Origin: Rhizobium sp. SSA_523
GTDB lineage: Bacteria > Pseudomonadota > Alphaproteobacteria > Rhizobiales > Rhizobiaceae
Assembly: GCF_030435705.1 (NCBI RefSeq)
Contig: NZ_CP129380.1
Coordinates: forward strand, 124,001-188,000
Direction of reading: 5' to 3'
DNA: 64,000 nt
The translations under genes were made by a program, and so were the position numbers. This document shows, piece by piece, positions 1 to 64,000 of the stretch (the stretch's first letter is position 1; every line of letters begins with the position of its first letter). The notes beneath the pieces were generated by a model, which searched no databases, was not told the origin of the DNA, and worked only from the letters and a program-made list of their open reading frames with translations.

Positions 1-172
1 AATGGAGACCAACAGTCCGTTCTGATATTACAGGAGCAAGAGCGCTTTGATTGTAAGGCAATGGCGGCTGCGAAAACGGTGTTGCTGCTCGAGCAACCTT
101 TGGTGACGAAAGCGTTGAGGATAGTGCAACTGCGCCGCCCGCGGCAAGTAACGCGCGTCTGGAGATGTTCAT
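1..172 (-). CDS. Tat-exported Fe/Mn superoxide dismutase, N-terminal part
   Basis: Partial gene running off the left edge; only the first 57 codons are visible. Translation from the ATG at 170-172 gives a twin-arginine signal (ISRRALLAAGGAVALSS), then PFSQPPLPYNQSALAPVIS and RTVGLH. This matches the start of Fe/Mn superoxide dismutases (PF..PPLPY...AL.P.IS..T...H), whose last His begins the metal site. A GAGGA ribosome site lies just upstream. The enzyme would dismutate superoxide in the periplasm. It follows the redoxin gene by 47 bases on the same strand, so the two probably form an oxidative-stress operon. The family call rests on a short stretch because the catalytic domain is outside the window. 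Confidence 0.8.
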   Translation of the reverse strand, partial: MNISRRALLAAGGAVALSSTLSSPKVARAATPFSQPPLPYNQSALAPVISERTVGLH

Positions 173-219
173 TGGATTTCCTCTCTGATTTAAGCTTTAT
201 GGGTACTGTCCGGTAACGA

Positions 220-783
220 TCATCTAGATTGATGTTCGACACTGCATCGCCCGTTAGCGCAGCCGTTTGGTTCATACTGCGCAGTCTCTACCTGTGGCTC
301 TTCCTGTGAGGCGGCGAGTGCCATGGCGATGCGTGCTCCAAGCGCAATATCGTCTTCCACGCCAAAGGCAGCATGAATGATCGCTCCATCACGCCCGATT
401 AGAACAGACGAGGGAGTTCCGCGGAACCCATATCGCTGCATTGTGATTGGGGTATCTGATCGAGGGTCTGCAAGATCAACGCCAACAGGGGAGGTGATCC
501 GGTATTCGTGGAGGAATGCTTCAAGAGTAATCGGGCTCATCGCCTGATGATGCTCAAAGACGGTGTGAAGACCGATGATTTGCAAATCGGATCTAGCAAA
601 GATCCTTTCCACCCGCTTCATTTGCGGAATTGCGTCTGAGACGCAGCCCGGGCAAAGCAGCTGGAAAGCGTGCAGCCAGATCGGCTTTCCTCTTAGATTG
701 GCGAGTGTCAGAGGCACCTTGGTGTTGAACCACTGGCTGACGGCCAGTTCGGGTGCGAGGGTGATATGGTTTGAACCAGGCAT
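220..783 (-). CDS. thioredoxin-fold redoxin (AhpC/TSA or TlpA-like)
   Basis: About 187 residues from the ATG at 781-783, which has an AGAGGA ribosome site; an upstream TTG at 813 is less likely. The motif FQLLCPGCVSDAIPQ is a CxxC redox centre in the position expected for a thioredoxin fold, and RGTPSSVLIGRDG resembles the cis-Pro loop (TPxxxxI). No signal peptide is obvious, so it probably acts in the cytoplasm. The tail is Cys-rich (NGCANGRCS). It lies directly upstream of the exported superoxide dismutase gene, which suggests a role in peroxide or thiol stress. Family assignment is good; the exact substrate is unknown. Confidence 0.72.
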   Translation of the reverse strand: MPGSNHITLAPELAVSQWFNTKVPLTLANLRGKPIWLHAFQLLCPGCVSDAIPQMKRVERIFARSDLQIIGLHTVFEHHQAMSPITLEAFLHEYRITSPVGVDLADPRSDTPITMQRYGFRGTPSSVLIGRDGAIIHAAFGVEDDIALGARIAMALAASQEEPQVETAQYEPNGCANGRCSVEHQSR

Positions 784-1109
784 AACACAGTATCCTCTTA
801 TGATGCGATTCAACTCGAACTCAGCTCAGGAACTATAGTCACGCAATATGTATAGGAATCCTATTTAAATGCAAGAGACGTGTCGCATCACTCAGCAGAT
901 GGAATTTGAATTGATAGAAGCCTCCTATTAGACTCATATAAAATTCGTCATTCTCTAACTTCCTCCGTTTCCTTACCGCTTCCTGAGCGAGCTCTTGGTC
1001 ATGCCATTCAGACTCTTTTGCGGGAGGATGACAGTCGGTTGACCGGAGCATACTGAAATGCGCAGCGGCAAGCCCGCTTGATACGCGCCAGCTCCTGCGG
1101 AATTCCGAT
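784..1109. other. intergenic region between divergent genes
   Basis: A+T-rich spacer between the leftward redoxin-SOD pair and the rightward flavoprotein gene; it should contain both promoters. A 70-codon minus-strand frame (839-1051) exists, but it has no recognisable motif and no convincing ribosome site, so it is not called as a gene. Confidence 0.5.
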
Positions 1110-2501
1110 ATGATTGAAACTGATTATCTGGTGATTGGCGCTGGCCTTTCAGGTCTCGCCTTCGCCGACGAATTGACCCGGCGAACAGATGCCCATGTTA
1201 CCATCGTGGATAAACGTGACGCGCCTGGTGGTCATTGGAACGACGCCTACCCATTCGTGCGGCTGCACCAGCCCAGCAGCTTTTACGGAGTTGAATCCAC
1301 CCCTTTAGGCGACGAAAGAATTGATAGTGACGGTTATAACAAGGGCTTCGCCCGCCTGGCGGATGCACCGGAAATTATCGCCTATTGCCATGCCGTGATG
1401 AGGGATCGACTGCTGGCAAGTGGCCGCGTCTCGTATTTACCGATGAGCAGCTATGAAACTGGAGACAGGGTAAGACAGCTATTGTCCGGCAAGGTTCAGC
1501 AGATCCGGATCAGACGAAAGCTTGTGGACGCGAGCTACTATACCAATTCAATCCCCCTGACGCACAAGCGCACCTTTACAACTGGTCCCGGCGTGAGGCG
1601 TATCGTGCCAAATGACCTTCCAAGAGTGGCCCACGAGTTTGATTACTATGCCGTGATTGGAGCGGGAAAAACCGCAACAGACACCTGCCTGTGGCTCCTG
1701 TCTCGGGGTGTTGCTCCGGAACGGATAAGATGGGTTGTATCTCGCGATCAATGGTTCGTTAATCGGGCGAAAATCCAACCCGCGCCTGAGTTTTTCACTG
1801 AGGTCTTCTCGGGCATTGCTCAGGCGCGGGAGGACATCGCGCTCGCCACCTCCGCCAGAGATCTCGCCTGTCGACACGAGGAAGCCGGGTTCTGGTTGCG
1901 TGTCGACAAGAATGTTGAGCCGACGGTGTTTCGCGCTGCCTTCATGTCAGAGGGTGAAGTCGAGGCGCTATCATCGATCAGAGACGTCATCAGGATGGGT
2001 AAGGTCCGCCATCTTGCAGATGACCGGCTTGATATGTCGTCCCGGAGTGTCTCGGCGCGTCCGGACACGCTTTATATCGATTGTAGTGCTTCTGCTGTGT
2101 GCCAAAAGCCGGGCTTACCAATCTTTCAAGACGGGCGGATCGTTATACAAGCAGTTCGCTTTCCACAAATCCCGTTCAGCGGCGCGCTTATCGCATTTAT
2201 TGAGGCTCAGTTCGACACTGATGATGAGAAAAATGCACTGGCTGCACCCGTTCCCGTACCCATTTCGGTCGACGATTATATTCGCGGAATGAAGGTCGAT
2301 CTCGAGAACAGGTTGCGACAGGCAACAAGTCCGCCCGTGAGAGACTGGATCAAAAACTCCCGGCTAGACGGCTTCTCAATGATGGCTTCTGGCATCGATC
2401 CCAAAGACCTCGAAAAGGTAGCGTTGCTGGATCGGATTAAAGCGTCGACCGTCGCAGCCTATAGCAACATATCGAGGTTGCTCACGACACTGCCAGCGTG
2501 A
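1110..2501 (+). CDS. FAD/NAD(P)-binding flavin monooxygenase-like protein
   Basis: 463 residues. The N-terminus YLVIGAGLSGLAFADEL is a Rossmann FAD-binding GxGxxG, followed by VDKRDAPGGHWNDAYPF. The GGHW segment is typical of flavin-containing and Baeyer-Villiger-like monooxygenases. A second dinucleotide-binding motif, YAVIGAGKTATDTC, lies near residue 180 and would bind NAD(P)H. The protein is expected to be a soluble oxidoreductase using O2 and NAD(P)H; its substrate cannot be read from sequence. It starts a plus-strand run with an acetyltransferase, a PepSY membrane protein, a methyltransferase and a MOSC protein, so it may belong to a small-molecule modification set. That link is inference. 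Confidence 0.78.
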   Translation: MIETDYLVIGAGLSGLAFADELTRRTDAHVTIVDKRDAPGGHWNDAYPFVRLHQPSSFYGVESTPLGDERIDSDGYNKGFARLADAPEIIAYCHAVMRDRLLASGRVSYLPMSSYETGDRVRQLLSGKVQQIRIRRKLVDASYYTNSIPLTHKRTFTTGPGVRRIVPNDLPRVAHEFDYYAVIGAGKTATDTCLWLLSRGVAPERIRWVVSRDQWFVNRAKIQPAPEFFTEVFSGIAQAREDIALATSARDLACRHEEAGFWLRVDKNVEPTVFRAAFMSEGEVEALSSIRDVIRMGKVRHLADDRLDMSSRSVSARPDTLYIDCSASAVCQKPGLPIFQDGRIVIQAVRFPQIPFSGALIAFIEAQFDTDDEKNALAAPVPVPISVDDYIRGMKVDLENRLRQATSPPVRDWIKNSRLDGFSMMASGIDPKDLEKVALLDRIKASTVAAYSNISRLLTTLPA

Positions 2502-2570
2502 GTTAGGCAATTAGCAATGGGATTGGATCAGGCCCAGAATTCAGTGGCCTCGGTTTAGCTGGAGAATAAA

Positions 2571-3107
2571 ATGAACTTTTCCTACGCTGCAATTGAGAAC
2601 GCATCGGAACTCGTATCGCTGATCAATTCAGCCTACCGCCTGCCCAGTTCCTCACCGGGGTGGACTGATGAGCGAGAGGTCATTTCAGGGCCACGGATTG
2701 ACGCCCAAACTATTCTATCGGAATTTGAAGCAGGGCGGTTCTTACTGTCCCGCACTGCCCCTGAAGAAGAAGTCGTTGGCTGCGTTCACATATCCGGTCT
2801 GGAAGACAATGCTTGGTATATTTCGCTTCTCGCAGTGAAGCCAACTTATCAAAGGGGAGGTCTTGGAGCCTCCATTCTCAACGAAGTTGAAAAACAGGCT
2901 GCTGCCGAGGGCGCATCTTGCCTTCGCATAACAGTAATCAATCATCGCAAACCCTTGATTGCCTGGTATGAACGTCGCGGCTTCCGCAAAACCGGTGCAG
3001 AGGTTCCATTCCCCTATGACGATCCGAGCGTAGGCATTCCGCTTCGGGATGATCTGGCTCTGGTCGTACTCGAAAAGCCTTTGAGAGCCGACGAAACGAC
3101 CGACTGA
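2571..3107 (+). CDS. GNAT family N-acetyltransferase
   Basis: 178 residues. The acetyl-CoA motif appears as YISLLAVKPTYQRGGLGASI (the R/Q-x-x-G-x-G/A loop is QRGGLGA), followed by the C-terminal GNAT signature PLIAWYERRGFRKTG. A GGAG ribosome site sits 6 bases before the ATG. It would transfer an acetyl group from acetyl-CoA to an amine of an unknown substrate in the cytoplasm. It begins 69 bases after the flavoprotein gene on the same strand, which is compatible with co-transcription. Confidence 0.85.
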   Translation: MNFSYAAIENASELVSLINSAYRLPSSSPGWTDEREVISGPRIDAQTILSEFEAGRFLLSRTAPEEEVVGCVHISGLEDNAWYISLLAVKPTYQRGGLGASILNEVEKQAAAEGASCLRITVINHRKPLIAWYERRGFRKTGAEVPFPYDDPSVGIPLRDDLALVVLEKPLRADETTD

Positions 3108-3235
3108 ACATGCGGTGACAGATGTAGTTCGTGACGTCGGAATGTTCTGGCATTTGGGTCTTTCCACCCGTTCAGGTCTTAGCAAAGCATCATTTGACCG
3201 CAGAATTCCGGAGCGGTCATATTGGGAGATCTATA

Positions 3236-4588
3236 ATGATCACTTCCACAAATCGCGTCGGCCCCGTCGGTGCTTCACTCTATCGCGCCATTTGGCGTTG
3301 GCACTTCTTTGCGGGCCTGTTGGTGATCCCGGCACTGCTCAATTTGGCGATTACGGGCTCCCTCTATCTGTTCAAGGACGAGATCAATAATTCCGTCTTT
3401 TCCTATCGCTATACGGTGAGAGCCTCCGGCGATGCACTCAACCCGGAAACTATTGTCGAGAAAGCAGTGGCAGCCATTCCTGGGTCTACTGCAACTACTT
3501 ACAAAAACCCTGCGTCAGTGACGCAATCCGCTATAGTCACAGTCTTACACGACAATGTATCGACCCTTGTTTTCGTCAATCCATACACTGGCAAAATCCT
3601 GGATAAGGTAAGTGTAGAAAGCGAATTCAATTACATTGTTAAGCGCATACACAGCTGGGCATTTTTCGGCAGTTGGGCCAATAAGCTTATTGAGATCGCT
3701 GGCGGGTTCACAATGGTGCTTGTTGTAACAGGCATATATCTCTGGTGGCCTCGCCGACAATCCGGTGGTGTGATATCAGTCAGAGGCAACTCTTCACAGC
3801 GCGTTTTTTGGCGGGATCTCCACGCGATAACAGGAGTTTCAGCGGGGGCGTTTATCTTCTTCCTCGCACTGAGTGGAATGCCTTGGTCAGGATTCTGGGG
3901 CAGTAACCTCAGTAATTGGGCAAACGAAAGAGGTCTCGGATATCCTGCGCAGTTGTGGGATGACGTTCCAAAATCAAGCAAAGTATCAAAAGACATTTTG
4001 CCCAAGGTCGGATGGGCAGTCGAGCAAGCTCCCGTTCCACTATCGGATGCAGCCGTGCTTGAAGCAAAGCCGCCAGTAGGGCTGGATACAATCGTGGAGC
4101 AGGCAAAAGCTGGCGGGATCAGCCCCGGCTTCGATGTCGCGCTGCCAAGAAATCCGAGCGGTGTCTACTCGGCAGCCATTTATCCTGATCAGGTTGCTGG
4201 ACAGCGCATGATCCATTTTGACCAGTATTCCGGAAAGCCGCTAGTCGACTTATCCTATGCGCAATACCCCATCCTTGGCAAATCTATCGAATGGGGTATC
4301 AGTGTACATCAAGGGCAGGAGTATGGGCGCGTCAATCAACTCTTGATGCTCACCGCTTGTCTTCTGATAATTGGCATGAGTGTCACAAGCGTTGTTATGT
4401 GGTGGAAACGACGACCCGCCGGAACTTTGGGAGTTCCTCCTAAACCTCGTTCACATCCAATTCATGTGGGTCTTTGGCTCGTGATTATTCTGTTTTCTCT
4501 CGCGTTTCCCCTCAGCGGCCTGGCGATATTGGTCATGATCTTCATTGATCAAATCCTGGTGCGACTCGTCAAAATAGCGATTGCTTGA
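3236..4588 (+). CDS. PepSY-associated transmembrane protein (PiuB-like)
   Basis: About 450 residues. The start at 3236 is chosen because GGGAG lies 7 bases upstream and the protein then begins with a short basic segment before the first membrane helix (WHFFAGLLVIPALLNLAITG). At least four hydrophobic segments are visible: near the N-terminus, near residue 160 (GGFTMVLVVTGIYLWW), near 200, and two at the C-terminus ending GLAILVMIFIDQILVRLV. Helices followed by WWP/WWK and basic residues are characteristic of the PepSY_TM family, often iron-regulated inner-membrane proteins or reductases for siderophore iron. Its specific role here is not shown. Confidence 0.8.
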   Translation: MITSTNRVGPVGASLYRAIWRWHFFAGLLVIPALLNLAITGSLYLFKDEINNSVFSYRYTVRASGDALNPETIVEKAVAAIPGSTATTYKNPASVTQSAIVTVLHDNVSTLVFVNPYTGKILDKVSVESEFNYIVKRIHSWAFFGSWANKLIEIAGGFTMVLVVTGIYLWWPRRQSGGVISVRGNSSQRVFWRDLHAITGVSAGAFIFFLALSGMPWSGFWGSNLSNWANERGLGYPAQLWDDVPKSSKVSKDILPKVGWAVEQAPVPLSDAAVLEAKPPVGLDTIVEQAKAGGISPGFDVALPRNPSGVYSAAIYPDQVAGQRMIHFDQYSGKPLVDLSYAQYPILGKSIEWGISVHQGQEYGRVNQLLMLTACLLIIGMSVTSVVMWWKRRPAGTLGVPPKPRSHPIHVGLWLVIILFSLAFPLSGLAILVMIFIDQILVRLVKIAIA

Positions 4589-4741
4589 ATTTCCTCGAAG
4601 GGTGCCGCGACTTGAATTGACGTCGACTGACTAGAGCCAATCTTGCGCAGGTCAGTGGCCTAGCCCTGAAAAACTGTCCGGCCCTGTGTGAAGGTCCGGG
4701 GAGCATCTAGATACAATATCCACGCATAAAAGGATTTAAAT

Positions 4742-5593
4742 ATGAAAGATGCTTCATCGCAGCCCGTTAATCCCTTCATGACCGACGCATTCGCCCGTGT
4801 CTACGAGGAAACCGGCGAGAGAATTACCGGTCAGGCTTCACGCGCTGCATTGAAGTACACCGGTAATATTGAACCTGGCCACCGCATACTGGACATCGCT
4901 GCCGGAACCGGCGCTTTGACCATTCCTGCCGCTGAGATGGGTGCCAATGTCACGGCTATTGATATTGCACCGGGCATGGTCAGGCGTTTGGCGAGTAAAA
5001 TTGGGTCATTTCCAAATGCGGAAGCTTTGGAGATGGACGGGGCTCGTATGGATTTTCCCGATGGAGCCTTTGATCTGACTTTTTCGATCTTTGGCGTGAT
5101 AGTTTTTACGGACTGGCGGAAAGGCTTAACCGAACAGTGCCGTGTTACGCGATCGGGCGGAAGAGGTTGTGTGGTGACTTGGCGCGATCCGTCCGGCGGA
5201 GGACCGTTCCAAATTATGGCTGCATCCATTGGCAGGGCGCTGCCAGACCGTTCGCCTGCATTCAAGCCGGAAGCTTTTGTTCGTCTTAGTGAGCCAGATC
5301 ATCTGATTGCCGAAATGGAAGCGGCTGGATTTCAGGATGTGTCTGTAGAGGAGATCGAATGTTACTGGGAAGGGCCAGCGGGGGAGGCATATCTGGAACA
5401 GTTGCGCGCGCTACATAGCTACATGCCGCCTTATGTCATGCTTTCTCCTGAAGATAAGCTACTGGTTGATGAAGAAGTGGTTCGTCTCAGTCAATCCAAA
5501 GCCGTAGACGGTAAACTTCGGCTCCCGTCCACAGTTCTGATCGCGGTCGGAACGAAAGCTGATGCGACGCCCCATCAAAGTACAGTTCTTTGA
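4742..5593 (+). CDS. class I SAM-dependent methyltransferase
   Basis: 283 residues. Motif I of the Rossmann-like methyltransferase fold is clear: ILDIAAGTGALTIPAAEMGA, followed by the acidic end of strand 2 (VTAIDIAPGMV) and a motif II/post-I region, FPDGAFDLTFSIFGVIVFTD. This is the UbiE/Methyltransf_11-type arrangement. The TGA stop overlaps the TTG start of the MOSC gene (TTGA), so the two are translationally coupled. The methyl acceptor is unknown. Confidence 0.85.
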   Translation: MKDASSQPVNPFMTDAFARVYEETGERITGQASRAALKYTGNIEPGHRILDIAAGTGALTIPAAEMGANVTAIDIAPGMVRRLASKIGSFPNAEALEMDGARMDFPDGAFDLTFSIFGVIVFTDWRKGLTEQCRVTRSGGRGCVVTWRDPSGGGPFQIMAASIGRALPDRSPAFKPEAFVRLSEPDHLIAEMEAAGFQDVSVEEIECYWEGPAGEAYLEQLRALHSYMPPYVMLSPEDKLLVDEEVVRLSQSKAVDGKLRLPSTVLIAVGTKADATPHQSTVL

Positions 5594-6330
5594 TCGGGCA
5601 AGATTTTAACCTGCTTGCCTTGCAAATTGGCGGCCTTTCACAGCTTGGTATCGAGGGGGTATTGAGCGGTATTGATAAAACCCCGGTCGATCAAACGGTC
5701 AACCTGTCGCTGTGCGGTTTTGAAGGCGATAGACAGGGTGATACGTCTAAACATGGCGGACCAGAGAAAGCGGTGCATCACTATCCGTTTGACCATTATG
5801 CTGTTTGGCGAAATGAACTTGGCGGTCATTCGTTACTGACGAAGCCCGGTGCCTTCGGGGAAAATCTGACGACGATCGGTCTGACGGAGGAGACGGTTGC
5901 CATTGGCGATGTGTTCAGACTTGGAACTTCGATAATCGAGGTTAGTCAGGGGCGGCAACCCTGTTGGCGCCTCAACGTCCGCTTCGGTCTTGCAACTATG
6001 GCCAAGCAAGTTCAGCGAACAGGTCGCACGGGCTGGTACTACCGTGTGCTGGAGACTGGTGCTGTCCGGCCCGAAGACAGACTGGTACTGACAGATCGAA
6101 AGCAAGCGGACTGGACACTCTCCCGGATATGGCATGCCTTCTATGTGAACACACTGGATTACCGAGAGCTTGGAGGTATCGCTAACCTTCCTCAATTAGC
6201 TGACGGCTGGAGACGGTACGCCTTGCGAAGGCTGGAAACAGGTCAGGTAGAGGATTGGTCACGCCGCTTAGGCGAGGTGTCTGACGCGGATATGATCGAT
6301 AAGAGTGCAGCCAAATCTGACTTTTTCTGA
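5590..6330 (+). CDS. MOSC domain protein (YiiM-like)
   Basis: 246 residues starting at a TTG that overlaps the upstream stop. Visible family features are DRQGDTSKHGGPEKAVHHYP, FGENLTTIGLTEETVAIGD, and a conserved Cys in VSQGRQPCWRLNVRFG. These are the core of MOSC proteins, which bind sulfur or molybdenum cofactor and in YiiM reduce N-hydroxylated compounds. The 3' end overlaps the convergent nsrR gene by about 88 bases. Reduction of hydroxylated N-compounds would fit the nearby nitrosative-stress genes, but that is inference. Confidence 0.82.
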   Translation: MIGQDFNLLALQIGGLSQLGIEGVLSGIDKTPVDQTVNLSLCGFEGDRQGDTSKHGGPEKAVHHYPFDHYAVWRNELGGHSLLTKPGAFGENLTTIGLTEETVAIGDVFRLGTSIIEVSQGRQPCWRLNVRFGLATMAKQVQRTGRTGWYYRVLETGAVRPEDRLVLTDRKQADWTLSRIWHAFYVNTLDYRELGGIANLPQLADGWRRYALRRLETGQVEDWSRRLGEVSDADMIDKSAAKSDFF

Positions 6331-6707
6331 GCTACATCAGCAAGAGTGTAGCGATCGAAAACCGCTACGAATGCAGCTGTTGCTTCCCGTAAAACATTTG
6401 GCAACCCACAAGCAGGAGCAATGATGCAACCGTCACAAACAAAGAGATCTGTCAGCTTTTCGGTATGCCTCAAAATGGATCCAAGGTTGATCTGATCCGC
6501 AGGCTTTGCCAGACGAATACCGCCGTTGCGTCCTCGGATCGCTTGGATGAAGCCTGCACCTGCGAGGTCTTGAACGACCTTCATGAGGTGGTTTTCCGAG
6601 ATGTCGTAGATACTGGCAACCTGGCGGATCGATGCTAGCCGATCATCTTTCGCTGCAAGGTGAATCATGACCCGCATCGCGTAATCGCTGTAAGTCGAAA
6701 GTTTCAT
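6243..6707 (-). CDS. nsrR: Rrf2 family nitric-oxide sensor repressor NsrR
   Basis: 154 residues from the ATG at 6705-6707 (MKLSTYSDYAMRV), which has an AGGAG site 5 bases upstream; the longer frame would start inside an operator. Winged helix: LASIRQVASIYDISENHLMK and RGRNGGIRLAK. Cys91, Cys94 and Cys100 (FVCDGCIIAPACGL) form the expected Fe-S cluster ligands; the spacing of the first two differs from the E. coli protein. NsrR with an intact cluster represses NO-detoxification genes and is released by NO. The divergent globin-hmp genes and two NsrR-type palindromes between them support the name strongly. Confidence 0.88.
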   Translation of the reverse strand: MKLSTYSDYAMRVMIHLAAKDDRLASIRQVASIYDISENHLMKVVQDLAGAGFIQAIRGRNGGIRLAKPADQINLGSILRHTEKLTDLFVCDGCIIAPACGLPNVLREATAAFVAVFDRYTLADVAQKKSDLAALLSIISASDTSPKRRDQSST

Positions 6708-6740
6708 AGCCGCTCCTGCGACAAAATGGCATCGAATGAA

Positions 6741-6763
6741 AACATGCATTTACATAGCATCTT
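6741..6763. promoter_or_regulatory. NsrR-like operator, upstream copy
   Basis: 23-bp imperfect palindrome with left half AACATGCATTT and right half ATAGCATCTT. Compared with the known NsrR consensus (AAGATGCATTT, one base, then its reverse complement) it has four mismatches. It lies on the nsrR side of the divergent intergenic region and is consistent with autoregulation. Confidence 0.6.
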
Positions 6764-6777
6764 TTTCGGATCAATAA

Positions 6778-6800
6778 TAGATGCAATTCAAATGCATCTT
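6778..6800. promoter_or_regulatory. NsrR-like operator, promoter-proximal copy
   Basis: 23-bp palindrome with perfect 7-base arms AGATGCA (6779-6785) and TGCATCT (6793-6799). It matches the NsrR consensus at all but two positions. It sits 10 bases before the globin start codon, well placed to block the promoter or leader of the globin-hmp transcript. Confidence 0.82.
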
Positions 6801-6810
6801 TAGGTGAGTT

Positions 6811-7317
6811 ATGGGCGAAATCACTCTCATGCAAGAAGACATTATGCTGGTGCTGTCTCGCTTTTATGCGAAAGCACGGCGAGATGCCGAACTCGGCCCA
6901 GTGTTTAACGATGCGGTGAAGGACTGGAGCGAGCATCTCCAACGGCTCGAAGATTTTTGGTCATCGCTCATGCTGACCACCGGCCGGTATAAGGGCAATC
7001 CTGTTGCCATGCATCTCATCCATGCGGATCGGATCGAGCCGCACATGTTCGTGCGCTGGCTCAAGCTTTGGGAGGAAACGACCAATGAATTGGTGTCAGC
7101 TGACGTCGCATGGGAAATGCAGACCAAAGCCGCGCGGATTGCGGAGAGGCTTAACACGGCGATGCATGGGCCCGAGGCAGTTATAGTTGCGCGGCGGCCG
7201 GAAGATGACGGTCGATTGCGGCAGAAAAGCTTAGGTGAAATCGACGCGGTGCCGGTTCCAATCTCTGAAAAAGATGGAGAACAGGCCCAAAGCAGCTCGG
7301 GGCCATGTTTCACATGA
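6811..7317 (+). CDS. group III truncated haemoglobin
   Basis: 168 residues. The N-terminal 125 residues show the group III 2/2-globin pattern: VLSRFYAKARRDAELGPVF, a WSEHLQRLEDFWSSLML segment, then the haem-ligand region MHLIHADRIEPHMFVRWLKL. The C-terminal 40 residues are a polar extension with no known fold. The family binds O2 and NO and is often linked to nitrosative stress. It is first in the NsrR-controlled unit, 156 bases upstream of hmp. No separate promoter was identified before hmp. Confidence 0.85.
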   Translation: MGEITLMQEDIMLVLSRFYAKARRDAELGPVFNDAVKDWSEHLQRLEDFWSSLMLTTGRYKGNPVAMHLIHADRIEPHMFVRWLKLWEETTNELVSADVAWEMQTKAARIAERLNTAMHGPEAVIVARRPEDDGRLRQKSLGEIDAVPVPISEKDGEQAQSSSGPCFT

Positions 7318-7473
7318 TCGGCGATCGAATTGCGATGAAGATACGCCCAATTCACAGCGGGCTCCAGATCCGCGCGCTGTCTGGCGGGGCTCCATCCCGT
7401 TCGCTTTCATCTTGAATGTCTCGACCGCGATAGCCGAGCATTTTTTGAGTACCCAACATCAAGGAACTTTCCC

Positions 7474-8688
7474 ATGACTACATCTCTCAGTGAATCTACG
7501 ATCCTGCTTGTCAAAAGCAGTGTTCCGGCGCTTGCGGTGCACGGAACAGCCATCACTACGGCAATGTATGCCCGCCTTTTCCAGAATGAGCATATAAAGG
7601 CGTTATTCAATCACTCCAATCAGGGTGAGGGCGGATCGCAGGTTCATGCGCTGGCGGCGGCAATCCTGGCCTATGCTCAGAATATTGATAATCTGACGCC
7701 TGTTGTCCCGGTGGTCGAGCGGATCGCTCATAAGCACATCGGCTATCACATCCTGCCCGAGCATTATCCTTATGTTGCCAATGCACTGCTTGACGCGATC
7801 AAAGATGTTTTGGGTGATGCCGCAACGCCAGAACTTCTACAGGCTTGGGGTGAAGCCTATTGGTTTCTCGCCAATCTTTTGATGGCGCGCGAAGCTGACA
7901 TTCGAGAGACGCTTGAAGCGGAAGCTGGAGGATGGAAGGGTTGGCGTCCTTTCGTTATCGCTGAAAAAACCCAAGAAAGCAGCGTCATTACGACCTTTAT
8001 CCTCAAGCCTGCAGACGGCGGTCGCGTCATAAGACATAAGCCGGGGCAATATCTGACGTTGAACTTGGCTCTACCCGACGGCTCAAGCGTCAAACGGAAT
8101 TATTCAATCTCCAGTTCGCCGAACGATAGTCACTACCGCATCTCAGTCAAACGGGAGGCAAGTGGAGCAGGCGGATCACGCTTTTTGCATGACTCTGCCC
8201 AAGTCGGTGCCACGTTTGAAGTGACGCCCCCAGCAGGTGACTTTTTCCTTCCTGACGAACCTGTTCGACCGGTCGTACTTCTTTCCGCGGGCGTCGGGCT
8301 TACTCCGATGGTTAGCATGATTGAGACGATCGGGGCCAACTATCCTGAAGTACAGGCGCATTACGTGCATGCAGCTTTAAACAGCTCCACCCATGCAATG
8401 GATCGCCATGTAAGAGCCATTGCAAGGAACCACGGGCGTATTTCTGTTGCCACCTTCTACAGCGAGCCCGCTTCTACTGATGCAGCCGGCCTGACGCATG
8501 ACTACGACGGTTTTATTAGCGTCGACTGGTTAAAGCACAACACGCCGTTCGCGACAGGCGATTTCTACCTGTGTGGTCCCAAGCCATTTCTCAAGTCACT
8601 CGTGACAGGCCTTTGGAAGGCCGGGGTGGATGCAGAACGGATCCATTTTGAATTCTTCGGACCGTCTGACGAACTTCTTGCGGCTTAA
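7474..8688 (+). CDS. hmp: flavohaemoglobin, nitric oxide dioxygenase
   Basis: 404 residues, the usual length. Residues 1-140 are a globin domain with the proximal-His region VVERIAHKHIGYHI. Residues 155-260 are the FAD domain with GQYLTLNL and RNYSISSSP. Residues 265-400 are the NAD domain with LLSAGVGLTPMVSM, FYLCGPKPFL and a terminal FEFFGP. The enzyme oxidises NO to nitrate with O2 and NAD(P)H in the cytoplasm. Position downstream of the NsrR operators and the globin fits NO-induced expression. An AAGGAA ribosome site precedes the ATG. Confidence 0.95.
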   Translation: MTTSLSESTILLVKSSVPALAVHGTAITTAMYARLFQNEHIKALFNHSNQGEGGSQVHALAAAILAYAQNIDNLTPVVPVVERIAHKHIGYHILPEHYPYVANALLDAIKDVLGDAATPELLQAWGEAYWFLANLLMAREADIRETLEAEAGGWKGWRPFVIAEKTQESSVITTFILKPADGGRVIRHKPGQYLTLNLALPDGSSVKRNYSISSSPNDSHYRISVKREASGAGGSRFLHDSAQVGATFEVTPPAGDFFLPDEPVRPVVLLSAGVGLTPMVSMIETIGANYPEVQAHYVHAALNSSTHAMDRHVRAIARNHGRISVATFYSEPASTDAAGLTHDYDGFISVDWLKHNTPFATGDFYLCGPKPFLKSLVTGLWKAGVDAERIHFEFFGPSDELLAA

Positions 8689-8703
8689 GCCCCAGACGAA
8701 CGA

Positions 8704-8722
8704 GGGCGGGACAAGCCCGCCC
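8704..8722 (+). other. intercistronic hairpin after hmp
   Basis: GGGCGGG (8704-8710) and CCCGCCC (8716-8722) form a perfect 7-bp stem with loop ACAAG, 15 bases after the hmp stop. There is no T tract, so it is more likely a partial attenuator or a 3'-end stabilising structure than a full terminator. Confidence 0.4.
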
Positions 8723-8748
8723 GACTATGCGCAACGAAAGAAAATGTC

Positions 8749-9882
8749 ATGTTTGACACCCTCAAACGCGCCACTGGTTTAACCATACCGCTTGTACTTT
8801 TACCCGCAACCGCATTCGCACACGTCAAGTGGTTTGCGCCTTACATTGTTGGAGCTCCACCGGAACCCGTGTCAGAAACGCTCGGCAATATATGGTTTTG
8901 GTTCGGTATCGGTCTGGTGATCGCCTTTTTTCTTCTTACGCGCGTGGTTGAGAAGGGCAAGTGGGGCGAGATAGCAATCGTTGCTCTCAATCGCGCAACG
9001 CGCCCGGTGTGGCTGCGTCAAGACGACTATATCCGGTCGATCATAGCCGCATTCTTTATCGCTATATTTGCCGTTGGCAACGTCTACCTTACGCCTGATC
9101 TTAAGACCCCGAACGAATGGGTGTCATGGTTGCAGCTTGTCATTGCATGTTGCATTTTCTGGCGGGCGACGATGCGGTTGGCAGGCATTGGTATTATTGC
9201 GTTGTGGCTGTTTGCCCTACGAGATTACGAGCTGTTCCATCTGTTCGACTATCTTGCTTTGGGTTTGGGCGTTGCCGCATACCTGATCCTCGAACCACAA
9301 AAAAACGAAGCACTGCGTGCCCGCCGCTTCGAGGCCTTGCGATGGGGACTTGCCGTGGCGCTAATGTGGTCAAGCCTTGAGAAGTTCGCATTCCCCAGCT
9401 GGTTCTATCCTCTTGTTTTGGAAAAGCCATTCCTCACCTTCGGAATGCCAAGAGATGTATTCATTCCAATGGCGGGCGTCACAGAATTTACCCTTGGCTT
9501 CGGTCTCCTGTGGACACCTTTGATCCGTAGGCTTTCGGCAATTGCTTTGCTCGTGATCTTTACAGCGGCAGTTTGGCCCTTTGGCCGGATCGATTTGATC
9601 GGTCACGGTCTTATCATGGCAATCTTGATTGCTGTTGCTGCTGAACAAAGGTCCGGCGTCGACCTTATGACGAAATTCAAACGTAAGCTTAGCAATGTGC
9701 CACTGGGATTATCTGGTGCCTTGATCGTTTTCTGCACCGCTTACTGGGGACTGCATCTGGCATTTTATGGAGTAAGCGGGGTTGCTCCGTTTCCCAGTGA
9801 ACCCAAGGCAACCCACTCTTACAGCGCAGAGCATCCGCATGGCCCGGGTGGGCCGACAGAAATCGCGCCTCATCATCATTAA
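8749..9882 (+). CDS. multi-spanning membrane protein of the NO-defence unit, function unknown
   Basis: 377 residues. It opens with a possible signal sequence or first helix (IPLVLLPATAFAHVKW), then shows about eight to nine further hydrophobic segments, e.g. NIWFWFGIGLVIAFFLL, IIAAFFIAIFAVGNVYL and ALIVFCTAYWGLHLAFYGV. The exposed tail is His-rich (SAEHPHGPGG and a terminal HHH). There is a distant resemblance to DoxX-like proteins, but it is not assigned to a family. It follows hmp by 60 bases on the same strand, so a role in nitrosative or respiratory stress is likely. A haem- or copper-related function, suggested by the His residues, is conjecture. Confidence 0.65.
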   Translation: MFDTLKRATGLTIPLVLLPATAFAHVKWFAPYIVGAPPEPVSETLGNIWFWFGIGLVIAFFLLTRVVEKGKWGEIAIVALNRATRPVWLRQDDYIRSIIAAFFIAIFAVGNVYLTPDLKTPNEWVSWLQLVIACCIFWRATMRLAGIGIIALWLFALRDYELFHLFDYLALGLGVAAYLILEPQKNEALRARRFEALRWGLAVALMWSSLEKFAFPSWFYPLVLEKPFLTFGMPRDVFIPMAGVTEFTLGFGLLWTPLIRRLSAIALLVIFTAAVWPFGRIDLIGHGLIMAILIAVAAEQRSGVDLMTKFKRKLSNVPLGLSGALIVFCTAYWGLHLAFYGVSGVAPFPSEPKATHSYSAEHPHGPGGPTEIAPHHH

Positions 9883-9976
9883 CACGAAGGTAAAGGTAGG
9901 CGGGTGGCGTCGCTCAAACCGAGTGTTTTAGCTTGTGGATATCGGGCTTTAATGACCAAGATCTCGCCCGCCCACT

Positions 9977-10190
9977 TCAGACGTCACCGCTTTGCCGCCA
10001 CTTCTGCCATTGCAGTCTTATAGTTTTTCTTTAAACTGAAATGGCGTCATCAACAACTTCGGCGTTGAGCACGCGCTCTGTTAGAGAGTGGCGAATGGCG
10101 CGTTTCGTCTTGCACCATCCGATCAATAGAGAGTAGGTATCCAAATATCCCTGTACTTCGGGAGGATCCCATACGATCGATAACTTACAT
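9977..10190 (-). pseudogene. decayed 3' end of a WYL-domain regulator
   Basis: Minus-strand translation reads LDTYSLLIGWCKTKRAIRH, TERVLNAEVVDDAISV, an in-frame TAA, then RKTIRLQWQKWR. This is collinear with the C-terminus of the intact regulator at 16102-16809 (ADTHSLLIAWCESKHAFRH, TERVLKAEVLEDAVEV, LRLQWQKWR). The DNA is also clearly similar (both have CCGCCACTTCTGCCATTGCA). The helix-turn-helix part is missing. It is a dead, truncated paralogue. Confidence 0.8.
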
Positions 10191-10300
10191 AGTTGTGATG
10201 ATCCTTCGCTCAAACCCGCAAGCGTGAGGTAGGTTTTTACAGAGGTTCGCGAGGGCACCTATCGCCTGGGAAAAGAAGGCACCATCCGCATAAAGGTGCC

Positions 10301-12970
10301 TCAAGTGCGCGCCCTTTGCTCGCGCTGTCGCTCTGCCGTCCATGTGCGTGCTTTGGCGAAGACGAGAAAGTCCTCTGCAGCCATCGGCTTGGCAAAAGCG
10401 TACCCTTGCAGTACATGGCAACCTAAGCGTCGTAGCAACTCCGCATGGGCCAACGTTTCGACACCCTCTGCGACCGTTTCGATACCTTGGACTTTGCCGA
10501 TATCAATTATGGAGCGCACCAGGCTCTGCTGTGCTGGGGATTCCAGAAGCGGCCGCACGAGACGCCTGTCAATTTTCAGCCGTTTGGGCGAGAGTTCGAG
10601 AAGGCTTATGATGGAGGCATGCCCGGTGCCAAAGTCGTCGAGTTCAATGTCGATGCCGAGCGCTTTGATATTATCGATCGCCTGCTTCAGCCCTTCGTCC
10701 GCCGTATCGAATGAGATTGATTCCAGGAGTTCGAAAGTCAACGCGCCTGGCCGGATTCTCATCGCCCTCAATTTGTCGATAAGGTTTTCCTCTCGCAAGC
10801 GCTGACAGGAAACGTTCACCGACACACATGGCATGTCCAGTCCTTGGCCTTCCCAACGCGTGGCTTGGAAAAGAGCCTGCTGGAGGATCGCCTCATCGAG
10901 CCGGGCAACGACATTGAGGCTCTCTGCGACAGGCAAGAAAACATCCGGCGTCAAGATGCCGCGTGTCGGATGCTCCCATCTGGCAAGAGCCTCCACGCCG
11001 ACGATCTCCAACGTCTCGGCATCAAATTGGGGCTGGAAAAAGGGGATGAACTCGCCGCGTTCGAGCCCGCGAAGGATTTCGTCACTGAGCCGTTTAACTT
11101 CTACCGTGCGCAGACGCAGTTCGCCGTTGAACGCCTCGACGCGGTTGCGCCCGCGGCGCTTTGCTTCATATAGAGCGATATCGGCGTTTACGAGCAACTG
11201 CTCAGGCGTCTCGTCGCTACGATGACGTATTGCGAAGCCGACGCTGGCGCCGATGCGGCAGTCATGGCCCTCAATTGCTATCGGCCTGGAGATCGCCTCA
11301 ATGAGTTGAGACGACAGGAGAGGGAAATTGGCCAGTGCTGGATCGCGACGCGACAGCAATACGAATTCGTCGCCGCCAATCCGAGCTATGAAGTCCTCAG
11401 CGGGCACCTCAGTGCGTAGTACCATAGCCACGTGCTTGAGCACTTCGTCCCCTGCCGCATGTCCGAGAGTGTCGTTGATATCCTTGAAGCGGTCGAGGTC
11501 GATGTGTAGCAGGCTCAAAGGCCGGTGGTCGTCACTTGAGCGGGTAAGTGCAAGCTGATGATCAAGGTAGCGCCTGTTTGGAAGGCTTGTCAGTGAGTCG
11601 TGCAAAGAATTGTGTTCTACGACCGAGCGGGCATCTTCAAGCTCCCTGTTTTGAGCCTCGGCAGTGAGTTTGGATTGAAGTAGCTCGTCCTGAAGCTGCA
11701 CGTCTTCAGTAACATCCCAATTGGCCCCAACGATACGTTTGTTACCAGCTGACGTGCGATAAGTCATCCCGTGGGCGCGGATGTAGCGAATGCGGCCATC
11801 GCGCCCCAATACACGGAAATCGGTAATGTATGGTTCTTCCGCCTCGAGAGCCTTGGAAAAAACCCGCTCAGCACCCTCGAGATCGCGGGGGTGGAGTGCG
11901 TCACGCCAATCCTCATATCGGCAGATCGTCTGCTCCGGTGCGACATTGTAGAGTTCGCGCATGCGCGCGTCCCAGGACAGCGTCTTTGTCTCGCAGTCGT
12001 ATTCCCATACGCCCACCTTTGAGGCATCCAAAGCCAGTTGCAGGCGCTGTGAGACCGTTTCGAGCCTGTCCTCTCGGTCCTGAAGGATGACGATGTGCCG
12101 ATGCCTGTCCCGCATCAGGTACCCGGCCCAGAACATGGGCAGGACGATGATTGTGGAAAGAAGCGCCAATCCGGCGCGGAAGAGGCTAAGATTATCAGAT
12201 CGCTGGCCCCAGCCATGTATCGGTGACGCTGACAGGGTCCAGGCTTCGTGTCCAATATCAATAGACATAACCACCGGGTCGACGTCGATAGCGGCGTTGG
12301 TTTTGAAGACAGGTTTCGTCTCCCCGCCATCATGTGGGCGGCTGGAAATCGAAACAGCGACCTCGAGATCTGACTGAAACCCGCTGCTTTCAAGGAGCTG
12401 GTCGAGATCGATCACCGCAGAGGCAATGCCGAAGAAACTGTCATCAGGGCCGGAATGGATAGGATACCGCGCGATCACTGCCCGACCGCCCTGAACAAGA
12501 TCCACCGGGCCGGTAACGATCAGTCTGTCTTGCGCCTTGACCTGCATCGCTGCTGCGCGCTGGCGTTCGTTCTTGCGGTAATCCAGCCCAAGGCTCGCCT
12601 CGTTGCCGTGCAGAGGATAGACGCGGCTAACGACGAAATCCGAAGCGATGGCGAGACTGCGAAGCTGGTGGTCATCTTCGAAGATGCGGCTTGCAAGATC
12701 CTCAAAGCGGGCAGGGGCCATGTTCGGCTCAATTTCGATCGTAGCGACCAACCCTTGGACTAGTTTGATGTTGCCGAGAATATTGCCTTGCAAGCGTGAG
12801 CGCAGAAGGCCGAGCTGTTCGGTGGTGAAAGAGCGGCGGTATTCTTCCTCAAGTCGGCGCTTTTGCGCATCGGCGAGAAAAGCGGCGATCACTACTGCCA
12901 CTGTCGCAGCGATAGCTGGAATAAAGTATCCGAACCGCTTAAAGCGAAGTGGGGCGTTCCGAGTGTTCAT
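10301..12970 (-). CDS. CHASE-PAS-GGDEF-EAL membrane c-di-GMP enzyme
   Basis: About 889 residues from the ATG at 12968-12970 (MNTRNAPLRF); the longer frame adds 62 unlikely residues. Order: helix at 13-33, an extracytoplasmic sensor of CHASE type at about 70-230, a second helix (LLSTIIVLPMFWAGYLM) near 275, a PAS domain with PAC-like end at about 310-430, GGDEF at about 450-610 and EAL at about 625-870. The cyclase signature ARIGGDEF is intact, as are EALARWEHP and LDDFGTGHAS of the phosphodiesterase. No RxxD inhibitory site precedes GGDEF. It could make or degrade c-di-GMP; the net activity cannot be told. Confidence 0.9.
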   Translation of the reverse strand: MNTRNAPLRFKRFGYFIPAIAATVAVVIAAFLADAQKRRLEEEYRRSFTTEQLGLLRSRLQGNILGNIKLVQGLVATIEIEPNMAPARFEDLASRIFEDDHQLRSLAIASDFVVSRVYPLHGNEASLGLDYRKNERQRAAAMQVKAQDRLIVTGPVDLVQGGRAVIARYPIHSGPDDSFFGIASAVIDLDQLLESSGFQSDLEVAVSISSRPHDGGETKPVFKTNAAIDVDPVVMSIDIGHEAWTLSASPIHGWGQRSDNLSLFRAGLALLSTIIVLPMFWAGYLMRDRHRHIVILQDREDRLETVSQRLQLALDASKVGVWEYDCETKTLSWDARMRELYNVAPEQTICRYEDWRDALHPRDLEGAERVFSKALEAEEPYITDFRVLGRDGRIRYIRAHGMTYRTSAGNKRIVGANWDVTEDVQLQDELLQSKLTAEAQNRELEDARSVVEHNSLHDSLTSLPNRRYLDHQLALTRSSDDHRPLSLLHIDLDRFKDINDTLGHAAGDEVLKHVAMVLRTEVPAEDFIARIGGDEFVLLSRRDPALANFPLLSSQLIEAISRPIAIEGHDCRIGASVGFAIRHRSDETPEQLLVNADIALYEAKRRGRNRVEAFNGELRLRTVEVKRLSDEILRGLERGEFIPFFQPQFDAETLEIVGVEALARWEHPTRGILTPDVFLPVAESLNVVARLDEAILQQALFQATRWEGQGLDMPCVSVNVSCQRLREENLIDKLRAMRIRPGALTFELLESISFDTADEGLKQAIDNIKALGIDIELDDFGTGHASIISLLELSPKRLKIDRRLVRPLLESPAQQSLVRSIIDIGKVQGIETVAEGVETLAHAELLRRLGCHVLQGYAFAKPMAAEDFLVFAKARTWTAERQREQRART

Positions 12971-13405
12971 TGCGCTCCATGTACCACGCGCATCTGCCCT
13001 ACAGATATGATTCCTGATAAAGGGTTGGTGTTTCTCTGAACGCTGACAAAATGAATTTAATATTTGTTGAATAACAGCAAAGATATGGGGCTGAGCTGGG
13101 CTCGAAGCGCTTTCGCCTCTACGTTCATCTAGCATTAGAGTTCCATAATTTAACATTACGCCAGATTTGTCTCTTCAGTGGCTTGGATGATCCACCAAGC
13201 TTGCGGATATTTAACCCCACGACTGTACGCACGTACCCGCAAATTGAATCGCCTAGGGTTGGTGCTGGCAGTGGTAAATAGATGCCGATTGGCGATTGCT
13301 CGACATGACGGAACACCGCAAGCGAGGTCTTACGGTAACGTTGCAATGGTGGCAACTGAAACACATATGTGCTAATGTGGGTCCGTCACTTCGGGAGTAC
13401 TTGAG

Positions 13406-13657
13406 ATGAGCCGCTTGACGATCGACATAACGGATAAACAACATAAAAGCCTCAAAGCGCTAGCCGCACTGCAGGGCAAGACAATCAAGCAGTACGCACT
13501 TGAGCGCCTGTTTCCCGGGGACGTCGAGGGAGAACGGGCCTGGGAAGAGTTAAAGACGTTGATGAATACGCGCATCACTGAGGGGCTCGCCGGAAAACTG
13601 TCGACCAAAACCGTAGGTGAGATCCTCGACGAGGAGATTGGCGAAGGTCGCGCTTGA
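13406..13657 (+). CDS. ribbon-helix-helix antitoxin, ParD-like
   Basis: 83 residues. The N-terminus MSRLTIDITDKQHKSLKALA is a typical ribbon-helix-helix DNA-binding segment, and IKQYALERLF continues the helix. The acidic C-terminus (VGEILDEEIGEGRA) is suited to wrap a basic toxin. Its stop overlaps the toxin start. It should neutralise the toxin and repress its own operon. Confidence 0.85.
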   Translation: MSRLTIDITDKQHKSLKALAALQGKTIKQYALERLFPGDVEGERAWEELKTLMNTRITEGLAGKLSTKTVGEILDEEIGEGRA

Positions 13658-13965
13658 CGGCTTACATCCTGACCGCAGAGGCAGAGTCCGATCTTCGCTC
13701 GGTAATCCGTTACACACGGGCACAATGGAGTGCCGCTCAGGTACGTCACTACGTCTCGGCTTTGGAGCGAGGAATGGAGAACATTGCCGCGGGCAAAGTT
13801 CCCTTCAAGGATCTGAGCGCACTCTATCCGGCGCTGCGGATGGCGCGATGCCAGCACCACTACATCTTCTGTCTGCCTCGAGAACATGCGCCCGCTCTCA
13901 TCGTAGCGATTCTTCACGAACGAATGGATCTTATGAGGCGTTTGGCTGACCGTCTAAACGAGTGA
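13654..13965 (+). CDS. ParE/RelE-fold toxin
   Basis: 103 residues starting at TTG in a TTGA overlap with the antitoxin stop. The family pattern is visible: YILTAEAESDLRSVIRYTRA at the N-terminus, YPALRMARCQHHYIFCLPRE in the centre, and ILHERMDLMRRLADRL at the C-terminus. The arrangement of ILHERMDLMRRL is ParE-like, pointing to gyrase inhibition rather than mRNA cleavage, but the target is inferred. With the preceding gene it is a complete type II toxin-antitoxin pair. Confidence 0.86.
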   Translation: MTAYILTAEAESDLRSVIRYTRAQWSAAQVRHYVSALERGMENIAAGKVPFKDLSALYPALRMARCQHHYIFCLPREHAPALIVAILHERMDLMRRLADRLNE

Positions 13966-14227
13966 TGTTTCCACGACGGGAGGAACCCCTGCGCGCGTGC
14001 TAGATAAGCCCTTGTCGTCGAGCGATCAAAAAGGGTCGTCGGTTCGGATCCCTTCAAGGCGAATACACGCACCCTGCCGCCGGCCCCAGGTGGGTGAAAA
14101 CTCCATCAGCGGCGCTGTATCATGGATTGTCTTCGACGCGCAGGCTCGCGACATACCCGGCGCGTGACTCGCCGAGCTCGCGCAAGCTGCTGCCGTCTCA
14201 ACTGAAACGCTCGCAACCAACGTTCGA

Positions 14228-15127
14228 TCAGAAGGTACGACCGTAGCGAGACGGAGAGATACCCGCGTATCGGGCAAAGGCAACGCTGAAACTACTGGAT
14301 GAACTGTAACCCACGCGTTGAGCGACTTCATCCAGACAAAGCTCCTGTCCGCGAAGCAGCCGTCCGGCCAAAGCCATGCGCCATGCCGAAAGGTATTCCA
14401 TGGGCGGCATGCCCACTGTTCGACTGAAGCGGGCGAAGAAGGCCGAGCGTGACAAAGACGCTTCTAGGGCCAGTCCAGCAATCGTCCAGGGAGACTCCGG
14501 GCGCGCGTGGAAGGCGCGTAGCGAGGCCGCAACACGTTCATCTGCCAGACCGCGAGCCAGCCCCGGTGGCGCATCCTGCATCTCACTACCGCATCGCAAT
14601 GCCTCGATCAGAAGTACTTCCAATAGTCTTTCGAGCACGAGTTCGCGTGCCGGACGCCGCGCACGAGTCTCTTCGTCCACCAATTGCGTCAGCGTCGTGA
14701 GCCGCGACTCCCCGCGCGCAAGGACGACCTGTGGAAGCAGCGGCACGAGCAAAGCCACATCCGGCGAACCGAATGAACAATGCCCAATGCGGATAGAGAG
14801 ATTCGGTGGGTCGCCTTCCGAGCCGACACGAAAAAAGCCCGCGCTTATCTCGATCGGATCTCCTGTCGTATAGTCCTGCGGCAAGTCGACACTTTCCTTG
14901 GTCAAGTTGCGCATAGCTGGAACCAGCAGAAAATCCCCCGCCTGCAAGATCAGAGGTGGTTCCCCGTCCACTGTCACACGACATTGACCCTCCAGCACCG
15001 CGCAATAAAAGGGATCTCCCGTCCCCTTGCGGTGGAATTTCCAGGAGCCGGCGCATTCAATGAGCTTGGAGAAGCGGGCTTCTGGCTGGAGCAGTGTCAC
15101 GACTTCAGCGAGAGGATCGGTTGCCAT
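14228..15127 (-). CDS. AraC family regulator with cupin sensor
   Basis: 299 residues. The N-terminal 190 residues are a cupin-like sensing domain (FYCAVLEGQCRVTVDGEPPL, LQAGDFLLVPA). The C-terminal 100 residues hold two helix-turn-helix units: WTIAGLALEASLSRSAFFAR and CLDEVAQRVGYSSSSSFSVA, then the family end GISPSRYGR. It is divergent from an SDR gene, with a palindrome between the two genes, so it probably controls that gene and itself. The ligand is unknown. Confidence 0.9.
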   Translation of the reverse strand: MATDPLAEVVTLLQPEARFSKLIECAGSWKFHRKGTGDPFYCAVLEGQCRVTVDGEPPLILQAGDFLLVPAMRNLTKESVDLPQDYTTGDPIEISAGFFRVGSEGDPPNLSIRIGHCSFGSPDVALLVPLLPQVVLARGESRLTTLTQLVDEETRARRPARELVLERLLEVLLIEALRCGSEMQDAPPGLARGLADERVAASLRAFHARPESPWTIAGLALEASLSRSAFFARFSRTVGMPPMEYLSAWRMALAGRLLRGQELCLDEVAQRVGYSSSSSFSVAFARYAGISPSRYGRTF

Positions 15128-15144
15128 TCAGGACTATCTCTAAA

Positions 15145-15168
15145 GATATTGATACGATCAACAATATC
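15145..15168. promoter_or_regulatory. palindromic operator candidate between AraC and SDR genes
   Basis: GATATTG (15145-15151) and CAATATC (15162-15168) are perfect inverted arms, with nested TTGAT/ATCAA (15149-15153 and 15157-15161). It lies in the 95-base divergent spacer and could bind the adjacent AraC regulator or another dimeric repressor. Confidence 0.45.
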
Positions 15169-15222
15169 ACGTCTTGTCTGGCACGGCTATGTTGCGTCTA
15201 TATCGACAAGCGGAGGTTTTCA

Positions 15223-15972
15223 ATGCCAGCAATCCTCATCACGGGCTGCTCTTCTGGCTTCGGGCTGGAGACATCACAGCTGTTTCTTGATCGTGGGTGG
15301 GATGTAGTGGCCACCATGCGGACGCTTGACACCAAGATAATCCCTGCGTGCGAGAGGCTGCGCATGCTGCAACTCGACGTCACCGATCCGGCCAGTGTCG
15401 GCCGTGCTGTCGCTGACGCTGGTCCGATCGACGTTCTGGTCAACAATGCCGGTTTCGGGGTGCCGTCGCCCATCGAACTGACCGAACCCAACGTGGCGCG
15501 TGCGATGTTTGAGACCAATACGCTGGGCACGCTCGCGATGATCCAAGCGGTGCTCCCGTCATTTCGTGAACGCCGGTCCGGTGTTGTTATCAACGTTTCG
15601 TCGTCGACGACACTCAAGTCGCAGCCGATGGTTGGCGTGTACCGGGCCAGCAAGGCGGCGGTGAATTCCATAACCGAGACGCTGGCCGTGGAGGCTCGGG
15701 AGTTTGGCGTGCGCGCTCATCTTGTGATACCTGGGAGCGCACCGGAAACCCGGTTCGGTGACAACGGCATTCCGCATCTGCGGGGTCGCGACAACGCCGA
15801 TTATGGGCCGATGATCGAGCGTATGGTTGCGCATATGCGCAACCAGTCAGAACCTTTAACACATCCTTCGGACGTCGCTGCGGCGATCTGGCGATGTGCG
15901 ACGGATCCATCCTCGCCATTTCGCCTCGCCGCCGGACGCGACGCTGAAGCCTTGATGGTAGAGGCGGAGTAA
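15223..15972 (+). CDS. short-chain dehydrogenase/reductase
   Basis: 249 residues from the ATG at 15223, which has GGAGG 6 bases upstream. NAD(P)-binding motif TGCSSGFG near residue 7 (TGxxxGxG), the NNAG motif in DVLVNNAGFG, a catalytic Ser in INVSSSTTL, and YRASKAAV (YxxxK). The enzyme is a classical SDR acting on an unknown alcohol or carbonyl. It is divergent from an AraC regulator, and the family is common in such two-gene detoxification pairs. Confidence 0.9.
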   Translation: MPAILITGCSSGFGLETSQLFLDRGWDVVATMRTLDTKIIPACERLRMLQLDVTDPASVGRAVADAGPIDVLVNNAGFGVPSPIELTEPNVARAMFETNTLGTLAMIQAVLPSFRERRSGVVINVSSSTTLKSQPMVGVYRASKAAVNSITETLAVEAREFGVRAHLVIPGSAPETRFGDNGIPHLRGRDNADYGPMIERMVAHMRNQSEPLTHPSDVAAAIWRCATDPSSPFRLAAGRDAEALMVEAE

Positions 15973-16101
15973 GTTGTTCGCGTCAGGCCAGCAAGTCATC
16001 CGGAGATTGAGGATTACGTCTGCTACCGCGAAATCATCGCAAACAACGCAGTCCTGAATCCACGCCCAGTGCACCATCGCCTCTGCAGATTACCCATGTG
16101 T

Positions 16102-16809
16102 TCACCTCTTGGATAGAGGGCGAGCCAGTTCGGCTTCCCGCCACTTCTGCCATTGCAGTCGTAAAGTCTTCGTGGAAACTTCAACTGCATCCTCCAGGAC
16201 CTCGGCTTTCAGCACGCGTTCTGTTCGAAAGTGGCGAAAGGCGTGTTTCGATTCACACCATGCGATCAATAGAGAGTGAGTATCCGCATAGCCAAGAAGC
16301 ACCGGCCAGATGACGCGATGGCTCTCACTGCCATCAGTAGCCCGATATTCAATCCGCATCTTTTTCCCTTCCCTGATAGCCCGCCTGAAGGGGCGACTGT
16401 CCCATAAAGCCTTTTCGGTCATGCCGTCAGGCTTCAGGCTGACCGTGGGCTCCGCGATTAGCGAAAGCAAATGCGCTGGAACGGAGGAGGAGATTTTGGA
16501 GATGACATCTCGGGCGGCGGTCGTAATGGCAGGATCGCCGAGCCTTGCCACCATTTGCGCACCAAGCAGTACCGCCTCGATCTCCTCCGCCGTCAGCATA
16601 AGCGGCGGCATGTCGTATTGTGGATCCAGCACGTAGCCTAATCCTGCTTCTCCATCGATCGGCACGCGTTGGCCGATCAGATGGGCGATATCGCGATAGA
16701 CCGTCCGTCGCGCCACCTCAAGTTCCGCCGCAATCCGAGCCGAGGTGACGGGGCGGCTCGACCGCCGAAGGATTTGAATGATCTGAAAAAGACGCTCCGC
16801 TTTTCGCAT
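16102..16809 (-). CDS. HTH-WYL domain transcriptional regulator (YafY-like)
   Basis: 235 residues from the ATG at 16807-16809. N-terminal helix-turn-helix: VTSARIAAELEVARRTVYRD. The C-terminal WYL domain includes MRIEYRATDGSESHRVIWPV and HSLLIAWCESKHAFRHFR. It is divergent from a VOC/glyoxalase gene 88 bases away, the usual arrangement for YafY-type regulators and their targets. A decayed copy of its 3' end lies near 10 kb. Confidence 0.88.
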   Translation of the reverse strand: MRKAERLFQIIQILRRSSRPVTSARIAAELEVARRTVYRDIAHLIGQRVPIDGEAGLGYVLDPQYDMPPLMLTAEEIEAVLLGAQMVARLGDPAITTAARDVISKISSSVPAHLLSLIAEPTVSLKPDGMTEKALWDSRPFRRAIREGKKMRIEYRATDGSESHRVIWPVLLGYADTHSLLIAWCESKHAFRHFRTERVLKAEVLEDAVEVSTKTLRLQWQKWREAELARPLSKR

Positions 16810-16896
16810 CCGTGCTGACTCCTGCTGCCACAACGTTGGCAGCAGGACTGTGTCACAAATCCGGTAGATAGCGACTTCCTTTAGAGGAGAACGATC

Positions 16897-17295
16897 ATGA
16901 AATTCGCATCTACCCGTCTCGTGGCGGAAGACATCAAAAGCCTTGTGGCCTTCTATGAGCTGGTCACAGGCTATCGCGCCGATTGGCTTGCTCCAGTCTT
17001 CGCCGAAATCGTTACGCCTGGAGCAGCTTTGGCGATCGGCAGTGCGGAGACCGTCGCGCTGTTCAAGGCGGGAAGCGCAGAGCCAGGAGTCAACAGGACG
17101 GCAATCCTCGAGTTCATGGTGGAGGATGTTGACCGGGAATTCGCGCGACTGAAGGACCAGATCGAAGTGGTGCACGAACCGAAGGATCTTCCGTGGGGAA
17201 ATCGCACTGTCCAATTTTCTGATCCGGAGGGCACGCGCGTCGCGCTCTACACACCCGTCACGGAGGCAGCGAAGTTACGCTTTACCGGTCGCTGA
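16897..17295 (+). CDS. VOC superfamily (glyoxalase/dioxygenase-like) protein
   Basis: 132 residues with a repeated beta-alpha-beta-beta-beta pattern: FASTRLVAEDIKSLVAFYEL in the first module, and ILEFMVEDVDREFARL followed by VQFSDPEGTRVALYTPV in the second. This matches the vicinal-oxygen-chelate fold. Members include glyoxalase I, resistance proteins and epimerases; the substrate here is not evident. AGAGGAG precedes the ATG. Divergent from the WYL regulator. Confidence 0.88.
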   Translation: MKFASTRLVAEDIKSLVAFYELVTGYRADWLAPVFAEIVTPGAALAIGSAETVALFKAGSAEPGVNRTAILEFMVEDVDREFARLKDQIEVVHEPKDLPWGNRTVQFSDPEGTRVALYTPVTEAAKLRFTGR

Positions 17296-17406
17296 TGTCG
17301 GGACTGGTTTCCTTATGTCTCAATACCCCCTCTAGGCTTTTGCCAGCGTGGGGCGCACAACATTCGCCCTTCATGCCCTTGAACGAATGCGACGGCACTG
17401 TTAAAT

Positions 17407-17427
17407 ATATACAGGTAGACTGTATAT
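17407..17427. promoter_or_regulatory. palindromic operator upstream of SnoaL-like gene
   Basis: Perfect 8-base arms ATATACAG (17407-17414) and CTGTATAT (17420-17427) with spacer GTAGA, 20 bases before the ATG of the next gene. It has the form of a MarR or TetR operator; the MarR gene directly downstream of the target is a natural candidate. Confidence 0.55.
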
Positions 17428-17447
17428 CTGTTTTATGAGGATTTGAC

Positions 17448-17858
17448 ATGGCTGTCGAGCCGAAGGCGGTTGTCCGCCGGTTCAATATAGAGGTTATCCA
17501 GGAGGGAAGCGAAGCTGCTTTCCGAGAACTGATGGCGACGGATTTCGTCAATCACGCAGCCCCACACGGAGCGCCTAATGGTCCGGAAAGCATGTGGAAC
17601 ACATTCCAGAACATCCTGCGTCCCGCACTATCCGGGCTGACCGTCAATATTCATGACCAGATCGCCGAGGGGGACAAAGTGACGACCCGTAAGACTATCA
17701 CGGGCACGCACACAGGCTCACTGCTTGGTATTCCCGCGACAGGACGAGAGGTGTCCATTTCTGTCATCGATATTGTGAGGGTTGAGGAGGGACGCTATGC
17801 CGAACATTGGGGGCTGAACACATTGCCAACGGTTCTGGCTGAGCTTTCAAAGCCATAA
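17448..17858 (+). CDS. SnoaL-like/ester cyclase family protein
   Basis: 136 residues. The pattern VRRFNIEVIQEGSEAAFREL, ATDFVNHAAPHG, HDQIAEGDKVTTRKTITGTH and YAEHWGLNT is that of NTF2-like SnoaL/ester-cyclase proteins, which form a small alpha-beta cone around a hydrophobic pocket. The function is not established for most members. It is preceded by a 21-bp palindrome and followed convergently by a MarR regulator 8 bases away. Confidence 0.85.
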   Translation: MAVEPKAVVRRFNIEVIQEGSEAAFRELMATDFVNHAAPHGAPNGPESMWNTFQNILRPALSGLTVNIHDQIAEGDKVTTRKTITGTHTGSLLGIPATGREVSISVIDIVRVEEGRYAEHWGLNTLPTVLAELSKP

Positions 17859-17866
17859 GTGTCCGG

Positions 17867-18310
17867 TCAGCACAGGCGATCAATGATCTGGATCGCCGCC
17901 TCCAGCACGCGCCTCTCCTCATCGGTGAGGCGTTCTTCGATCAGGGTCGCGATCTTCAATGTCCGAGCTTCACGGGACTGGGACAGCCTCTCCCGCCCTT
18001 TCTCTGTAATCGACAGCAGTTGGCTGCGCCGGTCAGTGGGATTGGGCATCCTGCTGACCAAGCCCTCTGCCTCAAGCTGGGCGCTCACCAAGCGCATGCT
18101 CTGATGCCGGACGTTGCGGAGTGTGGCCATGTCGGCGATACTGAGCGGACCGTTTTGCTCGAGAACTAGCAACGTTTCGGACTGTGACGTCGTGGGCGTA
18201 TCCACCTGCGTCCTTACGCTGCGAACGAACCGTCCAACGGTGGAGCGTAGTCGCTCCGCAATGACGGGTGACGTTCCCTCCTGTCCCAGCGCAGCCTCTT
18301 TGACTTTCAT
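17867..18310 (-). CDS. MarR family transcriptional regulator
   Basis: 147 residues. The winged helix contains LLVLEQNGPLSIADMATLRN, RHQSMRLVSAQLEAEGLV, and the wing SRMPNPTDRRSQLLSIT (DxR motif). The C-terminal helix forms the dimer. It is convergent with the SnoaL-like gene and is likely to bind the palindrome at 17407-17427. No ligand is evident. Confidence 0.9.
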   Translation of the reverse strand: MKVKEAALGQEGTSPVIAERLRSTVGRFVRSVRTQVDTPTTSQSETLLVLEQNGPLSIADMATLRNVRHQSMRLVSAQLEAEGLVSRMPNPTDRRSQLLSITEKGRERLSQSREARTLKIATLIEERLTDEERRVLEAAIQIIDRLC

Positions 18311-18508
18311 TTGTTCGCTCTTTCAGCGTCGAAGTTCCCTGCACTCTTGCCACAGAGCAGGGCCGGGCGAAAATCCAAAATCATTCGGAGCTCGTTCTGT
18401 TTGTTTGTCGCATGCAGCAGGGGCGAGCACAGTTGTTTTTGCCGGGCCCCATCTTAACGGGCATTCCGACACGACTTCGAGGTACCAGGGATTTGGATTG
18501 GATCATTG

Positions 18509-20109
18509 TTACTGAGGCACACTGCCATACCCTTTGGCAGAAATGGCGCTGAACTCCTCGAGATCGAGATCACGCTCAAGATCGTGAAGTGTCTCGTCGT
18601 CGATCTGGTCAAGGCGGTGTAGTCTAATCAATGCGGACCGGCCCGCAGCGACGCCGGCAAGGATCACGTCGAAATGCGCTGCTATATCTCGATCGCGTTC
18701 ACTGTCCGTCCCCTTGAAACTCGCTGATAGTGTCGCACGTCGGCGATAGGTTTCCAGTAGCCGGGGATGCAACAATGTGCCGTCGGCGGCGTAGGCATGG
18801 GATTGCACGCCGGCATACTGCGCCTGGACGACAAACGCCTCAGCACCGACAAGATCCAGCGGCGGCCGTGTTCTCTGATCCTCGCCCGGGCGTAGCAATC
18901 GGATCACCAGACCGAGCGTTGTGCCCTGTATTAGAACTGTAGCGAGGATGACAGCGAATGCCGTCACCAGCATCAGATCCCGACCTGGCATCTCCTCTGG
19001 CAACGTGAGCGCAAATGCAAGTGTCACGACCCCGCGCATACCGGCCCAACCCAAGACGAGAGCTGCACGCGGCCCCATGGGCTCCACGGAGGCCAATCCC
19101 GCCCGCCTTAGCAGCTTTAGAACGAGGTCCGAACCGAAGATCCAGGTGAATCTGGCAACCGTGACAGCCGCGACGATCGCAAGAACGAAAATCCCCATTT
19201 CATCAACAATTGTGGCTAGCCCTCCAGCACGCTCAAGAACGCCACGCAACGAGAAGCCGATGAGGATAAACACAGCCGCCTCAAGTAAGAAAGTGAGGGA
19301 CTGCCAAGAGGCAGTCCCTCTGATCCGGGTAGGGCCTTTGAAAATGACGTGCTGATACCAACCGCAAATCAAGCCTGCAGTCACAGTCGCGATCACACCG
19401 GAAACATGCAGCCGTTCGCCCGCGAGATAGGCGACCCAACACACGAGAGTTGAGGCGGCGATCTTAGTCGATCGTCTTGAAGTCCCGGCACCAGTGAGAC
19501 CCATGCTACAGCGATCGCAGCACCGACAGCGATCCCGCCTGCAAGCAGATATGAGAAGCTGACTATGGCTCCTTGGATGCTAAACACACCGGTTAGAACT
19601 GCCCCGACTGCAAAGCGTACAAGGACCAAGCCGGTTGCGTCGTTGAGCAGGCTTTCGCCCTCGAGCAAAGTGGCTAGCCGCCGCGGCAACCTGACATGCT
19701 GGAGGGCCGCACGCGCTGAGACTGCGTCAGGCGGCGATACAATAGCACCAAGGGCTGCACAGGCCGCCCAAGGGAGATTTGGCACGAGCAATTTCGTCAC
19801 GACGGCAACGACAACAGTTGTGAACAGAACTGCGCCAACGGCAAGCGAGATAATTCCGGCGAAATGTCGGCGGAACGAAGCAAGCGCTGTGAACCATGCG
19901 CTGTCGGCAAGGAGAGGTGGCAGGAAAATGACTAGCATGAGCTCCGGATCGAGTTCAATCACAGGCAGGCCCGGAATGAATGCCAGCGCACCGCCTCCTG
20001 CAAGCAAGGTGACAGATGGTGGGAGAGACAGACGGAGAGCCAGATAATGCAGCGCGACAATCGCCACAAACATCCCAACGACAAGCTCGAAAAGTTCAAC
20101 CGAATGCAT
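18509..20109 (-). pseudogene. CPA1 Na+/H+ antiporter, frameshifted
   Basis: One antiporter gene broken by a single-base frameshift. The 5' part (from the ATG at 20107-20109, with AGGAGG upstream) encodes helices with GALAFIPGLPVIELDPELML, FLPPLLADSAWF, SPPDAVSARAAL and EGESLLNDATGLVL, all CPA1 hallmarks. It leaves frame after AWVSLVPGLQDDRL. The 3' part resumes with IAASTLVCWVAYLAGERLHV and continues with GWAGMRGVVTLAFAL and a C-terminal cytosolic tail. One base missing near 19466-19475 would restore about 534 codons. It is either a real inactivation or a sequencing error. Confidence 0.85.
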
Positions 20110-20274
20110 CATGGCCTCCTGCAAGTAAATTGGTCGCCGGGATTATCGCAACCCCTTGGCATCGGCGCCGCATGGAACGAGTAAATGCCGGCGGAAACGG
20201 TAGAACATGAGGTCCGGCGACAGCCATCTGACCATTTCGAAGGCTTGGACTGCACTCCCGGGACCGCTCAAATA

Positions 20275-20298
20275 CCGAGCACATCTTCATGTGCTCGG
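20275..20298. other. strong hairpin upstream of the antiporter gene
   Basis: CCGAGCACAT (20275-20284) and ATGTGCTCGG (20289-20298) form a perfect 10-bp stem with a CTTC loop. No T tract follows on either strand. It lies in the 20110-20408 spacer, which otherwise shows no gene; it may terminate transcription or act as an operator. Confidence 0.4.
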
Positions 20299-20408
20299 TC
20301 TGCTTCAGCTGTGTGCAGAGCACCTCTGCAGGCCATAAAAACTGCGGCCCATGCGAGGTCCGGAGGAGGCTGGATCCTTGACCTGAGCTGCATCAGCTCG
20401 GTCGGGCT

Positions 20409-21539
20409 CTACTTTGTCTGGATTGACGCCGTAGGGTTGGCTCTGCTGGCGAGTGCTGCAGATGCCTCGGACCAGGATGTATCACCCGGGTAAAGAGCCG
20501 AGCGCAGATAGGCCCAGGTGAGCCGCTGCACAAGGCCAAGCCTTTCGGGGTCCTGGTCCTGGGACTCCGCGACGTCATAGCCGGACACGCCGCCAAGCGC
20601 ATGCTTTGCACCGAACATCGTCAGAAGGGTCTTTGGTCCGGGGCTGAAGGTATATGCGTCCGAGCGCCAATCTTTCCGAATTGCGAAATGCTCGGTCTGA
20701 TCAAGATCGCCAGCGACGACAAGTGCGGGAGCCGTCATCTCTGTGTAGACAGTGTTGCGCAGCACTTTGTAATGTTCCGACGCGAACGGCGCCAGATCAC
20801 TTCCGTTGCCTGGAGGGGCCAATAAAACCCCTGCCTTGACCCGTGCAGCAGGCAGGCTCCATTCCTTTCCATCAACCGGGTCTTTGACCCGCATGCCCGC
20901 CAGCATGCCTACGGTGTGGCCACCCATCGAATGGCCCACAGCCGCGATCCGATCAGCGTCGGTGCGATCCGCAAGGCCTGGGACGGCGGCGAAGATCTCT
21001 TCGAGGTGATCGAGGATAAAATGCATATCCTGCGCACGTGACAGCCAGAACAGGGGACCTTCGGGCCCGTTTGGATCGAGACCGAGCGCCTTTGAGTCCT
21101 GGTGTGTGGGCTGGATGACGACGAAGCCATGCGCGGCATAGAATTCGGCAAGCGGATTGTAACCTCGCAGGGACGACAGATAGGTCGACTGACCGTGGCC
21201 GTGGGATAACAGGATCACCGGCAGTTCACGTCCAGTGACCGGAGCCGAAACCTTGATCTGCAGCTCGGTTTGGCGGCCTGGCACGGTGAAGGTGATCGGG
21301 CTGACGGACATGAATTGTGTCGGCGCGCTCACCGGGATGTAGTCAGCTTCGTTGATGGGATTGCTCATGGAATGTTTCTCCTCTTTGTTATCTTCTGCAA
21401 AGGTCGAGTTCAGACGACCGTCGGCAAACGCGGCGACGGCTAGCGTGGCGCAGGCGGTCATGATGCCGCGCCGACTAAGCTTGAGATGGCTGTCGCCGAG
21501 GCTTTCTTTGCATTGCTCCGTGTCGATATCGCTGTTCAT
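20409..21539 (-). CDS. Tat-exported alpha/beta hydrolase
   Basis: 376 residues. The N-terminus carries a twin-arginine signal, LSRRGIMTACATLAVAAFA. The hydrolase core has ILLSHGHGQSTYLSSL (oxyanion region), the nucleophile elbow AAVGHSMGGHTVGM (GHSMGG), an acidic residue in VVAGDLDQTEHF, and His in FGAKHALGGVSGY. Chlorophyllase- or PAF-acetylhydrolase-like esterases show this layout. Expected to act in the periplasm on an ester of unknown identity. No close operon partner. Confidence 0.85.
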   Translation of the reverse strand: MNSDIDTEQCKESLGDSHLKLSRRGIMTACATLAVAAFADGRLNSTFAEDNKEEKHSMSNPINEADYIPVSAPTQFMSVSPITFTVPGRQTELQIKVSAPVTGRELPVILLSHGHGQSTYLSSLRGYNPLAEFYAAHGFVVIQPTHQDSKALGLDPNGPEGPLFWLSRAQDMHFILDHLEEIFAAVPGLADRTDADRIAAVGHSMGGHTVGMLAGMRVKDPVDGKEWSLPAARVKAGVLLAPPGNGSDLAPFASEHYKVLRNTVYTEMTAPALVVAGDLDQTEHFAIRKDWRSDAYTFSPGPKTLLTMFGAKHALGGVSGYDVAESQDQDPERLGLVQRLTWAYLRSALYPGDTSWSEASAALASRANPTASIQTK

Positions 21540-22024
21540 GAGTCTCTCCTGTCAGAAGGGCCCGCTGCGATCGGCTTCGGGCAATTGCCAGTGGTTGACG
21601 CGGTGCAAATGGCGCTAGTCTCGAACTTGTGGATGACCTTCGTCCTGCATCGCCTGATAAACCTACCCCCCGATCTCCCGTCCGGCATTGGCATGTTACG
21701 CCATCATTGTTGCAGACGCCGCCAAACAGATCGCAGTTTGCGTCGATGCTGGGACCGAAACGCCAGTCCGCCACGTGATGAGCAACGCAGGTTCGAAAAC
21801 TCAACGGCTTTCCGGCGTCGGAGAGAACGCGGTTTGGCCAGTTGTTTTTTGCAGGAAGTTTGGCTGGGGGGCGCCGCCCCAGCGCGTGTGGGTCAGAGGC
21901 AAAAGGCCACAAATTCAATCGTCCGCGCATCAACGCAAATCAGCGCTGGGGACAGTGAGGGTCAGCAAGCGCGAGGAGTCGCGCAAAAGGGCCGTCGCAG
22001 ATCTGACTGTTAGACGGCTTGGTC
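21540..22024. other. intergenic region without recognised gene
   Basis: About 485 bases between two minus-strand genes. Several open frames exist on both strands, but none has a family motif or a good ribosome site. A G+C-rich inverted repeat (GCTGGGG and CCCCAGC near 21860-21885) is the only visible structure. Confidence 0.4.
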
Positions 22025-23227
22025 TCAGCGTCCTCGGATGTTTCCGCTGAGCCCGTAGACGGCTTGTGGTTGAGACACGCCTTTGAGTTGGAAGTTTCCG
22101 AGATGCTCCGTCGGAGCTTCACATTGCTTGGCAAAGCTCTCCGAGAGAAGAAGCTGCCGTTCGAGCCGGTCGCAAAGAGCCTCAAGGCGCGACGCTTCGT
22201 TGACGACACGGCCGATCACGGTGAAGTCGAGACGCTGGGCGGCGCCAATATTGCCGTAATAGACCTCGCCAAGGTGGAGCACCAAATCAACGTCAATCCG
22301 GGGCGCTTCGTCAGGCAGACGCGACAGGTTCAGTGTATCGGTTGCGGCGGCTGCATGCTGGGCGGCCGCAAGCGCAGCACGGCAGGCGGCGATCGCGGAA
22401 TCTTCAGCGGATAGAACTGGGAATATCGCCAAAAGGCTATCTCCGATAAGCTTCAGTATCTCCCCGCCCTCAGCTTCGACCGCAGAACCGATCGCTTCAA
22501 AGTGTTCGTTTAGCCATTGCACGATTTCACCCGGCGCATACTTCTCGCTGAGCTGTGTAAAGTTTTTCAGGTCAGCTAACAGAATTGCCGCATAAATTGC
22601 TTGGCCTTTCCCGCGCTCGATTTCTCCTGCCAGAACACGATTGGCCGTTCGCGGGCCGACATAAAACCTCAATACGTCTGACACCATTCGTGAAACGACC
22701 ATCCGGTGGATGGCCAGGCCGAGAGCCGGCAATATCGCGTCGAATGAAGAGATATTGTCCGCCCTGAATCCTTCGGGATGCGTGGTGGCAATCGATATCG
22801 CGGTTCCCGAAATCACAGACGCTTCGGAGAATTGCACAATCCGAAGGACATAATCGGTATGCCCTTGGCGGGCTAAAGACACGAGGTGCGGGAACGCTAT
22901 CGTTTCGCCGTCTCGCAGGTCCCATCGTCCACCTGCTTTGCCTTCCTCAAGTAACTGTTGGATCGCGGATTGCTTGAGTTCGAGGTCCTCCGCATCACCA
23001 TGCCCCGTTGTCTGCACATGCACGCCGTCATCTGCACGCCAGGTTGTTGTCACCACTTGATGAAGCGGGTGAAGCGACGGGAAACTGATCTCAAGCGTTC
23101 GCAATGGCATTATGGCGGCCATGAGCGCACCAAGTTCCGCCACAAAAGTTTTCGGGTCTTGGCTCGTTGTGCCTTCCGCCAGAATCCAGCGCGTGATTTC
23201 GGTGGTCTGATCAGATTGGCGTTTCAT
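22025..23227 (-). CDS. class III adenylate/guanylate cyclase
   Basis: About 400 residues from the ATG at 23225-23227 (MKRQSDQTTE). The N-terminal 200 residues are an unassigned sensor-like region. The C-terminal half is a class III cyclase catalytic domain: AAILLADLKNFTQLSEKYAP (first metal Asp), GGEILKLIGDSLLAIFPV (second metal Asp), then HLGEVYYGNIGAAQRLDFTV and VIGRVVNEASRLEAL (N..R transition-state residues). This arrangement is common in rhizobia. It should produce cAMP in the cytoplasm; the stimulus is unknown. Confidence 0.9.
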   Translation of the reverse strand: MKRQSDQTTEITRWILAEGTTSQDPKTFVAELGALMAAIMPLRTLEISFPSLHPLHQVVTTTWRADDGVHVQTTGHGDAEDLELKQSAIQQLLEEGKAGGRWDLRDGETIAFPHLVSLARQGHTDYVLRIVQFSEASVISGTAISIATTHPEGFRADNISSFDAILPALGLAIHRMVVSRMVSDVLRFYVGPRTANRVLAGEIERGKGQAIYAAILLADLKNFTQLSEKYAPGEIVQWLNEHFEAIGSAVEAEGGEILKLIGDSLLAIFPVLSAEDSAIAACRAALAAAQHAAAATDTLNLSRLPDEAPRIDVDLVLHLGEVYYGNIGAAQRLDFTVIGRVVNEASRLEALCDRLERQLLLSESFAKQCEAPTEHLGNFQLKGVSQPQAVYGLSGNIRGR

Positions 23228-23406
23228 AACAGCTATTATCCAAAAGACGAAAGGTGGGCCACGTTGGCAGCTCAACTGCCTCTTCACATGTGGCTCTGAT
23301 CACGTGAGCGCAGAATACATGTGACGCCGCAGCAGGCTAGCGCGGAACGTTGCCAGTCTTAAAAATGCTTTCAGCCTTCGGATCGCCGCGGAGGTTCTTG
23401 CTATCT

Positions 23407-24024
23407 TCACGGCTTCACCTTCAAACCGGAGGCCATCAGCGAGAATGCCTCGATTGCTTTCGGCAGCACCTCGGCCGGATTGTTGCTTGCCGCTACCCAG
23501 AGAGCAGCATTGAGGGCCGCACCATTGAGAAGCCGCGAGGCAGCCTCGATATCGACGGGTTTCATGACCCCGCTCTCGACCAGCAATCGAACGCTCTTAC
23601 GCGTCTCAGCAAGGCAGCTGTTCTGGCTTGGCCATTGCGACGGATCGCCAAGCACAGCCGGACCGTCGAGCAGCACGATCCGCTGGATTTCCGGATCGAG
23701 CGCCATTTCGATATAGGCGGTACCTTCGGCCAGCAGGGCCGGCCAGATATCACCGTCATTCTTGCCGGCCCTCTTGGCTCCGATCTCGCGTGCACGAGCC
23801 GCCATTTCTCCGTCGAGTTGATCGACGACCGCCGCCAGAAGACCGCGCTTGTCGCCGAAATTATGATACAGCGCGCCACGCGTCAGGCCGGCATCAGCCG
23901 TTAGTTCGTCCATCGATGCCTGCGCATAGCCTTTTTCCGCAAAGGCCTTGCGCGCAGCAGCGATGAGCTTTGCGCGGTTCTCCTCCATTTTTTCGAGACG
24001 TTTTCCAGCCACGTGAGACCCCAT
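23407..24024 (-). CDS. TetR family repressor
   Basis: 205 residues; an internal ATG at 23988 is an alternative start. N-terminal helix-turn-helix: AEKGYAQASMDELTADAGLT then RGALYHNFGDKRGLLAAV. The C-terminal ligand domain is typical in size. It is divergent from a RidA gene, and the spacer holds three repeated palindromes that are very likely its operators. Confidence 0.93.
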   Translation of the reverse strand: MGSHVAGKRLEKMEENRAKLIAAARKAFAEKGYAQASMDELTADAGLTRGALYHNFGDKRGLLAAVVDQLDGEMAARAREIGAKRAGKNDGDIWPALLAEGTAYIEMALDPEIQRIVLLDGPAVLGDPSQWPSQNSCLAETRKSVRLLVESGVMKPVDIEAASRLLNGAALNAALWVAASNNPAEVLPKAIEAFSLMASGLKVKP

Positions 24025-24029
24025 AATTC

Positions 24030-24094
24030 AGATACGCAGCGTATCTGGACTTGACATACGCAGTGTATGCGAACATTCTGCATACGAGCCGTAT
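24030..24094. promoter_or_regulatory. three tandem TetR-type operators
   Basis: Three near-identical palindromes with core ATACG-N3-CGTAT: AGATACGCAGCGTATCT (24030-24046), CATACGCAGTGTATG (24055-24069), and GCATACGAGCCGTAT (24080-24094). Core starts are 24 and 26 bases apart, so repressor dimers would be stacked slightly more than two turns apart. They occupy the spacer between the tetR and ridA genes. Confidence 0.8.
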
Positions 24095-24166
24095 ATCAAA
24101 TTCGGCCGAGACTTGGAAGTCACACTCCCAAGTGCGCAATTACCAATCGCAGAGAAAGCTCAGATC

Positions 24167-24565
24167 ATGACAACACGCGAACCTATTTTCCCACCGAATC
24201 GCCACGCCCTTTACGAACAGCATGGCTATTCTGCCGCTATCCGTTCCGGTGACCTCCTGTTCGTCTCAGGCCAGGTCGGCAGCCGCGAAGACGGGACTCC
24301 CGAGCCAGATTTTAAGGCCCAGGTCGAACGTGCCTTCGCCAATCTCGAATCCGTGCTGGAAGCTGCCGGCGCTGGCATGGACGATATCATAGACGTGACG
24401 ACATTTCACACCGACCCGGAACAGCAGTTTGGAGCGATCATGGAAGTCAAGAACAGCGTCTTCCCTTCCGCGCCATATCCCAATTGGACAGCAGTCGGTG
24501 TGACCTGGCTCGCCGGGTTCGATTTCGAAATTAAGGTCATCGCCCGCATTCCCTTGCCAGACTGA
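24167..24565 (+). CDS. RidA family protein
   Basis: 132 residues from the ATG at 24167 (MTTREPIFPPNRHALYE). The family pattern is clear: AIRSGDLLFVSGQVGSREDG, FANLESVLEAAGAGMDDIID, VTTFHTDP, and PNWTAVGVTWLAGFDFEIKV. Canonical RidA has a catalytic Arg near the end (cRVEvea); here IKVIARIPLP ends the protein, so imine deaminase activity is uncertain. It is controlled by the divergent TetR regulator. Confidence 0.88.
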   Translation: MTTREPIFPPNRHALYEQHGYSAAIRSGDLLFVSGQVGSREDGTPEPDFKAQVERAFANLESVLEAAGAGMDDIIDVTTFHTDPEQQFGAIMEVKNSVFPSAPYPNWTAVGVTWLAGFDFEIKVIARIPLPD

Positions 24566-24977
24566 TACGCCGCCTGTCGAAGAGTGGATAACGCGATTTC
24601 TTCGTGTGGCAAAAATGAAGCGGCATGGCACGACCTTATTCGAACGGTCCGAAGAAGCTTCGTTATTTCACTGTTTTTTTCCATCTCTGGGATCGGAAAC
24701 CGCGTGCCAATCGAACAGTGCTCGGAAAGGGTTGGAACTCGTTCAACGGACGCTCACGCCTTTCCGTTGACGGCCGCGAATACGGTTGGACAAAAACTGG
24801 CAGGTTTTCGGAGATCCACTGAACCGGCCGGGCAGGGGATTAGCGTCTGCCTCATTCCTCCAATATTCAAAGCCTACCACCACGCCGGCGTTGGCCGGCG
24901 TGGTGACTGATGACGCGGATATTGCCAAAGCCGAAACACGATGGATGGTGTCGCGCTATCGCGTGCCCGACAATCGC
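24566..24977. other. convergent spacer with a 12-bp perfect hairpin
   Basis: Space between convergent ridA and aldo-keto reductase genes. CACCACGCCGGC (24878-24889) and GCCGGCGTGGTG (24894-24905) form a perfect 12-bp stem with loop GTTG, probably a bidirectional terminator although no T tract follows. A 65-codon plus-strand frame (24625-24822) has no motif or ribosome site and is not called. Confidence 0.5.
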
Positions 24978-26009
24978 TTAGGCAGCGAGGCGATCGGTCG
25001 CGGGACGCCTGCGGAGAAGCGCGATTCCGATGGCCGGCGGGTCATACGCTGCATCGAGTGGGCCTACATCGGTCCCTGGAGGGCAGATCTCATCTATCCG
25101 ATCAAGGATTTCATCAGACAGACCAACTTCCATGCCATTCAGAAGGTCGTCAAGGTGCTCCATCTTACGCGGACCGATCAGGGCTGCGGTGACCCCAGGG
25201 TGAGCCAGAACGAAAGCCATGGACATATGCGTCAGTGACAGACCGGCTTCCTCCGCTACCGGAATAAGCTGCTCAACCGCGTCGAGCCTGCGCTCGTCCG
25301 ACATCTGCTTGGGGAAACGACGCGCACGGCCACTGTCAGGCTGTGCCTGGCCCTTTCGATAACGGCCCGTCAGCATTCCCATAGCCAGAGGGCTCCAGAC
25401 CATGGTGCCCATTCCGTATTTCTCGCAGATCGGCAATACTTCCCGCTCGATACTGCGGTTGAGGATGGAGTAAGGCGGCTGTTCTGTGCGAAATCGTGCT
25501 AAGGCGCGCCGCTCTGCAACCCACTGGGCCTCGACAATCTCCGAAACGGGGAAGGACGACGTTCCAATGGCACGGACTTTGCCGGCGCGCATTAGATCTG
25601 TGAGAGCCGACAGTGTCTCTTCGATGTCAGTATCGGGCGACGGGCGATGGACCTGATAAACATCGATGTAGTCGGTTTGCAGACGACGAAGCGAATGCTC
25701 GACTTCCTGTACAAGCCAACGGCGCGAGTTGCCCCGCTGGTTTGGATCTTCGCCCATCGGCATATGCGCTTTGGTGGCGAGGACGATGTTCTCGCGCCGA
25801 CCTTTCAGGGCTTTTCCGACAATCTCCTCGGATTCACCGCGGCTGTAACCATCGGCGGTGTCAATGAAATTGATTCCGGCATCCAGCGCCTTGTGCGTGA
25901 TGCGAATGCAATCGTCGTGATCGGGATTGCCTGCAGCACCAAACATCATTGCGCCGATGCAATAGGGGGATACCTTGATGCCGGTCTTTCCAAGACTACG
26001 ATACTGCAT
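24978..26009 (-). CDS. aldo/keto reductase
   Basis: 343 residues from the ATG at 26007-26009 (MQYRSLGKTGIKVSPYCIGA). The catalytic tetrad is visible: Asp and Tyr in NFIDTADGYSRGESEEIVGKAL, Lys in IVLATKAHM, and His in YIDVYQVHRPSPDTD. NADPH-binding residues follow (AALIGPRKMEHLDD). It would reduce aldehydes or ketones; the substrate is unknown. The AraC gene on the same strand upstream (26231-27253) is a possible regulator. Confidence 0.92.
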   Translation of the reverse strand: MQYRSLGKTGIKVSPYCIGAMMFGAAGNPDHDDCIRITHKALDAGINFIDTADGYSRGESEEIVGKALKGRRENIVLATKAHMPMGEDPNQRGNSRRWLVQEVEHSLRRLQTDYIDVYQVHRPSPDTDIEETLSALTDLMRAGKVRAIGTSSFPVSEIVEAQWVAERRALARFRTEQPPYSILNRSIEREVLPICEKYGMGTMVWSPLAMGMLTGRYRKGQAQPDSGRARRFPKQMSDERRLDAVEQLIPVAEEAGLSLTHMSMAFVLAHPGVTAALIGPRKMEHLDDLLNGMEVGLSDEILDRIDEICPPGTDVGPLDAAYDPPAIGIALLRRRPATDRLAA

Positions 26010-26230
26010 GACTAAGCTCCTTCTGCAGACGTTCATGATGGAGCGAAAGTAGTCAGTGGCACCGGCAGAAGCATTCACCAACTACGCCACTGGAGTTGCA
26101 GTTGACGCCAAACTGCCCGTCGCATCAGTGAGCGTGGCTTGGCATGTTCGCGAAGGTCTTTGAGATCCTTTAAAAGGGGGGCAGGGGCCTCCGATCAAAG
26201 CTCGAATTGATGTATCGAATCTGGAACGCC

Positions 26231-27253
26231 TCAGTGCAAGGGCGCCCGTTCTACAGCTTGGGCTCGCCAGTTCTGCGGTGTTACGCCCTGCCATTCCTTA
26301 AATGCCCGATAAAACGAGCTTGTATCTTGGTAGCCCAGCAGAATAGCCACCTCATCGATGCTGATAGTCTGATCCACGAGGAGATTCTCTCCCAATTCCT
26401 GCCGCGCTTCAGCCAGCAGCTGCCGGAAAGTCGTGCCGTCTTCCGTGATACGACGCTGCAAAGTACGTTCACTCGTGCCCAAGTCTCGCGCGACGTTCGA
26501 AACGTCGGGTCTACCGCTCGCGAGACTGCGCTTTAGAACAACCTTCACCTGCTCTGAAATAGTGCTTTCAGCTTCAAGGTCACTCCGGGCGGCTGCAAGT
26601 GCCGGCGTCAGAAGCTCCAGGAACTCGGAGTTATGGCCGGGGAACGGTCGATCAAGGTCACTGGACCTCATCACGAGGAGGTTGCGCGGCGCGTCGTAGC
26701 GTATCGGACATCCGAAGAACGTTTCGTGCTCGAGGCTACGGGAGCCCGCGCGGGCGAGATCAATCCGCACGGGCGTGATATGCTGGCCGGTCCCCTTACG
26801 CCCCAGTTCCACAATGAACGCGAATGAGAGGTCGATCGACAAAGCCGGCTCCGATTGCATCGAATAAGGCCATTCTTTCGTTATAGAGAATTCGCCACCC
26901 TTTTCGGTGATGAGAAACTTCTCGCAGGTGCTGAGTCGCTTAAAGCGGTCGATACGACCCAAAGCGTCGCGATAGTCCGCTGCGTAGCACGCAGCCAAAA
27001 ACGCCGGCTGATGACCGGACCTATCGAATGCATTGACAAGCTTGATTGCGAAGCCAGGGTCATCGGCGAGTTCTTCCACCGCTCTGTATACAGCAAAGAT
27101 CTGTGCGGTGGACAATAGTACGTGCGGGTTCAAATGGAGCGTCGCCGGGAGGCGTGCATGCCGCAAGATGGCGGCGGGCTTCACCCCAGCTTCTGCAAAA
27201 GCGCGCCAGAATGCCTGCGGCATCTTGCATCGGTCAGCTGGCATCCCATTCAT
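26231..27253 (-). CDS. AraC family regulator (Arabinose_bd-type N-domain)
   Basis: About 340 residues from the ATG at 27251-27253 (MNGMPADRCKMPQ). The N-terminal 200 residues show the OruR/ArgR-type sensor (AFAEAGVKPAAILRHARLPA, FFGCPIRYDAPRNLLVMRS). The C-terminal HTH pair is VSNVARDLGTSERTLQRRIT and SIDEVAILLGYQDTSSFYRA followed by FKEWQGVTPQNWR. It lies upstream of the aldo/keto reductase gene on the same strand, with a 220-base gap. Confidence 0.9.
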   Translation of the reverse strand: MNGMPADRCKMPQAFWRAFAEAGVKPAAILRHARLPATLHLNPHVLLSTAQIFAVYRAVEELADDPGFAIKLVNAFDRSGHQPAFLAACYAADYRDALGRIDRFKRLSTCEKFLITEKGGEFSITKEWPYSMQSEPALSIDLSFAFIVELGRKGTGQHITPVRIDLARAGSRSLEHETFFGCPIRYDAPRNLLVMRSSDLDRPFPGHNSEFLELLTPALAAARSDLEAESTISEQVKVVLKRSLASGRPDVSNVARDLGTSERTLQRRITEDGTTFRQLLAEARQELGENLLVDQTISIDEVAILLGYQDTSSFYRAFKEWQGVTPQNWRAQAVERAPLH

Positions 27254-27656
27254 GGCGACTATCTCCACCTCGGTATTGAACTTGTTCTCTTTGGCTCGCG
27301 TTTCTTGGAGTTTAAGGAGCGAAAGTGCACGAACCTTGAACTGACCAAATGGATATCTCCCAATCAGAAGAACCACTCGTCATCATAAGTTCAATGAGAC
27401 GCAATCGAAATGGCGCAACGCGCCATCAAAATTGCGATCCACGCCAACGGCCCAGTCGGTGCACAGACATAGATCTTCGCCCGTTAGGTGGGCTTACCGA
27501 TCAACTCACCGCTCCGAGTTGATCTTTGAAACGGCACGTCCTGTTCCGGCCCGGAGTCCGCTTCCGTGCTCCGCTGGTCATCGTGCACCGCGACGAGACG
27601 GCCCCTTCTCAAATAGAAGGTCGCAGGTTCGTATCTGTTCAAGAGCGTTCGACCTA

Positions 27657-28550
27657 TCAGGCAGTCAGTGCCAAGCCACCCTGACGCCCGATTTCCCTCC
27701 TAATTTCCACGACCAGGCTATCGAGAGCCGGATTTCTTACCTTACGTGCCCGCCGGATCACGTAAGCCAAGGATGGCGGAGCAGGCAAACGATCGGTCAT
27801 TATCTGCATCTCCCCTCGGATGTGGCGGTCGCTCAGCAATGCCACACCCATTGTGGCGTTGACGGCGGACACAATCCCAGCGGCGCTTGAACACTCAAAG
27901 ACGGTCTCGAGAACTGCATTTTCCTGGCCGATGTCCAGCGCCCATTGCCGGTAAAAGCATTCGTCATCAAACGACAAGAACGGGATCGGTTCACCCTGTC
28001 GTATCATCAGTTCGGGATGCTTCACCCAGTGAAGGTCCTCTCTGTAGAGCACCACATCGTTTGGTCGGACCTCGTGATGAAAGATTTGGACGATTGCGGC
28101 ATCAAGCTCGCCGCGCTTGAGCATGCCGCGCAGCACCAAGCTCATGCGAACCTTGGTACGGACCGCAACATTCGGATGAAGACGCTTGAAACGGCCAAGG
28201 ATGCGAGCCAGATCGGTGCATGCCGTGTCTTCCGTCAGCCCAAGCAGAAGTCTCCCGGCAAGCGGCGTCTTGGACAAGCTTAACAAAGCCTCGTCATGCA
28301 GCCCCAGAATGCGGCCAGCGTAGTCCAGCAGGTCTTCGCCCGCAGCCGTGAACATTGGTCCTCCCGATTTTCGCCCGAGCAACTCGCAGTCGAGGCTGAT
28401 TTCCAGCCGCTTGATTTTGTGGCTGACCGCGGACTGGGAGAGACCAAGTGCAGCGGCTGCTCTGGTAATGCCGCCATGGTGGCGGATCGCGGACAGCGCC
28501 CGCAAAGCATCGATTTCGAGGCGACGACTATTCAGTTGGTTCATGGCCAT
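27657..28550 (-). CDS. LysR family transcriptional regulator
   Basis: 297 residues. The N-terminal winged HTH is LRALSAIRHHGGITRAAAAL followed by GLSQSAVSHKIKRLEISLDC. The rest is a periplasmic-binding-like effector domain. It is divergent from an EamA transporter gene 154 bases away and probably controls it. The 280-base stretch between it and the AraC gene shows no coding signal. Confidence 0.93.
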   Translation of the reverse strand: MAMNQLNSRRLEIDALRALSAIRHHGGITRAAAALGLSQSAVSHKIKRLEISLDCELLGRKSGGPMFTAAGEDLLDYAGRILGLHDEALLSLSKTPLAGRLLLGLTEDTACTDLARILGRFKRLHPNVAVRTKVRMSLVLRGMLKRGELDAAIVQIFHHEVRPNDVVLYREDLHWVKHPELMIRQGEPIPFLSFDDECFYRQWALDIGQENAVLETVFECSSAAGIVSAVNATMGVALLSDRHIRGEMQIMTDRLPAPPSLAYVIRRARKVRNPALDSLVVEIRREIGRQGGLALTA

Positions 28551-28704
28551 ATCCGTCAGTTTGTCCTGAAACGAAAACTATCACGAACTGAACAAGCATG
28601 ACATAAGCCTTAAGAATTTCATGTGTCTATCGATATTTGTCATGTGCGGTTTCTGCGTTTTCCCCATACCGCTAGATCGTATTCCCCCACGATAGAGCGC
28701 CACG

Positions 28705-29601
28705 ATGACCCACACCTCGCCTGCCTGCGCCTCAACCCGCCGCCATCCGCTGTTATGGCCATTGCTCGCCACACTCCTGATTATCGGATGGAGTTCGGGC
28801 TTCGTCGGTATTCGGTATGCCAACCAGGAGGCGAGCGTCATGCTCCTCCTGTTCTGGCGGACTTTGCTGTCAGGTCTGATCCTTCTGCCATTCGCCTTGG
28901 CCATCGGGCCAAGGATTTCGATGCGCGCAATCCGGGATCAGGCGCTGTTCGGCATCATGGCGGTCTTCCTCTATCTGGGAGGCTTCGCGCTCGCCATCGA
29001 GCAAAGGGTGCCCACCGGGCTCGTCGCGCTGATCTCCGACCTACTTCCGCTGGCCATCGCGGCGCTTTCGCAACCTTTCCTCGGTGAACGGCTAACGAAG
29101 CAGCAGTGGGTGGGCACCGCGATTGCCGTGGTTGGGGTGTTGATCGTGTCCTTTGACAGCCTCAGCCTCGGCACAGCTCCGGTCTGGGCTTATGGCTTGA
29201 CGGTCGGTTCGATGCTGGTGTTCGCCGTCGCCTCGGTCCTGCACAAGAGGCGCACAATGCGGCATATGCCCGTTCACCAAAGCCTTTGCATCCAGACGCT
29301 GATGGGTTCGGTTCTCTTCGGCCTCTGCGCATGGACGCAGGGCAGTCTTGCCCCACCCATGACTCGTGACTTTGCAATCGGGATGGTCTGGCTGGTCCTG
29401 TTCGCCACGTTCCTCGCCTATACGGTCTACTATGCCAGTCTGCGGCTGTTTCCTGCTGCCAAAGTCAGTGCAGCCATATACCTCAGCCCACCCGTGACGA
29501 TGCTTTGGGCATGGATGTTGTTTTCGGAGCCTTTGACCGTTGCGATGTGTGCCGGCTTGGCGGTTACCTTGGTGGGTGTCTGGGTGACATCCCGGGGATA
29601 G
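28705..29601 (+). CDS. EamA/DMT family transporter
   Basis: 298 residues with ten predicted membrane helices arranged as two EamA repeats. The first begins LLWPLLATLLIIGWSSGFVG and has ALAIEQRVPTGLVALISDLL (helix 3-4 signature). The second contains FLAYTVYYASLRLFPAAKVS and ends TVAMCAGLAVTLVGVWV. It would export or import a small metabolite at the inner membrane. The divergent LysR gene suggests substrate-induced efflux. Confidence 0.92.
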   Translation: MTHTSPACASTRRHPLLWPLLATLLIIGWSSGFVGIRYANQEASVMLLLFWRTLLSGLILLPFALAIGPRISMRAIRDQALFGIMAVFLYLGGFALAIEQRVPTGLVALISDLLPLAIAALSQPFLGERLTKQQWVGTAIAVVGVLIVSFDSLSLGTAPVWAYGLTVGSMLVFAVASVLHKRRTMRHMPVHQSLCIQTLMGSVLFGLCAWTQGSLAPPMTRDFAIGMVWLVLFATFLAYTVYYASLRLFPAAKVSAAIYLSPPVTMLWAWMLFSEPLTVAMCAGLAVTLVGVWVTSRG

Positions 29602-29634
29602 GCTGCTCGCCTCGATGTGTGACGTGTCATCCGG

Positions 29635-30528
29635 TCAAGCGGCGATCTGGGTTTTCCCAGCACTCTCGCGTACATCCCTGGCCGGAGGCGAGCCGAACAA
29701 TCGGCCGTATTCGCGTGTGAACTGGGGAATGCTTTCATAGCCGACCGCATAGGCCGCATTGCTGATCGCGGCACCCTCGGAGATCATCATTCGCCGGGCC
29801 TCGATGAGGCGAAGCTGCTTTTGAAATTGCAAGGGCGAGAGCGAGGTCACCGCGCGGAAGTGCTGGTGGAATGACGAAATGCTCATACCGGCAGCTTCAG
29901 CCAGATGCTCCACCGGGAGCGTCTCGGCATATTCGGCTCTGATGACGGCCACGGCCCGTGCGATCCGGTTGGCATGGCTGTCGGCGAAACCAAGTGCACG
30001 GATGCCCACTCCATGACGGCCGCTGAGCAACCAATAGTGCATTTCCCGCACCAACTGGGCCTGAAGAATAGGGATCGAATCGGGGCGATCAAGGAGACGC
30101 ATAAGCCGGAGCGCTGTGTCAGCCACTTCCGCTTCGGTCTGGTCGACACGAATGGGAACAGCCGCCTCCGTCTGTGCAACGCCGATCTCCAGAACAAGCG
30201 ACTGCGTGACCGCCGGATCGATGTCGAGGACCAGGGAATAATAGGGTACCGCGGCATTGGCGCGCGTGATCTGGCTGACGTTCGGTACATCGGCTGCAAT
30301 CAGAAGGGAGTCGCCCGCGCCGAAATCGAAGGTCCTGCTGCCCATTGTCACGCGCTTGGCTCCCTGCAGGACCAACGCCACAAGCGGCTTCGAAATCGCG
30401 TAGTGCATTTCGCTCGGAGACGTCGCGCGCATCGCAAACAGGCCCGGAATCGGTGTCTGCGCGACGCCGTACCTGTCGGCATTGGCATCCGCATAACGGC
30501 GGACGCATTCAAGGAGGGTGCTGTTCAC
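29635..30528 (-). CDS. AraC family regulator (AraC_N type)
   Basis: 297 residues, starting at GTG. The N-domain has the AraC_N pattern TPIPGLFAMRATSPSEMHYA, VALVLQGAKRVTMGSRTFDF and AGDSLLIAADVPNVSQI. The HTH pair is VEHLAEAAGMSISSFHQHFR and AISNAAYAVGYESIPQFTRE, ending YGRLFGSPPARD. It is divergent from the PfpI-ALDH-lyase-SDR operon and is the likely regulator of that operon. Confidence 0.9.
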   Translation of the reverse strand: MNSTLLECVRRYADANADRYGVAQTPIPGLFAMRATSPSEMHYAISKPLVALVLQGAKRVTMGSRTFDFGAGDSLLIAADVPNVSQITRANAAVPYYSLVLDIDPAVTQSLVLEIGVAQTEAAVPIRVDQTEAEVADTALRLMRLLDRPDSIPILQAQLVREMHYWLLSGRHGVGIRALGFADSHANRIARAVAVIRAEYAETLPVEHLAEAAGMSISSFHQHFRAVTSLSPLQFQKQLRLIEARRMMISEGAAISNAAYAVGYESIPQFTREYGRLFGSPPARDVRESAGKTQIAA

Positions 30529-30715
30529 AATGTATCATCCGATGCTCAGGATCGATGAGTGCAATAAAGCGCGAACCGGGCTTCCAGGCAAGATGGCTTG
30601 GCCGATTAGGCAAGAAAGCAGGAGTTTCCGGCAACACGCGGCCGGCAGGACGAGGGATAAACGGTCAGTCAGTTGGAGCCGACGTGGCATCCACTGTTCA
30701 ACCGAGGAGACCGTC

Positions 30716-31273
30716 ATGAACAATCTTGCAAACTGCCGTATCCTGATCCTCGCCACCGATGGCTTCGAGGATGCTGAACTCTATAGCCCACGTTCGGCGC
30801 TGCTCGATACCGGCGCCCAGGTCACGCTCGCATCGCCACGGCATGAACAGATCCGTGGCTGCATCTACAATGTGGAAACAGGCAATTCCGATCCTTCCGA
30901 GGAGACGATCATGCCTGACCGGCTGATCACCGATGTTGAAGCCGATCAGTTCGACGCGCTGGTCCTGCCGGGCGGTGTTGTCAATCCCGACAAGCTGCGG
31001 CTCGATCCGAAAGCCATCGCCTTGGTCAGGGACTTCGTCGCCGCAGGCAAGCCTGTCGCATCCATCTGTCATGGCCCCTGGCTGCTGGTCGAAGCCGACG
31101 TCTTGCGCGGTCGCCGAGCCACGGCCTGGTACTCGATCCGGACCGACCTCAAGAATGCGGGCGCTACCGTTGTCGACGAAGAGGTCGTGGTGGATGGCAA
31201 CATCATTACCAGCCGCATGCCGTCCGATATCCCGGCCTTCAACCGGGCGATCGTCGCGGCCCTTCAGAAGTGA
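30716..31273 (+). CDS. DJ-1/PfpI family protein
   Basis: 185 residues from the ATG at 30716. Family motifs: ILILATDGFEDAELYSP (catalytic Glu), FDALVLPGGVVNPD, and the nucleophile elbow VASICHGPWLLVEA (Cys-His). The closest group is the PfpI/YhbO-type protein protease or glyoxalase-like proteins that act on damaged aldehydes. First gene of a four-gene plus-strand cluster; an aldehyde-linked role would suit the dehydrogenase that follows by 44 bases. Confidence 0.92.
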   Translation: MNNLANCRILILATDGFEDAELYSPRSALLDTGAQVTLASPRHEQIRGCIYNVETGNSDPSEETIMPDRLITDVEADQFDALVLPGGVVNPDKLRLDPKAIALVRDFVAAGKPVASICHGPWLLVEADVLRGRRATAWYSIRTDLKNAGATVVDEEVVVDGNIITSRMPSDIPAFNRAIVAALQK

Positions 31274-31317
31274 GCGCAAGGACACATTATCTCGGCCGAT
31301 AGCTATAGGAGATCGCC

Positions 31318-32745
31318 ATGAGCAGCAAATTCCAGCTTCTGATCAACGGCAAGGGCCGCGAAGGTTCGGATGGTGTCGCGGTTGATGTCATCAATCCGGC
31401 GACGGGTGAGAGCATCGGCAAGGTGGCCTACGGGTCGCCGGCCGATATTGACGAGGCCATTGAGACCGCGCGGCGCGGGCTCCAATCCTGGCAGGCAGTG
31501 CCGGCTTGGGAGCGCGGACGTATCCTGAAAGAGGCTGCCGGGATCATCCGGCGCGACATCGACCGCATTGCCGCGATGCTGACGCTGGAGCAAGGCAAGA
31601 TCCTTGCTCAGGCACGTGACGAGGTTCATCGTGCCGCGGACTTTATCGAATGGGGCGGAGAACAGGCCCGCCGGATCGCCGGCCGTATTATACCGGGCCG
31701 ACAGGCGGGCCAGCGCATCGAGGTCCAGCCACATCCGATCGGGGTTGTCGCAGCGCTCACGCCCTGGAATTTTCCCATGGCACTTGCTGCGAAGAAGTTT
31801 GCAGGCGCGCTGGCTGCCGGATGCGCCATCATCTGCAAACCCTCCCAGGAAACGCCGGGCTGCGTGCTAGCCCTGGCCGAGGCTCTGGTGGAAGCGGGGG
31901 TCCACCCCGCAGCTCTCGCCGTCGTTTTCGGCGACGCCAACCAGGTGTCGATGCAACTGATCGGTTCGCCGGTGATCTCGAAGATTACGTTCACAGGCTC
32001 GATCCCCATCGGCAAACGCCTGGCCGCAGCGGCGGGCCTGCATATGAAGCCGGTGACGATGGAGCTCGGTGGCCATGCCCCTGCTGTTGTCTGCAGCGAC
32101 GTAGATCCGGAGGCAACGGCGGAACTGCTGGTCCGCGCCAAGTTCACCAATGCCGGCCAGATCTGCCTCTGCCCGTCTCGCTTTTTTGTCGAGGAAAGCA
32201 TTGCCGAAAGGTTTGCGGCCCGCTTTGCGGAGATCGCGGCAAATCTGAAGGTGGGAGACGGTATGGATCCCGCCACCGAGGTCGGTCCCCTTGCCAATGA
32301 GCGCCGGGTCCAGGCAATCGCCCGCCTGGTTGACGACGCGCGGGACCGGGGTGCGCGGGTTCTTGCCGGCGGCAATCGTCTCGGCAATCACGGCTACTTC
32401 TATGCACCCACGGTTCTGACGGACGTCTCCGACGATGCAGGCCTCCTTCATGAGGAGCCCTTTGGACCGGTTGCCCCAATCCTGCCGTTCAGGGACGAGG
32501 AGGCAATGCTGCGAGCTGCGAACGGCCTGGAATTTGGCCTGTCTGCCTACGTGTTCACCCATGACGGCAGGCGTCAGCGCCGTCTCGTCGATGCGCTCCA
32601 ATATGGCGCGGTGTCGGTCAACAGCAGTCTTACACACCTGCCTGAGGCCCCGCTCGGAGGCTGGAAAGACAGCGGCATCGGCACGGAAGGTGGCATCGAG
32701 ATACTTGAGCCCTACACCATCACCAAGCACGTCAACCTTATCTAG
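31318..32745 (+). CDS. NAD(P)-dependent aldehyde dehydrogenase (succinate-semialdehyde type)
   Basis: 475 residues. Conserved parts: ALTPWNFPMALAAKKFAGAL (cofactor site), ITFTGSIPIGKRLAAAAGLH, general base Glu in KPVTMELGGHAPAVV, catalytic Cys in FTNAGQICLCPSRFF, and EEPFGPVAPILPF. The double Cys around the nucleophile resembles GabD-type succinate-semialdehyde dehydrogenases. It oxidises an aldehyde to a carboxylate. Its lyase and SDR neighbours suggest a catabolic route. Confidence 0.93.
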   Translation: MSSKFQLLINGKGREGSDGVAVDVINPATGESIGKVAYGSPADIDEAIETARRGLQSWQAVPAWERGRILKEAAGIIRRDIDRIAAMLTLEQGKILAQARDEVHRAADFIEWGGEQARRIAGRIIPGRQAGQRIEVQPHPIGVVAALTPWNFPMALAAKKFAGALAAGCAIICKPSQETPGCVLALAEALVEAGVHPAALAVVFGDANQVSMQLIGSPVISKITFTGSIPIGKRLAAAAGLHMKPVTMELGGHAPAVVCSDVDPEATAELLVRAKFTNAGQICLCPSRFFVEESIAERFAARFAEIAANLKVGDGMDPATEVGPLANERRVQAIARLVDDARDRGARVLAGGNRLGNHGYFYAPTVLTDVSDDAGLLHEEPFGPVAPILPFRDEEAMLRAANGLEFGLSAYVFTHDGRRQRRLVDALQYGAVSVNSSLTHLPEAPLGGWKDSGIGTEGGIEILEPYTITKHVNLI

Positions 32746-32822
32746 CGAGGTCCATCGGGAAGACGGAATGGTTGCGCGCCGCCTCCTGCCCTTTTCCGCA
32801 TGGCACCGAAAGGAGACCAGCC

Positions 32823-34184
32823 ATGAGCAGTCTTTCCCTCATCGACTCACCCCTGTTCGGCGGCAGTTTTGTCGATGCCGACATGGGTACGGTGTTCGAA
32901 AGCGACGCCTTCGTGAGCCGCTGCGTCGAAACCGAAGTTGCCCTTGCAAAGGCGCAGGCCCGTCTCGACATCGTCCCGGAAACTGCGGCAGAGGCTATCG
33001 CCGTTGCCGCTCGGACGATCCGCTTCGACCAGTCCCGCCTCACGCGGGAGACTGAGCTCGTCGGCTATCCGATTTTGCCGATCGTAGAGCAACTCGCCGA
33101 CGCCTGCGGCGAGGCCGGGCGCTACCTCCACTGGGGTGCGACGACCCAGGATATCATGGACACGGCCACCGTCCTGCAGATCCGTGCAGCGCTTATCTTG
33201 ATCGAGCAGCGGCTGGTGGACACCATCGAAGCTTTGCGCCGCCTCGCCGCCGAGCATCGCGACACGCCGATGGCCGGACGTACCCATTTGCAACATGCAC
33301 TGCCGATCACATTCGGCTACAAGGCAGCCGTTTGGCTCAGCGCGCTCGAGCGACATCATGAACGTCTGGAGCAGTTAAACCCGCGCGTTCTCGTCGTTCA
33401 GTTCTCCGGTGCTTCGGGAACGCTGGCCTCGCTCGGCGACGAGGGGCTTGCGGTTCAGGCGGAGCTGGCGCACATCCTTGGTCTCGCAACGCCAACCATC
33501 ACCTGGCATTCGGCGCGCGACGGGATGGCCGAGGTCGTACAGGTCTTGGCGCTTGTCTGCGGCAGCCTTGCCAAGATTGCCTTCGATATCTCTGTTATGA
33601 TGACTACGGAACTGGGTGAGGTATCGGAGCCCTATACGCGTCATCGCGGCGCCTCCAGCACCATGCCGCAGAAGCGAAATCCAATCTCCTGTGAGTTGAT
33701 CATTGCTGCTGCCAAGATGGTCAGACAGCATGCCGGGCTAATGCTCGACGCTATGGTGCATGACTTTGAGCGCGCCACAGGCGCATGGCACGTCGAATGG
33801 GCGGCGATCCCGGAGAGCTTTGCGCTGACCTCCGGTGCGCTCGTCCAGGCCAGCTTCATGCTCTCAGGGCTCGTGGTCTATCCGGACAGGATGCTGGCGA
33901 ACCTCGGACTATCGAAGGGGTTGATCGTTGCCGAAGCGGTCATGATGGCACTCGCGCCTTTGACCGGCCGCCAGACAGCCCATGACCTTGTTTACGCCGC
34001 CTGCCGCCATGCTCTGGAAACGGACAGGCCGCTCTTTGATGTGCTGGTGGAGGCACAGGATGTGGTGGTTCCGCTTGGACGCGAGCGTCTCCGATCGCTC
34101 ACCGATCCCGCCAACTATCTTGGCTCCGCAGCGCGGATGGTCGATCAGATACTCAAGATCAAATCCCGGAGTTTGGAGAATTAG
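32823..34184 (+). CDS. fumarase/aspartase superfamily lyase (adenylosuccinate lyase / PcaB-like)
   Basis: 453 residues from the ATG at 32823. The superfamily signature GASSTMPQKRNPISCE (GSSxMxxKxN) is intact, with YLHWGATTQDIMDTATV and AGRTHLQHALPITFGYKAAV as the other conserved regions. Members cleave C-N or C-C bonds with fumarate release, or cyclise muconates (PcaB). Length and the HWGATTQD sequence favour the adenylosuccinate lyase / carboxymuconate cycloisomerase group, but a catabolic context makes a housekeeping purB unlikely. The substrate is unknown. Confidence 0.88.
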   Translation: MSSLSLIDSPLFGGSFVDADMGTVFESDAFVSRCVETEVALAKAQARLDIVPETAAEAIAVAARTIRFDQSRLTRETELVGYPILPIVEQLADACGEAGRYLHWGATTQDIMDTATVLQIRAALILIEQRLVDTIEALRRLAAEHRDTPMAGRTHLQHALPITFGYKAAVWLSALERHHERLEQLNPRVLVVQFSGASGTLASLGDEGLAVQAELAHILGLATPTITWHSARDGMAEVVQVLALVCGSLAKIAFDISVMMTTELGEVSEPYTRHRGASSTMPQKRNPISCELIIAAAKMVRQHAGLMLDAMVHDFERATGAWHVEWAAIPESFALTSGALVQASFMLSGLVVYPDRMLANLGLSKGLIVAEAVMMALAPLTGRQTAHDLVYAACRHALETDRPLFDVLVEAQDVVVPLGRERLRSLTDPANYLGSAARMVDQILKIKSRSLEN

Positions 34185-34280
34185 GCAAGTCTCGAAGAGG
34201 ATCCAGCAACAGCGTGTTTGCGACCTCTGACATAACAGCCTTGTCACCAACCGGGTCCACCAGATCACAGGAGATCAGAT

Positions 34281-35036
34281 ATGAACACCGTTTCCATCGT
34301 CACCGGCGGCAGCCGCGGTCTCGGCCGTAACACCGCAATCAGCATTGCCCGTCACGGCGGCGATGTCATCCTGACCTATCGAAATGGCGCCGAACAGGCG
34401 GACGCCGTTGTGGCCGAGATCGAAGCTCTCGGTCGGAAGGCGATCGCCCTGCAGCTTGACGTGACGGATGTTTCTTCGTTTCAGAAATTTTCCGGCACTG
34501 TAAAGCAGGCTCTGACTGCCACGTGGAACCGCGATACGTTCGACCATCTGGTCAACAACGCGGGCCAGGGCGAAATGGCAAGCTTCGCTGAGACAACCGA
34601 AGCGCAGTTTGATGCACTCTTCAACACCCATGTGAAGGGCGTTTTCTTCCTCACGCAGACGCTCCTGCCACTGCTTGCCGACGGCGGACGCATCGTCAAT
34701 TTTTCATCGGGCCTGACGCGCGTCTCGGCCGCCGGCTTCTCGGCTTACTCCGCCGCGAAGGGCGCGGTGGAAATCCTGACCCTCTACATGGCCAAAGAAC
34801 TGGCGGCTCGTGGCATTACCGCCAACACGGTAGCGCCCGGCGCTATCGAGACCGACTTCCTCGGCGGCGCGGTGCGCGACATGCCGGACCTCAATGCGCA
34901 GTTCGCGGCCATGACTGCTTTGGGTCGGGTCGGTGTTCCCGACGATGTCGGGCCGATGGTCGCAAGTTTGCTCGGCCCTGAAAACCGCTGGATCACTGCA
35001 CAACGCATCGAAGTTTCCGGCGGTCAGGTTATCTGA
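34281..35036 (+). CDS. short-chain dehydrogenase/reductase
   Basis: 251 residues. Motifs: TGGSRGLGRNTAISIARHGG (TGxxxGxG), FDHLVNNAGQGEM (NNAG), VNFSSGLTRVSAAGFSAYSA (Ser, then YxxxK as YSAAK), and TVAPGAIETDFLGG. It ends SGGQVI, which is typical of FabG-like SDRs. Last gene of the four-gene cluster, 96 bases after the lyase. Confidence 0.93.
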   Translation: MNTVSIVTGGSRGLGRNTAISIARHGGDVILTYRNGAEQADAVVAEIEALGRKAIALQLDVTDVSSFQKFSGTVKQALTATWNRDTFDHLVNNAGQGEMASFAETTEAQFDALFNTHVKGVFFLTQTLLPLLADGGRIVNFSSGLTRVSAAGFSAYSAAKGAVEILTLYMAKELAARGITANTVAPGAIETDFLGGAVRDMPDLNAQFAAMTALGRVGVPDDVGPMVASLLGPENRWITAQRIEVSGGQVI

Positions 35037-35169
35037 CCAGAATTAGTGAGGTCGCTGTTATACACAGCGGCTTCCCCGTGTATTGAACGAGTCGAGGATC
35101 CCGGCCGGACCACGCAACCCACTCGTGTATAGGCTGATGGCCGCTCCGCGCGGTTAGAGCATCTTCGCG

Positions 35170-35814
35170 CTAGACCGTTCCGCGAGACCAGAGCTTTTCT
35201 GTAATCAGTTTCAGACCGAATACAGTGAGGGCGGTACCGACCGCTCTTTCAATCCAGTGGCCGGCGCGATCGTATGCCGCACGAGCCGGCGGGGTAGAGA
35301 GAAGCACGATAACGAGCCCATACCACGCGATCTCGAGCAGGAAACCGCCAAACAGTACTGCAAGTTTCGTCCCGAGCTGCGCGTCGGCGGGCATTGTGAC
35401 GGCGTAAAGACTCAAAAAGAAGGTTACGACCTTCGGGTTGGAAAGATTGACAATAATTCCCATCCGGAGGCCGCGCCCCGCGGTATTCTTTGTGGGGAAG
35501 CTCCGTTCACCCGACTGCCTAGGCTTGGCCTCCAGCCAAGTTTTAAATCCCAGATAAACGAGATAACATCCGCCAGCGATTTGAACCAGGCCGGAAAGCC
35601 AACCAATGCGGGTCAGAAGCGCAGAAAGTCCCGCAATCGTCAGGATTGCATAGAATGTTGCGGAAAGGGCCAGTCCGATCGTCGCACCAACAGCCGCTTG
35701 TCGAGAGCCAGCCAAAGCAAGCCGCGAAATCAATGCGAAGTTCGGGCCGGGACTGACTACGGCCATGGCATAGAGGCCAAGTGTCGTCAGAATGATCATG
35801 ATTTCCGGTGCCAT
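35170..35814 (-). CDS. LysE family amino acid/metabolite exporter
   Basis: 214 residues from the ATG at 35812-35814. Typical features are the N-terminal AVVSPGPNFALISRLALAGS (PGPN motif), LVQIAGGCYLVYLGFKTWLE, and NLSNPKVVTFFLSLYAV. About six membrane helices. It exports small hydrophilic compounds, often homoserine lactone, threonine or lysine relatives. No dedicated regulator is adjacent; the 35842-36138 spacer shows nothing recognisable. Confidence 0.92.
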   Translation of the reverse strand: MAPEIMIILTTLGLYAMAVVSPGPNFALISRLALAGSRQAAVGATIGLALSATFYAILTIAGLSALLTRIGWLSGLVQIAGGCYLVYLGFKTWLEAKPRQSGERSFPTKNTAGRGLRMGIIVNLSNPKVVTFFLSLYAVTMPADAQLGTKLAVLFGGFLLEIAWYGLVIVLLSTPPARAAYDRAGHWIERAVGTALTVFGLKLITEKLWSRGTV

Positions 35815-36138
35815 TACGACCACCTCCACGGCTTCTGGCAATTTCGCATCGATTTTTTTAATACGGCTTGGACGTCGAAACTCGATGAACGCCCCCGATC
35901 AAGGAAAGTTCACGCGGTAGAAATTGCCTTCCCAATTCCCATTTGCTGTCAGCATAAGCTCTCCAGCAACTTATAACCCGCACCTAATGCGTGAACTAAC
36001 GGGAACAAGCGATCGTGCAGCATGTTTAAGCCGTTCTCGATGCTGGCCGTGAACTGGTAGGTCTCCATTCATACCAGCCGCGGGCGTTCCCCTACGGGGT
36101 TGGAGCGATCGCGACGCTGGGGATCCCCTATCTACTCG

Positions 36139-37077
36139 CTATTCTCGCTTTGAGCACCACGTCAAAAAGCTCTCTGGTTTGGCGCTGTCCGTCTGCGCCT
36201 TCTCGATCAGCGGTCTCAGGGTGTCCTTGGCGAACTCTTCCATGGTTGTGGGCAGCGCTGGACGATCATTGAGGAACTTGACCCGCCCATCGTTAATAGC
36301 CGCCGCGGTGTTCTTGTCATAGACCCAACGATCGAGCGTTCCAAACTTTTCCCGAAATATCGTTTCGACCTCGGGATCGCTCGGATCGACAAAGCGATAA
36401 TCCACCTCTTTGCCGAGCGCCCGACCGATCGTCGCGGCGATCTCGGTCATCGTGTAATCGATGCCCAGTTGCTCTACGGACCGGTGCTCGTCAGTCGGCG
36501 TTTCAAACTCCTTCGCCGCGAAATCAGCGAGGTCATGAATGGAAACCCAGGGCGCTTTGACATCGGGGGCTAGCGTAAAGCCAATCCTATCGTGCTGCGC
36601 GATTGCATCCGCCCACCTGGACAGGTCCTCCATGAACCAGCCACCCTGCAGGTGCACCAGGGTTATATCGCGTAGCCGGTTGAGGATTTGGTCCAGGATA
36701 TGGAAGCCCTGAAAATGGCCTGTGTTTCCACTGAGTTCGGATCCCATTGCGGTCAGGCTCACGGCAAACTTCACCGGGGAATCCCGAAGTGCGTCGAAAA
36801 ACCGAAGCGCGACCGCAGGGTAGTGTCCGTGAAAGTCCTCTGCCCCCCAAAGGGTTTTGACCATCAGGAAGGCGGCGTCGGCGTCTTCGAAGAACCTGCC
36901 AAGCTCACCATCGCCCGTGTCGAAGCTGCCAATGAACGGTTCTGCCCCTTTCGCGACAAGCGCATCAAGGGCAGGCCCTCCTCTCGAAAGAGCTTTGACT
37001 GAATGGCCTTTGGCCAAGAGGTTTTCGGTAAGTCGGGCACCGATCCTGCCGGTCGCCCCAACCACAGCAATGCGCAT
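36139..37077 (-). CDS. NmrA-like atypical SDR, NAD(P)-binding protein
   Basis: 312 residues. The N-terminus MRIAVVGATGRIGARLTENL is the GxxGxxG nucleotide motif of atypical SDRs, with an acidic/arginine cofactor region (GHSVKALSR). The remainder is consistent with NmrA/HSCARG proteins that sense redox through NADPH or act as oxidoreductases. It is divergent from an AraC gene 73 bases away that likely regulates it. Confidence 0.88.
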   Translation of the reverse strand: MRIAVVGATGRIGARLTENLLAKGHSVKALSRGGPALDALVAKGAEPFIGSFDTGDGELGRFFEDADAAFLMVKTLWGAEDFHGHYPAVALRFFDALRDSPVKFAVSLTAMGSELSGNTGHFQGFHILDQILNRLRDITLVHLQGGWFMEDLSRWADAIAQHDRIGFTLAPDVKAPWVSIHDLADFAAKEFETPTDEHRSVEQLGIDYTMTEIAATIGRALGKEVDYRFVDPSDPEVETIFREKFGTLDRWVYDKNTAAAINDGRVKFLNDRPALPTTMEEFAKDTLRPLIEKAQTDSAKPESFLTWCSKRE

Positions 37078-37150
37078 GGCTCATCTCCTACAGTTTGCTG
37101 AGCCAATTCTTACAGCATTGTCTTATGGGAAAAAGTGGAGATAATGCCAT

Positions 37151-37954
37151 ATGATCTCGAAATTGGGCCAACCTTCGAATAAGCCGCTTTGCGGTACCAC
37201 GATAGATCTGAGCCTCTCGCATGGGCCGGCGATGGCCTTCAGAGTGGACTTCGCCGAGTATGAAGCAGAGGGGGTGCAGCACCAGCACCCGCAGGGTCAA
37301 CTGATCCTAGCGCTCCATGGCGCGGTTACGTGCACCGCGGAAAGTGGGATGTGGGTCGTTCCACCCGACTGTGGACTGTGGGTACCAGGCGGCGTTCCTC
37401 ACAGCAATAAGGTCACACCCAATGCTCGTCTGACATACCTGTTTGTCGAGCCCGGCGCGGCCGCACTTCCGGGTGAATGCTGCACCCTTTCGGTATCGCC
37501 GATGCTTCGGGAGATGATACACCGGATTGCGGACCTAGCGGAAAGGGATGTGCCCGACGCTCATGTCGATCGCCTCGCGCGTGTCATGCTCGATGAGCTG
37601 GCATTGATGCCGCGTGAGAGGCTGGAGCTGCCTGTATCCGACCATCCAAAGATTGCCTTGATCGCTACAGCGCTTTTGGCAAACCCGAGTGATCGGCGTA
37701 CCCTCGCCCAGTGGGCCGAGCATGTCGCCATCAGTGAGCGAACGTTGAAGAGGCTTATGGTCCAAAAGACGGGATTGAGCTTCGGCCGTTGGCGGCGCCA
37801 GCTGCATTTGGTCATCGCGCTGCGGGAACTTGCAGGCGGTGCAACAGTTCAGCGGGTCGCAGGTGATCTAGGGTACGAATCCACAACGGCCTTCATCGTG
37901 ATGTTCCGAAAGGCACTTGGGACCACGCCATCGCGCTACTTTGCTGATTGTTGA
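37151..37954 (+). CDS. AraC family regulator with AraC-type cupin N-domain
   Basis: 267 residues. N-domain: HQHPQGQLILALHGAVTC and WVVPPDCGLWVPGGVPHSNK (cupin). HTH pair: TLAQWAEHVAISERTLKRLM and VQRVAGDLGYESTTAFIVMF, with the ending KALGTTPSRYFADC. The stop codon lies inside an IS3-type end sequence beginning at 37949, so the last residues may not be the original ones. Divergent from the NmrA-like gene. Confidence 0.9.
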   Translation: MISKLGQPSNKPLCGTTIDLSLSHGPAMAFRVDFAEYEAEGVQHQHPQGQLILALHGAVTCTAESGMWVVPPDCGLWVPGGVPHSNKVTPNARLTYLFVEPGAAALPGECCTLSVSPMLREMIHRIADLAERDVPDAHVDRLARVMLDELALMPRERLELPVSDHPKIALIATALLANPSDRRTLAQWAEHVAISERTLKRLMVQKTGLSFGRWRRQLHLVIALRELAGGATVQRVAGDLGYESTTAFIVMFRKALGTTPSRYFADC

Positions 37955-37983
37955 TTTGCGCTGAGAACTGACCCGGGGGGGTG
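37949..37983 (+). repeat. solitary IS3-type terminal repeat
   Basis: 35 bases identical to the left end of the IS3 element at 41395-41429: it starts TGTTGATTTGCGCTGAGAAC and ends at a G7 run plus TG. The rest of an element is absent. It is a direct repeat of the other end, flanking the dinB-cupin segment. Confidence 0.85.
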
Positions 37984-38115
37984 GCTGGATGATCGGGCGC
38001 TGGTTCGAACCCATTCTAGGCGAACACGCCTGCAACGCAGCTCTCTTGGGGCTCCAAGGCTGGTGTGCCATGACCGTTGTGCCGGTTGTCGCTGTCCGTG
38101 GCTCGGCGCAGATAA

Positions 38116-38342
38116 TCAGCCGATCTGCTCGCACCACTGCGCTGAAAGCGGCTTCTGCATCGCCTTGAGGTAGATCACCGCCTTGCCGAGAAAAATCAGC
38201 ACCGCCTCGCGGTAGATCTGGAATTGGACGAAAGCCGTCGGCGCCCAGTGGCCCCGATCAATGGTCCGTGTGTTCAGGTCAAGGTCCGAGTAGCGCCCCA
38301 CAACCTGCTCGAACTCGTCGTCTGTCAGTACCGGAGCAATAC
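38116..38342 (-). pseudogene. DinB-family gene, 3' part split by IS21
   Basis: The minus-strand frame reads APVLTDDEFEQVVGRYSDL, then WAPTAFVQFQIYREAVLIFL and ends KPLSAQWCEQIG. It is the C-terminal 73 or so residues of the DinB-like protein whose N-terminus lies at 40640-40927. The IS21 element lies between the two parts. Together they give about 165-170 residues, the usual length. Confidence 0.8.
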
Positions 38343-38466
38343 TCCCCAATAGTGCCGTTTGAATCTTCCCCAGGTGCTGTGGCCGCCGGTCTTCCGGGGC
38401 GCGCGCCGGAAGACCGGCGGCGCGTCATCGCCAATACTCCTTTCGATGGTCGGAAGGGGGATTTTG

Positions 38467-40604
<2,138 letters not shown>

Positions 40605-40639
40605 TTGGGGAATTTTACTTCGGCACTTCTGGGGAAAAT

Positions 40640-40927
40640 TCACGCGGCATTGACATCGTCGAGCTCCGTCCACCAACGTTGCAGCTTGGCGACCGTACAA
40701 GCGGTTCTGGGATCGCTGTAACGGAGCGACCAGTCGATGCGAAACGTCACGAACGACCGGATGTAAACGAATTGGATCTGGCCGTGCTCCTCGCATAGTG
40801 CGCCTAACGTCAGGTTGTCTCCCGGAAGCCGGAACTGTAGGTCTTCCTCGGTTAAGAGCTCGAGGAGATCGTAACGCAAACTCTGAGTCGCGCGGAGAGG
40901 AAACTCATCCGAGATTAGGCAGTTCAT
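40640..40927 (-). pseudogene. DinB-family gene, 5' part split by IS21
   Basis: From the ATG at 40925-40927: MNCLISDEFPLRATQSLRYD, LLTEEDLQFRLPGDNLTLGA, LCEEHGQIQFVYIRSFVTFR and WWTELDDV. This is the start of a DinB-like four-helix-bundle protein (metal-dependent hydrolase or thiol-transferase superfamily). The frame ends in IS-adjacent sequence. It lies 45 bases after the cupin gene on the same strand, so the two once formed an operon. Confidence 0.8.
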
Positions 40928-40971
40928 TCGTTTCACCCTTCACCCTCGCGTCGTCAAGCGTGCGAGCCCGT

Positions 40972-41349
40972 TTAGGCACCTAGGCGCTTCAGGTTCGACA
41001 CGGTCCGATCGCTGACGCTTTCGCCGGTGTTTAGGGTGGAGGCCGGTTCGAACATCAGCACCACCGGTTCCAGGCTCAGCGATCGCGGCCGGTGCTCGAC
41101 CCCGCGGGGCACGACCAGGAACTCCCCCTCGCCGAGTTCAACCACGCCGTCGCGAAAATCGATGGCGATGCGCCCGCGGATTACCAGGAACGCTTCGTCC
41201 TCGCGCGCATGGGAGTGCCAGTCGAACTCCGCGCCGAACTTGGCGACCTTGACCTGCGCGTCGTTGACGTCGGCGACGACATGCGGATCGAAGACCATCG
41301 CGATCTGCCTGTCGACCGCCGCCAATATGTCGATCTTTTCGGGGACCAT
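40972..41349 (-). CDS. cupin domain protein
   Basis: 125 residues from the ATG at 41347-41349, with GAGGAG before it. Cupin motif 1 is FDWHSHAREDEAFLVIRGRI (HxH...E), and motif 2 is ELGEGEFLVVPRGVEHRPRS (G..P.G..H). It probably binds a metal and a small ligand. Its promoter side is now adjacent to the IS3 element end at 41395, so expression may be altered. Confidence 0.88.
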   Translation of the reverse strand: MVPEKIDILAAVDRQIAMVFDPHVVADVNDAQVKVAKFGAEFDWHSHAREDEAFLVIRGRIAIDFRDGVVELGEGEFLVVPRGVEHRPRSLSLEPVVLMFEPASTLNTGESVSDRTVSNLKRLGA

Positions 41350-41394
41350 AACTTCACTCCTCTGTTGAGGCGGTGGCCTCCGCCTGTATTGGTT

Positions 41395-43069
41395 TGTTGA
41401 TTTGCGCTGAGAACTGACCCGGGGGGGTGCGGATAAAAAGTTGGACTGCTTCATAAGTTCAGGCCGAGGCTCTGACGATACTCGACCGGGCTGAGCGAGC
41501 CTAGCGATATCTTGATGCGCTTCTCGTTGTACCAGCGGATGTAAGCATCCACCTCGGTGACGAACTGTTCGATCGTGATGGTTTTCCAATCTCGTGGATA
41601 GAAGAGTTCCGTTTTCAACCGGCCGAAGAAGCCTTCGCATGCAGCGTTGTCTTGTGAGCAGCCCTTCCGGGACATTGAGCGAACCATCTGCGCGTTGCTG
41701 ATCCGTGTTAGCCAGCCGGGCCAACGATAATGAGCTCCGCGATCGGAATGTATGATTGGCCGGTCCTCCCTGTTGGTCACGGTCCTGATGGCTGCATCCA
41801 GCATGGTATTGACGAGACCCGCATCTGGTTGCGTTCCAATCGCGAACTGATTACCATGCCGTCGAAGCAGTCGATGATGGGCGAGAGGCACACCTTCCCG
41901 GCCGGGATCTGGAACTCGGTGATATCCGTCAGCCATTTTACGTTCGGCGCTTTTGCATGGAAGTCGCGATTGATCAGGTTCTCGGGCGCCGGGCTGATTT
42001 CTCCCAGATATGATCCAAACCGCCGTCGACGCGGCCTGGCGACGACCAACTGCTCTTGCTTCATCAAACGCTGCACAACCTTTTCCGAGATTGTCACGTT
42101 CTGCCTGGCCAGCGACGCCTGCAATCGGCGATAGCCGTAGCAGCGACGGTTTGCTTCGAAGATTTCCGCAAGGCTGTGACGAATGGCGGCATACTTGTCT
42201 GCCAGACACATGCGTGTGCGATGGTAAAAGTAGGAGCTCCGGGCAATTCGGAGCTGGGCCAGCAGCTCTGGCAAGCGATAAACTTCCTTCAGGGCGTCAA
42301 TCAGCTGTGTCTTCTCCCGATTGCTCAGGATCTGCAGATCGACGCCCAGGTCTTTTTTTATGAGTTCGTTGGCCTTCTTCAGGAGATCATGCTCAAGTTG
42401 CAACTGGCGGATATCACGCTGCAGGACTTCAAGCTGTCGCTCGAGTTCATCACGTTCAGGCACCTTGGAGTTCGCTTTGCGGCGTTTCATGGATGATGGG
42501 GCCTCATGACCGAGAAGCTGGTCCTTCCAGCTGTACAAGGTCGGCCTTGAGACGCCCAGTCGGTCAGCTACCTGTTGTGCGGTTTCATCTCCACCGTATA
42601 GCCCGATGACACCAGCCTGCCGAACATCCTCGCTATAACCCGGATGCCATGACCGACCGACCATCGATGTTTGCGTCTCCGGAAACGCCTCACGAACCCA
42701 AGCGGTCAGTGTTCCTCTTCCAGGATAGCCGAGCGCCCTCATCGTCGCGGAGATGCAACGATCATGGGTGCGAAAGTGCTCAAGTGCGGCCTGCTTTTGG
42801 GCCTCGGAGAATTTCGGTGCTCGAGCTACCGCCTGAACACGCAAGTCGCGGTTCTCGACGTACTCCCGGTACCAGCCCTTCAGCGCATTCTTTGTAGGAT
42901 AACCCAACTGCCGAATGGTCGCGTTAAGTCGCTTGCCCAGCCTGAGATACAGCTCGACCGCTCGAAGTCTGTCTGCGTAGGAATACATGAACTACCTCCT
43001 TGGTGGTCCAAGCTTTCGTCCGCACCCCCTATCCCGCGATCCCGGGTCAGCTCTCAGTGCAAATCAACA
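41395..43069 (-). mobile_element. IS3 family insertion sequence
   Basis: 1675-bp element bounded by TGTTGATTTGCGCTGAGAAC... on the left and its imperfect inverted partner at 43042-43069 (ending TGCAAATCAACA). The transposase is on the minus strand. The 3-base flanks (GTT left, CTC right) do not match, so the flanks have rearranged since insertion. It abuts the norB remnant on the right and the cupin gene on the left. Confidence 0.87.
41451..42988 (-). pseudogene. IS3 family transposase, frameshifted
   Basis: A fused orfA-orfB type transposase in two frames. The first part (42988 down) has two HTH domains (ADRLRAVELYLRLGKRLNAT; DETAQQVADRLGVSRPTLYS), a leucine-zipper region, the HTH_21 region AEIFEANRRCYGYRRLQASL, and the first DDE Asp in VKWLTDITEFQIPAGKVCLS. 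After IIDCFDGMVIS the frame is lost; the other frame continues AIGTQPDAGLVNTMLDAAI, HSDRGAHY (second Asp) and DNAACEGFFGRLKTE (Glu). One base is missing near 41840. Probably inactive. Confidence 0.85.
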
Positions 43070-43432
43070 CTCGCTTTCTTTGGCGCCTATGTGATGCTCA
43101 ACCTCGCGATCATGGCCTATGCCATTCCGGAAATGCGGGGCCGCCAGCCCTACAATCAGTGGCTCTCGATCATCAGCTTCTGGATGATGTGCATGGCGGT
43201 GTCGGTGATGACCTTCGCGCTTACCTTTGCCGGTGTGCTGCAGGTGCATCTGCAGCGCGTGCTGGGTGAAAGCTACATGGCGGTGCAGGACCAGTTGGCT
43301 CTGTTCTACTGGGTGCGTCTCGGCTCCGGCGTGGTTGTGCTGGTCTCTGCCCTGATATTTGTCTGGGCGGTCTTGATGCCGGGCAAGGAAAAGGCTCCTG
43401 CATTTGGCGGCTATGCCGAACCTGCCGAGTGA
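43070..43432 (+). pseudogene. norB: nitric oxide reductase large subunit NorB, C-terminal remnant
   Basis: 120 codons in frame to a stop: LAFFGAYVMLNLAIMAYAIP, VMTFALTFAGVLQVHLQRVL and VQDQLALFYWVRLGSGVVVL. These are the last three helices of NorB of cNOR type. The N-terminal two thirds, including most haem and iron ligands, are gone; the break is exactly at the IS3 right end. A G+C-rich hairpin with a T-rich 3' side (43440-43474) follows. Confidence 0.88.
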
Positions 43433-43498
43433 CGTTTCTGCCCCGCCTGCCTTTCCTGAGGCGGCGGGGCTTTCTCCGACCATGCAAGGATCAGTCCC

Positions 43499-43732
43499 AT
43501 GAATATCATCGCCCGCAATCTTGAACCTGAAATCCCGGCCTATTCCCCTCTGGGCAACGAATGCCTTGTATTTGAGACCGCCTGGACGCGGCAATTACCG
43601 CTCCTCCTCAAGGGGCCGACAGGCTGCGGCAAGACCCGCTTTGTCAGCCATATGGCTGAAAAACTTGGCCTGCCCCTCACCACCGTATCCTGCCATGACG
43701 ATCTTGCCGCAGCCGATCGTTTCGCTGCATGA
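43499..43732 (+). pseudogene. norQ: NorQ AAA+ ATPase, N-terminal remnant
   Basis: 77 residues. IIARNLEPEIPAYSPLGNEC is the NorQ/CbbQ N-terminus and LLLKGPTGCGKTRFVSHMAE is Walker A. After SCHDDLAAAD the frame runs into unrelated sequence and stops, removing Walker B and the rest (NorQ is normally about 260 residues). It follows norB by 66 bases as in norCBQD operons, so the operon was lost by deletions at both ends. Confidence 0.88.
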
Positions 43733-43833
43733 TAACGCGGACTGGCCTGAGGCATCACCGGACCAAGCCAAGGTTCCGGAGCCAGCCGAGGATATGGTCA
43801 TCAAGGCAAAACACCAAGCTGACTGTGCGCCGA

Positions 43834-44106
43834 CTAATGATCCTCGCTGCCTTGAAACATCTCAGCCGTTATGGTCGGGGCAACCGCCTCCAGGACAGTG
43901 ACTGTCACGAGAAGTTCGCCGTCGGCGCCCGCAATCTGGATGCCGTCAACGTCGAGATCGAGCCCATTCATAAGGCGCTCACTGACGATCTCGCGTAGGG
44001 CTCTGATGGCGACCGTCTTCGCGCTTGTAAGGTCAGGATAACTTGAACCCTCGGAATCGTGGACGACGCCGTCCGGTACGATAAGGTGCAGGAAGAACTG
44101 TGGCAT
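43834..44106 (-). CDS. DUF6894-like small protein
   Basis: 90 residues. MPQFFLHLIVPDGVVHDSEG followed by SSYPDLTSAKTVAIRALREI fits the short DUF6894 family frequent in rhizobia (aromatic start, D-x-EG, PDL-x-A). The function is unknown. It is probably soluble and cytoplasmic, and stands alone between the nor remnants and a small membrane protein. Confidence 0.7.
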   Translation of the reverse strand: MPQFFLHLIVPDGVVHDSEGSSYPDLTSAKTVAIRALREIVSERLMNGLDLDVDGIQIAGADGELLVTVTVLEAVAPTITAEMFQGSEDH

Positions 44107-44344
44107 GATCTACGGCCTGTTTCTTGTTGACGAACAGGCATATCAGCCAAAGGTTCCGTAAAGATTGTTGCAGCAGTCATCACACGCTTGTGGACTGACG
44201 CAGGATCATGATCTTCCCACGAAGAAGGGATGGGACCGCCGTGTGGGGGGCGTTAGATAAACTCACGGCGATCCCGTGCCGACCGAACATCGGCACTGCA
44301 TCCTGACGCGGCGGTGCCGAACTGTCCATAAGGAAACGGCAACG

Positions 44345-44560
44345 TCACCTACGGCGTGGCCAGTCAAAGAAGTCGTAAAAGTAATACGCTGACAGGGTCA
44401 GCAAAACAAGGTGTATCCATGCGCACACGTGAAGCGCGCTTACGGAGCCGGTCAGCGCGCTATGCGCCGACAGGCACAGAGAGACTAGCGGCAGTCCGAC
44501 AAATACAAGAGCGAACAGCGACACGATCAAAATGGCAAGACAGGTGCGGAACGTGGACAT
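44345..44560 (-). CDS. small hypothetical membrane protein
   Basis: 71 residues from the ATG at 44558-44560. Two hydrophobic segments, CLAILIVSLFALVFVGLPLV and VCAWIHLVLLTLSAYYFYDF, then a basic end DWPRRR. This two-helix hairpin is plausible for a small inner-membrane protein. No family recognised. Confidence 0.5.
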   Translation of the reverse strand: MSTFRTCLAILIVSLFALVFVGLPLVSLCLSAHSALTGSVSALHVCAWIHLVLLTLSAYYFYDFFDWPRRR

Positions 44561-44602
44561 ACCCCGCGTTGTGCAATTTCTTTGAGGCATTGTCAGCGTC
44601 AA

Positions 44603-44903
44603 TCTTAGTTAATGGTTAATTAACAGGAAGGCAGGACGATGAACGACACCTGACTTTAGCATAGTGAGTATCAATACGTTCATGGCCTGTTCACTCAGCG
44701 TTCGCACTACGTGTCGACCTAAACCAAAATTGGTGGGCTAAGATTAGTAGCCGCCGATACCGGCAGGAACACCACTGCGCAACGTGCGTCACAAGGGGCG
44801 GATCTTGGCCAAGCGCCCCATCATCTATCCAGCTCACCCATCTGAGTGATGACAGCGAAGAAGAATCGGGGCTAGAGTCGCGCGTCAACTTAGAGGAGAT
44901 TTT
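44603..44903. other. intergenic region, no gene seen
   Basis: A+T-rich spacer between a leftward and a rightward small gene. It ends with the GAGGAG ribosome site of the next gene. No structured RNA or family-like frame was seen. Confidence 0.5.
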
Positions 44904-45281
44904 ATGCGCAATGTCATACTCGCTTTCATGCTTGCAGTTGCAGCCGCAATTGGTGTGTCGTTGACGCCGGCGGTAGCTGCTCAGAAGAAGACGCAGTCTC
45001 AAGCAAGCGCCTGGGACGGCACGTGGTCCGGGATGAGCAGCGCAGGTGGACGGACTACAGTAAAGATTGCCGGCGGAAAAGTCACATACTGGACTAACAA
45101 CGGTTTTGCTCGTCCCAAGGCAACCGGAACCGCAAAAGGGAATAGCGTCAGCCTCGATGACAACAACGGCTGGAAAGCGACAATGACGATGCAGGGCGAA
45201 AGCAAGGCTCGCATTACAGCTGCAGGCATGGGCAACAACGGCAAGCCAGCAAAAAACACCGCAGTGCTGACAAAGCGGTAA
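44904..45281 (+). CDS. secreted small protein, function unknown
   Basis: 125 residues with a Sec signal peptide (MRNVILAFMLAVAAAIGVSL, cleavage likely after PAVAA). The mature part is small, Gly-, Thr- and Lys-rich (WDGTWSGMSSAGGRTTVKIA; GNSVSLDDNNGWKATMTMQG) and looks like a lipocalin- or beta-barrel-like fold of the kind found in many rhizobial exported proteins. A strong ribosome site precedes it. No function assigned. Confidence 0.78.
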   Translation: MRNVILAFMLAVAAAIGVSLTPAVAAQKKTQSQASAWDGTWSGMSSAGGRTTVKIAGGKVTYWTNNGFARPKATGTAKGNSVSLDDNNGWKATMTMQGESKARITAAGMGNNGKPAKNTAVLTKR

Positions 45282-45670
45282 GTCGCAGAGCGGGCGTTGG
45301 TGACCGGTGCCGGCGCCCTCAGATCATGATCCGTTACCGGCTAGGTATTTGCGACGCTCACGTACAACGCGACGCATCCATCATCAGCACCAGATCGCTG
45401 GAATTGTTCACGGGGCTAGATGCAGCAATTCGGCCAATTCGAATTCACCGTCCGCTGTCTGGAAAAGCAGTTGTCTGCCCAGATTAAGTAGATGCTGGCA
45501 CAATAAGGTCGCCGGTATTGCCCTATCTGCGCTGCTTGGCTCAAAGGCGCCCTTACGTCAACAGTGCGCCCGTTAGTAAGTCGGCGCGCCGGTGGATCAA
45601 GAGCTGCACCACTGACAATACTTGATTCGGCAACTCGGATGGCCCACCCGCATTGCCGTTGAGCTTGATA
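45282..45670. other. spacer between convergent genes
   Basis: About 390 bases with no convincing gene on either strand. On the minus strand, the frame one base away from the RiPP precursor remains open into this spacer as far as 45597. Confidence 0.4.
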
Positions 45671-45997
45671 TCACGGTAGATTTTTTTTCAGTACGACGCT
45701 TCCTGCAATGGGCTTAATAAGTGTGAGCAAGTGGTTTAAAGAGAACCCACCCGAGACTGCATCGAGTTCATCTTCTAACAGTTCTCCGCTTGGACTAGGC
45801 AGGACCACCACCATTTCGCCCGGCTTTTCCGTGACGATTTGCAGCTTGAGTTCAGACGGCATGTCGAATCCGAAGGCCGCCTTAATGGCTTGAATCGGTT
45901 GTTCCGAGAGCTGAGCCCGGAACGCCGGGTCCGTCGCTGCCCTGGCCCGGATTGCGCCCTCAAAGGCAGCACGTGCGTCCATTGCACTGTCAGTCAT
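45671..45997 (-). CDS. NHLP-leader RiPP precursor peptide (orphan)
   Basis: 108 residues from the ATG at 45995-45997, with AGGAGA upstream. Residues 9-82 fit the nitrile-hydratase-like leader (NHLP) of RiPP precursors: RAAFEGAIRARAATDPAFRA, then PIQAIKAAFGFDMPSELKLQ, a strand ending VVVLPSP, and the end ELLEDELDAVSGG. The Gly-Gly at 83-84 is the usual cleavage site, leaving a 24-residue core (FSLNHLLTLIKPIAG, then SVVLKKNLP). The core lacks Cys. No modification enzyme, peptidase or exporter is in the window, so it is an orphan precursor. An A8 tract (45681-45688) lies near its end; see findings. Confidence 0.83.
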   Translation of the reverse strand: MTDSAMDARAAFEGAIRARAATDPAFRAQLSEQPIQAIKAAFGFDMPSELKLQIVTEKPGEMVVVLPSPSGELLEDELDAVSGGFSLNHLLTLIKPIAGSVVLKKNLP

Positions 45998-46550
45998 CGT
46001 CTTCTCCTTGAACGTTTCTCGGCAGTCCCGTCGTGGCCGCCCTGGTCTTTGCAAACTTGGCATGCGGCGGCCTCACTGGCGCATATGTGGAACTAATCAC
46101 CGCTGGCAGACCAAGCAAGGCGCAGGCGATGCTGAAACTCGGCGAATTCTGGGCTGACTTCGATTTAGTAACTGTAGGTTTAATCAGCTCCTAGTGCTGC
46201 TTCATGGCATTATTCGTCGCGGATGTTTGGGTGTCCATCCCCTGAACGCCCGCCTCATCGACCGAGGATGGCGCCACCTGGGAGCGGAAGTGTCCGCAAT
46301 ACTGCAGCAGGGTAGCTATGCCGGCACATGCGTCACCATCGTGCCAAGCCACGACCGCCTGGACCCGATCTTCGGCCTCATGCGGCTGATCTTTTCGTTC
46401 CTGCAGAAGACAAGCCCGGTCTTATAGCACTACCGTTCAATCAGGGCCGTGGCCAAAGTGCCAACCATCGGCGCGCGGTCGCTCTCGCAGACCATTGAAA
46501 AGGCCGCCGATTGGCAGCCTTCTGTCTTGTTTTCCTTTATCTGTCCAAGC
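45998..46550. other. intergenic region with unassigned open frames
   Basis: Between the RiPP precursor promoter and the chemoreceptor stop. Plus-strand frames (46030-46192, giving ALVFANLACGGLTGAYVELI; and 46194-46427) are open but have no good start or family motif, so they may be remnants of a lost gene. Confidence 0.35.
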
Positions 46551-48506
46551 TCAGAACTCCTGCCAATCGTCTTTAACCGCAGCTGCGGTTGCCGCCACGC
46601 CACGTCCACCAAAAGCCCTGGAAATCTTGCTGACCATGGATCTTGGCGCCGAAGGCACAGAAGCATTGGCCGATGCAGTGCCAATCAACGCTGGTCTGTG
46701 CGAGCCGGTTGCATCGCTCGGCGATGTGCCCAACTTGAAATGAGACACCAGCTCACGCATACGGTTTGCTTCATTGGCTAGTGTCGCCCCGGCGGCACTG
46801 GCTTCCTCCACCATGGCCGCATTTTGCTGCGTCACCTGATCCATCTGATTGACTGCCCGGTTCACCTCCGAAAGTCCGACAGATTGCTCGCGTGCAGACG
46901 TTGCTATGGCATCCATATGTTGGTTGATGGTCACGATATAGCCCTCGATTTTCTTCAGGGCCTCGCCTGTTTCGCTTACCAGCTTAACACCGGTCTCGAC
47001 CTCAACCGTGGACTTGCTGATGAGGCTCTTGATTTCCCGAGCGGCCTGAGCCGACCGTTGTGCAAGTTCGCGCACTTCCTGGGCGACGACAGCAAAACCT
47101 TTCCCTGCCTCACCAGCGCGAGCGGCTTCCACACCTGCGTTCAGGGCGAGGAGATTCGTCTGGAAGGCGATATCGTCGATTACGCCGATGATATTGGAGA
47201 TCTGGCCCGACGATTCTTCAATCCGACCCATTGCATTCACGGCGTTGGCCACAACACCACCCGATTGGCGTGCTCCTTCGTTTGCCTGCACGGCGACAGC
47301 GCGTGCCTCTTCTGCTCGTTTTGTGGAGTTCGCGACATTGGTCGTGATCTGGTCCAAGGCGGCAGCCGTTTCCTCAAGTGATGCCGCCTGTTGCTCGGTG
47401 CGTTTGGACAAGTCATCCGCGCTTGCACTGATCTCTCTCGATCCGCCGTCAATAGCGTGCGTCGCCTGAGCCACTGTCGATAGGGTCTGCCGCAGCTGTT
47501 CGATGGCGAGGTTGAAGTCCTTGCGCAAGCCTTCAAAGTCCTGTGCAAATGATTGACTGAGCTGGACAGACAGATTTCCCGATGCCAGTTCCTTCAGGCC
47601 TTCAGCGAGGCTCTGAGTGGCCTGGCTCATTTCTTCAGCCCGAATGCGATCCTGCTCGGCAGTCCGACGTTGCTGCTCTTCGGTCAGGTGGCGCTGGCTT
47701 TGTGCCTCACCCTCAAGTCGCTTTGTCTCAATGGCGTTCCTGCGGAAAACATCCACGGCAGCAGCCATGTCACCAATTTCATCGGCGCGACCTTCGTATG
47801 GGATCGGCGTGTGCACATCGCCCGAAGCGAGGTTTTTCATTGCGTCGGTGATAGTCTGGATTGGCTTGGCAATGCCTGCGATCGCAAACCAAATGGATCC
47901 GCTTATGCACACAGCGGCAAAAACCAGAAGCGCAAGTGCTACGTACAGCGACGTGTTGAAGTCTTCCTGACCATCGGCGAAAGATTGGCTCGCGCCTCTC
48001 TCGTTGATACCGATGAGCTTACTCAATCCTTCGTTGATGCTTACGGCGAAGGGTTTCAGGTCAACAAAGACCATCCGTTCAGCTGTGAGATCGTCTCCGG
48101 CCAATGAAGCCGCACGCAACTGCTCCGCCAACTTATCATATTGGGCAAAGGTAGTGCGAAGGTTCTTAACCACTTCGAGTTCAGCCGGAGTGACCGCAAG
48201 CCTTTCATAATCTGTAAGTGCCTGCAAATACGCTGAACGAGCGTTCTGGACGTCGGCCTCCGCCAGGTCTTGTGCGGCCTTGGTGCTGGCGATGACATGC
48301 CCTCTCCAAGCGAGCCGCATATCCGTAAATGCGTTGTCAGCTGTTTTTGCCAAACCGAGACTTGGCATCCAGTTGCCGGCAATGTCCTCGGTGCTTCTGT
48401 TGATCTCTACCATTTTCGAAAGGGTAAAAGCGGCAAAGCCGACGAAAATGAAGCCAATGGTCGCAAATGCAATTGTAAGTGCAGTCTTTATTTTGGGGCG
48501 TGTCAT
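46551..48506 (-). CDS. methyl-accepting chemotaxis protein
   Basis: About 651 residues from the ATG at 48504-48506 (MTRPKIKTALTIAF). First helix at about 7-30, a helical-bundle periplasmic domain of about 160 residues, second helix (LYVALALLVFAAVCISGSIW) near 195, HAMP (AKPIQTITDAMKNLASGDVH), a second HAMP-like module near 300, then the signalling domain with the conserved hairpin IDDIAFQTNLLALNAGVEAA. The C-terminus DDWQEF is a pentapeptide-type tether for CheR/CheB. Sensing is presumably of a small ligand; specificity unknown. Confidence 0.95.
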   Translation of the reverse strand: MTRPKIKTALTIAFATIGFIFVGFAAFTLSKMVEINRSTEDIAGNWMPSLGLAKTADNAFTDMRLAWRGHVIASTKAAQDLAEADVQNARSAYLQALTDYERLAVTPAELEVVKNLRTTFAQYDKLAEQLRAASLAGDDLTAERMVFVDLKPFAVSINEGLSKLIGINERGASQSFADGQEDFNTSLYVALALLVFAAVCISGSIWFAIAGIAKPIQTITDAMKNLASGDVHTPIPYEGRADEIGDMAAAVDVFRRNAIETKRLEGEAQSQRHLTEEQQRRTAEQDRIRAEEMSQATQSLAEGLKELASGNLSVQLSQSFAQDFEGLRKDFNLAIEQLRQTLSTVAQATHAIDGGSREISASADDLSKRTEQQAASLEETAAALDQITTNVANSTKRAEEARAVAVQANEGARQSGGVVANAVNAMGRIEESSGQISNIIGVIDDIAFQTNLLALNAGVEAARAGEAGKGFAVVAQEVRELAQRSAQAAREIKSLISKSTVEVETGVKLVSETGEALKKIEGYIVTINQHMDAIATSAREQSVGLSEVNRAVNQMDQVTQQNAAMVEEASAAGATLANEANRMRELVSHFKLGTSPSDATGSHRPALIGTASANASVPSAPRSMVSKISRAFGGRGVAATAAAVKDDWQEF

Positions 48507-49094
48507 CAGGACTTGCTCGGAAAACCCCACTCCTGGGCCAAACATCAGGCGGAAGCGGGAAGGCGCCGCCTTTCATACGCGGGTCTTTAAAATTAGCGTT
48601 TCATGATTGACATTGAGTAAAGCGGCGGCAGCAGGCGGCCAAAGTAATTCTTAGAAATTGCCGGCAAGTCTCCCTCCCGGCATGCCCCTGCAACGGGTGG
48701 CTGCGGCCGTGAGGCGGCAATGACGGGCTTTGATCGGCGTCTCTCCCCATCTGCAATCCCAAGTGGCTCATCGCCACACCCCAGGCCTGGCAGGCAGCGG
48801 CTACCTGGCAGACAATATGATCCAAGACAATGAATGAGATTACTCAGTTCACCAGCATCCGGCCTGGTTCCTTGCCGGCTGCTTACCTCGGCGGCACGCA
48901 TCAGTTCGCCGAGCGGGCGGCATCGCTCCTCGAGCAAATCCCGCACGCGCCATCTATTCCGACCTTGCGTCGGAATGGGCGGCGTCTTTTTTCGGCGATC
49001 GTTGATCCCGAAGACCAAGGTTATCGACGACAGGTCCGGCGACGTGGCGACACTCTTGAAGGCGCTAAACTTCAACTTCAGCCGATCAGCGCTT
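48507..49094. other. intergenic region, no recognised gene
   Basis: About 590 bases up to a truncated IS3 end. Open frames occur on both strands (e.g. 48593-49075 minus, 48830-49132 plus), but neither shows a domain. It may be decayed DNA next to the insertion. Confidence 0.4.
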
Positions 49095-49480
49095 TGAACC
49101 GCACCGGGTTTGCCGGAGGCTCCAACTTCTGAGAAAGTGGAGCCATTATGAGCAAGACAACGAATAAGTTTTCACCTGAAGTCCGTCAACGTGCCATTCG
49201 TATGGTGCTGGATCACGAAGCCGAGCACCCTTCGCGGTGGGCTGCCGTTTCATCTATTGCGGCCAAGATCGGCTGCTCGCCCGCCACGCTGCATGAATGG
49301 GTGAAGAAGACCGAGGTCGACACCGGCAAACGAGCAGGCCTGCCGAGCGACGTGGCCGAGAAGATGAAGGCTCTGGAGCGTGAGAACCGCGAGCTTCGTC
49401 AAGCCAACGAGATATTGCGCAAGGCGTCTGCTTATTTCGCCCAGGCGGAGCTCGACCGCCCCTTCAAGCGATGATGGCGA
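49095..49480 (+). mobile_element. truncated IS3 family element (left end plus orfA)
   Basis: Starts TGAACCGCACCGGGTTTGCC at 49095, a typical IS3 terminal repeat, and contains an intact orfA. The element breaks just after the orfA stop; orfB and the right end are missing, and the sequence continues into the 3' end of a nuclease-like gene. It appears to mark one edge of a deletion. Confidence 0.8.
49148..49474 (+). CDS. IS3 family transposase OrfA
   Basis: 108 residues. [43 protein letters not shown]; leucine-zipper: [20 protein letters not shown], then [16 protein letters not shown]. It is the DNA-binding half of an IS3 transposase; the catalytic OrfB that should follow is absent. Confidence 0.92.
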
Positions 49481-49799
49481 AGGCCTGCTGAACACATTTG
49501 ATGTCCGCGGGTCTTCTTCCAACCCTTACCTCAACGGCGACTGTTTGATTTCTTCCGTCGATCAACCCGCTAAAGTAACAGTCGACGCCTTGATCGCCGC
49601 CAACGAAACCAGATTGGGTTACTTCGTAGCCGCAGGCGTCAAATATCCTTCTGACGAGCTGCTCAGCATCCTGAGGCGCCAGAGGTTGTTCGCCATTCTC
49701 GAAGCGATCGATAAGTCCCAGCGCAGCGTTTAGCTTATCCGCTGTGATGCCGGTCATGGTTCGGCTCCGGTGAACGTCTGGATCCTTCGCGGTTGCCAT
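49464..49799 (-). pseudogene. Mrr/PD-(D/E)XK-like nuclease gene truncated by IS3
   Basis: Frame from the ATG at 49797-49799, overlapping the AbiEii stop by one base (TGATG). It reads MTGITADKLNAALGLIDRFE, FDACGYEVTQSGFVGGDQGV, DCYFSG, then QTVAVEVRVGRRPADI and stops at the IS3 junction. The order Gly/Asp (GDQGVD), strand, then a second acidic/basic motif (VEVR) resembles Mrr-like restriction nucleases. The C-terminal part is lost. The function is inferred only from this fragment. Confidence 0.6.
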
Positions 49800-50914
49800 C
49801 AAAGTGAAGGCTTATCCGCGGTTGAGTTGAGATGAGCCTCCAACTCCTGAATACTGGTCATGACCGACACAAATTCAGGCGGCGTCCCAAATATCATGGC
49901 AGACATTCTCTCGTAGTCGGCTTTGAGTTTGTTACGCATCTCGGGCGTGGGCACCAGCCGAAAACTACCGGGCACGGCTCGATCATATCGATGGTCCGGT
50001 GCGCGAAACATTAGCTCTTTATGCCGGCGGCAAGCCTCAGCGAGATCGAGCATCGATGCAGTGGCCTTGCCGTAGTCAGGATTCGTCCAAATTTGATGAA
50101 CATCATAGTAGTGGCGCGAGTATCGATTGAGGTCTGGGACTTTCAGCTCAGGACTATCCTGTATGCTTCGTTTTTCCGTCATCTCCGTCATCGCGTGAAG
50201 GATCAGCACTTTCTCCCAAAAAGTGCGCTCCGGCTTGACGGTCGTTACATTGTGCACCGTCAGGTCAGTGCCCTTTCTCATTTCCGAAGCAACGTATGGA
50301 ATGATCTCTCGCCTCTCGGCCGGAACGGGATCTGGGCGTGCCCCGCCTTCGATGCGCACTGCCGCCTCGACATAACCGCCGCTGGTGTCAAACACACTTT
50401 TGTATCCAAGAACCAGCACATCGAGCGCCTCCTTCTTTCGGTAGAGATCGTATCCGAAGTCGAGCGAGAAATGTCCCGATTGCCCGGCCTCTCCCTCGAC
50501 CGCGGCGATTTCCTCATCGAGCGAACGCTTGAGCGGTCCGGACATGTAATGGCGTGCTGCCTCGTCGACCTGCTCGGCAAGAGCCTTCTGCTGCTGATTG
50601 ACGGAGGGAAGGGCTGCGATATCTGCCTCCAGCGGAACTTTTAAATCTGCTTTGTAGATGCCGATGTCGATGTCTTCGGAGAAACGCTTTATCAGGCTAT
50701 ATGCTTTGCTGAGGCTGGTGCCGCCTTTGAAGTAAAGGCCGATCGCATCATCCTTGCGCCGGTTGAACAAGAAGTCCAGCACCCAGCAGACATACAGATC
50801 CTTCTCGATGTTCTCGGCACGCGTTTCCAGGTCTGACGCAGCGGCGGAGAATAGTGCTCTCCGCTCGTCAGCGCTCGAGCGAAGGATATCAACGAAACTC
50901 TGACGCATGTTCAT
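49799..50914 (-). CDS. abiEii: AbiEii/AbiGii nucleotidyltransferase toxin
   Basis: 371 residues. GLYFKGGTSLSKAYSLIKRF (residues 59-78) followed by SEDIDIGIYK (79-88) is the DUF1814 nucleotidyltransferase signature (GGTxLxK...R.SxDID). A later KPERTFWEKVLILHAM is the third motif. AbiEii acts by nucleotidylating tRNA or related targets and halts growth in phage-infected cells. It overlaps the AbiEi gene by 26 bases. Confidence 0.9.
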   Translation of the reverse strand: MNMRQSFVDILRSSADERRALFSAAASDLETRAENIEKDLYVCWVLDFLFNRRKDDAIGLYFKGGTSLSKAYSLIKRFSEDIDIGIYKADLKVPLEADIAALPSVNQQQKALAEQVDEAARHYMSGPLKRSLDEEIAAVEGEAGQSGHFSLDFGYDLYRKKEALDVLVLGYKSVFDTSGGYVEAAVRIEGGARPDPVPAERREIIPYVASEMRKGTDLTVHNVTTVKPERTFWEKVLILHAMTEMTEKRSIQDSPELKVPDLNRYSRHYYDVHQIWTNPDYGKATASMLDLAEACRRHKELMFRAPDHRYDRAVPGSFRLVPTPEMRNKLKADYERMSAMIFGTPPEFVSVMTSIQELEAHLNSTADKPSL

Positions 50915-51629
50915 CTATTCCCTCGCGGCCCGGCGGAGTGCTTCCGTCTTCCTGGGGCGGCGGATCGGCGGTTATGGTCTCCACCGCCTGGTACATCCAG
51001 GCTGGGATGGCGTGGATGTTTTCGCGAAGATCCTCGACGATCGGCTGCCTATGGGGGCTTCGTGCCAGGTAGCGTACGATACCATCGACAACTGCCTCCA
51101 GATTGGCGCGCTCGTCGCGAAACCAATGGAGGGCCTGGATCACTCGCATTGCCGGCCGGCCCGCCCAAAACGCAGTCTTTGCCGAAATGCGCTTGAAGTC
51201 CAAGATGTAGATCACGGGCTTCGTGGCCTCGGTATCGCCGGCATTGGCCTCGATCTCGATGGTTCGGGGATATGCGTCCGCATAGATTGTAGACCTGGCG
51301 GGGACGGCCGTCGTCAGGCCAAGATCATTGGCAGCCGTCATGCCATCGACGCAAACACGAAGCTTGTCACGTCGTGCGATGGCATCGATGAATGAGGCGC
51401 GTGGCGGAAATACCATCTTGCCGGTCAGTTGGCTGATAGTTGGTTTGTCGTAAAGACCACGATGAGGGCGGCGGATGTCGCCGCGATTGGTCAACCTCTG
51501 CAGGGCCTTTTCGACGGCATTAGGCGTTGCAATGTCGAGAAAATCGGAACGGGACCAAACGCCCGAAGGTGCCGCACCTGCGATCCTTTGGTGAATGCGT
51601 TCCAGAGTGTCCGACGTGGGATCCGGCAT
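50889..51629 (-). CDS. abiEi: AbiEi-like type IV antitoxin (DUF6088)
   Basis: 246 residues from the ATG at 51627-51629; an ATG at 51635 is possible. N-terminal winged HTH: SDFLDIATPNAVEKALQRLT then NRGDIRRPHRGLYDKP. The following part matches the AbiEi C-terminal region (FIDAIARRDKLRVCVDGMTA, YILDFKRISAKTAFWAGRPA). AbiEi represses the operon by binding inverted repeats; two 30-bp palindromes lie directly upstream. It should block AbiEii through transcriptional and functional control. Confidence 0.85.
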   Translation of the reverse strand: MPDPTSDTLERIHQRIAGAAPSGVWSRSDFLDIATPNAVEKALQRLTNRGDIRRPHRGLYDKPTISQLTGKMVFPPRASFIDAIARRDKLRVCVDGMTAANDLGLTTAVPARSTIYADAYPRTIEIEANAGDTEATKPVIYILDFKRISAKTAFWAGRPAMRVIQALHWFRDERANLEAVVDGIVRYLARSPHRQPIVEDLRENIHAIPAWMYQAVETITADPPPQEDGSTPPGREGIDEHASEFR

Positions 51630-51644
51630 AATCATCCTACTTTT

Positions 51645-51674
51645 TGACCAAAGATTATATACAAATTTTGGTCA
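51645..51674. promoter_or_regulatory. AbiE operator palindrome 1
   Basis: 30-bp element with arms TGACCAAA (51645-51652) and TTTGGTCA (51667-51674) and a 14-base A+T-rich centre. It lies 10 bases upstream of the first AbiEi ATG (51635), overlapping the ribosome-binding and promoter region. Confidence 0.75.
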
Positions 51675-51696
51675 CAAGGCGCAATAGGTTCACAAA

Positions 51697-51726
51697 TGAC
51701 CAATATTTAGATACAAAAATTGGTCA
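51697..51726. promoter_or_regulatory. AbiE operator palindrome 2
   Basis: 30-bp element with arms TGACCAAT (51697-51704) and ATTGGTCA (51719-51726). Same arm sequence and same 14-base spacer length as the first palindrome, and 52 bases away from it (about five helical turns), so both could be bound on one face. It lies 14 bases after the upstream nuclease gene stop. Confidence 0.75.
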
Positions 51727-51739
51727 GTAATCGCATATC

Positions 51740-53232
51740 TCACGCCTTCATGTAGTGCTTTTGAAAGGCGGTGGTCAGACCCTTGTCGTTCGTCTCCTTG
51801 CACATGGCATGAATAGCTGGGGCGAGTTTTAACCCAAGCGTATATCGGCTTGGTTTGACGGTTTTCTTCGCGACGTCGAACATTTCTAAAGCTGCTGCAG
51901 ACAGTGATCCGGTGGCCCAGAATTCAAAGTGGACTTTCAGGTTTTTCCAATCTGGATGGTTTTTGATGGCGCTGAAGGCCGTCGGCACGTTGTGCTGTAA
52001 CCATCGCTTGAATTCATTGTCGGGGATTTCGCCGTAGGGACTGTAGCCTTTGCACTCGAAGAGGTGAATTGAGGCATTGCCATAAATCGCCACGACATCC
52101 ACCTCGGCCTGCTTCGCATCATTCTTGAAGATGCGGTTCATCTTGATATCCCACGAGATAGTTTTCCGGACTATATCGGCTGCGAGGTATTCGAACAGCG
52201 TACCGCGAAGTTGTGTGGACGCCCCTTCGATCTTACCAAGCTTGCTGAAAAGTTCGTCGAACCTCGCAGGGTCGATTGCAGATGTTGCAGCTTGACGCAG
52301 AACGTGGTCAGCTCCTTCAGCCCAGCGGCGATTTCGTCTCCAAACAGATTTCCCGGTGTTGCCGCTATAATCCCGTTCTGCTTGGCAAGCATGAACGCGT
52401 CATGCGAATAGGAATCGGCGACGAACATCTGGATGGTAGCCCCGACGTTACGAAGTGCACGCAGCGAATGGCATTTTTGAAGAAACGGCCGAATTCCCCC
52501 GACTCCGACCTCTTCGCCGAGAAGAATATCGCAGGCAAGAAATCCCGGCTTCTGTTTGCCGTCGTCACCCTTCGTCAGAAAGCTCAAATAAGATGGCGCC
52601 GTGAGGTCCCACGCAAACGTGCCGACCCTTGGCAGCGTCTCTCCATCGCGTGTGGACACCTTTTCATAACTGACGAGACCGAGTTTCCTGCTCCAATCAC
52701 TGATGGCCTTGAGCAGTACGGACTCTGTAATCAGCCTCGCTCGAACATCTTGCGCCAAGGATTCGTAACGGCCGTCGTACTGGCTGAACACGATGCATTC
52801 CCCAATGCCGCTGACAAGAACCTTATCCAGCAGTTGCGCCTGCTTCAGCCGGTTGAAGATCGTATCGGGTGATAAATGCCGTGCCTGCATCATTGGAGCG
52901 CCACACGCGATCGCAAAATGCTTTGTGGGAAGCAGCCCGCCACGTTGCAAGATCGCCTCGAGGGCCAACCCGTATGCTGACCGTGTTCTGATCAATGCCT
53001 CGACGAGATTTTCCCAATATTGCGGGGATCCGTAATGCTGCTGCAGATAGATAAAGCGGGCCTTTCGGGGGAAGGTGATATACGCGAGACGTTTTACTGC
53101 GGTCCGTGTTCGGGAAACGCGCTGCCTCGCGGCATCCGGTTTCAAACCGTGGTTGTCGATCAGGAATTGTGCCACATCGCTTGTAAGCGAGGGGCCATGA
53201 GCCGACAGATAGTCCAGAACTGCATCACTCAC
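51740..53232 (-). pseudogene. PD-(D/E)XK nuclease-like defence protein, frameshifted
   Basis: Two frames make one protein of about 497 codons. The 5' part (353 codons from 53232) begins MSDAVLDYLSAHGPSLTSDV with a possible winged-helix segment (FLIDNHGLKPDAARQRVSRT). It goes out of frame after KLQHLQS; the other frame continues DPARFDELFSKLGKIEGAST, RGTLFEYLAADIVRKTISWD, then MNRIFKNDAKQAEVDVVAIY and HLFECKGYSPYGE. Asp in VDVV and ECK form a PD-(D/E)XK catalytic pattern. A 1-base change near 52285-52295 restores the frame. The role is unknown; its place beside AbiE suggests defence. Confidence 0.72.
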
Positions 53233-53557
53233 AGGGAAATCTCGCTGTCACACAGCGCTATTAATAACTTACGTACATGATAGCCAAAAGCCTTTTTTCG
53301 CGGGCCAAGCTATGACATTGTTTTGCAAGATAAAAATAGCATACTTTGTCAACGCTTTCTTCCGTCAATGTCACAGTCGATGAAAGTATGGCTGAATATC
53401 GTTCCAATTTCTCGGTCAATAATGGCACCATCACCTTCTGGCGCGGCGAATTCGATCGGCCGATTTACACGAGCGGGAGCGCGTGCCGATGCACAGTCCC
53501 AGAGCATGTAGATTATTGAAGCAGCTGCGCCTTGATCGCCTGTCCGACAATGGTCAA
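53233..53557. other. intergenic region, no gene seen
   Basis: Spacer upstream of the frameshifted nuclease gene. It is A+T-rich at 53260-53345 and should hold the nuclease promoter. A short plus-strand frame at 53390-53510 has no recognised domain. Confidence 0.5.
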
Positions 53558-53785
53558 CTACAGCACCGGTTCGCCGCGGATGAAGCTTTCCTCGACCAGC
53601 TCCATCTTTTCCAGCCGCTCGACGAGCTTCTCCGACAGCCGCTTGTCACCCACGAGCCAACCGCGGCCGACATTTCTTTGCCGCCGAAAAAATGCGATTG
53701 CTCTCAGCGCTTCTTCTTGCGTCCGCGTGAGGCTACGTAGCATCTCCCCGGCCGCCGGATGGTCTACCGTGTTTTGCATGGTCAC
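53558..53785 (-). CDS. hypothetical protein, small
   Basis: 75 residues. MLRSLTRTQEEALRAIAFFR and RQRNVGRGWLVGDKRLSEKL then VERLEKMELVEESFIRGEPV. It has the look of a small winged-helix-like basic protein, but no family is assigned. Its start overlaps the stop of the preceding minus-strand gene (ATGA), so the two are co-translated. Confidence 0.6.
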   Translation of the reverse strand: MTMQNTVDHPAAGEMLRSLTRTQEEALRAIAFFRRQRNVGRGWLVGDKRLSEKLVERLEKMELVEESFIRGEPVL

Positions 53786-54024
53786 GGCCCTTCGCCTCTG
53801 TTTGATGTCCTATCGGCGCCGGGCCAATCGTTGGAAGGCTCCTCTATCGGTTCGTCCGCCGGATCAGGATCACGATCATAGGCGAGTTGTCGCTTTGCCA
53901 GAACGTCATGCAGCGTCTCTATGACACGTGCCGTTCCATAGCCCTCACTTGCGAAACGATCGATGATCTCAGCGACAACATCATCCAGTAGCTGAAACAG
54001 TCGTTCCGGACTTTTCGCGGTCAT
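53782..54024 (-). CDS. hypothetical protein, small
   Basis: 80 residues. PERLFQLLDDVVAEIIDRFA and YGTARVIETLHDVLAKRQLA form amphipathic helices; the C-terminal tail is acidic and Pro-rich (DPDPADEPIEEPSN). No family recognised. It is the middle of three small minus-strand genes, coupled to the downstream one. Confidence 0.6.
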   Translation of the reverse strand: MTAKSPERLFQLLDDVVAEIIDRFASEGYGTARVIETLHDVLAKRQLAYDRDPDPADEPIEEPSNDWPGADRTSNRGEGP

Positions 54025-54039
54025 GAACAGCCCTCTCGA

Positions 54040-54285
54040 TCAGGCACCAATCCGGCGTTGCTTCCAGTCCCTATACGGTGCCAGCAGCTGGCCGGGGAAG
54101 CGTTCCTCTATAGCCGTCTCCACCATCGCGATCTGAGCGAATACATCGCTGCCGTCGCGATTTTAGAGAGCGATGCTCTCGCTTGCCTCTTCAAGCTTCT
54201 GCATCATTGCAAACACTTCCTCGTCCGTCATCGCCCCCAAGCGATCCGCGAACTCTACGGCGTCGAATTCTGATTGACCGGGCAT
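54040..54285 (-). pseudogene. hypothetical small gene with a premature stop
   Basis: From the ATG at 54283-54285 the frame reads MPGQSEFDAVEFADRLGAMT, DEEVFAMMQKLEEASESIAL, then TAA at codon 41. It continues in the same frame without further stops: NRDGSDVFAQIAMVETAIEE, RFPGQLLAPYRDWKQRRIGA, stop at codon 82. A single base change would restore an 81-residue helical protein. It precedes the 80-residue gene by 15 bases. Confidence 0.65.
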
Positions 54286-54366
54286 CACGACTCTCCCATT
54301 TTTTCGCCAACGGCTATCACCTAGAATGGTGCGCCGGGTAACGGCGCCTCGTATCTCTGAGATATG

Positions 54367-55143
54367 CTATCCATCATCCAGTTCAATCCAGACTGGGGCA
54401 TGGTCGCTGGTGTGCTCCCATGCGCGCGCGAACTTGTCGACGCCGCAGGTCTGCAGTCGCTCCCGTAGCGAGGGACTGAGCAGGAAATGGTCGATACGAA
54501 GGCCGGCATCGCGGGTGAAGGCATTACGGAAATACTTCCAGAACGTATAGATCCGCTCTTCCGGATGCAGCAGCCGAACAGCGTCCGTCCAGCCCATGGC
54601 AATCAGCTCGCCATAGGCTGCCCGTACTTCCGGCCGAAACAGGGCATCGTCGCGCCAACGCTCCGGCTTGTAGACATCGAGATCGGTCGGCATGACGTTG
54701 AAGTCTCCGACCAGGGCGACCGGCACATCGAGTTCGAACAGCTCTGCCGCATAGGAATGCAGCCGCTCGAACCAGCGGAGTTTGTAGTCGAACTTCGGCC
54801 CTGGTGCCGGATTGCCGTTCGGAAGATAAAGGCAGCCGACGACGATCCCGTCGATGGCAGCCTCGATATAACGGCTATGGCTATCATCAGGATCGCCCGG
54901 AAGCCCACGACGGGTCTCGCGCGGCTCCTGATCTCGGGCAAGGATAGCAACGCCATTCCAGGATTTTTGACCGTGCCAGATGGCGCCATAGCCGGCGCGC
55001 TCGATCTCACGGCGCGGAAACTTCTCGTCCGGCGCCTTCAGCTCCTGCAGGCACACGACATCAGGCTTCGCCTCGGCGAGCCACCGCAGCAGGACGTCGA
55101 GCCGGCCGTTGATGCCGTTGACGTTATAGGTGGCGAGCTTCAC
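54367..55143 (-). CDS. xth: exodeoxyribonuclease III
   Basis: 258 residues, typical length. Conserved motifs: KLATYNVNGINGRLDVLLRW (Asn), CLQELKAPDEKFPR (catalytic Glu), YIEAAIDGIVVGCLYLPNG (Tyr region), VALVGDFNVMPTDLDVY (Asp/Asn), and the end LRIDHFLLSPSL with WEHTSDHAPVW (Asp-His). It is an AP endonuclease and 3'-5' exonuclease for base-excision repair. It heads the repair island. Confidence 0.95.
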   Translation of the reverse strand: MKLATYNVNGINGRLDVLLRWLAEAKPDVVCLQELKAPDEKFPRREIERAGYGAIWHGQKSWNGVAILARDQEPRETRRGLPGDPDDSHSRYIEAAIDGIVVGCLYLPNGNPAPGPKFDYKLRWFERLHSYAAELFELDVPVALVGDFNVMPTDLDVYKPERWRDDALFRPEVRAAYGELIAMGWTDAVRLLHPEERIYTFWKYFRNAFTRDAGLRIDHFLLSPSLRERLQTCGVDKFARAWEHTSDHAPVWIELDDG

Positions 55144-55155
55144 TAAGCGCTTCCG

Positions 55156-55332
55156 TCAGTGCTTGCGATCACCCTTGTCGCCCTGACCGGGTTTGGCATC
55201 ATGCTTGGCGTCGTGGCGAGCGTCAGCGGACAGCGACCGCGAGACGTCGACGCTCTCCTTGAACTTTCCTTCCTTGTCACGGCGGACATACCGCTTGTCG
55301 GTTCCGGTATCGATCAGTTCGCGCTTGCTCAT
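55156..55332 (-). CDS. small hypothetical protein
   Basis: 58 residues. ATG at 55330-55332 with AGGAGT upstream. It reads MSKRELIDTGTDKRYVRRDK, EGKFKESVDVSRSLSADARH, DAKHDAKPGQGDKGDRKH. Highly charged, Lys/Asp-rich, with no membrane segment. From memory, similar short proteins (RELIDTGTDKRYVRRD) are common in rhizobial genomes; their function is unknown. It ends 13 bases before the ExoIII start, on the same strand. Confidence 0.8.
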   Translation of the reverse strand: MSKRELIDTGTDKRYVRRDKEGKFKESVDVSRSLSADARHDAKHDAKPGQGDKGDRKH

Positions 55333-55531
55333 GTCAGGACTCCTTCAGGGTTGTTCCAGGAAGAAACGCGCTTGGCCACGAAAAGATGCACCGGAATTAA
55401 TAGCCTAACCCGGACTCGCAAAACGAGCGGCGCGAATTGTTCTAAGTCCTTGAAAAATGATTCGTTTCGACTCGGAACAATTACATTCTGATTCGCTTGA
55501 ATCGCTTAAGTTGCGTGAGGAGTTTTGCGTC

Positions 55532-56431
55532 ATGGTTGCCCCAAGAGCGAATTGGAAAGGCTTCATCAAATTCGGAGAGGTGTCGTGCCCGGTGGCGCTC
55601 TATACCGCGGCCTCCTCTTCGGAACGCATCGCCTTCAACACGTTGAACCGCAAGACGGGCAACCGGGTGAGGCGTGAGTTCGTCGACAGCGAGACCGGCG
55701 ATCCCGTCGAACGGGACGATCAGGTCAAGGGCTACGAGATCGAAAACGGCCAATACATCATCCTCGAGCCCGAGGAAGTGGCGGCCGCGGTTCCCGACAG
55801 CGACAAGACGCTGAAGATCGATGCTTTCATCCCCTGCAACGAGATCGATGGGGTCTATTTCGACAAGCCGTACTATCTGGCGCCGGACAAGATGGGCACG
55901 GATGCCTTTGTGCTTTTGCGCGACGGCATGAAAAAAGCCAAGGTTGCCGCGATCGCTCGCACGGTCCTCTTCCGCCGTGTGCGTACAGTTCTCATCCGGC
56001 CGCACGGCAAAGGGCTGATCGCCACCACCCTCAACTTCGACTACGAGGTGCGCTCCTCCGAAGAGGCGTTCGAGGAACTGCCAGACCTGAAGATCGAAGG
56101 CGAAATGCTTGAGCTCGCAGAGCACATCATCGGCACCAAGAAGGGCAGCTTCGACGCCAGCACCTTCGACGATCGCTACGAAGCTGCCGTCGCCGAACTG
56201 GTGAAGGCCAAGATCGAGGGCAGGGCGCTTCCGAAGAAGAAGGCGCCACCCGCCTCGAAACCTAGCGACCTCCTGCAGGCGCTTCGGGAGAGCGCTGGCA
56301 TTGGTGGAAATAAGGCCGAACCGAAGCGGACGGCGGCCAACGCCAACGAGGGCACGTCGCGTCAGAAGGCGGCAAAGCCCGCCGCTGCCAAAACCAAGTC
56401 CACGGCGTCGCAAGCCCGCCGCGCTGGTTGA
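55532..56431 (+). CDS. ku: Ku protein, end-binding (copy 1)
   Basis: 299 residues from the ATG at 55532, which has GAGGAG 9 bases upstream; a start at 55457 would add a non-family extension. APRANWKGFIKFGEVSCPVA is the Ku N-terminus, followed by the ring-forming core (FNTLNRKTGNRVRREFVDSE, QVKGYEIENGQYIILEPEEV). The C-terminal 60 residues are Lys-, Ala- and Ser-rich and likely bind DNA or recruit LigD. Bacterial Ku homodimers load on double-strand breaks and start NHEJ. Confidence 0.95.
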   Translation: MVAPRANWKGFIKFGEVSCPVALYTAASSSERIAFNTLNRKTGNRVRREFVDSETGDPVERDDQVKGYEIENGQYIILEPEEVAAAVPDSDKTLKIDAFIPCNEIDGVYFDKPYYLAPDKMGTDAFVLLRDGMKKAKVAAIARTVLFRRVRTVLIRPHGKGLIATTLNFDYEVRSSEEAFEELPDLKIEGEMLELAEHIIGTKKGSFDASTFDDRYEAAVAELVKAKIEGRALPKKKAPPASKPSDLLQALRESAGIGGNKAEPKRTAANANEGTSRQKAAKPAAAKTKSTASQARRAG

Positions 56432-56443
56432 TCGGAGGAGACC

Positions 56444-57259
56444 ATGGCAGTTCGCCCCTATTGGAAAGGCTATCTGAAGCTCTCGCTCGTCACCTGCCCG
56501 GTGCAGATGATGCCGGCGACCTCCGAGAGCGAAAAAGTTCGCTTTCACACACTCAACCGCGAGACCCAGAACCGCGTCGTCAGCCACTATGTGGATTCTG
56601 TCACCGGCAAGGAGGTGAAAGACGAGGACGAGGTCAAGGGTTACCAGCGTGGTGAGAACGACTACATCATCTTGGAAGACGACGAGCTGGAGAACGTCGC
56701 GCTCGACAGCACCAAGACGATCGACATCTCGACCTTTACACCGCGAGACAGTGTCGAATGGATCTGGCTCGACACCCCCTATTACCTGTCGCCCAACGAT
56801 CCCGTCGGGCAGGAGGCCTTCTCCGTCATCCGCGATGCGATGGAGGCGCAGGACATGGCCGGCATTTCACGGCTGGTAATTTCTCGCCGGGAACGCGCCG
56901 TCATGCTGGAGCCACGTGGAAAGGGTATCGTCCTCTGGACGCTACGCTATGGGGATGAAGTCCGTGACGAGGATGCCTATTTTGCCGGGATCGACGACGA
57001 CGAGACAGCGGACAGCGAAATGATGCCCCTTGTGCAGCAATTGATCAAAAAACAGACCCAGCACTGGAACCCCAAGATGGTCATCGATCCCGTGCAGGAT
57101 CGGTTGCTCGACATCATTGCGGACAAGAAGAAGGCGCTGAAGAAGACCTCAAGGACCAAGGCGAAAGCACCGGCCTCGGCGCCCGCACCGAACAACGTCA
57201 TCAACATCATGGATGCTTTGAAGAAGTCGGTCGCGGCCGAGACCCGGTCCAGCAAATGA
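56444..57259 (+). CDS. ku: Ku protein, end-binding (copy 2)
   Basis: 271 residues. Same core as the first copy (RPYWKGYLKLSLVTCPVQMM; FHTLNRETQNRVVSHYVDSV; EVKGYQRGENDYIILEDDEL). It begins 12 bases after the first Ku stop and overlaps the ligase by 4 bases, so the three are an operon. Divergence between the copies suggests a heterodimer or specialised roles, as known for rhizobia with several Ku proteins. Confidence 0.95.
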   Translation: MAVRPYWKGYLKLSLVTCPVQMMPATSESEKVRFHTLNRETQNRVVSHYVDSVTGKEVKDEDEVKGYQRGENDYIILEDDELENVALDSTKTIDISTFTPRDSVEWIWLDTPYYLSPNDPVGQEAFSVIRDAMEAQDMAGISRLVISRRERAVMLEPRGKGIVLWTLRYGDEVRDEDAYFAGIDDDETADSEMMPLVQQLIKKQTQHWNPKMVIDPVQDRLLDIIADKKKALKKTSRTKAKAPASAPAPNNVINIMDALKKSVAAETRSSK

Positions 57260-58287
57260 AAAGACCCGCGAAGCCACTGCTGCAGGACAACAGTCTTACC
57301 GCCAAATCGCAGCCGCGCCGAAAGCGCGACCCGGCCCAGCCGAACCTTCCGTTCGATCCAATGCCACACCGGGTCGAGCCATGCCTGGCCTTACTGAAAT
57401 CGACGCCACCGGTCGGACCGGATTGGGCCTACGAGATCAAGTGGGATGGCTATAGGCTCGCGATCCACATCGAGCCGAAAGGTGTGCGGATCATCACGCG
57501 CGGCGGCCATGACTGGACGCATCGGTTTCCCGCGATTGCGGCAGCTGCCAGAGAGCTCGGGGTCGGGACCGCAATTCTGGATGGCGAAGCTGTTGTGCTG
57601 AACAGTGAAGGACGATCCGACTTCGGAGCTTTGCAGCGCTCGCTCGGCGGGCGCGGCGGCAAGCGCGCTTCAGACGAATCCATCCTCTTCGCCTTCGACC
57701 TCTTATACTTCGACGGGCACGATCTGACGAATACCGAACTGTCGGTCCGCCGCCACCTCCTGACCGACCTGCTCGACGGAGCCGTTGGCGCGATACAGCT
57801 TTCCGAGGAGGTGCAGGGTGATGGGGCCGAGCTCCTGGAGAACGCCCGCACGCTCGGCTTGGAAGGTATCATCGCCAAGCACCGCGACCGTCCATACCGC
57901 TCGGGCAGGACTGGCGACTGGCTGAAGATCAAATGTATTCAGAGTGAGAGCTTCATGATCGTCGGCTACGAGCACTCCGCCACCGCCCGAGGCGGGATCG
58001 GCAGCCTGCTGCTTGCCGCCCGGCGCGGCCACGACTGGATCTATGTCGGCGAAGTCGGCACGGGCTTCAAGGAAAAGGACGCGGCGTATCTGAAGAAGAC
58101 GCTCGACACGCTGAAGACGAGGACGCCGGTCGTTCCGCTCAAAGGCAAGAATTACGTCTTCGCGCAGCCGACGCTGATCGCCGAGATTGAATTCCGCGGC
58201 TGGACCGACGACGGCAATCTGCGACATGCATCCTACAAAGGGCTGCGTGAGATCCAGGACAATGCTGCGGTCTACGAGCTCGACTGA
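57256..58287 (+). CDS. stand-alone ATP-dependent DNA ligase (LigC/LigD-type)
   Basis: 343 residues. Motif I at about 60-66 (EIKWDGYR, Lys62 is the adenylation site), motif III FAFDLLYFDGHDLTN, motif IV GLEGIIAKHRDRPYRSGRTG, motif V DWLKIKCIQ, and an OB-fold part ending GLREIQDNAAVYEL. It has no polymerase or phosphoesterase module. It seals double-strand or gap-filled ends, presumably with the adjacent Ku proteins. ATGA overlap with the second ku gene. Confidence 0.93.
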   Translation: MKRPAKPLLQDNSLTAKSQPRRKRDPAQPNLPFDPMPHRVEPCLALLKSTPPVGPDWAYEIKWDGYRLAIHIEPKGVRIITRGGHDWTHRFPAIAAAARELGVGTAILDGEAVVLNSEGRSDFGALQRSLGGRGGKRASDESILFAFDLLYFDGHDLTNTELSVRRHLLTDLLDGAVGAIQLSEEVQGDGAELLENARTLGLEGIIAKHRDRPYRSGRTGDWLKIKCIQSESFMIVGYEHSATARGGIGSLLLAARRGHDWIYVGEVGTGFKEKDAAYLKKTLDTLKTRTPVVPLKGKNYVFAQPTLIAEIEFRGWTDDGNLRHASYKGLREIQDNAAVYELD

Positions 58288-58359
58288 CCGGTCAGCCAGG
58301 CATTAAATTTTTCCGCCGGCTCTCTTGAATCCGAAATTCTCGAAAACCAAATCGATTGC

Positions 58360-58447
58360 CGCCAGCTGCTGAAGACAGGGCTGGCCTTGCTGGGAGCGCC
58401 GTCTTTCGGCGCTTCCGTACCCATGTTGCTTCAAGGAGGATATGGCT
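58360..58447 (+). promoter_or_regulatory. ROSE-type RNA thermometer in the hsp20 leader
   Basis: The leader before hsp20 folds as three hairpins. One joins GCCAGC and GCTGGC (58360-58384). The second has the stem 58392-58401 with 58407-58416 (GCGCCG, loop TCTTT, CGGCGC). The third, 58421-58445, has CCAT...ATGG closing a stem in which TTGCT (58426-58430) faces the Shine-Dalgarno AAGGAGG (58433-58439). The TTGCT opposite the ribosome site is the ROSE hallmark, including the G that opposes a G of the ribosome site. At low temperature the site is masked, and heat melts it. Confidence 0.85.
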
Positions 58448-58924
58448 ATGGCAACATCTTATGACTACGCACCCCTGTTCCGCTCGACCGTCGGCTTCGA
58501 CCGGGTCTTCAATCTTCTCGAAAACGCCCAGCGGGCCCGTTCGATCAGTGACTGGCCGCCTTATGACATCGTCAAGACTGGTGACGATAGCTACCGCATC
58601 TCGATCGCGGTTGCCGGCTTTTCTCAGGAAGATCTCGACGTCACCTTCCAGTCCAACCTTCTGACCGTCACCGGCAAGAAGCAGGAGACCGCCAATGACG
58701 CCTACCTGCATCGTGGCATTGCCGGCCGGCCGTTCGAGCACCGTTTCGAACTTGCCGACCATGTCCGGGTGAACGGCGCCGATCTGCAGAACGGACTGCT
58801 ATCGATCGATCTCGTGCGTGAAATTCCCGAGGCTTTGAAACCGCGCAAGATCGACATACAGACCAACCCGGCTCTCTCGCAAAAGATCGCCCCGGCGCAG
58901 ATCGAAGCGCAGAAAGCCGCCTGA
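58448..58924 (+). CDS. small heat shock protein Hsp20
   Basis: 158 residues. The ATG at 58448 is preferred over 58442 because AAGGAGG lies 8 bases before it. Alpha-crystallin domain: YDIVKTGDDSYRISIAVAGF, EDLDVTFQSNLLTVTGKKQE, FEHRFELADHVRVNGADLQN, LLSIDLVREIPEALKPRKI. It is an IbpA-type chaperone that binds unfolding proteins. Regulated by the ROSE-like leader. Confidence 0.93.
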   Translation: MATSYDYAPLFRSTVGFDRVFNLLENAQRARSISDWPPYDIVKTGDDSYRISIAVAGFSQEDLDVTFQSNLLTVTGKKQETANDAYLHRGIAGRPFEHRFELADHVRVNGADLQNGLLSIDLVREIPEALKPRKIDIQTNPALSQKIAPAQIEAQKAA

Positions 58925-59001
58925 TTTCCAGGCCTGTTCAATAGATCAGGGCGCCACCGCGCTGGCGCCCGTCGGCATTCCGGGTTGGGAAGGAGAGAGC
59001 G

Positions 59002-59301
59002 ATGAAACCCGACATGTTCAGACAACCTGTTACTATCCTCGTCGGCCTTGGCTTTCCGACCAAGGTGCACACCGTCATGGACGCCTACCGGCACCTTGCC
59101 GATTGGCCGGCCTCATCTGGGGACACGGCGCATTCCATTGCCCTGAAGGCATGTCAGGCGGCCCTTCGCGGAGAGATTGAAGCCGAGACCGCGCGCGGCC
59201 TGTTCGCTGCCTTTGCTGCGAAACACGATCTGCTTGCGCCGGAAACCGACGTGGTCGTCGCCTGCCGTCGTAGGCACGACAAAGAGCCGCACGTTCGCTA
59301 A
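59002..59301 (+). CDS. DUF982 protein
   Basis: 99 residues. QPVTILVGLGFPTKVHTVMD, AYRHLADWPASSGDTAHSIA, LKACQAALRGEIEAETARGL. The W-P and AC.AAL.GE segments match the DUF982 family, which is common in rhizobia and has no known function. GGAGAG ribosome site upstream; it is 77 bases after the Hsp20 gene. Confidence 0.88.
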   Translation: MKPDMFRQPVTILVGLGFPTKVHTVMDAYRHLADWPASSGDTAHSIALKACQAALRGEIEAETARGLFAAFAAKHDLLAPETDVVVACRRRHDKEPHVR

Positions 59302-59311
59302 GGAGGCCGAC

Positions 59312-59587
59312 ATGCACGAGATGTTGCAGCAGGCCGCAAGTTGTGCCGCTGCGACTGGTCCGACGATCCTGCTGCAGGGCATGCAGATTGAGCGACCGGT
59401 CGACGTGGTGAAAGCGGCCGCACTCTCCATGGACGACAAACGGGCCGTCCTGGCGGCATGGGCTTCTGACTTCTATGCGATCGACTCGAAGCCGGCATTC
59501 CGCCATCTGCCTGGAACACCGGAGCCCGTTTCCATCGACGAGATTCAGGCTGCCTTCAGAGAACTTGATCGGCGCTACGGTTCTTAG
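59312..59587 (+). CDS. hypothetical small protein
   Basis: 91 residues from the ATG at 59312, preceded by AAGGAGG. MHEMLQQAASCAAATGPTIL, RPVDVVKAAALSMDDKRAVL, AAWASDFYAIDSKPAFRHLP, ELDRRYGS. The middle (DDKRAVLAAWASDFYA) resembles short rhizobial proteins associated with heat shock or repair. The function is unknown. It lies 10 bases after the DUF982 gene and is convergent with ligD. Confidence 0.75.
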   Translation: MHEMLQQAASCAAATGPTILLQGMQIERPVDVVKAAALSMDDKRAVLAAWASDFYAIDSKPAFRHLPGTPEPVSIDEIQAAFRELDRRYGS

Positions 59588-59599
59588 GTCCCGGCGATC

Positions 59600-62263
59600 T
59601 TATGCGGCCTGTTTCATCGACTTTGCCAGGCGTTTAATCGCCTGCTCCAGCGAGCGCTGTCCGTCACAGTAATCCTGCCAGGCGCTCGTCTTCGCCAGCA
59701 GTGCCGGCACGGTGCGGATGGTGAAGCGTTTCGGATCGAGATCCGTCTTCACCTGGCTCCAGGTGAGCGGCATTGATACGGTGGCGCCGGGACGGGCACG
59801 CGGCGACAGTGGAGCGACGGCAGTCGCCATCCGATCGTTGCGGAGGTAGTCGAGGAAGATCCGGCCGTTGCGCTGGTTCTTGGCCATCTTGATCAGATAA
59901 AGCTCAGGGTTCTCGCGGGCCATCTGCAGGCAGACATCGTGGGCAAACCCTTTTGCCTCCGGCCAGGTCAGCTTCTTCCCCTTCGCTACCGCCAGCGGCG
60001 TGACGACGTGCAGACCCTTGCCACCGGTGGTCTTGCAAAAGCTGACGAGCCCAACTTCCTCCAGCCGGTCACGCATCTCGCGGGCGGCTTCGACCACGGT
60101 GGAGAAGGGGACGTCCGGACCGGGATCAAGGTCGAAGACGAGGCGACCGGGCACTTCCGGTTGGCCGGGTTCGCAATTCCAGGGATGCAGCTCGACGCCG
60201 CCGATCTGGGCGATGGCGGCGAGGCCCTCAACCCGATCGATCTGCAGATAGGGTTTCTTGTCGCCGAACACTTTCACCAGTTCGAGCAAGTTCGATGTTC
60301 CTGGCATCGCATGCCGCTGGAAGAATTGCTCGCCGCCAATGCCATCCGGCGTTCGGATGATCGAGCATGGCCGCCCCTTGATATGGTCGATCAGCCATGG
60401 ACCGACGGCTTCATGATAGCGGGCCAGATCTTCCTTGGTAACCGGCTCTCCGTCATTGGCGTCCGGCCAGAGGGGCTTGTCCGGGCTGGAGATCATCACG
60501 CCCATCACCTCGGCCTTGGCGTTCTTGCCGCGCGCCGGCCTTGATGGCTTTGTCGCGGCCGGCGTCGGGGTGTCGGTTCTTGCCGGCGATGCCGGATTTT
60601 CCGCCTCGACTTCGGCCGCCGGCTTGTCCTCGCGCAATCCCTTGAAGGCCGCCTGACGCACCAACCCATCCGCTGTCCAACCGGCGAACTCAATCTCCGC
60701 GACCAGTTCCGGCTTCACCCAGACGACGTTGGGATCGTTTTTCGGCGCCCCAATCCCCGTAAACGGGGACTTGGCCGTTTCCAGCGCGCGCAGTTTGGGA
60801 AGCAGCACACCGACCTTACCAGCGCCGTAGCCCGTGCCGACACGGCCGACATAGACAAAATGGCTGCCGCGGTTGACGCCGACCAGCAACGAGCGGAACT
60901 TGCCGTTGGTCGTGGCATAGGCACCGATGACGACTTCATGGCCGGCGCGGCATTTGGACTTCGCCCAGGTCTCGGTGCGGCCCGATTGATAAGGGGCGTC
61001 CGCCTGCTTCGAGACGATACCTTCCAGCGAGAGCTTGCATGCCGACTTCAGGACGGCGTCGCCACCGGTCTCGAAATGCTCGACGAAACGCAGGCGTGGA
61101 TCCTCGCCGGCATCATCCAGTAATTTCTGCAGCCGTTCCTTCCGCTCGGTCAGCGGCAGTTGCCGCAGGTCTTCATCGCCCTGAAACAGCAGGTCGAAAG
61201 CAAAGTAGACCAGCGCGTCGGTCTTTCCTTCGGAGAGAGCCGCCTGAAGTGCGGCGAAGTCCGGGGCACCGTTTTCGTCGAGGGCGCAGATCTCGCCGTC
61301 GATCATGGCATCCGGCAGGTTTGCAAACGATGTCGCGATCGCTGGATATTTTGCCGTCCAGTCCAAGCCCTTTCTGGTCTTGAGCGTCACCTCGCCGTTT
61401 TCGATGCGGGCCTGGATGCGATAGCCGTCGAACTTGATCTCGTGGATCCAGCCGTCGGTCGAGGGCGGCCGTTCCAGCGTTGCGCACAGCTGCGGGGCGA
61501 TGAAGTCGGGCATTGCGGACTTCGTTGGCTTGGCAGCTTTGGCTGGGCCTGATTTCCCTTTCGTTTTGGTTTCGGCTTTGCGTTCGTCCGCAGCAAGGCC
61601 GTGGTTGCTGTCCCAGACGGCATCCGCCTGAACGTCGCCGCTCTGGGCCATAAACGGCTTCGGCTTCCGGCCCTTGCCGGCGGCGATCGCCTCCATGGTT
61701 CGACCGGAGGCGACCGACGTTGCGTTGTCCTCGAGGACAGCCGCGCCATTTTCCTCGACCGAGAAATCGTCGTGATGCTTGATCAGCAGCCAATTGGTCC
61801 GCTTGCCGCCGTCACGGTCGTTGCGCATCCGCACCAGCACGAAGCTACCATGCAGCCGCTCGCCTTCCAGGGTGAATTTGAAATCGCCTTTGGCGAGAGC
61901 CTGCTCCGGCGTCTTGCTGCCTTCGGGCTCCCAGTAGCCGCGGTCCCAGAGCATCACCGTGCCGCCGCCATACTGTCCCTTCGGGATAGTGCCCTCGAAA
62001 TCACCGTAGTCGAGCGGGTGGTCCTCGACCTCGACGGCCAACCGCTTGTCGTGCGGATCGAGCGAAGGCCCCTTCGTCACCGCCCACGACTTGAAGACAC
62101 CATCGAGTTCGAGCCGCAAATCATAATGCAGCCGCGTGGCATCGTGTTTCTGGATGACGAAGCGCCTGCGGTTCGATGGCTTCAGCTTCGCTGCGCCGCT
62201 CGGCTCCTGCGTCTTCTGAAAATCGCGCTTTTGCTTGTATGTCGAGAGCTTGTCGTTGGCCAT
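59600..62263 (-). CDS. ligD: multifunctional DNA ligase D (PE-ligase-polymerase)
   Basis: 887 residues from the ATG at 62261-62263 ([16 protein letters not shown]). The N-terminal phosphoesterase has [11 protein letters not shown] (His40, Asp41, His46) and [19 protein letters not shown]. The ligase core has EIKFDGYRI with adenylation Lys277, then [19 protein letters not shown]. The C-terminal primase-polymerase (about 590-887) has [13 protein letters not shown] (metal Asps), [14 protein letters not shown] and [15 protein letters not shown]. It processes and seals ends recruited by Ku. Length and order are those of a complete LigD. Confidence 0.96.
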
Positions 62264-62480
62264 GGCAGTCCCCGGTACAAATCCGCCTCCTGTCACGTCC
62301 GGTTGACACAGTACGCGACTCAAGAGGCAAGAGGCCCCAGATTGTCGTTTTGTTCCATGGAGTTGGCCAAGGAGCGCGTTCGACTCTGAATGACTGACCG
62401 GGCCTCGACGGGAGTGATATGCGCTCTTGGCATAACTGCGGTGCATCAAAGTCTATTTAATAGGCGGCTCTAACGCGTAT

Positions 62481-62648
62481 GATGTGTCTATCGAAGCGAT
62501 GCACCTCCTCCCGCGTCGGTTCGATAGGCAGACGTCCTACTCCTCCTCCCAAGGGCGTTTGCGGGAACAGCAACACTCGTCCTCCCAGTTGCTGTTCGGT
62601 TATTTTCGGAAAGCCTGCCGCACCTCCTCCCGCGGCAGGCTTTTTCGT
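62481..62648 (+). ncRNA. anti-Shine-Dalgarno sRNA with four CCTCCTCCC hairpins
   Basis: Four consecutive stem-loops, each with a C-rich anti-ribosome-site loop. H1: 62488-62527, stem CTATCGAA/TTCGATAG, loop ACCTCCTCCC. H2: 62528-62562, 11-bp stem with two G-U pairs, loop ACTCCTCCTCCCA. H3: 62565-62597, 10-bp perfect stem, loop ACTCGTCCTCCCA. H4: 62613-62640, 9-bp stem, loop ACCTCCTCCC, then T5 (terminator). Loops of this type resemble alphaproteobacterial anti-SD sRNAs (αr14, CcsR-type), where the loop pairs with ribosome sites of target mRNAs. The 5' end is inferred. Confidence 0.85.
62613..62645 (+). terminator. Rho-independent terminator of the sRNA
   Basis: Perfect stem GCCTGCCGC (62613-62621) / GCGGCAGGC (62632-62640) followed by TTTTTCGTTT. 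No protein gene precedes it on this strand, which supports an independent sRNA transcript. Confidence 0.85.
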
Positions 62649-62831
62649 TTGGGCCGCTATCAAGCCGCGGCATGTTTCAGGTCCTTGTGCAAAACGCGGA
62701 AAAAAATGAGGCGGTGGAGTCACTTGGCTCCCGCAGCCTAGGCTCCTGATTCGTTTCATCATTTCGCCCGCAGCGCTTTAGCGGAGCCTAAATAAGCTCG
62801 ATAAGACCGGCTTGACTCCTTCACGGATACG

Positions 62832-62846
62832 GAACAAAAGAAGAAC
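62832..62846. promoter_or_regulatory. SOS box (LexA site) before imuA
   Basis: GAACAAAAGAAGAAC: two GAAC repeats separated by seven bases. Read on the other strand this is GTTC-N7-GTTC, the known alphaproteobacterial LexA box. It is 62 bases upstream of the imuA ATG. Confidence 0.85.
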
Positions 62847-62907
62847 ACCAACAATTTTCCGGGGACATGAAGTCCCGTGCAACGCGAGCTGAGGAGGTCC
62901 GTGAACG

Positions 62908-63666
62908 ATGTCGCGCGCCCATAATCCTCGGGTCATCGAGGAGCTGAGAGACCGCATCGCCTACCTGGAGGGCAGTGCGGCGAAGAAAGCCATTGTGCTG
63001 CCCTTCGGCGTTCGCGAGATGGACGAGCGATTGCCTGGCGGTGGGCTATCATATGGCGCTCTTCACGAGGTCGCCGGCGGCGGTTCTGGCACTGTGGACG
63101 GCGCGGCGGCCGCGTTGTTCGCCGCCGGCATTGCCGCGCGCTCGAAAGGCAAGGTGCTCTGGTGCCTGACGAGACCTGACCTGTTTTTCCCCGCCATCGC
63201 CCAGGCCGGCCTACATCCCGACCGCGTGATCTACTGCGAAGGCGACAAGGAGGAGGATGTGCTGGCTTCCATGGAAGAAGGGCTTTCCTTCGGCGGACTG
63301 GCGGCCGTGGTCGGGGAGCTGGTGCGATTGCCGATGGTGGCATCCCGGCGGCTGCAGTTGGCTGCCGAAAAGACAGGAACCATGGGGCTCGTTGTCCGCA
63401 GGTGGCGGCGGCAGACGGAAGCGTCGGACTTCGGCAATCCGACGGCCTCGACGACACGGTGGAGGGTGAGCGTGCTTCCGTCGGAGGAACTGCCAGTGGC
63501 AGGGGTCGGCCGTGCTCGATGGCTGTTGGAATTGATGCGCGTGAAAGCAGGCGAGTGTGCTGAGTTTGAAATAGGAGCCTGTGATGCCAAGGGTCGTGTG
63601 TGTCTACTTCCCCACTCTGTCAACAGACCGGATACGGCGACATGGAGGGGGAGCCGTGCCAGCTGA
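62908..63666 (+). CDS. imuA: ImuA-type RecA-like mutasome protein
   Basis: 252 residues. IEELRDRIAYLEGSAAKKAI then LPFGVREMDERLPGGGLSYG and ALHEVAGGGSGTVDGAAAAL match the RecA-like N-domain of ImuA/SulA-related proteins. Further on, LFFPAIAQAGLHPDRVIYCE and the ending TASTTRWRVSVLPSEELPVA fit ImuA. GAGGAGG precedes the ATG. It recruits the translesion polymerases ImuB and DnaE2 and is under SOS control by the upstream LexA box. The last 83 bases overlap imuB. Confidence 0.93.
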   Translation: MSRAHNPRVIEELRDRIAYLEGSAAKKAIVLPFGVREMDERLPGGGLSYGALHEVAGGGSGTVDGAAAALFAAGIAARSKGKVLWCLTRPDLFFPAIAQAGLHPDRVIYCEGDKEEDVLASMEEGLSFGGLAAVVGELVRLPMVASRRLQLAAEKTGTMGLVVRRWRRQTEASDFGNPTASTTRWRVSVLPSEELPVAGVGRARWLLELMRVKAGECAEFEIGACDAKGRVCLLPHSVNRPDTATWRGSRAS

Positions 63667-64000
63667 TCAGCCGCTCGTCGTCATTTCAAAATCGGGCTCG
63701 AAGCGCTGGATCTCGGCGGCGGATACCGCCGCCCGCAAACTCGGCCTCAAGCTCGGCATGCCGGCGAGCAAAGCCCAAGCCATCGTCGCCAATCTAACGA
63801 TGATCGATGCCGATCCTGCCGCCGACGCCGCTGCCCTTGAGCGCCTCGCGCTGTGGGCGCTGCGGCAATACAGCCCTGTCGTTGCCGTCGACGGCACTGA
63901 CGGGATCGTCATGGACACGGAAGGCGCCGATCACCTTCAGGGTGGCGAACATCTGCTGATCTCGGGGTTGGTCAACGGCTTGCGAGCACGGGGCCTTACC
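63584..64000 (+). CDS. imuB: Y-family DNA polymerase-like ImuB, N-terminal part
   Basis: Runs off the right edge; 139 codons seen. RVVCVYFPTLSTDRIRR is the ImuB palm start (the D in YFPxLxTDR), then PLVVISKSGSKRWISAADTA, ARKLGLKLGMPASKAQAIVA, and a second block ALWALRQYSPVVAVDGTDGI. ImuB lacks polymerase catalytic acidic residues in known cases and bridges ImuA with DnaE2 and the beta clamp. AGGAG precedes the ATG at 63584, which overlaps imuA by 83 bases. Confidence 0.9.
   Translation, partial: MPRVVCVYFPTLSTDRIRRHGGGAVPADQPLVVISKSGSKRWISAADTAARKLGLKLGMPASKAQAIVANLTMIDADPAADAAALERLALWALRQYSPVVAVDGTDGIVMDTEGADHLQGGEHLLISGLVNGLRARGLT

Follow-up and report, generated by a model that had tools for sequence, protein, structure and literature searches.

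The 64,000-nucleotide window that we analysed, from Rhizobium sp. SSA_523, carries between ligD and an imuA-like gene what looks, from its sequence, like a non-coding small RNA of the alpha-r14 sort, with anti-Shine-Dalgarno (aSD) motifs in its loops and a terminator hairpin. It is a further copy of an already known aSD sRNA family, whose four-hairpin form has been known since 2011, and it is placed in a repair-gene neighbourhood. Predicted features of this RNA are four covarying hairpins, conserved aSD loops, a terminator and an exact LsrB-type operator upstream. Taking these features together with the analogy to studied relatives, we consider it probable that this is a four-hairpin (SmelA099-type) sRNA of the alpha-r14/cuckoo group, which LsrB activates and which represses the translation of many targets through aSD loops that can stand in for one another.

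Folding of the + strand gave four consecutive hairpins between 62488 and 62647 (Table 1), and the predicted transcript length is about 155-160 nt. Each loop contains an aSD core, which is exactly CCTCCTCCC in three loops and CGTCCTCCC in loop 3. The fold energy of the segment 62470-62660 corresponds to z = -6.8, and none of 200 shuffled sequences was equally stable. When 62481-62648 was shuffled 1000 times with dinucleotides preserved, TCCTCCC fell into one hairpin loop in eight shuffles and into none in the other 992, against the four observed; on the + strand of the whole 64 kb this motif occurs six times, four of them inside the RNA. The fold and the shuffles confirm the original prediction of four hairpins with aSD-like loops, a wording that covers the one-letter change in loop 3, and its description of loops 1 and 4 as identical (10 bases) and of loops 2 and 3 as 13 bases long with like ends was also correct. 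Its reading of H4 as a terminator was borne out, the hairpin ending in five U, as was the claim that the RNA is non-coding: no likely coding gene overlaps 62488-62647, and a coding explanation by the frames that run mechanically across the RNA was rejected because comparison with relatives shows gaps in the stems whose lengths are not divisible by three.

Table 1. Features in and around the four-hairpin RNA (positions in the window).
Feature	Position	Strand	Sequence or loop	Remarks
ligD (DNA ligase D), divergent neighbour	59600-62263	-		start at 62263; frame runs mechanically to 62449
Predicted LsrB/VtlR-type operator	62430-62442	+	GCATAACTGCGGT	exact consensus match by pattern search
Probable -10 element	62478-62483	+	TATGAT	from sequence and alignment
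Hairpin H1	62488-62527	+	loop ACCTCCTCCC at 62503-62512	beyond the Rfam alpha-r14 model
Hairpin H2	62528-62562	+	loop ACTCCTCCTCCCA at 62539-62551	
Hairpin H3	62565-62597	+	loop ACTCGTCCTCCCA at 62575-62587	motif with one change
Hairpin H4	62607-62647	+	loop ACCTCCTCCC at 62622-62631	U-tract TTTTT at 62641-62645; predicted intrinsic terminator
SOS-box-like GAAC-N7-GAAC	62832-62846	+	GAACAAAAGAAGAAC	between the RNA and imuA
imuA ribosome-binding site	62891-62898	+	GAGGAGGT	complementary to loops 1 and 4 over 8 bases
imuA-like gene, downstream neighbour	62908-63666	+		54 bits, below the NCBIfam cut-off of 150

Conservation of the structure was assessed on an alignment of 28 four-hairpin loci, the window's included and places without a fetched locus left out. 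Standard pairs on the window structure filled 86.1% of the cells, against 36.5-49.1% when one side was slid by 1-3 columns, and both-sided changes were found in 23 of the 50 pairs against a shuffled mean of 12.6. Further pair types were barely better than in the shuffles (52 against 47.9, a value reached by 28 of 500 shuffles). The weak points lie in H1, which lacks its three outermost pairs and two of its inner ones in 14-24 of the 28 loci, and in H2, where three pairs fail in 12-15. The stem of H4 is nearly invariant, 10 of its 15 pairs never varying, and it therefore tells little about structure. The original prediction hinged on the loops being conserved in homologous loci, and 106 of the 112 loops in this alignment read exactly CCTCCTCCC; the six deviants are loop 3 of the window, one loop in L012 and two each in L024 and L031. 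As judged from these sequences the presence of a fourth hairpin, H1, in addition to the three of alpha-r14 is not a local accident. The stem of H4 is almost unchanged also in a chromosomal three-hairpin paralogue (L003), a degree of conservation that exceeds pairing needs; it may perhaps reflect gene conversion, or termination in both directions where dinB, SOS-peptidase or ligD genes converge on the RNA.

The covariance comparison with the Rfam alpha-r14 family that the original prediction had proposed was run on positions 60000-64000, and RF02344 matched 62522-62647 on the + strand, corresponding to H2-H4, with 103 bits against a cut-off of 58.8. Two traits of alpha-r14, three hairpins with CCUCCUCCC unpaired in the loops and an LsrB site upstream, are found in H2-H4 (with one change in H3) and in the operator listed in Table 1. 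Common to the RNA and the cuckoo/SmelA099 group are two to four hairpins, a shared loop motif and unconserved stems, the H4 stem being the exception. Membership in CcsR1 (RF02791) was rejected since H1-H2 scored 37.6 bits, below the cut-off of 65.3. The host genome has four alpha-r14 places above the cut-off, of which the other three carry three loops each.

Four-hairpin members of this group are already in the literature. SmelA075 and SmelA099, described in 2011 with three and four hairpins and CCUCCUCCC in each loop, occur in several copies per genome and have a presumed stress role (PMC3927594); the hairpin is present in two, three or four copies according to section 3.6.1 of that paper, and PMC4504443 describes the cuckoo motif as having 2-4 hairpins. 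In view of these two reports, the statement in the original prediction that known aSD sRNAs have fewer such loops was wrong. Compared with the SmelA099 model (Reinkensmeier 2011) of the cuckoo family, the RNA has likewise four hairpins, an aSD motif in every loop, variable stems and relatives at many places with differing neighbours, and no difference was shown, SmelA099 having been compared by its description and not by its sequence. Two S. meliloti pSymA records (H65 and H71) match at 83% over 94% of the query. NfeR1 of Sinorhizobium is a member of the Rfam alpha-r14 family, whose sRNAs are Hfq-independent and silence mRNAs via aSD loops. The three aSD motifs of NfeR1 silence ntrB and are mutually redundant, and NfeR1 acts by ordinary base-pairing at single mRNAs (PMC10746234). 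The likeness of the window RNA to alpha-r14 and NfeR1 lies in the match of H2-H4, the CCUCCUCCC loops, the LsrB-type operator and the terminator hairpin; it differs in having an extra 5' hairpin and an LsrB motif that is abcR1-like and not the TGCA-N6-GCAT of NfeR1. AbcR1/2 (alpha-r15) share the aSD motifs, and AbcR1 the LsrB control (PMC8844928), but they belong to another Rfam family, have two aSD motifs in three stem loops (PMC7143759) and are Hfq-bound (PMC8844928).

The predicted operator matches the LsrB consensus GCAT-N3-TG-N3-T (PMC8844928). An exact box was found before 24 of 31 four-hairpin loci of the genus, before all 26 of the 26 family loci (the host locus is in both of these sets) and before 12 of the 20 loci with three hairpins, against a background of 239 in 25,478 windows of 100 nt (0.94%, the loci themselves included). 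All loci without an exact box in the genus four-hairpin and three-hairpin sets have a site one letter off. The exact boxes start 74-84 nt before the first TCCTCCC, a spacing kept in relatives. The motif TGCA-N6-GCAT, which the NfeR1 promoter is described as carrying from -72 to -60 (PMC10746234), is absent from the window promoter; it precedes 3 of the 31 four-hairpin loci of the genus, 5 of the 20 three-hairpin loci and 7 of the 26 family loci. By eye there is no recognisable -35 element before the RNA; the alpha-r14 pattern is CTTAGAC-N17-CTATAT, and the -10-like element of the window is TATGAT. With the spacing of abcR1, transcription would start near 62490, about seven bases after TATGAT.

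The host genome also holds a LysR gene with the same box, an alpha-r15/AbcR 61 nt further and then an ArsR-like frame (ArsR by eye), an lsrB-abcR-like layout from which the LysR gene would be LsrB. An LsrB-type site before the RNA would point to redox or nitrogen stress rather than to DNA damage. Exact SOS-type sequences (GAAC-N7-GAAC or GTTC-N7-GTTC) occur at four places in the window, all of them elsewhere than before the RNA, and SOS control of the RNA was rejected for this reason. The GAAC-N7-GAAC before imuA is what we take to be an SOS-box-like motif.

The neighbours of the RNA were surveyed by searching about 15-18 kb round each locus with eleven proteins, in 31 four-hairpin loci of the genus (host included), 20 three-hairpin loci (two from the host) and, as a control, 20 round-number coordinates picked arbitrarily in some of these genomes. 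A DUF1127 gene was found near 17 of the 31 four-hairpin RNAs and near none of the 20 three-hairpin loci or the 20 arbitrary places, its distance to the first loop core being 161-218 bp in all 17 loci; no DUF1127 match was obtained in 18 kb surrounding the window copy. The CIN1 locus of Rhodobacter sphaeroides, where CcsR1-4 accompany ccaF1, has aSD hairpins too, and it resembles these 17 loci, yet not the window copy, in the adjoining DUF1127 gene. There ccaF1 and the CcsR RNAs form one operon (PMC10253847), whereas in 16 of the 17 loci a terminator-like hairpin, recognised by eye, separates DUF1127 from the operator (in L105 none is visible), so that the RNA is, from sequence, probably transcribed on its own. 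Examples of the DUF1127 gene about 160-220 bp before the first loop are L095, L100, L107 and the plasmids L043-L047, and in several plasmids a DnaQ-like 3'-5' exonuclease precedes it. Another neighbour was observed in L011, where positions 1817-1924 match Atu_At1 (RF02496, 107 bits) about 155 nt beyond the 5' end of the RNA, between the RNA and ligD.

In the window, the imuA-like gene is followed by homologues of imuB and dnaE2, and the original prediction had linked the RNA to a repair island. Counting fragments, genes of the repair set (ligD, Ku, imuA, imuB, dnaE2, dinB and SOS peptidase) were present at 8 of 31 four-hairpin loci, 0 of 20 three-hairpin loci and 3 of 20 arbitrary places (2 of 20 without an SOS-peptidase fragment). 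In all eight loci the nearest one (dinB, ligD or SOS peptidase) lies within 500 bp of the RNA, and two of the eight rest on fragments adjoining it (dinB in L095, a small ligD in L119). The excess over arbitrary places is not significant (p = 0.28 against 2/20, p = 0.49 against 3/20) and that over three-hairpin loci is weak (p = 0.016, or p = 0.033 for 7/30 without the window), and all these p values are too favourable because the loci are related. Among five top plasmid matches chosen by hand, records H1 and H3 have the order ligD-RNA-imuA-imuB-dnaE2. Record H2 has transposases and imuB near the RNA, record H7 the order exonuclease-DUF1127-RNA, and record H12 the same with dinB and imuA-imuB-dnaE2. 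A wider spread of 24 plasmid records was chosen by hand among 60 listed, 5 of them unannotated; in the 19 annotated loci DUF1127 directly precedes the RNA in 8, a repair gene lies within 1 kb in 6, and 5 have neither, one of which (H90) matches just 61% of the query. Within 1.5 kb flanks of the first 30 loci the order ligD-RNA-imuA was not found to be conserved across the genus: imuA adjoins the RNA only in the host genome, and the start of ligD lies on its promoter side only in the host genome and in G022. The tie to repair genes is therefore partial, seen in the full order of two other records and in the contrast with three-hairpin loci, but not set apart from arbitrary places and not accompanied by an SOS box before the RNA.

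These counts bear on the idea of a dedicated regulator of the neighbours, by which the RNA would silence imuA-imuB-dnaE2 and restrain plasmid-borne mutagenesis outside SOS. The eight-base complementarity of the imuA ribosome-binding site to loops 1 and 4 is in keeping with it, as are the recurrence of GAGGAGGT in L042, the version in L041 being one G longer, and the repair genes close to 8 of the 31 loci and in 6 of the 19 plasmids. Strong ribosome sites are however common: AAAGGAGGT precedes an imuA that is not close to the RNA (L158), and the imuA near the RNA in L054, L057 and L100 has GAAGGGAGC, which led us to reject imuA as a special target. Since, moreover, a repair gene adjoins the RNA at only a minority of loci and the excess over arbitrary places is not significant, we regard such a dedicated role as unlikely. 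In L041, which comes from Rhizobium sp. T136, imuA is spread over two reading frames, with transposases in the vicinity.

The four-hairpin form is widespread in the host's genus. A DNA search of 40 genomes, the host's included, gave matches in 24, all of this genus, and none in the 16 genomes from other families. A copy including hairpin 1 is present in 22 of the 24; G009 and G021 gave three-hairpin matches, and the best match in G179, another genome of the genus, is three-looped (L086). With a four-hairpin covariance model we obtained matches, most of them with lower scores, in 179 of 199 genomes sampled from the family and in 49 of 297 sampled from the order, a sample that also contains family members and the host. 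The best match reached about 107 bits or more in 26 of the 199 family genomes (host included), and in each of these 26 the best locus (L059-L084) has four loops. As a count of four-loop genomes this figure is a lower bound, as the border at 107 bits does not cleanly separate four from three hairpins: of four loci taken from just below it three are three-looped and L088 (93 bits) is four-looped. Among 72,556 plasmid records 554 match, nearly all bearing Rhizobiaceae genus names, and 453 have one place covering at least 80% of the 171-base query, a count made by coverage and not by loop number. We infer that plasmid carriage spreads this stress repressor among rhizobial replicons, and this spread, with the recurrent neighbours, is worth noting. 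A bolder proposal, which we hold to be improbable, sees the LsrB-controlled RNA as the regulator within a mobile stress module on plasmids. Its travelling companions would be DUF1127, the DnaQ-like exonuclease and repair genes of the mutagenic or end-joining kind (dinB, ligD/Ku, SOS peptidase, imuA-imuB-dnaE2), whose translation it would set against the redox state, and loop number would be a tunable dose that reaches nine in Pleomorphomonas.

For the multi-target repressor that we favour, NfeR1 suggests how it might work. When redox or nitrogen conditions become stressful, LsrB, a LysR-type regulator, would activate the RNA's sigma-70 promoter. Each loop could then pair over 7-9 bases with Shine-Dalgarno regions, those of many mRNAs being suitable, and would thereby block 30S binding, after which the mRNA would decay. 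The four loops would do the same job, so that one molecule would offer up to four docking sites. Rhizobia-type aSD RNAs like this one probably block translation. The pattern GAGGAGG-N5-9-ATG occurs at 154 places in the host genome against 15 for the reversed pattern, in a raw count with some overlap, which indicates that many mRNAs could pair by seven bases. In S. meliloti one of six NfeR1 loci is reliably detected on northern blots (PMC7143759), and by analogy the window copy may be weakly expressed. By our counts the four-hairpin form is frequent, its structure is maintained and an LsrB-type site precedes it, which makes its regulation directly testable.

The repetition of one motif, the 154 places with a seven-base match and the arrays of up to nine loops found elsewhere would also suit a sponge that titrates other RNAs, proteins or even ribosomes, in which four loops raise valency; NfeR1, with the same loops, base-pairs ordinarily at single mRNAs (PMC10746234), and we consider titration very unlikely. 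Just as unlikely is a silent, unexpressed paralogue with H4 kept mainly as a terminator, which the near-invariance of H4 and the recurrence of its stem in the paralogue L003 would fit but the covariation of H1-H3 and the retention of loops and operator would not.

Longer aSD arrays were found with a spacing pattern built from L168, L169 and L090 and run over genome contigs. This search, which is not a census, led to the identification of 11 loci, eight nine-looped, one six-looped and two four-looped. The nine-loop arrays belong to seven Pleomorphomonas and one Oryzibacter, span about 320-330 nt and have all nine motifs in predicted hairpin loops. An LsrB box is absent from the 140 nt examined at the nine- and six-loop loci and present at both four-loop loci. 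Among the literature matches listed we found no nine-hairpin arrays and no counts that link the four-hairpin form to repair genes, either of which the 2015 cuckoo paper may contain, nothing on point for Pleomorphomonas and aSD motifs, and no joint occurrence of SmelA099 and imuA. The nine-loop arrays provide a natural loop-number series for testing what repetition of aSD loops buys.

The nine-hairpin loci (L183, L184, L185, L186, L187, L189, L191 and L193, and also L169:880-1270 and L168) exceed the 2-4 hairpins given for the cuckoo motif (PMC4504443), and their last hairpin is terminator-like. The sequence after it in L189 and L183 is GTTTGCATTTT, which by eye makes a weak terminator, and among the eight nine-loop loci only that of Oryzibacter has five T in a row. 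The six-hairpin array, L188, comes from a MAG labelled Rhodobacteraceae bacterium UBA6796. Nine loops also occur in L165 (G487:C13, near 369076-369480), there as three head-to-tail copies of a three-hairpin aSD unit whose inner terminators look degenerate by eye. Three-hairpin aSD units in tandem were likewise seen in L166, L167 and L172 (genus g89, same family), with 78-100 nt from the last core of one unit to the first core of the next.
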